Notes under the pieces: generated by a model | The model's database searches: none | Seen by the model: only the letters and a program-made list of their open reading frames with translations | What the model was told of the DNA's origin: nothing | Part shown: one piece after another, positions 1-33,073 of the stretch | How the letters are laid out: each line of letters starts with the position of its first letter | Position numbering within the stretch: position 1 is the first letter of the stretch | Source: Desulfovibrionales bacterium | GTDB lineage: Bacteria; Desulfobacterota; Desulfovibrionia; Desulfovibrionales; Desulfonatronaceae | DNA length: 33,073 bases | Assembly (NCBI GenBank): GCA_007693505.1 | Contig: REDL01000043.1 | Location: forward strand, 1 to 33,073 | Reading direction: 5' to 3' | Position numbers and translations under genes: made by a program

Positions 1-744
1 CTGGGCGGCGTGTTGTTGATGACGCCCTTGCGCGGCGTGGACGGCCAGGTCTATGCCTTGGCCCAGGGTCCTTTGCTTCTTGGAGGCTTCAGTGTCGGCG
101 GCGATGCGGCCCAGGCCCAAAAAAACATCACCACCGTGGGCCTGATCCCCAACGGCGCCAATGTGGAACGCTCGGTTCCGTTCCAGTTCAACCAGCAGGA
201 CAACGTGGTCCTGCACCTCCAAACCAACGACTTCTCCACCGCGGTCCAGGTGGTGGACCGGATCAACGCCAACTTCGGATCTTCCCTGGCACGCGCCATG
301 GATGTCTCCACCATTGAGGTGGACATCCCGGAGATGTATCAGGGCAACCTTGTGCCCTTTATCGCGGCTTTGGAGGGCCTGCCCATCACGCCGGATACCC
401 GGGCCCGGGTCGTGGTCGATGAAAAAACCGGGACGGTGGTCGTTGGCCAGAACGTACGTTTATCCAAGGTGGCCGTAGCCCATGGCAATCTCCACATTGT
501 GGTGGCCGAACGCCCGGAAGTCGTCCAGCCACAACCCTTCGCTCCGGGACAAACAGTGGTGGTGCCCCGTACGGAGCTGGGCGTTCGCGAGGAGGACCGC
601 CGACTGACCCTGCTGGAGGGAGCCACCCTGCAAGACCTGGTCAACGGCCTGAACGCCATCGGCGCCACACCGCGGGACCTGATCTCCATCTTGCGCACCC
701 TGAAGTCCGCGGGAGCACTGCATGCGGAGGTGGAGGTCATCTGA
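1..744 (+). CDS. flgI: Flagellar P-ring protein FlgI, 3' part (5' end outside window)
   Basis: C-terminal 247 residues of FlgI, which forms the periplasmic P ring around the flagellar rod in the peptidoglycan layer. The reading frame is open from base 1, so the signal peptide and roughly the first third of the protein (family length about 370 residues) lie upstream. Recognisable family segments are the glycine-rich stretch ending LLLGGF near residue 30, the central [10 protein letters not shown], and the C-terminal [21 protein letters not shown] helix region that is typical of FlgI. The TGA stop overlaps the ATG of flgJ by one base, so the two are translationally linked. Identification is by family sequence memory and by context at the head of a flgI-flgJ-flgN-flgK-flgL order. 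Confidence 0.95.
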
Positions 745-1901
745 TGATTCCCTTGCCGGACACGAATACCTTGCTGCTGGGCCACGGGCAGGACGATGTC
801 CAGCGACGGTTCGACGTTCTCCGCCGCCTCCGTCCTGGCGATTCCGGGCAAACAGCAGAAAAGAGCCCCTTGGAGAGCGGTACTTCGGACGTTGGCCAGG
901 AAAGCCGCCTGCGCGAGGCCAGCCAGGATTTCGAGGCCCTGTTACTCCACCAATTGATCAAGCAGATGCGGGCGACGGTTCCCCACCATGATCCACTTCG
1001 CGGCAAGGGCGAGGAATTCTGGCAGTCGCACTTTGACATGGAAATGGCCTCGGTTCTGGCGCGAAGTGGAGGCATGGGCCTTGGCGACATGATCTTTGAA
1101 CAGCTCCGTCAGTCCCAGGTTCAAGCCACCAGGCACAGTGAGCCGGGAAGCAGGCCCATGCCCCTCACCATTCTGGCACCGACCCCGGCTCCATCCCCGA
1201 CAGCGGCCAATGCCCTGAAAAACGAGCCGGAAATACCACAGACCGCCCTGCACCTCGCCGCGTCCCAGGGACCATATTCCGCTTCCGGCACCCTGGGCCA
1301 TCTTCCGACCGGCTCGGCTGACGCCGTGAGCATTCCCGGAACCACCAGCACCATGAGTCTGGTCCGTTCCCTGGCCCGGTCCATTGAAGAACGCGGCGGC
1401 GTGGTTTCTGAGCACCCTGGATCTGTCAATGGTCCCAGCGCCACCGAAAGCACCAACATCTCCTCGCCAATTCTGCCGCCCATGCACTGGCCCCTGGAAG
1501 GGCGGATCAGCTCCGGCTTTGGCTGGCGTCAGGATCCATTTACCGGTGAGCAGGCGTGGCACGCCGGTGTGGACATGGTCGCACCTCAAGGGACGCCCAT
1601 CGGCGCGGCCTGGGACGGCCGGGTGGTTTTCGTCGGTCAGCGTGGCGGCTACGGGAACATGGTTGTCCTGGAACATGCCGGAGGCTGGCGCTCCTATTAT
1701 GCGCACAACGACCAAAATTCGGTCAAGGTCGGGGATACGGTTGACGCCGGCCAACAAATTGCCACGGTGGGCTCCTCCGGCCGGTCCACAGGCCCGCACC
1801 TGCACTTCGAGATCCGCCAGGGGACTACAGCCTGGAATCCAAAACAGATTCGAGACCGACTTGAAGCCGGATTGTCTATCGGCAAACAGGTGCCGGCCTA
1901 G
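744..1901 (+). CDS. flgJ: FlgJ-type rod-binding protein fused to an M23 (LytM) peptidase domain
   Basis: A 385-residue protein. Residues about 57-122 form the FlgJ rod-binding domain (EASQDFEALLLHQLIKQM, then EEFWQSHFDMEMA), which caps the growing rod. A proline/alanine-rich linker spans about 123-245. Residues about 250-365 form a zinc endopeptidase domain of family M23, with all metal and catalytic ligands present: H273 and D277 in HAGVD, and H352 and H354 in HLHFE. In enterobacterial FlgJ the second domain is a glucosaminidase instead, so here the hole in the murein would be opened by cutting peptide cross-links rather than glycan strands. The ATG at 744 has a GGAGGT ribosome site at 732-737 and overlaps the flgI stop. 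No signal peptide is evident, as expected for a substrate of the flagellar export apparatus. Confidence 0.92.
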   Translation: MIPLPDTNTLLLGHGQDDVQRRFDVLRRLRPGDSGQTAEKSPLESGTSDVGQESRLREASQDFEALLLHQLIKQMRATVPHHDPLRGKGEEFWQSHFDMEMASVLARSGGMGLGDMIFEQLRQSQVQATRHSEPGSRPMPLTILAPTPAPSPTAANALKNEPEIPQTALHLAASQGPYSASGTLGHLPTGSADAVSIPGTTSTMSLVRSLARSIEERGGVVSEHPGSVNGPSATESTNISSPILPPMHWPLEGRISSGFGWRQDPFTGEQAWHAGVDMVAPQGTPIGAAWDGRVVFVGQRGGYGNMVVLEHAGGWRSYYAHNDQNSVKVGDTVDAGQQIATVGSSGRSTGPHLHFEIRQGTTAWNPKQIRDRLEAGLSIGKQVPA

Positions 1902-1967
1902 TTTTTGAATGTACAGCGGATAAGCCGGTCCCCCCGGAAAAAACTGCATGCCCCCGTGAGGTCGACC

Positions 1968-2447
1968 ATGTCCCAAGCCATCCTGCAGAATCTGCATCGC
2001 CAAAAACAGGCCTTTTTCCTGCTGTCCCATCTTTTGGATGAAGAATTCCAGCACTTGAGCAAAAGCGATCCGCAAGCCGTGGCCTCGGTGGAATTTTCCA
2101 TCCAGGAACTGTTGCGCCAGATTGCGGTGGAACGGCAAGAACTCAAGAGCACTCTGAACCGGCTTGACCCCGCCCTGCCCGGCATCCGCGACCTGCCGCT
2201 GATTCTGGACGAATCCATCCGTGACCAAACCCAGAACACCCTGCGCGAAATTGATCGCCAGGAGCAGACCTGCGCCCGGAAAGCAGCACAAAACGCCGCG
2301 ACCACCCGTGGCCTGATGGACCAGAACCAGGCCCTGCTGGAGTACCTGACCAATGAGCTCCAACCCAAGAACGGCCACACCTACTCTCAGCGTGGCCGAT
2401 GGCTGCACCCCGGCGACACGGGCGCCCTTCTTCGCGGCAGGCTGTAG
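1968..2447 (+). CDS. flgN: FlgN-like export chaperone for hook-associated proteins
   Basis: A 159-residue, mostly helical, glutamine- and leucine-rich protein directly upstream of flgK. FlgN family members are cytoplasmic chaperones that hold FlgK and FlgL in an export-competent state and pilot them to the flagellar export gate. Size, predicted coiled-coil character (residues about 5-60 and 85-130) and position fit FlgN, although the family is weakly conserved. The frame is open further upstream to an ATG at 1905, but the ATG at 1968 has a GAGGT ribosome site five bases before it and gives the normal family length, so it was preferred. The gene ends nine bases before flgK. Confidence 0.8.
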   Translation: MSQAILQNLHRQKQAFFLLSHLLDEEFQHLSKSDPQAVASVEFSIQELLRQIAVERQELKSTLNRLDPALPGIRDLPLILDESIRDQTQNTLREIDRQEQTCARKAAQNAATTRGLMDQNQALLEYLTNELQPKNGHTYSQRGRWLHPGDTGALLRGRL

Positions 2448-2456
2448 GAACTTCCC

Positions 2457-4520
2457 ATGACGGTCGGCGTCAATTCTCTCCTGAACACCGGCAAGGGGGC
2501 GCTCCTGGCCTTCCAGTCCGCGCTGCATGTCACCGGCGAAAATATCGCCAATGTGAACACTCCGGGCTACAGCCGCCGCTCCGTCCGGCTGGAGGAAAAT
2601 CCCAGCATCGACTTCCGTCCGGGGCAGATCGGGATGGGCGTGAACGCCAGGGAGGTCATCCGGCACTACGATTACTTCATTGAGCGCCAGTACCTGGAAA
2701 AATCCTCGACCATGAACCGTTGGGACGCACTGCATACAAACCTGCGCAACGTGGAAATGCTCTTCAATGAGTCCATCGGCGACGGCTTGAACAATGTCAT
2801 GGCCAAATTCTGGGCGGACTGGCAAAACCTCTCTCTACGCCCGGACGACATGGCCTCCCGCAGCCAGCTCATGAGCACGGCCCAAAACTTGACCCAGATC
2901 GTCAACCAGGTGGACCGGGACCTGAGCCACTTTCAACGGCAGATGGACGATTTCATCCGTCAGGACGTGGACCGGGCCAACGAACTGCTCCGGGACATCG
3001 CCGAGATCAACAGACGAATCGCGGTTCACGACATCCCCGGTCAGAACAACGCCAACGCCCTGCTGGACAAGCGCGACACCTTGACCCGGGAACTCGCCGG
3101 GCTCCTGGACATCCAGACCCAGGACAAGGGCAACGGCGAATTTTTCATCATGACCACGGCGGGGCACACGCTGGTGGATGGACGGGAGTATTTCAAGCTG
3201 AACTTCGAAGGCCCCGGAAGCTCCGCCTCCCTGGCACCCGGTTCGTCAGGTGCAATTCACTTTTCCGGGAGTTCGGAGCGGGAATTTTTTGTTGAGGTGG
3301 TGGATCCAGGGGTAAACACAGATGCCACCTTTCGCGTATCCCTGGATGGCGGCGTTACATGGTTGAGGGACGACGCAGGACAGATCAGAAAATTTGACGT
3401 TTCAACGACACCGCAAACGATCGAGGGTCTGGACATCTGGTTCGATCCAACCTGGAACTTGAGCAAGGGCGACTCGTTCACCATTGTCCCCAAAAGCGGT
3501 CTCTACTGGTATGAAAACACCTCCTCGAAAATGAACATTACGCCCCAGATTCACTTCAATGGGGACGACAACAGACGACGAGTCACCGGCGGAACCATCA
3601 CTGGCTCTTTCAATTTTCGCGACGACTTCATCGGCAATTTTCGGGAAAAGCTGGACACCTTGGCCTCGACAATGGCCTGGGAAGCAAATCGCATCCACAG
3701 CCTGGGCGCGGGGCTACAAACATTTGGACAGGTGCTGGGGACGTATGGCGTTGCGGATCAAGAAGAGCCGCTCAGCAGCCTGTCTTCAGGGTTGTTTTTT
3801 GGTGACAAATTGCAGCAAGGCAATGTGACTGTTTGGGTTTATGATTCAGCCGGATTGCCCTCTGATCCTCAACAGCTCAATTTTGGAACACCACCTAGCG
3901 TTGTCAACTTCGACCCGACAACCCACAGTCTTGATGACGTCGAGGAGGCATTCAACGCACTGAACGGAATCCAGGCTGAAATCGTCAACAACCGACTGGA
4001 AATCACGGCAACTCCTGGCAATACGTTCGCCTTCGGCTCCGACTCCACCGGCCTTCTTGCGGCTTTGGGCATCAACACCTTCTTTGACGGCACGGACGCT
4101 CGCGGCTTTGGCTTGAACCAGGAAGTCTTCAACAACCTTGAGCGAATCAACGCCGGCCATGTCAATGGTGCCGGGGAAATCAACACCGGGGACAATGAAA
4201 CAGCCAAGGCCATGGCCGCGTTGCAGTACGAAAAAGTCAATTTCAGAACGAGTTTTCAGGGCAGAACGAGCCAGACGCTGCAAAACTTCTATGGCTCCCT
4301 GGTCGGCGATGCCGGCGCGGCCACGGCGAATGCCAGCTTCAATTTCAACTACCATAAGGCCTTGGCCGATGACCTGCACAAGCGTCAGGAAGAAGTATCC
4401 GGCGTCAACCTGGACGAGGAAATGAGCAGCCTGATCAAGTTCCAGCACTCCTACAGCGCGGCGGCCAAACTGATTTCCACGGCGGACCAGATGTTTCAGA
4501 CCATCTTGTCCATGAAATAG
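2457..4520 (+). CDS. flgK: Flagellar hook-associated protein 1 FlgK
   Basis: A 687-residue hook-filament junction protein. The N-terminal helix carries the axial-protein signature around residues 19-45 (SALHVTGENIANVNTPGYSR). The C-terminal D0 region reads NLDEEMSSLIKFQHSYSAAA and ends in QMFQTILSMK, both typical of FlgK. The middle of the protein, about residues 255-560, is a surface-exposed variable region. It contains an Asp-box motif, SLDGGVTW, at residues 295-302, followed by a GDSFTIVPKS segment that also occurs in FlgL next door. The start at 2457 is preceded by TAGGAA. flgN is immediately upstream, and flgL follows after a 123-base gap. The identification is secure; the role of the inserted module is unknown. 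Confidence 0.96.
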   Translation: MTVGVNSLLNTGKGALLAFQSALHVTGENIANVNTPGYSRRSVRLEENPSIDFRPGQIGMGVNAREVIRHYDYFIERQYLEKSSTMNRWDALHTNLRNVEMLFNESIGDGLNNVMAKFWADWQNLSLRPDDMASRSQLMSTAQNLTQIVNQVDRDLSHFQRQMDDFIRQDVDRANELLRDIAEINRRIAVHDIPGQNNANALLDKRDTLTRELAGLLDIQTQDKGNGEFFIMTTAGHTLVDGREYFKLNFEGPGSSASLAPGSSGAIHFSGSSEREFFVEVVDPGVNTDATFRVSLDGGVTWLRDDAGQIRKFDVSTTPQTIEGLDIWFDPTWNLSKGDSFTIVPKSGLYWYENTSSKMNITPQIHFNGDDNRRRVTGGTITGSFNFRDDFIGNFREKLDTLASTMAWEANRIHSLGAGLQTFGQVLGTYGVADQEEPLSSLSSGLFFGDKLQQGNVTVWVYDSAGLPSDPQQLNFGTPPSVVNFDPTTHSLDDVEEAFNALNGIQAEIVNNRLEITATPGNTFAFGSDSTGLLAALGINTFFDGTDARGFGLNQEVFNNLERINAGHVNGAGEINTGDNETAKAMAALQYEKVNFRTSFQGRTSQTLQNFYGSLVGDAGAATANASFNFNYHKALADDLHKRQEEVSGVNLDEEMSSLIKFQHSYSAAAKLISTADQMFQTILSMK

Positions 4521-4643
4521 CAGCGATTATCGAAAAGGTCCTGAAATTGTCCCATTGCAGGAACCTCTCACCCATTTCGTGAGGATTTTCTGCTTTTCAC
4601 GATGAATTGTCGTTCAGCAATTTTTTGGTGAAGGAGGAAGGCC
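4521..4643 (+). other. flgK-flgL spacer, 123 bases
   Basis: The only sizeable gap inside the plus-strand flagellar operon. It holds a weak 5-bp hairpin (CTCAC at 4567-4571 with GTGAG at 4579-4583) and several GGA triplets, including two inside the flgL ribosome site. I found neither a convincing sigma-28 nor a sigma-54 promoter. GGA triplets near a ribosome site are the kind of site CsrA binds, but that role is only inferred. Confidence 0.4.
4631..4638 (+). promoter_or_regulatory. Strong ribosome-binding site of flgL
   Basis: AAGGAGGA lies five bases before the flgL ATG at 4644. It is among the strongest ribosome sites in this operon and contains two GGA triplets, so it could be a target of the CsrA protein encoded just downstream. 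Confidence 0.75.
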
Positions 4644-6182
4644 ATGCGTGTCAGCCATCGTAATATCTACGCCAATGTTCTCGGTTACATGAACCGATCG
4701 CTGTCAGGCCTGGTCGAACTGAACCTGCAGGCCTCCAGCCAAAAGAAAATCAACCGCCCATCGGACGACCCCATCGGCATGTCCCGTGTCCTGAACTACC
4801 GGGACTCCATGGCCTCCATGAACCAGTACAGAAAAAACATCGACACGGCCAAGGGGTGGAACGGCCTTGCCGATGAAAACCTGATGCAGGTCAGCGTGGT
4901 TATTTCCCGGCTCAAGGAACTGGCCCAGCAGGCTGCCACAGGCACGTACACGGCGGACAACCGGGAACAGATCTCCTTCGAGGCCCGCCAGCTCTACAAT
5001 CAGCTGATCACGCTTTCCAACGCGTCGTACGAAGGCAAGTACATCTACGCCGGCCATAAAACAGACACGCCGGCGTTTCGGGGCGCTTTGTTCGCGCAGA
5101 GTAACGGGAATGGCGGAGTGGATGACCGCATTCTGCGCGTTGACGGTGATGCGGGCAGAGCAATGGTTGTCCGCTTCACACAGAGCGGAAACTTTTCGGA
5201 CTCCCCACCTCCAAATTTTCGATTTTCACAAGACGGCGGTAAAACGTGGCAAGATGGCACCTACGAGCCAACCCCGCCCAACGACACCCAGATCATGAAC
5301 CTCGGAGGTGTGCGCATCCAGGTTGATGCAACGGCACCCGTACCCGTAGGCGGCGATCCAACGATCCTGGCAAATGACCCAGACAATCTCAGCGACACCA
5401 GTGGCACATGGCTCTGGGTGCGGCCGTCGGCAGTGTACCAGGGCGACGATGAAGACAGCATTCAAGTTGACCACTTTGGGTCTAATACTATGGCTCTGGA
5501 CCCCGAGGCTACCGGCGTCTTCAAGAAAAACGTCAATGTCCGCATCGACTCGAATGACGGCACGAACATTGGCTTTTCTTACAGCACCGACGGAGGGCGC
5601 AGTTGGACGGAGGGGAATACCGCTCCAGCTGGCAACCCAACCCTCCCGGTTCCTGGGGGATTTTTGAACCTCGCCGATAATCCCGTCCCGGGCGACCAAT
5701 TCGTCATCCGCCCCAGTCGGGCCCTGATGCATGTCGAGGTATCCCAGAATGAAACGGTTCAGATCAACAACATCGGCAAGGACGTCTTCGGCGGGCTGTA
5801 CAGGGACGATTCGGGCAACAACCAGCCGGTGGAGCTTCGCGGGAAGCTGTCCAACAATCTTTTCGAAACCGTCGGCAAGCTGGTTGGATATCTGGAGACA
5901 AACACCCAGCAGGGGGCTCAGCAGGCCCTGGACGACCTGAACGACGCCCATGCCCATATTACCACGTACCTGGCCGGTGTCGGGGCGCGACAGAATCGGT
6001 TGAATTTGACGGACAACATCCTGGCCGGGTTGCAGTTGAACGCTTCGGAGCGCAAAAGCAAGATTGAAGATGTGGATGTGGCCGAATTGATGACCCAGAT
6101 GCACATGCAGCAGATCACCTACGAGGCCGTGCTCAAATCGTCCACGACCATCATGCGCATGAGCCTGGTGAACCTCATCTAA
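4644..6182 (+). CDS. flgL: Flagellar hook-associated protein 3 FlgL
   Basis: A 512-residue junction protein between FlgK and the flagellin filament. The N-terminus (RVSHRNIYANVLGYMNRS, then INRPSDDPIGMSR near residues 36-48) and the C-terminus (AELMTQMHMQQITYEAVL) are the flagellin-like D0/D1 helices of FlgL. The usual length is about 300-400 residues. The extra length is a central insertion, about residues 145-370, containing two Asp-box motifs: SQDGGKTW at 195-202 and STDGGRSW at 314-321. The second is followed by GDQFVIRPSR, matching the module in FlgK. csrA begins 24 bases after the stop. The identification is secure. Confidence 0.95.
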   Translation: MRVSHRNIYANVLGYMNRSLSGLVELNLQASSQKKINRPSDDPIGMSRVLNYRDSMASMNQYRKNIDTAKGWNGLADENLMQVSVVISRLKELAQQAATGTYTADNREQISFEARQLYNQLITLSNASYEGKYIYAGHKTDTPAFRGALFAQSNGNGGVDDRILRVDGDAGRAMVVRFTQSGNFSDSPPPNFRFSQDGGKTWQDGTYEPTPPNDTQIMNLGGVRIQVDATAPVPVGGDPTILANDPDNLSDTSGTWLWVRPSAVYQGDDEDSIQVDHFGSNTMALDPEATGVFKKNVNVRIDSNDGTNIGFSYSTDGGRSWTEGNTAPAGNPTLPVPGGFLNLADNPVPGDQFVIRPSRALMHVEVSQNETVQINNIGKDVFGGLYRDDSGNNQPVELRGKLSNNLFETVGKLVGYLETNTQQGAQQALDDLNDAHAHITTYLAGVGARQNRLNLTDNILAGLQLNASERKSKIEDVDVAELMTQMHMQQITYEAVLKSSTTIMRMSLVNLI

Positions 6183-6206
6183 CCTCACGGCACGGATCCG
6201 CGGAAC

Positions 6207-6446
6207 ATGCTCATTTTGACGCGCAAAGCCGGTGAAAGCCTGTACCTTGGCGACACCATCAAGGTTACCGTACTCAAGGTCCAGGGCAATCAGGTCAAGC
6301 TGGGATTTGACATCCCGGAGGAGCTGACCGTGTATCGGGAGGAGGTCTACCTGCGGATCAAGGAAGAGAACCTGATGGCCGCGCAGGCCACAAAACAGGA
6401 CTTCTTCATGGCGACGGAATTATGGTCACGAAAAAAGCACGAGTAA
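6207..6446 (+). CDS. csrA: Carbon storage regulator CsrA
   Basis: A 79-residue RNA-binding protein. The first 45 residues match CsrA/RsmA closely ([16 protein letters not shown], then [18 protein letters not shown]), including the R6 position and the strand-5 region that make the RNA-binding surface. It dimerises and binds GGA motifs in mRNA leaders, usually blocking ribosomes. The C-terminal 20 residues form the longer tail found in CsrA of flagellated lineages that also encode FliW. Two GGA triplets sit directly before its own start (6194-6196 and 6202-6204), which would allow autoregulation. The last 25 bases overlap fliW. Confidence 0.96.
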
Positions 6447-6901
6447 TTCATTCTCGGGTCGGCCCACTGCACGTGGAGCAGGAACGTCTGATCCTTTTCC
6501 CCAAGGGTCTGTTGGGATTTGAGGCACAGCGGAACTTCGCCCTGGTTCGGTTGCAGGAAGATTCCGCCTTTTTCCTGCTCCAGAGCTGCACGGATCCGCA
6601 ACTGGGGCTCATGGTTGCCGATCCCTACGTCTATCTTCCGAACTACCGGATCAAGATCAGCACAGCGGAGCAGGAACTCCTGCGCTTGAAGACGATCCGC
6701 GAAGCCGTGGTTCTGGTGACCGTGACCATCCCGCCAGGCAAACCCGAGGATGCGGTGCTGAATCTGGTTGGGCCCTTGGTCGTCAACATCCGCCTGCGCC
6801 GCGGACTCCAGATCCCGCAAAACCAGTTGCGTCACCCCCCGCGGTTGCATCTGGCCGGAGACAGGCCGGACGGTGAACGCCAGCCGTGCCCGCGACAATA
6901 G
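6422..6901 (+). CDS. fliW: Flagellar assembly factor FliW
   Basis: A 159-residue protein. The [11 protein letters not shown] motif at about residues 24-34, the central [15 protein letters not shown] segment and the [16 protein letters not shown] segment near residues 112-127 identify FliW. FliW binds the C-terminal tail of CsrA allosterically and relieves its repression of flagellin mRNA; free flagellin in turn sequesters FliW. The 25-base overlap with csrA means the antagonist pair is made from one message. The C-terminus (about residues 130-159) is arginine- and proline-rich and does not resemble the usual FliW end. The gene ends ten bases before the convergent flgM stop. Confidence 0.92.
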
Positions 6902-6911
6902 GGTGTGGGCA

Positions 6912-7217
6912 TCACGCCTGCCGCTCCCATAAGCTGTTTTCGTGCTCCAGGATTTTTTCAGCCGTTCGCCGGCTATTCATTTGGTATGTGTTGGTTTCGA
7001 CCTGCTGTCTGAGTTGCTCGACCCGCTCCGTACGCACCCCGGAATCGGCTTGCGCGGCCACAAGAGCCGTACGCAAGGTCTGGGCCCCGGCGGAAAGCGT
7101 GACCCGATCGTTCTGTTGAGCAGACGCTTCCGAAGCGGACCCGCCTCGAGCCGGCTTGTTGCCAACATCCCGATTTGCCGCGGGCCGGAAGGTATCAATC
7201 AGTTTTTTAATTTCCAT
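6912..7217 (-). CDS. flgM: Anti-sigma-28 factor FlgM
   Basis: A 101-residue protein that binds and holds sigma-28 (FliA) until the hook is complete, then is exported. The N-terminus is polar and probably disordered. The C-terminal half carries the family signature DRVTLSAGAQTL, then VEQLRQQVETNTYQMNSRRT and AEKILEHE, the helices that contact FliA. The frame continues upstream, but the ATG at 7217 has a consensus AAGGAGG ribosome site (7225-7231 on the complementary strand) and gives the usual family length. It lies downstream of a FlgM-associated gene and a sigma-28 promoter, on the opposite strand to, and convergent with, fliW. Confidence 0.9.
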   Translation of the reverse strand: MEIKKLIDTFRPAANRDVGNKPARGGSASEASAQQNDRVTLSAGAQTLRTALVAAQADSGVRTERVEQLRQQVETNTYQMNSRRTAEKILEHENSLWERQA

Positions 7218-7224
7218 GGAATTG

Positions 7225-7231
7225 CCTCCTT
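7225..7231 (-). promoter_or_regulatory. Ribosome-binding site fixing the flgM start
   Basis: The minus strand reads AAGGAGG seven bases before the ATG at 7217. This decides between that start and in-frame codons further upstream. Confidence 0.75.
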
Positions 7232-7417
7232 GCTCGGTAACGGCGCAATATGCGACGGGCTTGGTCGATGAAAAATCCGGACACTGTTTCGTCAGCTCGC
7301 ACACAATGCGCCGGGGCGCTTGTCGTCACATCCGGCGATCAGGAAGGCCCGGGTCGGAACCGGACTGAAAATATCCGGTGGAACAGCCACTGTATCCTGA
7401 TTTCTTCAAAATCCAGG

Positions 7418-7834
7418 CTAAAGCATTGTTTTATTGACCTTGTCCAGGGTAATCCGCCAGAAACGTTCGAGAATGTTCGTCTTTTCCTCGCCGGTAATCT
7501 CGAAAAGTTCCTCGCCATCCTTGCGCAGAATTTGCAGTTCGGGCTCAAGGGGCAGATACCGGAACTCCATTTCAAAGCCGAATTCCTGCTGCAGCTCTTT
7601 CTTGATGTCCAGAACCACTGGATTATTACTTCCGGAAACCATCAAGCTGTCCATGATCTCGGTGGCAACCTTTTCCACCAGCTGGCGACGACGGGCCTCC
7701 TGGGAGAGATTGACAACATCCCCCGATGATGCCCGTTGCAGCAGCATGCGATACCGCGCCATCCGCCGCCCCTGATCCAGGTGCTGGCCGTAGACGCGAA
7801 GCATATTTTGAACATTGAACGGCTGAATGGTCAC
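7418..7834 (-). CDS. FlgM-associated protein of the Desulfovibrio DVU0524 type
   Basis: A 138-residue soluble protein without signal peptide or membrane segment, charged and largely helical. It is recalled as the small family that accompanies flgM in Desulfovibrionales (DVU0524-like); no biochemical function is known to me. Visible features are NMLRVYGQHLDQGRRMARYR at the N-terminus, a VNLSQEARRRQLVEKVA stretch that superficially resembles the FlgM helix region, and a C-terminal ITGEEKTNILERFWRITLDKV. Translation probably starts at GTG 7834, nine bases after an AGGAG site. A sigma-28 promoter lies just upstream, so the gene should be expressed with late flagellar genes. flgM follows after 200 bases. 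Confidence 0.75.
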   Translation of the reverse strand: MTIQPFNVQNMLRVYGQHLDQGRRMARYRMLLQRASSGDVVNLSQEARRRQLVEKVATEIMDSLMVSGSNNPVVLDIKKELQQEFGFEMEFRYLPLEPELQILRKDGEELFEITGEEKTNILERFWRITLDKVNKTML

Positions 7835-7856
7835 TGTGGATTTCTCCTCATGACCT

Positions 7857-7883
7857 TTATCGGCGGAAGACTGAAAAACTTTA
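7857..7883 (-). promoter_or_regulatory. Sigma-28 (FliA) promoter, exact consensus
   Basis: On the minus strand the sequence reads TAAAGTTT (7883-7876), an 11-base spacer, then GCCGATAA (7864-7857). This is identical to the enterobacterial FliA consensus in both boxes and in spacing. Transcription would start near 7850, giving a leader of about 16 bases that just includes the AGGAG ribosome site of the DVU0524-like gene. It should drive that gene and flgM, making the anti-sigma factor part of the regulon it controls. Confidence 0.9.
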
Positions 7884-7928
7884 GACTAGGAACCGGCTGA
7901 AATGTTTTGACTTGCAAAAAAATTCAAA

Positions 7929-9197
7929 TCAATACGTTCCTTCGTAGATGATGCGCCACCGGCCGTCAGCTTCGTGTTTCCAGAATTGGTGCTTGCGGGA
8001 TATGGACTGAAAGTTGTCGCTCCAATAGTCCTGGGTGAACGTGGCCACGACTATTCCAGGAAATTCAGGGTATTCAAACAGGTTGATATTTGCCAGATTG
8101 AGACGGATTTTCTGCTTTCCGGCGTTGACCCGTTGCTTGTGACGCGCCCAGTTCGCATAATTCTGGGTTCCACTGCGGAACTCCCGGGAATAGTGCTGCA
8201 GATAGGCCTCGGTGTTCAAACTTTCCCAGTCAGAGCGCCATGAATCCAGCAATGAAAGGAATTCTTTCCTGTTCCTGGCCAAATCGTCCGGATCAGCCCA
8301 AGCCACCTGCCGGGAGATGACCACTGGAACATTGCCGCTCTTGAGCAATGGGGCCAGGGCCTCCAGGTCCTTGTTGTGCATGGTCACGCACCCGTCACTG
8401 TCTTGAGGGGGCCGGCTGAATATTCCGGTGGGATTCCCATGAAGCCAAATTCCGTGTCCGGTCTTGCCCATTCTCCGGTCCAGTGGATTGGGGTAGTCCA
8501 GGGTGAAGGCTCCCCAGCCGTAAAGACTGGGCAGGCGCTGACCGGGGATATATTCCTGAATAAAATACACACCCAATGGCGTTCTCCGGTCCCCTTCCCG
8601 GTGTTTTTCCGGCCCTCCTTTGCCTCCGGAAACATAATAATCCTCCACAACGCGCAATCCACTGCCCGCGTTTGCCAGAACGTACATGCGGGACAGTTCC
8701 AGATCCACGACCAATGCATACGGCTCTGCCTCACCCAGGGCGATCAGGTTCCTGGGCAGCAAGACACCGTTGGGCCGCTGTTGGAAGGATCGCCATCGTC
8801 GACGGGCCTCGTCTTCCAGCCCAACCAGCTCATCGTCCGGCACAAAACCGGCTCCAAGCCCGTGCAGGGCTCCAGCCCGGGCTGCCAAGACATCGGCATA
8901 GACAAGCTGGGCCAAGCGAAAATCCGGGTTGACCTGAATCAGGCTCTCCAAAAGGGTCTGGGCCTGGTCCAGGCGCTCGCGCTGGACTTTATCCAGGGCA
9001 TTGAGCAGATACCCCTCAGGCTCCCGGGTCATGCTCAATCCATGCCCCTGGGCCAATAGTTCCTCCACATTTGCCCTGGCGGACTTTCCAGCAACAAGCA
9101 ACACACAGACAAAAACCAGAAACATCGCCCCACGGCAAACAATCCTGTCCGCGGACATACCTGCCATAAAACGAGCGCTGTGCGTAGTCATTGGCAT
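7929..9197 (-). CDS. L,D-transpeptidase (YkuD domain) with C-terminal NTF2-like domain
   Basis: A 422-residue exported protein. An N-terminal hydrophobic stretch (about residues 24-42, MFLVFVCVLLVAGKSARA) is a likely signal peptide. Residues about 45-140 are helical with one TPR-like pair. Residues about 158-295 form the YkuD catalytic domain, with the conserved H253 in WLHG and the nucleophile C270 in SDGCVTM. The usual histidine before GC is aspartate here. Residues about 310-422 form an NTF2-like domain resembling the end of the upstream TPR protein. Such enzymes make or edit peptidoglycan cross-links or attach proteins to murein. The start at ATG 9197 follows an AAGGAA site; ATG 9191 is an alternative. 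It is the last gene of the treS-glgB-malQ set. Confidence 0.85.
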   Translation of the reverse strand: MPMTTHSARFMAGMSADRIVCRGAMFLVFVCVLLVAGKSARANVEELLAQGHGLSMTREPEGYLLNALDKVQRERLDQAQTLLESLIQVNPDFRLAQLVYADVLAARAGALHGLGAGFVPDDELVGLEDEARRRWRSFQQRPNGVLLPRNLIALGEAEPYALVVDLELSRMYVLANAGSGLRVVEDYYVSGGKGGPEKHREGDRRTPLGVYFIQEYIPGQRLPSLYGWGAFTLDYPNPLDRRMGKTGHGIWLHGNPTGIFSRPPQDSDGCVTMHNKDLEALAPLLKSGNVPVVISRQVAWADPDDLARNRKEFLSLLDSWRSDWESLNTEAYLQHYSREFRSGTQNYANWARHKQRVNAGKQKIRLNLANINLFEYPEFPGIVVATFTQDYWSDNFQSISRKHQFWKHEADGRWRIIYEGTY

Positions 9198-9226
9198 AAT
9201 ATTCCTTGATCACGGTTTCCAGAAAT

Positions 9227-10426
9227 TCACGAACGCGGCAGCAAACGTTCCCGGACTATTCGCCACTGTCCGTCTTCCTTATGCACCATGAGTTCCTTGC
9301 GCACCTGATCGTTGATCACATTGGATCGGTACCGCTGGGCAAAACGAACCAGGGCGACATTCTCCCCGTCGAAGGTAACAACGATATCGGAAAGCGCAAC
9401 ATTGATGAACGCCGGAGCCGCGACCCGGGTGCGACGCTGATTTCGCCATTGGGCCAGGGTGAGTCCCTGTTCGGGCCGAAAATTGCCGCTATAAAAACCA
9501 AGGTAGGCTTCCACATTCTGGCTTTCCCAGGCCTTGGCCCAGCCCAGCACGGTGCGGATGATCTCTTCCTTGGTGTCCGTCTCCTCACTCTCCTCAGGCA
9601 GAGGTTTCGTGACCTCCTCAGGCGTGTACTGGGAAACAGGCGGAGCAACGACTGGAGGATCAGGTGGGATGGGGGCAGGGACGGGTTCCGGAGCTGGAGC
9701 GGTCATGGGCTCCGGTTGTGCTGGTTGGAGCATCAAGACTTCGGGAAGACCCTCCAAGACTGTCTCCGGATGCGGCGCTGGAGGAGATCCGGAAGTCGAT
9801 TCCGGGGCCAATTCCGTGACAGACGCCGTCGCTGGTGGAAAAACGGGTACAAGGTCTGATTCTGGTTCACTCTCCCGGGCAACGGCTGCCACGGGAGCAC
9901 TTGGCCCAGGGTAAAGCATCTGCGGCGAGCTGGACAACGCTTCCAAAGGGTCAAGATGCACGAGGATACGTTGATCGTCTTTGCCCAGAACCCGGCGGTA
10001 GGCACTGCTGGCCATGGCCGAATAAATCCGAGTCAGATTCTGGTGCGCCGTGGCATAACTGGGATGCGTCTCAAGGGCGCTCTTCAGGGTCTCCTTGGCT
10101 TCGTCGAAACGACCACTGGAGGCCAACAGCCCGGCCAGGTTGTTGTAAGGCTCGGGCAGTTCCGGATGACTTCTGATAAGATCCCGGTACACATCCATGG
10201 CCTCGGTAAACCGCCCCAGGTGCTCCAGAATCAAACCTTTCAAAAACAACCCTTGAGGGTCTCCGGGATGGTGACGCAGGTGCTCCTGGACTGTCTGATA
10301 TGCCTCAGATCCCCGCTGGCCCGCGAGAAGGGTCTGGGCCGCATCCAAGTCAGATGCGGCTGTGGAGCGTGGCGGAGCGGTCCAAAGCAGGACAAACAGT
10401 ATTGCCAGAAACGTAATCAGTCGCAT
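9227..10426 (-). CDS. Exported TPR protein with C-terminal NTF2-like domain
   Basis: A 399-residue protein with an N-terminal signal peptide (RLITFLAILFVLLWTAP, cleavage near residue 24). Residues about 30-145 hold three TPR repeats (for example GRFTEAMDVYRDLIRSHPEL). Residues about 165-280 are a proline/alanine-rich linker, and residues about 284-399 form an NTF2-like domain. That domain aligns by eye with the end of the adjacent L,D-transpeptidase: WAKAWESQNVEAYLGFYS against WRSDWESLNTEAYLQHYS, and DGQWRIV against DGRWRII. The start codon lies inside the last codons of malQ (10-base overlap), so it is probably translated from the same message. It likely works with the transpeptidase in the periplasm; the exact function is unknown. 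Confidence 0.8.
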   Translation of the reverse strand: MRLITFLAILFVLLWTAPPRSTAASDLDAAQTLLAGQRGSEAYQTVQEHLRHHPGDPQGLFLKGLILEHLGRFTEAMDVYRDLIRSHPELPEPYNNLAGLLASSGRFDEAKETLKSALETHPSYATAHQNLTRIYSAMASSAYRRVLGKDDQRILVHLDPLEALSSSPQMLYPGPSAPVAAVARESEPESDLVPVFPPATASVTELAPESTSGSPPAPHPETVLEGLPEVLMLQPAQPEPMTAPAPEPVPAPIPPDPPVVAPPVSQYTPEEVTKPLPEESEETDTKEEIIRTVLGWAKAWESQNVEAYLGFYSGNFRPEQGLTLAQWRNQRRTRVAAPAFINVALSDIVVTFDGENVALVRFAQRYRSNVINDQVRKELMVHKEDGQWRIVRERLLPRS

Positions 10427-11991
10427 TGCTTGGCCGGGCCTCTTCCATATAAGTTGGTCATCTCCAGGAGCCCACCCTGAGCCAAATCAAGTCGGTCTTT
10501 TGACGCGCGGGCGGTACAGCGAGGATCGAAGTCAACCTTTCTCGCCAAAGCATCCAGAGGCATCCGCCAGGACCAATTGCCGTTGGCCACTCCGGGAACG
10601 TTCATTTTGGACTCAGCTCCCAAGCCGAGAATATCCTGCAGGGGAAACACGACCACATCGGCCACGGATTGCATGCCCATGCGGACAAACGTGAGCGCGA
10701 CGTTCTCCGGAGTGCATGAAGTACCCAAATAGGCATCCAAACGCGCCCGGGTTTCCGCGTCAGCTTCCTCTTCAAACCAGCCTCGCACGGTATTGTTGTC
10801 GTGGGTGCCGGTATAGACGAAGCAATCCGGCACATGGTTGTGCGGTGCATAGGGGTTGCTGGGCAAATCCTGGCCAAAGGCAAACAGCAGTATCTTCATC
10901 CCGGGCAGTTCGAATTCACGCATCACATTGCGCACGTCGTCATCAATGGTCCCCAGGTCTTCGGCGATCAGCGGCAAGGGACTGAAGGTCTTGCCCAGCC
11001 TTTGAAAAAACGACCGGGCTGGGACATCCACCCATTTTCCGTGCATTGCGGTTTCATGTCCTGCGGGCACTTCCCAGCAGGCCACGAAGCCGCGAAAATG
11101 GTCCAAACGAACCAGGTCGAACAGCTCGATGTTGTGGCGTATGCGTCGAATCCACCAGGCAAAGTCCTCGCGTTCCATTTGCTCCCAGTCGTAAACCGGA
11201 TTCCCCCACAACTGACCGGTCTCGCTGAAATAGTCCGGCGGCACTCCGGCCAGAAACCGCGGCCGCATCAGCTCGTCGAGCTTGAACAGTTCCGGGTTGG
11301 CCCAGACCTCGACGCTGTCTTCGTTCACATATATTGGCACATCTCCGATCAACTCCACTCCGTTGTCGCGACAATAGCTCCGCAGAGACCGCCACTGCTC
11401 AAAAAAAACAAACTGCTGAAAACAGATCCGGTCGATCTCGTTTCGAAGAATATCCCGAAACCGCTGCATTGCCGCTTCTTCCCGGCGGCGGAGCTCCTCA
11501 GGCCAGGCCGTCCAGGGCTGGCCGTGAAAATGTGCCTTCAAGGCTCGAAACAGGGCAAAATCTTCCAGCCAGTCCCCTTGCTTGTCACGAAAAATCGCCA
11601 CAGCATCCCGCACAGCGGGAGCTCGCACACTCTCCGTGAATGCCTTGGCCAAAAGTGATTCCCGCAATGCCATGGCATCGGCGTATTTAACCCGGCTGAC
11701 CGGAATTTCGGGAAGATCATGCACGTCATGAGGACGCAACAATCCATTGAGAACCATGTCTTCCGGGCTGATCAGCAGGGGATTTCCAGCAAAGGCAGAA
11801 TCGCTGCTGTAAGGGGAGTTACCGTGGATGGGAGACGTTGGATTGAGTGGCAGCATCTGCCAGTAACGCTGTCCGTTGTCCCGCAGAAAGTCCACAAACC
11901 TTCTGGCTTCCGGGCCAAGATCACCCACGCCGTATCGTGATGCCAGGGAGGTGACATGCAGCAGGATGCCACTGGATCGGTTTCGATTCAT
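10417..11991 (-). CDS. malQ: 4-alpha-glucanotransferase (amylomaltase, GH77)
   Basis: A 524-residue cytoplasmic enzyme of the GH77 family. It transfers 4-alpha-glucan chains between maltodextrins and releases glucose. Family motifs are complete: the N-terminal SSGILLHVTSL and SPYSSDSAFAGN, the nucleophile D297 in VRLDHFRGF, the acid/base E344 in LIAEDLG, and D398 in YTGTHDNNT. Length matches bacterial amylomaltases (about 500). It starts five bases after glgB ends and overlaps the next gene by ten bases. With glgB and treS it forms a glycogen/trehalose metabolic operon. The ribosome site is weak (GAAGAAG inside glgB), suggesting translational coupling. Confidence 0.96.
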   Translation of the reverse strand: MNRNRSSGILLHVTSLASRYGVGDLGPEARRFVDFLRDNGQRYWQMLPLNPTSPIHGNSPYSSDSAFAGNPLLISPEDMVLNGLLRPHDVHDLPEIPVSRVKYADAMALRESLLAKAFTESVRAPAVRDAVAIFRDKQGDWLEDFALFRALKAHFHGQPWTAWPEELRRREEAAMQRFRDILRNEIDRICFQQFVFFEQWRSLRSYCRDNGVELIGDVPIYVNEDSVEVWANPELFKLDELMRPRFLAGVPPDYFSETGQLWGNPVYDWEQMEREDFAWWIRRIRHNIELFDLVRLDHFRGFVACWEVPAGHETAMHGKWVDVPARSFFQRLGKTFSPLPLIAEDLGTIDDDVRNVMREFELPGMKILLFAFGQDLPSNPYAPHNHVPDCFVYTGTHDNNTVRGWFEEEADAETRARLDAYLGTSCTPENVALTFVRMGMQSVADVVVFPLQDILGLGAESKMNVPGVANGNWSWRMPLDALARKVDFDPRCTARASKDRLDLAQGGLLEMTNLYGRGPAKQCD

Positions 11992-11996
11992 GCGTG

Positions 11997-14003
11997 CTAA
12001 CCCAGCTTCTTCAGGAAAAAGTCCACCGTGGGCATTTCCGGAATCTCAGCGAACAGTTCGTTACGGCATACCACATCACCGTCGCCTGGTCCGTCGCTCT
12101 TGAAATAGACCACCCCCAGCGGCGGTAATGTCAAAGCCAGCGAAGAATAGTGGCCGTGGCTGGGCAGAGGAGCTGCCTCCACGCCGCCCATGTTGCCCAG
12201 GCCGCTACCGCCGTACTCCTGGGCGTCGCTGTTCAGGATCTCCCGCCAGAAGCCACCCCGCGGTACTCCGACCCGGTAGTTCTCCCGCGGTACCGGCGTG
12301 AAATTGGCCACCACCAGGATCAGATCCTGGTTGCAGGCCCCCCGGCGCAGAAAGCTGATCACACTCTGGTCCGCGTCGTTGCAGTCCACCCAGGAAAACC
12401 CTTCCTGCTGGAAATCCAGCTCATATAAAGCCGGCTGCGCGCGGTATGTCTGGTTCACATCCTGGACCCAGCGCCGCAGGCCATGGTGCTCGGGCTGGTG
12501 CAAAAGGTGCCATTGCAGGCTCTGCTCGTGGGCCCATTCCGACCATTGCCCGAACTCCACCCCCATGAACAGCAGCTTTTTGCCGGGATGACCGTACATG
12601 TACCCGAGCAAAAGTCGCAAATTGGCCCGCTTTTGCCAGGCATCCCCGGGCATCTTGTTCAACAGCGAGCCCTTGCCGTAAACCACCTCATCGTGGGACA
12701 TGGGCAGGACGAAATTCTCCGCAAAAGAGTACCAGATGCTGAAGGTCAGCTGGTTATGGTGATATCTGCGATGGATCGAATCCTGAGACATGTAGCTCAG
12801 GATGTCGTGCATCCAGCCCATGTTCCACTTCATGCCGAACCCCAAGCCCCCCGCGTCCGTGGGCCGGGAGACCATGGGCCAGGCCGTGGATTCCTCGGCC
12901 GCGGTCTGGGTATCTGGAAAATTGGTGTACACCGCCTCATTCAGGGCACGCAAAAACTCGATGGCCTCAATGTTTTCCCGTCCGCCGTACCTGTTGGGAA
13001 TCCATTCTCCGTCCTTGCGTGAATAGTCCAGGTAGAGCATGGAGGCCACGGCATCCACCCGCAGTCCGTCCACGTGGTACTTGTCCAGCCAGAACATGGC
13101 CGAGCTGATCAGAAAGGACCGCACTTCATTGCGGCCATAGTTGAAGATATAGCTGTTCCAGTCTGGATGGTAGCCCTGCCGGGGGTCGGAATGTTCGTAG
13201 AGATGGGTGCCGTCAAAATAGGCCAATCCGTGGCCATCTCCGGGAAAATGCGAGGGAACCCAGTCCAGGATCACGCCGATGCCGTTCTGGTGGAGTTGGT
13301 CCACGAGATACATGAAGTCCTGGGGCGGACCAAACCGTGATGTCGGGGCAAAGTATCCCAGGGTCTGGTACCCCCAGGAACCGTAAAAGGGATGCTCCAT
13401 GACAGGCAGAAACTCCACGTGGGTGAAGCCCATCTCCCGAACATACCCCGTCAATCGTGTGGCCAGTTCCCGGTAGGTCAGATATCGGTTGGACTCCTCC
13501 GGAATTCGCTGCCAGGACCCAAGGTGGACTTCATAGATGGATTGGGGGGCATGCAGGGCGTTGCGCAGTCCACGCTCCTGCATCCACTGGTCGTCGTGCC
13601 ACTGGTACTTTATATCCCAGACCACGGAGGATGTATTTGGTGGAATTTCGGTATGCTTGGCAAAGGGATCGGCTCTATCCGTGCTGTAGAGTTGATGCCT
13701 GGAGCGGATATGGTACTTGTAGAGCTGCCAGGGATGCACGTCCGGGATGAATCCTTCCCAGATCCCGGCCCCATCCCATCGAGGGTGGAGCACATGGGCA
13801 TCGTGGTTCCAGTCGTTAAAATCCCCGATCACACTGACCCGTTCGGCATTGGGTGCCCAGACCGCAAAGAGGGTTCCCCACTGCCCGTCCACTTCCATGG
13901 GATGCGAGCCGAGTTTGTCGTAAAGCCGGAAATGCCGACCTTCCTTGAACAGGTAAATGTCCGAATCCGTCAACAGGCTTACACCTGGAACGACATGTGT
14001 CAT
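11997..14003 (-). CDS. glgB: 1,4-alpha-glucan branching enzyme
   Basis: A 668-residue GH13 enzyme that introduces alpha-1,6 branches into glycogen or other alpha-glucan. An N-terminal CBM48-type domain ([20 protein letters not shown], residues about 44-62) precedes the TIM barrel. The catalytic triad is present: D317 in [11 protein letters not shown]370 in AAEESTAWP and D438 in [11 protein letters not shown]. The frame is open further upstream, but the ATG at 14003 has a GGAGG site and overlaps the upstream treS fusion by ATGA, and it gives the normal family length. Genes of this type next to trehalose synthase/maltokinase usually branch glucan made by the GlgE route. Confidence 0.96.
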
Positions 14004-17000
14004 GTGGATGCCTCCATGAGGTTTTTCAGGCCCTTGAGCGGGAGATCCACCCAATCCAGGCGGTTGTTCAACTCGTAGCCCAGTTCGTAGACTGCTTTGT
14101 CCAGGACAAAGATATCCAAAAGGGATTTGATCTCTTCGTCCTTGCTCGGAAGAAAAACGTGGCCTCGGGCCAGTTCCAGATAATTTCTCAGAAACATTCC
14201 GGCAACAGTCGAGGACCAGACATCGATCCATGGTCCAAGCAGGGCTTCGTCGGTCTTGCGCAAGGTGATCTGATCACGCAGGACCATCTGCGCCAGATAG
14301 TCAAAAGAGCGTAACATTCCCGCAACATCTCGCAAGGCCGAGCGTTTCAGACGCCGTTCACTCAGAGCCCGGGCCGGCTCGCCTTCGAAGTCGATAATGA
14401 CGAAGTCCTTGCCGGTATACAGGGCCTGGGCCAGATGATAATCCCCATGAATGCGGATTTTGGCGGACTCGATCTTGTGGCTGTGGATGGCTCGAAAACG
14501 TTCCAAAACAGCCTTTTCGGTTCCCAGCACCTCCTGGGCCAGCCCGCCCTGGTCTTCGGAAAGCCGCTTGAGGTTCTTGCGCAGCAGGCTGAAGACCGTC
14601 TTCAACTGCTGCTGCAGGCTCTGGAAGACCGAACGTTGATACAGGTAGGAAAACGGCTCCGGAGCAAAAGCCGGATCGTCGGATCTGGAGGCCAGGGCAA
14701 TATGCAACTCCGCTGTCCGTCGGCCCAGCAGGGCGATCATTTCCAGATACGGCCCGATAAGATCGTTCACCGCATCCGGTGTATCACCGTGGGCCGCATC
14801 CCAATACCCCTGGGGACACTCAGGCGCCGTCGACTCCCCTCCCAGGGACAGTACCGCCTCCACATATCGCTCCAGGGCGTCGTGGCTGTATTTCCAGGCA
14901 TCGCCATGGCTGGGGATGAATTGCTGGAGGACCCCCAGGGCCGAATCCTCAATTCCGGCTTGGTGATAGGTCAGGGAGCCGGTATAAAGGGGGATATTCC
15001 GAAACGAGGTCCGCTCCGTGAGAAAGCGGCACAGCTCCAATTCCGGTTGGGGCCCTGAATCCAGACGACGGTAGATCTTCAGGATCAGTTCAGACCCATA
15101 GACCATGGAGGAGTTGCTCTGCTCCGAGCGCAGCAGTTGCGGCTCCAGACGCATGACGTCGCGCTGCCGTAAATCCCGTCCGGGCCAGGCATGCAATTCC
15201 CCTCTTCGTCCGCGGATATGCTGACGTTTACTCAGGAATTTGATCAGCCGCTTGCCAAAATCCGGTGCATGGACAGCCTCGAACATCACACCCTGCTCTT
15301 CGCCATGACGGGTTGTCCTGACGATCCGACAAAGGACATGGGCCGTCTCTTCAGCAACGATTTCGCGGGCTTCTTCACCCCAGGTCAGGGTCAAGGGCAG
15401 TACGTATCGTTCTTCCGAGCCCTCCACGTAATCCACGTTCAGGATCAGTACCAGCGACACCTGATCCGAGTGGTTGAATTCCAAAACATCGTCGATGGCA
15501 ACCTGCTGGATCTTGCGCGCCTTGCCCCGAAACCATCGCCGCAAAGGAAGAAATCTGGGAAGCAGTTCCTTCTCCAGTCGTTCACCCACCTCGCCGTTCC
15601 AGATGTCCTGCTCCGCGGAATGGATGGTCAAAAGCGGCAACTCCTGGACGTCCCCGCCCAGCATGGATTGCTCGGCCCGGATCATCTGAAAAATAAAATA
15701 CCCGTAGGAGCTCAAGGTCAGTGTATAGCTGCCCTCTTGGACCGGTTGGAAGCGGTTGCGGCTGAAGACTTCCTCGGGAACCCAGTCCGTGTAGGCCGAC
15801 AGGTCCAGGTCCACGGACTGACAATGCCGGGAAAGATTGGCCACCACCAGGAGGTGCTCGTCCTCATGACGTCGCAGGAAGGCCAGCACCTTGGGATTTT
15901 CCGGCCGCAAAAACTCCATGTCCCCACGCCCGAACGCCCGAAAACGTTTGTACATGGCAATGAAGCGCTTGTTCCACCATAGCAGGGAGGCCTGATTCTG
16001 GGCCTGGGTCTCCACATTGATGGCCTCGAAGTGATATTCGGGATCAATAATCACCGGAAGGTAGAGCCGCTGCGGATTCGCCCGTGAAAAACCGGCGTTG
16101 CGGTCCGAACTCCACTGCATGGGCGTGCGCACGCCATCCCGGTCGCCCAAATAATAGTTGTCTCCCATGCCAAGTTCATCTCCATAGTACAGGACCACGG
16201 AACCAGGCATGGCGAAAAGAATTGCATTGAGCAGGTTGATCTTCTTGCGGTCGTTGTCCAGGAGCGGTGCCAGTCTGCGGCGAATGCCCAGATTGATCCG
16301 GGCCCGAGGATCCCGGGCATACATCCGGTACATGTAGTCCCGTTCCTCGTCGGTGACCATTTCCAGGGTCAGTTCGTCATGGTTGCGCAGGAAAAACGCC
16401 CACTGACAGTTATCCGGAATATCCGGAGTCTGCTCGAAAATATCAATGATTGGATGCGATTCCTCCATGTGCAAGGCCATGAACAGCCGAGGCATCAACG
16501 GGAAATGGAAGGCCATCTGGCAGGAATCACCCTGGCCAAAATAGGCACAGGCATCCTCAGGCCATTGATTGGCCTCAGCCAGCAGCATTCGGTTGGGATA
16601 CTTGCTGTCAATGTGCGCCCGCAACTCTCGGAGATAGCCATGGGTCTCGGGCAGATTTTCGCAGTTGGTTCCCTCACGCTCGAACAGATAGGGCACGGCG
16701 TCCAGACGCATCCCATCGACGCCCATTTTCAACCAGTAATCAATCACTCGGAAAAGGGCCTTGCCAACTTGAGGATTATCGAAGTTCAAGTCCGGCTGGT
16801 GCGAGTAGAAACGGTGCCAATAGTACGCCTTGGCCACCGGGTCCCAGGACCAGTTGGACGTTTCAAAATCCTTGAAGATAATCCGGGCGTCCTGATATTT
16901 GTCCGGCGTATCGCTCCAGACGTAAAAATTGCGCCAGGAGGAGCCGGGCGGCGCGTTTCTGGCCCGCTGGAACCAGGGGTGTTGATCCGAGGTGTGGTTG

Positions 17001-17332
17001 AGGACAAGTTCAGTAATCACCCGCAACCCACGTTTGTGGGCTTCGCGCAGAAATACCTTGAAATCCTTGATTGTCCCGTACTGGGGATGGACGCTGAAGT
17101 AGTCAGCGATATCGTACCCATCGTCGCGCAGCGGGGAGGGATAAAACGGGAGCAGCCAGATGGCCGTGATCCCCAAATCAGCAAGATAGTCGAGCTTCTG
17201 GGTCAACCCCGGCAGATCGCCGATCCCATCGGAATTGCTGTCAAAAAATGCCTTGATATGCACTTCATAAATAATGGCGTCTTTGTACCAAAGGGGATCA
17301 TCGGTCAGCAGAGTTTGCTTGATTTGGGGCAT
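14000..17332 (-). CDS. treS: Trehalose synthase / maltokinase fusion
   Basis: A 1110-residue bifunctional protein. Residues 1 to about 555 are trehalose synthase (GH13), which isomerises maltose and trehalose: [19 protein letters not shown] at the start, nucleophile D211 in [10 protein letters not shown]253 in [10 protein letters not shown]319 in [11 protein letters not shown]. Residues about 575-1110 are a maltokinase (Pep2/Mak) with the aminoglycoside-phosphotransferase-type active site: HGDYHLAQ at 962-969 and the metal-binding D981 in IIDFEGEP. Together they would convert trehalose through maltose to maltose-1-phosphate using ATP. The start is preceded by AAGGAGT. It heads the operon treS-glgB-malQ and overlaps glgB by four bases. 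The maltosyltransferase that would use maltose-1-phosphate is not in the window. Confidence 0.95.
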
Positions 17333-17388
17333 TTAAAAAACTCCTTGTCACAATGCCGGAGATATATCCGTGAACATAAATATTGAAT

Positions 17389-17431
17389 AAAAAAAGATCT
17401 GGTGCATCCGAACAGCCGCACCTGAAGATCT
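17389..17431 (-). terminator. Hairpin plus T-run upstream of treS
   Basis: On the minus strand an AGATCT arm (17431-17426), three unpaired bases, then GGTGC (17422-17418) pair across a 12-base loop with GCACC (17405-17401) and AGATCT (17400-17395), followed directly by seven T (17395-17389). This is the form of an intrinsic terminator. It lies 57 bases before the treS start and about 380 bases after the TPR-SPOR gene. It may end read-through from the upstream gene, or act as a leader attenuator of treS if the promoter lies upstream of it. Confidence 0.65.
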
Positions 17432-17813
17432 CAAAGGACTGAGTCAGAAAAAAACAACCACACGTGTATCATGGTTACCGAAAAAACATGCCTTTTTCCA
17501 GGGAAAGGCCAGCATGCTGAAATGTATTACTTTTTAAAACCAGCAAACTTGAATGCAGACCTCGACTCAGGGTGCCCTTGCCAGCTTTGGCAGCAATCGC
17601 TCTTTTCAGATCGACTCAAAGCCGGCCTGATCGGCAGGTTTCCCGTATTGGAAGAATACTGGGTATCCAGGCCATTCCTCAAGATTTGCGAACTGCTGCG
17701 TCAAGTTTGGCAACGGTTCAAATTATCGAGGTTGATGGGTCGTGTTTGGCTGAATATGCCTGGGTGAGCTCATCATAATGCCAGGCTTGGAATACGCGAA
17801 AGCCATACCTTGA
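17432..17813. other. Intergenic stretch without recognised gene
   Basis: About 380 bases between the TPR-SPOR gene and the treS terminator. A 98-codon open frame on the plus strand (17471-17767) shows no recognisable family, no good ribosome site and an unusual composition, so it is not called. Short inverted repeats occur at 17489-17508 (GCCTTT with AAAGGC) and 17759-17787 (GCCTGG with CCAGGC). It is locally more AT-rich than the genes and may contain the treS promoter, or be the remnant of a decayed gene. Confidence 0.4.
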
Positions 17814-19301
17814 TCAGGGCGGGTCAAGGGGCAGATACCGTCCGCCGCCGATATGAGTCACCACGGCATCCTCATTTTCCCGCTCTTGAAACTGACGGGC
17901 CAATTGCCGGGCTGCATCCTGATTGGAAAAGGCGTCGATGTACACCAGATGCCAAATCTTTCCGCGATGTTCCACCTCGGCTATGCCTGATGGATACCCC
18001 TTGGCACCGTAGCGGTCCCGCAACGCGCGAGCATTGGAAGCTTCGAGAAATCCACCGACCTGGACGATGAAAACGGAATCCGCGGAAGGAACGGAAACAG
18101 GTGGTGCCTCAGGCTCTTGCCCAGGAGAAGGCCTTGGAGGGGCCAGCTGGTCTTCCGGAGAAGATTCCAGGGAGGGTGGAGAAACGGCCTCTGGAGACGA
18201 AGCCCTCGGAACCGCGGCAAGCTGATCCACCGAAGCCTCTGGCACAGGCCCAGGATCATGTCTTGGCTCAGGTTTTGGTTCAGATCCCGGCTCAGGTCTT
18301 GGTTCAGGCTCAGGCCCAGGGACAGGCCCAGGGACAGGCCCAGGGACAGGCATGGTGGAGTGCGGTGGGGCGGATGAGGGGGCGGGTACGCGTGGCGTCA
18401 AGGCTGCGGACGGCGATTCCGTTGATACGGCGGACTCACCCATCACCACGCGACCGCTCTCAACATCACTTCCAAGCGATCGCAGATAGGCCTTGGCCGT
18501 CATCTCTTCAGGACTGTCCGGATCGGCAACATCAAAAATCCGCTCCAGCCATTTTGCGGCTTCCTGATCGCGGTCGGCAAGCAAGAGATATTCGGCCAGG
18601 GTCAGAATCAACCTGGCGTTGGTCATGTCCGCTTCGACGCCGCGCTGCAAAATATCCGCGGCCCCAGGCAGGTTGCCCTGCTCCGCCTCGATCTGGGCCG
18701 CCAAAAGGTACGCCCGGCCAAACCGCCAGTTCAAGGCCATGGCCCTGTCGGCATAGCGTCTGGCCGCGGCCGAATCACCGCGTTCCAAATGCAGCAGCGC
18801 CAGATTCAAGGCAGCAATTTCCGGAGTCTGATAGATGGGGATCTCCAGAGCCCGCAAAAAAGCGAACTCCGCGGCGGTGAAGTCATCCTGGGCAAGATGG
18901 GCCAGTCCAAGATTGTTCCAGCCCTCGGCGTGATCAGGGTCCAGGGCTACGGTTCGTTCCAGGGCCTCCACCGCGGCGACCCAATTCTCCAACAAGAATT
19001 GGGTATAGCCCAGAGTGAACTGAAATCGGGGTGAGTTGGCCGCGGCGTGTTCGATCCGCAACAACTCCCGCAAACTCATTCGCGGTTCGTTGTTGCGCAG
19101 ATAGGCATCGGCAAGGTCCAGACGAATCTGCACTTCACGAGGACTGATCACCTCCCGGCCGTTTTGACCGGCAGGCCCGGTTCCGGCGCATCCCGACAGC
19201 CAAAACCACACCGACATGACCACAACGGCGCACACCCATGGTCGCAGTCGTCCCCACGTCGGCACAGTCCAGCACGATGCACGTCCCGCAATCATGATCA
19301 T
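17814..19301 (-). CDS. TPR lipoprotein with C-terminal SPOR domain
   Basis: A 495-residue envelope protein. The N-terminus has a hydrophobic signal (VCAVVVMSVWFWLSGC) with a lipobox LSGC; C38 would be lipidated. Residues about 55-265 hold five or six TPR repeats, similar in style to PilF/PilW pilotins (EGWNNLGLAHLAQDDFTAAE). Residues about 300-415 are a proline/glutamate-rich linker containing a tandem PVPG repeat. Residues about 418-490 form a SPOR domain (FIVQVGGFLEASNARALRDR ending AVVTHI), which binds denuded glycan strands at division septa. It begins 36 bases after hisG and is the last gene of that minus-strand run. Likely role: a peptidoglycan-anchored scaffold; a direct pilus role is only possible. 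Confidence 0.82.
   Translation of the reverse strand: MIMIAGRASCWTVPTWGRLRPWVCAVVVMSVWFWLSGCAGTGPAGQNGREVISPREVQIRLDLADAYLRNNEPRMSLRELLRIEHAAANSPRFQFTLGYTQFLLENWVAAVEALERTVALDPDHAEGWNNLGLAHLAQDDFTAAEFAFLRALEIPIYQTPEIAALNLALLHLERGDSAAARRYADRAMALNWRFGRAYLLAAQIEAEQGNLPGAADILQRGVEADMTNARLILTLAEYLLLADRDQEAAKWLERIFDVADPDSPEEMTAKAYLRSLGSDVESGRVVMGESAVSTESPSAALTPRVPAPSSAPPHSTMPVPGPVPGPVPGPEPEPRPEPGSEPKPEPRHDPGPVPEASVDQLAAVPRASSPEAVSPPSLESSPEDQLAPPRPSPGQEPEAPPVSVPSADSVFIVQVGGFLEASNARALRDRYGAKGYPSGIAEVEHRGKIWHLVYIDAFSNQDAARQLARQFQERENEDAVVTHIGGGRYLPLDPP
18311..18350. repeat. 12-bp tandem repeat inside the TPR-SPOR gene
   Basis: Three full copies plus a partial copy of CAGGCCCAGGGA in direct tandem. 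On the coding (minus) strand it encodes the PVPG repeat of the linker. The unit is a multiple of three, so copy-number changes would lengthen or shorten the linker without shifting frame. Confidence 0.9.
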
Positions 19302-19337
19302 CCGCCTCTATGCTTGCTCCGAACCGCTGCAAAGGCC

Positions 19338-20222
19338 CTAGATCACCTTGTTCAGCGCGTACTCAATAATTCCCTCTGCTCCGCGCTGGACCAGATCCGG
19401 GATCAGGTCACGAACCACGCTTTCCTCAACCACGATTTCCACGGAAAGCCAATCGCTGTTCAGCAGGTGGGCCACGGTGGGCGAGGTCAGACTGGGCAAC
19501 ACGGCCATGATGTCGTCCATGCGACCCTGTGGAACGTTCATTTTCAAGCCAACCAGCTTTTCAGCCCGGAGTGCGCCCTTGAGCAGCATGTCGATCTGTT
19601 CGATCTTGGCCCGCTTCACCGGGTTGGCCCAGGCGGTTCTGTTGGCGATCAGCTGGGTATTGGTCTGCATCATCTCGGCGATGATCCGCAACCCATGGGC
19701 TTTGATGGTCGAACCGGTCTCCGTGACTTCCACGATGGCGTCCGCCAACCCCTCGACCACCTTGGCCTCGGTGGCGCCCCAGGAAAATTCAACGTCCACC
19801 GAAATACCCGCGGCCTGAAAATAGCGTTTGGTGAAATTCACCAACTCCGTGGAGATCTTCTTTCCGGCCAGATCCTCCGGCCGGCGATAGGGGGAATCGC
19901 CGGCAACGGCCAGAATCCAGCGAGCCGGGCGGGAACTGACCTTGGAATAGACCAAGTCCGAAACCACATGCACATCGGACTCGTACTCCATGACCCAATC
20001 CTTGCCGGTCAATCCGGCGTCCAGGGTCCCTGCTTCTACATAGCGGGCCATCTCCTGGGCCCGGCAGATGCTGCAGTTGATGGCCGGGTCGTTGATCTCC
20101 GGAAAGTAATTCCTGGAGTGCAGGTGGATTTTCCACCCCGAACGGGCGAACAGATTGATGGTGGCATCCTGCAGGGATCCCTTGGGAATTCCCAGCTTGA
20201 GTTGGTCGTTCACTGTCGTCAT
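19338..20222 (-). CDS. hisG: ATP phosphoribosyltransferase, long form
   Basis: A 294-residue enzyme for the first step of histidine synthesis, joining ATP and PRPP. Family features include the N-terminal [18 protein letters not shown], central [11 protein letters not shown], and the PRPP-binding loop [17 protein letters not shown]-terminal regulatory domain of about 75 residues ([20 protein letters not shown]) identifies the long HisG form, which works without HisZ and is inhibited by histidine. The ATG at 20222 was preferred over an upstream ATG because the AAGGAGG site (20235-20241) lies between them and the protein then starts at the conserved region. It follows hisI by one base. Confidence 0.95.
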
Positions 20223-20223
20223 T

Positions 20224-20622
20224 TTATGGATAAACCTCCTTGGGATCAAACATCAGCGGAGCGCAGGTCGTCCACGCTCCGTTTTCCATGGCCCGGTAGA
20301 AACAGCTCCTATACCCCTCATGACAGGCCGCGCCACCCACCTGCTCCACCAGAAGCAACACGGTGTCCGTGTCGCAGTCGATCCGGATGGAATGGACCTT
20401 TTGCACGTGGCCGGACGTAGCGCCCTTGTGCCACAGTTTTTTGCGGGATCGACTGTAAAAATGGGCCTCGCGGGTGGCCAGGGTCTGTTCCCAGGCCTCC
20501 TCGTTCATGTACGCCAACATCAAAACTTCCAGACTTGCGGCATCCTGGACAATAGTCGGCACCAAGCCGTCACACTTCGCAAAATCAGGCTTCACGGTTG
20601 ATTTTCCTGTTTCAGGGTTCAT
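20224..20622 (-). CDS. hisI: Phosphoribosyl-AMP cyclohydrolase
   Basis: A 132-residue enzyme for the third step of histidine synthesis, hydrolysing the adenine ring of PR-AMP. Conserved elements are [18 protein letters not shown] (residues 55-72), the Mg-binding DCDTD at 82-86 and the zinc-binding C100 and C107 in [11 protein letters not shown]. It is the single-domain form without the HisE pyrophosphohydrolase. The ATG at 20622 overlaps the rlmN stop by ATGA and has AAGGAG nine bases before it. It precedes hisG by one base, so the two histidine steps are coupled; the other his genes are elsewhere. Confidence 0.96.
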
Positions 20623-21755
20623 GTTGTCGGGCTCCTTGAACCCGCCGTGGTCGTTTCTTTTACGGCGACTTCCGCGCGCAATTGTCCGCAGGCCGCAGAA
20701 ATATCTTGCCCTTTACTTTTGCGCAAGGTTGCCGGCAGGCCTTTGGATTTGAGCAGTGATTCAAAGGCCAGGACCTTATCCATGTCCGGGGCGGCGTAAG
20801 GCAAATCCGGCGAGGGATGAAAAGGGATCAGGTTCACCTTGGCCTTGACCTTGTTCAGCACCCGAACCAATTCTCGAGCATGGCCAAGCCCGTCGTTCAC
20901 TCCTCCCAGCAGAACGTACTCGATGGTGACTTTTTGCCTGGGCTGTAACGGATAGGCTGCCAGATCGGCAATCAGATCGTCCAGGGGGAAACGGGCGGCC
21001 CTGGGCATGATGCGGGCCCGCAGTTCCTGGGTTGGAGCATGCAACGACACAGCCAGGGAAGCCTGTCCCGCAGCCCCCAGCTCCGCGAGCATGCCAGGGA
21101 CTCCCACTGTAGACACGGTAATTCGACGCTTGGAGAAATCCAGCCCCAAGGGGTCGTGCAAAGCCCCCAGGGCGCGTTGCAGGTTTTCCCAGTTCAGCAA
21201 GGGCTCACCCATGCCCATGAATACGAGATTCCTCAATGCCACGCCCATAGCCAGTCCGTTCACATGCTCCTGAGCCACGAGAATTTGCCCCAGGATCTCT
21301 GCCATGGAGAGATTGCGGACAAGTCCCATTTGTCCCGTGGCACAGAAGGTGCATCCCAAAGCACAACCGACCTGGGTGGACAGACAGACCGTGAAGTGAT
21401 CCTTCTCCGGAATCAGGACGGATTCGATCCGCTGGCCGTCTTCCAGGGTCAACAGAAATTTCGTCGTCCCATCCCGACTGGCTTGAACCTGATGCACTTC
21501 CGGCCACAACACGGTGGCCATCCCGGCAAGACGACCACGCAGTTCTCTGGATATATTGGTCATCCGGCCAAAATCCCTTTCCCGCTTCTGCCAGAGCCAC
21601 TGCCAGAGCTGCCGTGCCCGAAATGGCGCCTCTCCCAAATCGGAACAAAACCGTTCAAGTTCGGGGTATGTGCAGTTGAGAAGATTGGGTTTCAATGGAA
21701 CGACATCACTGCAGTTGTTCCTTCTGCCGATACGTGCGCACGAACTCGACGGCAT
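20619..21755 (-). CDS. rlmN: Dual-specificity 23S rRNA/tRNA adenine-C2 methyltransferase RlmN
   Basis: A radical-SAM enzyme that methylates A2503 of 23S rRNA and A37 of some tRNAs. Counting from the ATG at 21755 (378 residues), the [4Fe-4S] ligands are C131, C135 and C138 (CALGCTFC). C124 and C356 (in DISAACGQL) correspond to the two catalytic cysteines of E. coli RlmN, and GMGEPLLN is the SAM-binding GGE-like motif. The start is uncertain: ATG 21755 overlaps the upstream gene by 50 bases and has no ribosome site, whereas the conserved region begins near residue 21, where a TTG (21695) is available. The stop overlaps hisI by four bases. Confidence 0.93.
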
Positions 21756-23037
21756 CGGGTACCGAGGTCACTTCCCCGGCAATCTGGGCCTGGAGCAGAG
21801 CCTCGCGGATCAATCCCACGGCGGGCCCGGGCTTGATCTCGGCGAAATCCATGATCTCATGCCCATTGAGCAGAGGTTCCAAGGCTTCCTCAGGAATCTC
21901 CGCACGCTCCAGCATTTTCATATTGTGGTTGAATTCCTTGTACGCCCCATTGCGAGCCTTGATGTCCGCGCGGGCGATTTCGATCAGGCGCGGGTAGTCG
22001 TCCAACGCCGTGAACCGGCGGATGCCTCTGTCCGTGAGCATGAAATGAAAGCGCATGTGATTGCGGACCAGATGGCAGATGTTGTCGATCTCCTCCGGCG
22101 AAAAACGCAATCGGTTGAGAATCTTGCGGGCCACCTTGGCCCCGACGCGATGGTGCTGGTAGAATGTCCACTGCCCCCCAACGTATTCCGCGGTGTACAG
22201 CTTGCCCACATCGTGAAACAGGCACCCCAACGTTCCGTACCAGTCGTAGGGTAGCTCTTCCGGATACCGGCGCATCAACTCCAGGGTATGGTCCAAAACA
22301 ACTTCCTCGCCTTCCTCCGGATTCTTGATCTGCCTGACCCGGCTCAGGGCCGCGACTTCCGGAACCAAACCGTGCAGAATTGTGCTTTCGTAAAGCAGCT
22401 TCACGAAGTACCACATGTTCTCTGCTTCCACTTTGCGCCACTCGTCCATGATGTCTGAAACCGAGACATAGTCGAGGATTCGCTGGGCGGACCGGACAAT
22501 GGTCATCCAGGAATTGGGCTCGATGGGCAGCTGGAAATTGGCCGCAAAGCGCAGAGCGCGCAATCCTCTGAGATAGTTCTGCTTCAGGGTCTCGTCCGGA
22601 AGGCCCTGGAACCGAATCTCGCCGGCTCCCACATCAGCAAAGCCGTCATAGAGCTCCTTGGCCTTGGGCATATACGGACAGGCCAGTTGCAACGGAAGAG
22701 CGCCCTCCGTCTTTTCCAAGGCCTTGATCATCCCTGGGGTGAATTTGGCCACGCTCTCCTCTGGGTGGGACCCGTCCTCGGCATCTGCCGGGTACACCCG
22801 GATCAGCACCCCGCCTTCTTTGATGGTTCCGGTGACCTCTGGAGTCACACCAGGATCGAAATGGGGAAAGAGTTTGCTCAGATCCTCGAAATCAGCATCA
22901 GTACAAATATCAATTTCCCGTTCAGCCCCACCTTCCAATATTTTTTCCTGCAACCGGGCATTGATCACGTAGGCGTCAAATCCGTTGCGCATAATGGTCT
23001 TGCAGATGCTTACGGCATCCTTCAGTGGCTGCGACAT
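21706..23037 (-). CDS. PcnB/CCA-type nucleotidyltransferase-like protein with HD domain; catalytic motifs degenerate
   Basis: A 443-residue protein built like a class II poly(A) polymerase/CCA-adding enzyme plus HD domain. Residues about 8-130 correspond to the nucleotidyltransferase head, about 130-215 to the RNA-binding neck (NYLRGLRALRFAANFQLPIE), and about 245-380 to an HD hydrolase domain (HTLELMRR, LFHDVGK). The usual GGAVRD signature is replaced by VINARLQ, the DxD metal pair reads EID (EIDICTDA), and the third acidic residue is not obvious. The head may therefore be inactive or changed in specificity, leaving the HD phosphohydrolase as the likely active part. The start at 23037 has an AAGGAG site. 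rlmN overlaps its end. Confidence 0.75.
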   Translation of the reverse strand: MSQPLKDAVSICKTIMRNGFDAYVINARLQEKILEGGAEREIDICTDADFEDLSKLFPHFDPGVTPEVTGTIKEGGVLIRVYPADAEDGSHPEESVAKFTPGMIKALEKTEGALPLQLACPYMPKAKELYDGFADVGAGEIRFQGLPDETLKQNYLRGLRALRFAANFQLPIEPNSWMTIVRSAQRILDYVSVSDIMDEWRKVEAENMWYFVKLLYESTILHGLVPEVAALSRVRQIKNPEEGEEVVLDHTLELMRRYPEELPYDWYGTLGCLFHDVGKLYTAEYVGGQWTFYQHHRVGAKVARKILNRLRFSPEEIDNICHLVRNHMRFHFMLTDRGIRRFTALDDYPRLIEIARADIKARNGAYKEFNHNMKMLERAEIPEEALEPLLNGHEIMDFAEIKPGPAVGLIREALLQAQIAGEVTSVPDAVEFVRTYRQKEQLQ

Positions 23038-23056
23038 ACCAACTCCTTACTTGAGT

Positions 23057-23210
23057 GTTGAAAAAGTCCTACTCCACAGTTCGTTCAAAAATCCCAAGTG
23101 CAAGGAGCAATCCGGCACTTACTGGAGCGTCTCGTACCGCAAGACGAGAAAGCATCTTTGACAAAAGCAAGTGCCGGAGCAGCGACGCAGAAATTGGGAG
23201 GTAACGGACT
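23057..23210. repeat. Structured repeat-like element between pyrC and the nucleotidyltransferase gene
   Basis: A 154-base palindromic stretch filling the spacer. One end reads GTTGAAAAAGTCC (23057-23069) and the other GGACTGTTAC (from 23206), a partial inverted match. Inside are a perfect 10-bp inverted repeat, TCCGGCACTT (23111-23120) with AAGTGCCGGA (23169-23178), and a nested 6-bp one, TCTCGT (23130-23135) with ACGAGA (23144-23149). The opening bases resemble, from memory, noncoding repeats common in deltaproteobacterial genomes; only one copy is in this window, so repeat status is inferred. It may also carry the promoter of the downstream gene. Confidence 0.5.
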
Positions 23211-23211
23211 G

Positions 23212-24495
23212 TTACGCCGCGGCGGCGTCATGAAAAAGGACCTTTCCGGCAATCCCGTGGGTCACCACTCGCCCCGGCAACGTCTGGCCGAGACACGGCG
23301 TATTCTTGCCCTTGGAGTGCAGCGACTCGGGCGTGACCGTCCACTCCAGGTCCGGATTAAAGAGAATGAAGTCCGCTGGGTCTCCGGGCAAAAAGCGGTT
23401 CACCGGCAGGGAAAAGCGTGTTGCCGGGCCGACGGTCCACCGTGTGAGCAGATCCTGCAGGGAAAGAACGCCCTCGCGAACCAGGCTCCAACTCAGGGAA
23501 AGAGCCGTGTCCAGTCCGCTGATTCCGTTGGGAGCTTCATCCATGGGCACCTCTTTTTCGTGCTCCGCATGCGGCGCATGGTCCGTGGCCAGCATGTCGA
23601 TCACCCCCTCCCGGACGGCCTGACGCAAGGCCAGCACATCGTCCTTGGTGCGCAGAGGAGGGTTGACCTTGGCCAGGGTATTGTAACCCTGCAGCAGTTC
23701 TTCGGTCCAGAGCAGGTAATGCGGACAGGTTTCCGCGGTGACCTGGACCCCACGGTCCTTGGCCCAACGGATCAGCTCCACGGATTGCCGGCAACTGATG
23801 TGCGCCAGGTGGATCGGCAGGCCCAGGTAGTCAGCCAAAAGAACATCCCGAGCCACCTGCATGCTTTCAGCCACCACCGCCTGACCCTTCAAGCCCAGCA
23901 GTCCACTGACCCGGCCCTCGTTCATGCTTGTTCCCTCGGCAAGAAAAGGGTCTTCGCAGTGGTCGATCACCACCAGCCCCAGGTCGGACGCGTATTCCAT
24001 GGCCCGACGAAACAGATCCGGATTGGCCACCGGCATGCCGTCATTGGAAAAGGCCACGCAGCCTGCTTCCGCCAATTCCACCAGGGGGGCCAGTTCCTGT
24101 CCGGCCAAGCCCTTGGTCAGCGCACCGACGGGATGCAGACGAGGACCGTACGGATGAGCACGGGCGGCCCGATCCCGCATCAAGGCGGTTACCGCCGCGG
24201 TATCGTTCACCGGCCTGGTGTTGGCCATGGCCAGTACAGTGGAAAAACCGCCTCGGGCCGCGGCTTCCAGGCCAGAGGCAATATCTTCCTTGTATTCGAA
24301 ACCGGGCTCGCGCAGATGGACGTGAGCGTCGATCAGCCCGGGCAGAAGCAACATCCCTTCGCCATGCAACTGTTCGCCTTCTGCTGATGGTTCGTCCGGG
24401 GGAGCCAGGCGCTGCACAACGCCCTGGCTGATCCACAGGCTGACCAGCTCGTCCTGCCAGCGCACGTTGCGCACGATGAGATCCGGTCCGGGCAT
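23212..24495 (-). CDS. pyrC: Dihydroorotase, class I
   Basis: A 427-residue amidohydrolase that closes carbamoyl aspartate to dihydroorotate, the third step of UMP synthesis. Metal ligands are present at the positions of the Aquifex enzyme: H58 and H60 in DAHVHLREPG, D152 in SNDGMP, H179 in IDHCEDP, H232 in LAHISC, and the catalytic D305 in ATDHAPH. Aspartate 152 stands where other classes have carboxylated lysine. In Aquifex this form is active together with aspartate transcarbamoylase, and pyrB lies three bases upstream. The ATG at 24495 has an AGGAGG site. The C-terminus ends in an alanine run at a GC-rich palindrome. Confidence 0.96.
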   Translation of the reverse strand: MPGPDLIVRNVRWQDELVSLWISQGVVQRLAPPDEPSAEGEQLHGEGMLLLPGLIDAHVHLREPGFEYKEDIASGLEAAARGGFSTVLAMANTRPVNDTAAVTALMRDRAARAHPYGPRLHPVGALTKGLAGQELAPLVELAEAGCVAFSNDGMPVANPDLFRRAMEYASDLGLVVIDHCEDPFLAEGTSMNEGRVSGLLGLKGQAVVAESMQVARDVLLADYLGLPIHLAHISCRQSVELIRWAKDRGVQVTAETCPHYLLWTEELLQGYNTLAKVNPPLRTKDDVLALRQAVREGVIDMLATDHAPHAEHEKEVPMDEAPNGISGLDTALSLSWSLVREGVLSLQDLLTRWTVGPATRFSLPVNRFLPGDPADFILFNPDLEWTVTPESLHSKGKNTPCLGQTLPGRVVTHGIAGKVLFHDAAAA

Positions 24496-24498
24496 GAC

Positions 24499-25500
24499 CT
24501 AATCCTCCTGGAGCAGCGGGGAATGGGGTTGATGGGGTTCACGTCGGCCGCTTTGCTCGTCCCCTGAGTCCGAAGCGTCCTTGCGGGTCAGAAAAAGAAA
24601 CAGCAGGGCCATGCGGGTGGCCACCCCGGCGGAGACCTGATCCAGGATCAGACTGTTTTCCGCGTCCGCCAGGGCCGCGTCAATTTCCACTCCCCGGTTC
24701 ATGGGGCCGGGATGCATCACCAGCACCCCGGGGTTGGCCTTGTTCAGATGGCGGGCTCCCAGGCCATAGGTCCTGGCGTACTCCCGCAAATCGGGTAGAA
24801 GGCCGGCTTTTTGCCGTTCCAACTGTAAGCGCAGGCAGATGACCGCATCAACACCCCTGCACGCCTCGGTCAAGTTGGAAAAAATTTCCACCGGCCATTG
24901 CCGGACTCCAGAGGGTAATAATGTCCTTGGAGCGCAAAGACGGACCTGCGCCCCCAATGCCGTGAACAGCAGCACGTCGGAGCGAGCCACTCGGCTATGG
25001 GCAATGTCTCCGACAATCAGCACGGTCTTTCCGGCCATATCTTCCCCCCAAGCCTCGCTAAGGGAAAATCCATCCAGCAAAGCCTGTGTCGGGTGGGCAT
25101 GCCAGCCGTCCCCGGCATTAATCACCGAGCATGCCAGTCGCTGAGCCAGAAATTCACTGGCCCCGCTTTGTTGATGGCGCAGGACCAGGGCGTCCGGATG
25201 CATGGCCTGCAGGGTCAAAGCGGAATCCTTGAGGTTTTCGCCCTTGCGCAGACTGCTGGACGAGGCGGCCAGGGAGTAGGTGTCCGCGGAGAGTCGCTTT
25301 CCGGCAATGTCGAAGGAAGTCTTGGTTCGCGTGCTCGGTTCGACAAAAAAAAGGATAACGCTTTTGCCCTTGAGCGTGGGTACCTTTTTCACCGGTCGGG
25401 TGTTGATCTCGGCGAAGCGGCGAGCCATTTCAAAAACATGCAGAATTTCAGCCGATTTCAGCTGTGAAATACAGAGCAGATCCTTGTGGGGCCAAAGCAT
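24499..25500 (-). CDS. pyrB: Aspartate carbamoyltransferase catalytic chain
   Basis: A 333-residue enzyme for the second step of UMP synthesis. Carbamoyl-phosphate contacts are in [10 protein letters not shown] (residues 54-63, with lysine in place of the more usual arginine) and K86 in [15 protein letters not shown] (136-143) and [11 protein letters not shown] near the C-terminus are typical. A charged tail of about 25 residues extends past the family end. No pyrI regulatory gene is present. The frame is open upstream to 25701, but the conserved sequence begins at ATG 25500 (LWPHKDLL). This start lacks a ribosome site; TTG 25563 and GTG 25554 are alternatives. pyrC follows after three bases. 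Confidence 0.93.
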
Positions 25501-25585
25501 GGGTGCACCGTTGGTGAAGAGGTCTTTGGGGAAAACGGGAAAAACAGTCGGCACTGCAATCAATCGACGACATTGCCCTTCTCCT

Positions 25586-25605
25586 AGCCGAAAACAGCTT
25601 CGGCT
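25586..25605 (-). promoter_or_regulatory. Hairpin in the pyrB leader
   Basis: A perfect 7-bp stem AGCCGAA / TTCGGCT with a 6-base loop. On the minus strand it ends one base before a GGAG-type ribosome site (AGGAGAAGGG) followed by ATG at 25573. No T-run follows, so it is not a terminator by itself. A role in pyrB control is only a possibility. Confidence 0.35.
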
Positions 25606-25813
25606 TCCAGTACATTTTTCACGGCGCAAGACCTTGCCGGCCCCATGCCATCCCCTCGCCCCTGTCGATGTCCACGGAGCAGTCAAATTCTGTCCACGCA
25701 CAACCAGATATGGGCGAGGCCAGCAGAAGACCTTTCTGTACGTCCCAGACAGGGGAATTCAGCCGCCATGGCATAGAAGACATGCTGGCAACAAATTTGT
25801 CCAGACACGAGTG

Positions 25814-25842
25814 TTGTCTTTCTCGGGGTTCCGACATAATAT
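25814..25842 (+). promoter_or_regulatory. Candidate sigma-70 promoter for the PEP-synthase-like gene
   Basis: TTGTCT (25814-25819), a 17-base spacer, then TAATAT (25837-25842). Spacing is ideal and each box is a fair match. It would give a long leader of about 265 bases to the ATG at 26116. A sequence-only prediction. Confidence 0.35.
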
Positions 25843-26115
25843 ACTTTTTCTTTGGTGTCCGAACGGGCGCTCCTTCAACAATCCTTCTTTTTTCACTGCC
25901 CGACACATTTTCATTTGACGGATGACGTGGCCCCGGATGACGTTTTCGTGAGCTTCGTTTGCCTGATTGCGCCAGGAATCAGGCATGACCCTCTGCCGAA
26001 CACCTGCTGCACGAAATCCTGACAACCCACGACATGGTCCACGACATCCCGGAATGCGGATGCGTGATTCTTGTTTCACCTCTTTCCAACCCGCGTTGCG
26101 AGACGGGTAAACATC

Positions 26116-28689
26116 ATGTCTTCCTCACTTGACCAGTTAATCACCAAAAGCACCTCCACCGAACGCTCCACACCGGAAGAATTCCTTTTTCAGCAAAAAT
26201 ACCAGTTCTTCAAAAAACTGCTCCACAACAACAACCGGGCCCTGCAGCTGATCAACGCACTGGAGAACCTGCTTTACGACACCCGCCCCTTCACTTTCGA
26301 CGAAGTCCTCGACCAGTGCGAGGAACTGGTGGGAGTGGTTTACGAACTGGCCGAAGAACTCAATGCCATCTCCGGAGGTAAATATCCGCAACTCTTTGGA
26401 GCAGCTGAAAAAATCGGCATCCACATTTTGCGCGGCCTGACCAGGCAGCGCAAATTGGAGAAAACATGCCTCGTGTTGCCGCTGGTCCGACTGAGCCACG
26501 AAAATGCCGGCCAAGTGGGTGCCAAAGCAGCCAATTTGGGAGAAATTTCCAATCGCGTTGGACTACCCACCCCCAAAGGCTTTGCTGTTTCCGCCTATGC
26601 TTGTCACGATTTTTTCCGCTCCGCGGGTCTGTACAAGGCCATCCAGGGCGAAATGAAAGGCGTGGACATCCAGGACACCGCGCAGCTCACCCAGGCCTGC
26701 TCCACCGTCCAAAAACGAATTATTGCCGCCCCGCTGCCCGATGATTTGGAATGCCGTATCTTCTATGAGGCCAAGGAGCTGTTTCGGGAGTTTGGGTCAC
26801 GAACCCGAATTGCCGTTCGGAGCAGCGCCACGGGAGAAGATTCGGAATCCTCCTTCGCTGGTCAGCACTCCACGGTGCTCAACGTCACCCAAGACACCAT
26901 CCTCGATACCTATAAGGAAGTCGTGGCCAGCTTGTTCAACCCCCGTGCAGTCTTTTACCGCCGCAGCATCGGCTACCGGGATCAGGACGTCGTCATGTGC
27001 GTGCTCTGCCTGAACATGATCGACGCCCGTACAAGCGGGGTACTGTACACCCAGGACCCCAATGAGCCGGAAAGCCGGAAGTTGATCATCAGCGCGGCCT
27101 GGGGCCTGGGCGTGAGTGTGGTGGATGGCTCCATGCCCAACGATTTATGGCGGATAACTCCTGGAGAGGCTAAGCCGGAGTACAGCGGGGCGCGCAAAGC
27201 CCGACGGATTGCCATGAACCCCGAGGGAGGAATCCACGACGTGGCGGTGGAGGAACACCTTCAGGATCAACCCTGCCTGAATGGCGACGAGGTCCGCGCT
27301 TTGGCCAACTACGGTTGGACCCTGGAGAAGCACTACAAGCGCCCCCTGGATATTGAATGGGCCATGGACCAGTCCGGCAAGCTCTTCATTCTGCAGGCCC
27401 GCCCACTGAACTTGATGCTACCGGCGCAGGCCACCCAAGCCTTCACCGAAGAAGCAACCACGACCATGGAAGGGCATGACATCCTGCTGTGCGGCGGAGC
27501 TACGGCGTCTTCAGGCACGGCCTGCGGTCAGGCCATTGTCCTCAAGAGCGAGCAAGACCTGGCTGCCGTGCCCGAAGGAGCGATCCTGATCGCCCCACAG
27601 ACTTCCCCCAGCTATGTCCCCCTGATGGGCAAAATTCAGGGAATCATCACCGACGTGGGCAGTGTCACCGGCCACATGGCCTCCGTGGCCCGCGAGTTTG
27701 GCCTCCCGACCCTGGTGGGCACGGAGATCGCCACCAGCATCATTCCGCACGGCGAGGAAATCACTCTGGACGCCTCTCGTCGCACCGTTTATGCTGGACG
27801 GGTCATAAACCTGATCCAGGCCAAGCCGCGTACAAACCTCATGAAAGGCAGTCCGCTATTCCGCCTTGTCAAGGAAACATTGCAAAAAGTCGTCCCCCTG
27901 AATCTGATCGATCCCAAACACGTCGATTTTTGCCCCAAAGGCTGCCTGACCTTGCACGATGTGGTCCGCTTCACCCATGAAAAGGCCATGGCCGAGATGT
28001 TCCGCATCAACGAAGACATTCAAGAGGGCATCCACCTCGCGGTCAAATTGAAAACATCCCTGCCGCTGAACACCTATATTCTGGATCTTGACCGCGGATT
28101 CAAGACCTTCCCAGTAAACGGGATTGTGGAACTGGAGCAGATCGCCTCGCGGCCGTTCCTGGCTCTGTTCCGGGGCATGGAGCATCCCGGCGTGCAATGG
28201 AAGGGGCCGGTGGGAGATTATCCGTCCTGCTTCGCCATGGACCTCCCAGAGCCAATCCCGGACGACCCGAACCAGGACAGACCGTCTGGCGGACCGAACT
28301 ACGCCTTCATTTCCGACGACTATCTGCATTACAATGCCCGGCTGGGCTACCATTTCGTGACCATTGACACCTACTGCGGCCAACAGGTCAACGACAACTA
28401 CATCATCTTTTCCTTCAAAGGCGGAGCCGCGGACGTGTCCCGGCGCACCAGACGCGCGCTGATGATCGCGGCCATCCTCAAACGCCTGGGACTGCGGGTG
28501 GAACAGACAGGAGACTTTGTGCATGGGGAAATCAAGAAATACGATCATCCCCGAATGGAAGAGAAACTGGATTTTATCGGCCGACTTATGGGCTCGGTGC
28601 ATCTTCTGGACATGGTCCTCACCGACGACGCCCAGATCCCCTGGTACGTGGAGCAGTTTTTCAAGGGCAACTACTCCTTCAAGCCGTGA
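26116..28689 (+). CDS. PEP synthase/PPDK-like protein with variant C-terminal domain
   Basis: An 857-residue protein. Residues about 1-115 are a helical N-terminal extension. Residues about 125-430 form the PPDK ATP-grasp nucleotide-binding domain (VGAKAANLGEI, RSSATGEDSESSFAGQ, LDIEWAMD). Residues about 470-565 form the swivelling phosphohistidine domain with H520 in VGSVTGHMASVAREFG. In true PEP synthase or pyruvate phosphate dikinase a PEP/pyruvate-binding TIM barrel follows. Here residues about 570-857 are a different sequence (CPKGCLTLHDVVRFTHEKAM, then IIFSFKGGAADVSRRTRRA) with no barrel motifs. It may phosphorylate another acceptor, as rifampicin phosphotransferase does with the same modules, or be regulatory. 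ATG 26116 was chosen over 26071 because it starts the polar MSSSLDQL; both lack strong ribosome sites. Confidence 0.8.
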   Translation: MSSSLDQLITKSTSTERSTPEEFLFQQKYQFFKKLLHNNNRALQLINALENLLYDTRPFTFDEVLDQCEELVGVVYELAEELNAISGGKYPQLFGAAEKIGIHILRGLTRQRKLEKTCLVLPLVRLSHENAGQVGAKAANLGEISNRVGLPTPKGFAVSAYACHDFFRSAGLYKAIQGEMKGVDIQDTAQLTQACSTVQKRIIAAPLPDDLECRIFYEAKELFREFGSRTRIAVRSSATGEDSESSFAGQHSTVLNVTQDTILDTYKEVVASLFNPRAVFYRRSIGYRDQDVVMCVLCLNMIDARTSGVLYTQDPNEPESRKLIISAAWGLGVSVVDGSMPNDLWRITPGEAKPEYSGARKARRIAMNPEGGIHDVAVEEHLQDQPCLNGDEVRALANYGWTLEKHYKRPLDIEWAMDQSGKLFILQARPLNLMLPAQATQAFTEEATTTMEGHDILLCGGATASSGTACGQAIVLKSEQDLAAVPEGAILIAPQTSPSYVPLMGKIQGIITDVGSVTGHMASVAREFGLPTLVGTEIATSIIPHGEEITLDASRRTVYAGRVINLIQAKPRTNLMKGSPLFRLVKETLQKVVPLNLIDPKHVDFCPKGCLTLHDVVRFTHEKAMAEMFRINEDIQEGIHLAVKLKTSLPLNTYILDLDRGFKTFPVNGIVELEQIASRPFLALFRGMEHPGVQWKGPVGDYPSCFAMDLPEPIPDDPNQDRPSGGPNYAFISDDYLHYNARLGYHFVTIDTYCGQQVNDNYIIFSFKGGAADVSRRTRRALMIAAILKRLGLRVEQTGDFVHGEIKKYDHPRMEEKLDFIGRLMGSVHLLDMVLTDDAQIPWYVEQFFKGNYSFKP

Positions 28690-28711
28690 AGGATGGCGGC
28701 TACAGACCCCA

Positions 28712-29623
28712 TCACGCTCGCAACGCGCCACGGAACTCATCCCAGGAGCTCACCCCCAGTTCATCCAGCAGGAGTGGCAATTCGGCCGCAATACGGAAGG
28801 CCATGTCCGGACGCAGGAAATTTGCCGTGCCGACCTGCACGGCCCAGGCTCCCACCAGAATGTACTCCAGGACATTCTCGGCCGAGGCGATGCCTCCCAA
28901 ACCGATGATCGGCAGGTCCACGGCCCTGCTGACCTGATAGACGCAGCGCAGGCCCACGGGCTTGATCGCCGGCCCGGACAGTCCGCCGATAACATTGGCC
29001 AGCCGAGGGCGTCGATTCCGCACGTCCACGGCCATGCCGGACAGCGTGTTGATCAGGGCCAGAATATCCGCCCCCCCGTCCGCCGCGGCCTTGGCAACAG
29101 CCGTGATGTCCGTGACGTTGGGCGAGAGCTTGACGATCACCGGCTTGGTTCCGGCCCGATCCTTGACCGCCCGGGTCACCCGGGCTGCTTGTCCCGGATC
29201 CTGACCAAAAAGTATCCCGCCGGCCTGGACATTGGGGCAGGAGATATTCACCTCCAGGGCCGCGACCCCTTCCTGTTCCGCCAGATATTCCGCAAGTCTG
29301 GCGAAATCCGTGACGTCACAGGCGTAGAGATTGGCGATCACCGGCACCTCGGCCCACGGCAGTAACGGCAGCTTTTCCTCAACAAAACGGTGCACGCCGA
29401 TATTCTGCAGACCGATGGCGTTGAGCATGCCGCAGGGCGTTTCCGCGACCCGGGGCATGGGATTGCCTTTGCGGGGCTCCCAGGACAACCCCTTGACTAC
29501 GATCCCCCCCAGCGCCGTCAGGTCGCCGTAAGCCGCGAATTCCAAGCCATACCCGAAGGTGCCGGATGCTGTCAGCACCGGATTCTTCAATCGCACCCCA
29601 GCCATTTCCACCGCGAGGTTCAT
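28712..29623 (-). CDS. pyrD: Dihydroorotate dehydrogenase, NAD-dependent type 1B catalytic subunit
   Basis: A 303-residue FMN flavoprotein that oxidises dihydroorotate to orotate in the cytoplasm. The catalytic base C129 in NISCPNV marks family 1 (family 2 has serine). Other motifs are LTASGTFGYG at 18-27, KLSPNVTDI, and IIGLGGIASAENVLEYI at the phosphate-binding end. Type 1B is inferred because pyrK, its electron-transfer partner, overlaps the start by four bases (ATGA). A GGGGG/GTGAGG stretch before ATG 29623 serves as ribosome site. It is convergent with the PEP-synthase-like gene, 22 bases away. Confidence 0.96.
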   Translation of the reverse strand: MNLAVEMAGVRLKNPVLTASGTFGYGLEFAAYGDLTALGGIVVKGLSWEPRKGNPMPRVAETPCGMLNAIGLQNIGVHRFVEEKLPLLPWAEVPVIANLYACDVTDFARLAEYLAEQEGVAALEVNISCPNVQAGGILFGQDPGQAARVTRAVKDRAGTKPVIVKLSPNVTDITAVAKAAADGGADILALINTLSGMAVDVRNRRPRLANVIGGLSGPAIKPVGLRCVYQVSRAVDLPIIGLGGIASAENVLEYILVGAWAVQVGTANFLRPDMAFRIAAELPLLLDELGVSSWDEFRGALRA

Positions 29624-30492
29624 GCCTCACCCCCAAGGTGCACGTCCCCGGCCCAGAACACCGGGCCCTGAGTGCAGACCTTCACGGGCAAGGTCTGGTT
29701 TGTTGTCTCGGTCACGCACCCCAGACACGCCCCCACTCCGCAGGCCATGCGATTCTCCAAGGAGAGCTGGGCCCTGGCCCGGTGCTTCATGGCCAGACCC
29801 TGAACGGCACGTAGAAACGGGTGCGGTCCGCAGGCCAGAATCAACCCCTGCCTCGCGGCATATTCCTTGATCCGGCGCTCCAGATCGTCCACGAAGCAGG
29901 CCAATTCCTCGGCGCAGGTCTGGCGGGAAGCTTCCATGGGCATTTCTTGCGGCAACAGATCCAGGGGATACTCAGCGACCTCTGGTCGATGGCCGAAAAA
30001 TAGACGCAATTTCTCTGGTTGCGGATGACGTCGGGCATAGCCGATAAACGGGGCCAGCCCGATGCCTCCGGCCAGCAAGAGTGTCGACGTCTCCGGCTCC
30101 AGGGCGAACCCCTGGCCCAACGGCCCCCAGGCAACGACCCGGTCGCCGGGCCGCAACGCGCTCATTGCCCTGGTTCCCCGCCCGACCACCTGAAAAAAGA
30201 GGCGCAGGACGCCACTCTCCAGCATGCAGATGGAAAAGGGACGGGCCCACAACAGCTCGAACGACCAGGAAACCGGCCGGAGCATCACGAACTGCCCGGG
30301 CGTCCACCCGGCATCGCCGGGAAAGCCTGCCGTCAGATCCAGATCCAGTAGCCAGTGGGATTGATCCGGTCCAACCGGGGAATGTGCCGGGGAGCCGGAT
30401 TCCGGACCGGTCCGGCGCAGTTCCATGACCGTGAATTCGCGGCAAACCGGGGAAGAGGCAGCGTCCGCCGCCATAAGTGTATTGTCTGGCAT
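29620..30492 (-). CDS. pyrK: Dihydroorotate dehydrogenase electron-transfer subunit
   Basis: A 290-residue FAD and [2Fe-2S] protein that passes electrons from PyrD to NAD. FAD binding is at RPFSI (84-88), the NAD domain at AGGIGLAPFIGYA (141-153), and the cluster is held by C251, C256, C259 and C273 (CGVGACLGC, then VCTQGPVF). The N-terminal 20 residues before the conserved EFTVMELRRTG are poorly conserved, and no ribosome site is visible before ATG 30492, so the start could lie slightly downstream or at TTG 30498. It overlaps pyrD by four bases and follows the DUF493 gene by 31 bases. Confidence 0.94.
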   Translation of the reverse strand: MPDNTLMAADAASSPVCREFTVMELRRTGPESGSPAHSPVGPDQSHWLLDLDLTAGFPGDAGWTPGQFVMLRPVSWSFELLWARPFSICMLESGVLRLFFQVVGRGTRAMSALRPGDRVVAWGPLGQGFALEPETSTLLLAGGIGLAPFIGYARRHPQPEKLRLFFGHRPEVAEYPLDLLPQEMPMEASRQTCAEELACFVDDLERRIKEYAARQGLILACGPHPFLRAVQGLAMKHRARAQLSLENRMACGVGACLGCVTETTNQTLPVKVCTQGPVFWAGDVHLGGEA

Positions 30493-30523
30493 AACCAAAA
30501 AATCAATGTTTAAATGTTGGGCG

Positions 30524-30820
30524 CTACAGCGCTATGATGCCCTTGATACCAGCTACGGCCTCATACACCGCAACGATCCCGTCACTGGAGCACATGACCA
30601 TGTTCGCCGTAACGCTCAGATACTTACCCTGACTCGATTCCCGAAGCGTGACATCCGGGCAGGAGCTGAAAATTGCCAATAGTTCCTCCTTCTGGGCCTT
30701 GGGCACAATGAATTTGAAGGTATACACCGAGGGCCACTGGCACTGCTCGTCCAGCAGTTTCCGGAACTGTTCGAAATCTTTCATTGCCGCTAACGGGGTT
30801 GAGGGGAAAGGGGCGTCCAT
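30524..30820 (-). CDS. DUF493 (YbeD-like) small protein
   Basis: A 98-residue protein of the DUF493/YbeD family: a small alpha/beta fold resembling the ACT and HisG regulatory domains, of unsettled function. Family features are WPSVYTFKFIVP (near residue 30) and SQGKYLSVTANMVM, matching the SSKGNYHSVSITI region of E. coli YbeD. ATG 30820 gives 98 residues. The internal ATG at 30784 gives 86, nearer the 87 of YbeD; neither has a good ribosome site, so the start is uncertain. It sits between the hybrid kinase (48 bases upstream) and pyrK. Confidence 0.85.
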   Translation of the reverse strand: MDAPFPSTPLAAMKDFEQFRKLLDEQCQWPSVYTFKFIVPKAQKEELLAIFSSCPDVTLRESSQGKYLSVTANMVMCSSDGIVAVYEAVAGIKGIIAL

Positions 30821-30868
30821 CAAGATTCACAGCATTGGCGCGGCAGGGAGTGAACGTCGTGCAGCGCG

Positions 30869-33073
30869 TCACATGGGTGAGTCATAGTTTTTCCGGCCAA
30901 GAGAAGCAAATGCCCTCACGTCCGTCAACTCTGACTCCAGCTCCGCGGCAAGACGCTGAAACTCAAACTCCACTCGCGGCATCAACTCCCGACAGGCGGC
31001 AAGATCGCCCGCCTTGCCGGCCAGCTCCACCTGGCTGCTCTGATCGGCCAGTGTTCGTGCCGAGACGAGCGAAGCCATTCCCTTGAGGCTGTGGGCATGT
31101 TCCAGAATCGCAGTGATGTCCGCGTCGTCGATCACCTGGTTCAGTTTTTCCATGCATGCCCTGCCGTCTCCCAGAAATCCTCGCAGAATATTGTCGGCCA
31201 GCCTCTTTTTTCCACTCACCCGGCGCATGAAATCCGCCTTGTTGAAGACCGGAAGATCACGTTCTCCGAGTGCCGGATCATTTGTTTCCAGGGGCTTGTT
31301 GTCGACCTCTCGGGGACTGACTGTTGCCTGCTGCTCCTGCTTTTCCGGCTCCCCCTCGACATCCGGCGCGGCCAGATCCCGGGTCTCCACTGGCAGCCAT
31401 TTCTCCAACATTTCCGCCAATTGCGCCGGCTCCAGCGGCTTGGCCAGGTAGTCGTCCATTCCCGCCTCCAGGCACTGCTCCCGATAGCCCTGCATGGCGT
31501 GGGCGGTGAGGGCGATGATCGGCAGGCGGCGGGGAGAGGGCTGAGGGCTGAGACCTGAAACCTGAGGTTCAGAAATCCGGTCTCCGATGTCCGACGTCCG
31601 GTTGCTGGCATCCGAATCCTGACTTCTGACTTCTGACTTCTGACTTCTGATCCTCCGCGTCGCGGCCAGCCCGTCCATTACCGGCATCTGCACGTCCATG
31701 AGCACCAGGTCGTAGGGGATGGATTGGAGGGCCCGGACCGCCTCGGCGCCGTTGGCCACGGTGTCGGCGGACAGGCCGAGGTTGTCCAGCATGGCCAGGA
31801 TCACCTGCTGGTTGGTGGGATTGTCCTCGGCCAGAAGGACGCGCGCCTTGCGTGGGGTGAAGGTTTTCCGGGAACCGGGTTCCCGGACCAGCCGTCGAGC
31901 CATGATCTCCCTAGAGGAACTCTGACCATCCCTGGCCAGAACCATGGTCAGACAGTCGAACAGTTCTCCATGAAGCACGGGTTTGGTCAGGTAGGCAGAA
32001 AATCCGGCTTCCTGCAGGCGTTTCGCGTCGCCCTCGCGGCCCAGGGAGGTCAACATCACGGTGGGCAGGGGTTGCAGCGTGGGTTCTGAAGAAATGACCC
32101 GTCCCAGAGTTTCCCCATCCATGCCTGGCATTTGCATGTCCAGAACTGCCAGCCGAAAGGGGTCGCCTTGGGCCAGGGCAGCGTACAGCAGCTTCAGGGC
32201 CGTGGGGCCGTCGGGCGCCTCAGCCGGGCGCATTCCCCAGCCTTGGCAGCGGGCCAGCAGGATCTCCCGGTTCGTGGCGTTGTCGTCCACGATCAGGGTG
32301 TGGATCCCGTGCAGATCCGTGGGATCGGGCACGGGCGTCTCCACTGCCTCGCCCAGCCCCAGCCGGACCGTGAACCAGAAAGTGGAGCCCTGGCCCTCGA
32401 CGCTCTCCACCCCCACTTCCCCGCCCATCATCCCGGCCAGTTGCCTGGAAATGGCCAGCCCCAGCCCGGTGCCGCCGAACTTCCGGGTAATGGAGGCGTC
32501 CACCTGGGTGAAACTCTGGAACAAATCGTCCAGTTTGTCCGGGGGAATGCCGATGCCGGTGTCGCGGATGGTGAAAAGCAGAGTTACCGTCGAGATGCTG
32601 GAATGCTGGGATGCTGGAATGCTGGAATCTGAACCTTGCTGAACTGAGGGCATCTCCTGACGCTGAGCGTGGATGTTCGACTCCGGCGCACCAGACTGTC
32701 CACCTGTACCAGAAACATTGGGCGCGCAAACTTTCTCTGGAATCCCGGCATCCCAGCATTCCAGCATTCCAGCATTTCCTGCCGCCCTCTGCACCCGCAC
32801 CACCACCTCGCCCCGTTCCGTGAATTTCACCGCGTTGCCGGCCAAGTTGGTGAGGACCTGCCGGATGCGGCCGGGGTCGCCGATGAGGTTGTCCGGGACG
32901 TCCGGGTCCGCGGCGCAGATGAACTCCAAGCCTTTTTCCTCGGCCCTCAAGGCCGTCATGGCCGTGAAACTGTCCAGCATGGGCCGCAGGGCAAAGTTCA
33001 GGGATTCCAGGTCCAGCTTACCGGACTCGATCTTGGAGAAATCCAGGATATCGTTGATCAGGGACAGCAGGGC
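30869..33073 (-). CDS. Hybrid sensor histidine kinase with two receivers and HPt domain (5' end outside window)
   Basis: The last 734 codons of a multidomain kinase; the sensor part and the phosphorylated histidine of the kinase lie beyond the right edge. The frame opens with the end of the HisKA helix (INDILDFSKIESGKLDLE). Counting from the in-frame Met at 32980, the HATPase domain spans about 30-208 (N box NLAGNAVKFT, DTGIGIP, FGGTGLGLAIS). Receiver 1 is about 226-345 (D281), receiver 2 about 379-520 (D429 in LMDVQMPVMDG) and HPt about 580-680 (H630 in HAHSLKG). Two repeat-derived insertions interrupt it: residues 66-131 inside the ATPase domain and 446-484 inside receiver 2, both in frame. 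Catalytic residues outside the insertions are intact. A BarA/ArcB-like phosphorelay is likely; the signal is unknown. Confidence 0.93.
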   Translation of the reverse strand, partial: ALLSLINDILDFSKIESGKLDLESLNFALRPMLDSFTAMTALRAEEKGLEFICAADPDVPDNLIGDPGRIRQVLTNLAGNAVKFTERGEVVVRVQRAAGNAGMLECWDAGIPEKVCAPNVSGTGGQSGAPESNIHAQRQEMPSVQQGSDSSIPASQHSSISTVTLLFTIRDTGIGIPPDKLDDLFQSFTQVDASITRKFGGTGLGLAISRQLAGMMGGEVGVESVEGQGSTFWFTVRLGLGEAVETPVPDPTDLHGIHTLIVDDNATNREILLARCQGWGMRPAEAPDGPTALKLLYAALAQGDPFRLAVLDMQMPGMDGETLGRVISSEPTLQPLPTVMLTSLGREGDAKRLQEAGFSAYLTKPVLHGELFDCLTMVLARDGQSSSREIMARRLVREPGSRKTFTPRKARVLLAEDNPTNQQVILAMLDNLGLSADTVANGAEAVRALQSIPYDLVLMDVQMPVMDGLAATRRIRSQKSEVRSQDSDASNRTSDIGDRISEPQVSGLSPQPSPRRLPIIALTAHAMQGYREQCLEAGMDDYLAKPLEPAQLAEMLEKWLPVETRDLAAPDVEGEPEKQEQQATVSPREVDNKPLETNDPALGERDLPVFNKADFMRRVSGKKRLADNILRGFLGDGRACMEKLNQVIDDADITAILEHAHSLKGMASLVSARTLADQSSQVELAGKAGDLAACRELMPRVEFEFQRLAAELESELTDVRAFASLGRKNYDSPM
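31536..31654. repeat. Heptamer-periodic repeat array inside the kinase gene
   Basis: A 119-base stretch, exactly 17 units of 7 bases. Four consecutive units are identical (TGACTTC on the plus strand, 31620-31647). The rest vary in the first positions but keep the period, such as GAGGGCT twice at one end and CGATGTC, CGACGTC in the middle. It encodes a polar segment (starting RSQKSEVRSQ) inserted between helix 3 and strand 4 of receiver 2. The unit is not a multiple of three. Confidence 0.85.
32594..32629. repeat. Octamer tandem array, left arm of inverted pair
   Basis: Four copies of the 8-bp unit ATGCTGGA/G on the plus strand. The same unit recurs in opposite orientation at 32739-32777, so the two arms could form a long hairpin. 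It lies inside the HATPase-coding region of the kinase. Confidence 0.85.
32739..32777. repeat. Octamer tandem array, right arm of inverted pair
   Basis: Three to four copies of AGCATTCC/AGCATCCC on the plus strand, the reverse complement of the unit at 32594-32629. The arms enclose about 110 bases of nonrepetitive sequence, together forming a 184-base unit that adds about 65 residues to the kinase. Confidence 0.85.

Follow-up and report, generated by a model that had tools for sequence, protein, structure and literature searches.

A PEP-synthase-like protein without the PEP barrel in a Desulfovibrionales genome belongs to a multi-copy family with a possible regulatory role

What does a protein do when it has the ATP-grasp and phosphohistidine domains of PEP synthase but not the barrel in which PEP is made? 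This question is raised by a gene on contig REDL01000043.1 of a Desulfovibrionales bacterium, which was analysed as a stretch of 33,073 nucleotides (the window, positions 1 to 33,073). The gene and the parts of its product are as follows.

26116..28689, + strand: whole gene, PEP-synthase-like, 857 aa (open reading frame, start, stop, Pfam)
26116..26460, + strand: helical N-terminal domain, residues 1-115 (helices of the model; no Pfam match; aligned in most full-length relatives)
26464..27441, + strand: ATP-grasp domain, residues 117-442 (Pfam PPDK_N; conserved residues)
27481..27816, + strand: phosphohistidine swivel domain, residues 456-567 (Pfam PEP-utilizers at 486-555; PEP synthase homology up to residue 565)
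27673..27675, + strand: codon of H520, the expected phosphohistidine (conservation in alignments)
27826..28686, + strand: undescribed C-terminal domain, residues 571-857 (without a match to Pfam or the PEP synthase profile and without a close PDB or viral fold match)
27943..27981, + strand: C610-H614-D615-R618-H621-E622 motif, candidate acceptor or catalytic site (conservation)

Domain architecture and the missing barrel

The initial annotation regarded the first two catalytic modules as complete, and the Pfam matches and the conserved residues agree on this. PPDK_N was matched by residues 133-442 (E 2.8e-85) and the PEP-utilising mobile domain by residues 486-555 (E 5.8e-22), with no further Pfam match in the protein up to E 1. 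For conservation, 118 sequences were found and the 108 of at least 600 residues were used as rows of a family alignment, which includes a true PEP synthase (L049|2), a non-family sequence (L100|6), truncated rows such as L065|1 and the duplicates L008/L055 and L011/L111. K137, R235, E241, E414, Q427 and R429 of the ATP-grasp domain, which we take to be the residues with a catalytic role in PPDK_N, were each kept in 104-107 of these 108 rows. The position of H520 held a histidine in 107 of them, and was invariant in all 14 sequences of a separate alignment, A1, which includes the window protein. The full-length model (mean pLDDT 79.8) contains three long helices at residues 20-51, 61-85 and 92-109, in agreement with the additional helical N-terminal domain described at the outset. 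A sequence search against solved structures matched PEP synthase and rifampin phosphotransferase over the ATP-grasp and mobile domains, and the same two enzymes were the best PDB matches when the full model was searched with Foldseek.

The C-terminal part behaves differently from PEP synthase in every comparison. A profile comparison with five PEP synthases aligned 446 columns at 33% identity and the homology stopped at residue 565, while the C-terminal profile showed no similarity to five PEP synthases (probability 0.1). There was no Pfam match in this part of the window protein, and the other 12 members of the C-terminal alignment gave scattered matches, each in a single member, with a best E of 0.012. 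The model of the domain (mean pLDDT 75.9, rising to 80-96 in blocks of ten residues between model residues 161 and 260) is mostly well predicted at model residues 81-130 and 161-280 and poor in two loops, and it consists of antiparallel strands and helices without repeated beta-alpha units, that is, it is not a TIM barrel. The view that this part is unrelated to the PEP-utilising barrel, formed originally by eye, was thus borne out, and comparison of the predicted structure with known folds did not find a barrel with its catalytic cysteine. No close fold was obtained with Foldseek against the PDB (best E 0.072), with VIA-align against solved structures (best Z 6.0) or in a viral fold library (best E 9.4e-3). 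Since all these matches are weak, a known fold is still possible and a new fold is not proven. Within the domain C610, H614, D615, R618, H621 and E622 were each kept in 101-107 of the 108 rows, as firmly as the ATP-grasp residues.

The protein might also be a PEP synthase whose barrel has diverged beyond recognition, and one observation points that way: in the 20 matches listed by tblastn, the alignments with ppsA genes reach query residue 703-709. However, the profile comparison does not back this extension, the model is not a barrel, the GICG motif of PEP synthase is absent from the window translation, and a true PEP synthase with the motif GICGEAPS (L001), for which a search had been proposed, is present elsewhere in the same genome. 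A hidden barrel is therefore rejected on the profile comparisons and the non-barrel model, and we consider this explanation very improbable; by the barrel test, as modelled, the window protein is not a PEP synthase. The NCBIfam scores for PEP synthase lie below their cut-offs (346.2 against 739.75 bits and 362.2 against 598). In that tblastn search, of plasmids, no record covered 80% of the query, and among the 20 matches listed 13 were annotated as ppsA and 7 had no annotation. A PpsR-type regulator (PF03618) was not found in the genome, and PADLOC gave no match. The protein resembles PpsA in having the ATP-grasp and then the swivel domain, in the same order, and differs from it in lacking the PEP/pyruvate barrel and in carrying the extra helical N-terminus and the new C-terminal domain. 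Sequence, profile and model comparisons together back its description as a PEP-synthase-like enzyme without the PEP barrel.

A multi-copy family and its genomic neighbours

When the C-terminal 280 residues were used as query, a match was found in at least 107 of 297 genomes of the phylum, and the C-terminal profile gave matches in at least 86 of the 101 genomes sampled from the order, the largest number listed for one genome being 9. The twelve named loci belong to records of Desulfobacterota or Deltaproteobacteria, among them the isolate Desulfofustis glycolicus, and to one Nitrospirae MAG. The window protein carries the architecture of this family, the C-terminal domain with its C/H/D/R/H/E motif included, and its gene is thus one of a large family, present in many copies, whose members frequently occur together with genes for two-component systems and permeases. 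A search of the open-licence PMC literature for this architecture or for its link with receivers returned only PMC4001038 as directly relevant; the available parts of PMC10102598, PMC3333781, PMC9751629 and PMC4092371 held nothing decisive on the family.

The genome itself has six PPDK_N genes, namely the PEP synthase, the window gene, three paralogues on contigs C131, C28 and C60, and a sixth of another type. The C60 paralogue (L050:1997-4534) is degenerate: the gene is open and H520 is kept, but E414 has become His and only one of the six motif residues remains. Such a joint loss would be expected if both sites serve one reaction, though this is a single case. It sits in a cluster of receivers and kinases, and the same contig encodes a receiver domain and a sodium:sulfate symporter fused in one protein (L050:9826-11928). 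The C131 paralogue (L049:1871-7685) has about 210 extra C-terminal residues and lies directly upstream of the true PEP synthase on the same strand; a tail like this occurs in a subclade, and that of the C131 copy has no Pfam match. A link between the C131 paralogue and PEP synthase was rejected after comparison with two other genomes of the genus: in G321 the counterparts are on separate contigs, and in G300 a distance of 14 kb lies between them.

To describe the surroundings of the family genes we took regions for 70 of the 106 other genomes with a C-terminal match and added two loci of the genome itself, giving 72 family regions; L050 is absent from these counts, its degenerate C60 copy having gone unmatched by the C-terminal model. 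Controls were 27 regions, taken only from 27 of these genomes that have long contigs, and neighbours of family genes had served as seeds for the receiver and kinase models. Receivers occurred no more than 6 kb away in 40 of 72 family regions and in 4 of 27 controls (Fisher p 2.5e-4); for histidine kinases the counts were 37 and 4 (Fisher p 1.1e-3). These tests ignore relatedness, although related genomes are not independent, and 32 of the 72 family regions had no receiver at this distance. The density of receivers was 0.95 genes per 10 kb around family genes and 0.15 in controls, against a baseline in the genome itself of about 0.30 per 10 kb (119 matches in 3.94 Mb). Among 106 family genes 36 have a receiver of less than 200 residues directly next to them, against none of 485 control genes, counted over 86 regions of which some come from one genome and in which two family genes can share one receiver. 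The acidic pair, the phospho-Asp and the Lys were kept in all 31 distinct adjoining receivers. Several loci have two family genes around a single receiver, and no family gene fused to a receiver was seen in the family regions.

Furthermore, TauE permeases were present in 22 of 71 family regions and in none of the 27 controls, whereas SLC13, CBS, USP and DSP were not significant (7, 3, 6 and 5 of 71 against 0, 0, 1 and 0 of 27). In these counts L049-L051 were left out and the window was added; genes were called by a simple longest-ORF rule, by which the DSP gene on C28 was miscalled. A DSP match directly behind the C-terminal match on the same strand, with gaps of 18-180 bases, was seen in at least 21 of the 101 genomes of the order, this one included, the pairs being chosen by hand among the matches listed.

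The window copy, the pyrimidine genes and the nitrate cluster

The gene had been described as splitting the pyrimidine genes. Its neighbours, presumably pyrB and pyrD as named from the initial annotation and from recall rather than by a family search, are the following.

24499..25701, - strand: pyrB-like neighbour, divergent (ORF list, loci comparison)
28712..29623, - strand: pyrD-like neighbour, convergent (ORF list, loci comparison)

The position between the two genes stands, but the family gene lies on the opposite strand and is therefore not part of their operon. The pyrD side was identical in all six other genomes of the genus that have an orthologue (8 loci, of which two with identical scores seem to be second copies), and the seventh gave no family match among those listed. 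On the pyrB side the comparison covers L007 and L010, the flanks of the others being too short. Outside the genus no pyr gene was matched in 13 loci, two of which repeat a genome. A pyrimidine link is thus rejected on account of the opposite strand and of the restriction to the genus in the loci tested, and the pyrimidine neighbourhood is a genus-level matter of position.

In a family tree from which L049|2, L100|6, L065|1 and an extra reference copy were left out, the window copy falls in a fully supported clade of 14 genes, 13 of them distinct, mostly without signalling neighbours. Only L009, with kinases and a receiver nearby, and L059, with a kinase and a receiver-bearing gene, have both kinds of gene within five genes; apart from these, the window copy has a hybrid kinase at a distance of four genes, and a gene with a receiver lies near L010. 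L008/L055, L056 and L057 of this clade adjoin glgC-like genes. At the window copy itself the test for two-component genes was negative, as the flanks are the pyrB-like and pyrD-like genes and no receiver or histidine kinase adjoins; the hybrid kinase, with receiver stretches and Hpt, occupies window positions 30872-33073, close to the end of the contig, and nothing points to a link with the family gene. Any regulatory role of the window copy is thus argued from the family.

The experimental record closest to the family is a nitrate cluster of Desulfovibrio, DVU0251-DVU0245 and Dde_0597-0605, which according to the available part of PMC4001038 comprises genes for a TauE permease, a hypothetical protein, PtxB, a histidine kinase, a receiver, a protein with PPDK and mobile domains and a DSP phosphatase. 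The same part of that paper reports that isolated DvH transposon mutants in DVU0246 (the kinase-like gene), DVU0247 (the receiver), DVU0250 and DVU0251 (the permease) were resistant to nitrate and not to nitrite, with equal growth with and without 100 mM nitrate and no gain over the control in nitrite. In strain G20 mutants of all tabulated cluster genes, Dde_0597-0605, were fitter in nitrate, and a leaky thiosulfate transporter was suggested by the authors (PMC4001038, available part). Some values there fit less well: DVU0250 had a pooled fitness of -5.82, at odds with its isolated mutant, and nitrate inhibited the mutant of the phosphatase gene DVU0245 as it did the control (pooled fitness -6.04) whereas its G20 homologue was fitter (+2.08), which counts against a simple opposition of kinase and phosphatase.

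DVU0246 and Dde_0604 share the two annotated domains and, like many family genes, adjoin a receiver; a DSP phosphatase adjoins as well. Contig C28 of our genome shows the order of Dde_0601-0605, namely a Phosphonate-bd protein, a histidine kinase, a receiver about 0.9 kb from the family gene, the family gene, and a DSP-type phosphatase (L051:9579-10667) that overlaps it by 4 bases. By gene order DVU0246/Dde_0604 thus match the C28 paralogue, which is of another clade than the window gene. With the 2235 bp listed in the available part of PMC4001038, DVU0246 is shorter than family members, the difference from the window protein being about 113 codons; it is a putative member, judged by its domains and gene order. 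A search for TauE genes found none on C28, and the three TauE matches of the genome lie on C126, C127 and C65, contigs on which no family gene was found. Beside the nitrate-cluster-like locus C28 also carries a chaperonin-type (Cpn60) gene of 548 residues (L051:172-1818). In the comparative proteome table of a sulfur disproportionator, in the available part of PMC9751629, a response regulator (GF1_10760) and the universal stress proteins GF1_10730 and GF1_10800 have close locus tags, and the genes GF1_10730-GF1_10800 might be a cluster of this kind.

A possible regulatory phosphotransferase

In sulfate-reducing bacteria, genes of relatives often adjoin those of signalling proteins and ion transporters. 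This points to regulation more than to metabolism, and we therefore read the window protein as a dikinase-type phosphotransferase with a regulatory role, at a probability of about 0.5. Judging from the conserved residues, ATP would phosphorylate H520, the swivel domain would carry the phosphoryl group to an acceptor at the C-terminal domain, and C610, H614, D615, R618, H621 and E622 would form the putative acceptor site. In many family members the enzyme may have as partners a sensor histidine kinase and a stand-alone receiver, in some cases joined by an anion permease; such a set would couple sensing to transport, and the receiver would either switch the enzyme or be itself the acceptor. The window copy probably keeps the chemistry of the family. 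A bolder form of this reading, which we think unlikely as it stands, is that an ATP-grasp kinase derived from PEP synthase passes the phosphate of ATP via its swivelling histidine to stand-alone receivers or a receiver-controlled permease, opposed in some clusters by the DSP phosphatase, so that the many copies across sulfate reducers would be a further kind of phosphohistidine signalling enzyme. A barrel-less PPDK relative of Mycobacterium tuberculosis with ATP-binding and His domains, VadK, autophosphorylates its histidine and is reported to be a regulatory histidine kinase; it is about 50 kDa, and a C-terminal domain of the present kind is not mentioned in the available part of its description (PMC13400623).

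Against a regulatory role one may hold that the protein is a small-molecule dikinase, its C-terminal domain binding a metabolite while nearby sensors regulate only its expression or activity. This is possible, if somewhat doubtful. Rifampin phosphotransferase and HpeHI, in which ATP-grasp and swivel His likewise go with a replaced acceptor domain, act on small molecules, as far as the available parts of PMC4844700 and PMC12167813 describe them; the conserved C/H/D/R/H/E set resembles a substrate or metal site, and the glgC-like neighbours of some clade members would suit such an enzyme. Rifampin phosphotransferase is also among the best Foldseek matches of the full model, with five rows of 830-858 columns at 12-16% identity, TM 0.26-0.44 and rmsd 9-14. 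We read these long alignments as anchored by the ATP-grasp domain of the model, and a small-molecule enzyme would give similar ones. The rifampin-binding domain fold was not in the listed Foldseek or VIA-align matches, while the full-model matches align across both proteins; with the C-terminal domain alone, rifampin phosphotransferase was not among the best 50 PDB matches listed, and kinship is still possible. The NCBIfam score for this enzyme is 257.1 bits, below the cut-off of 999. In rifampin phosphotransferase the His domain is, we presume, placed last, so that the module order here is that of PEP synthase; of the likeness to these enzymes drawn in the initial annotation, the two shared modules with another acceptor hold and the domain order does not. 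Moreover, the neighbours differ among permeases, receivers, glgC-like and pyr genes without a common catabolic pathway, and up to nine matches per genome fit a signalling family better than a single substrate. A scaffold or pseudoenzyme, binding ATP and a partner receiver with no phosphotransfer, seems quite improbable: the C60 copy, open amid receivers and kinases in spite of its lost residues, would be of this kind, but nearly all other rows, the window copy included, keep the catalytic residues.

A dikinase with an undescribed acceptor domain in at least 86 of 101 sampled genomes of the order represents a large gap in how sulfate reducers are annotated, since only the first two domains of these proteins are recognised. 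Should DVU0246 be a member, a receiver and a permease would share a pathway with at least one branch of the family. If the family is regulatory, ATP-grasp phosphotransfer would be joined to two-component sensing and anion uptake, which could explain the nitrate resistance shared by such a gene, a receiver and a permease in Desulfovibrio and would bear on the control of oil-field souring.
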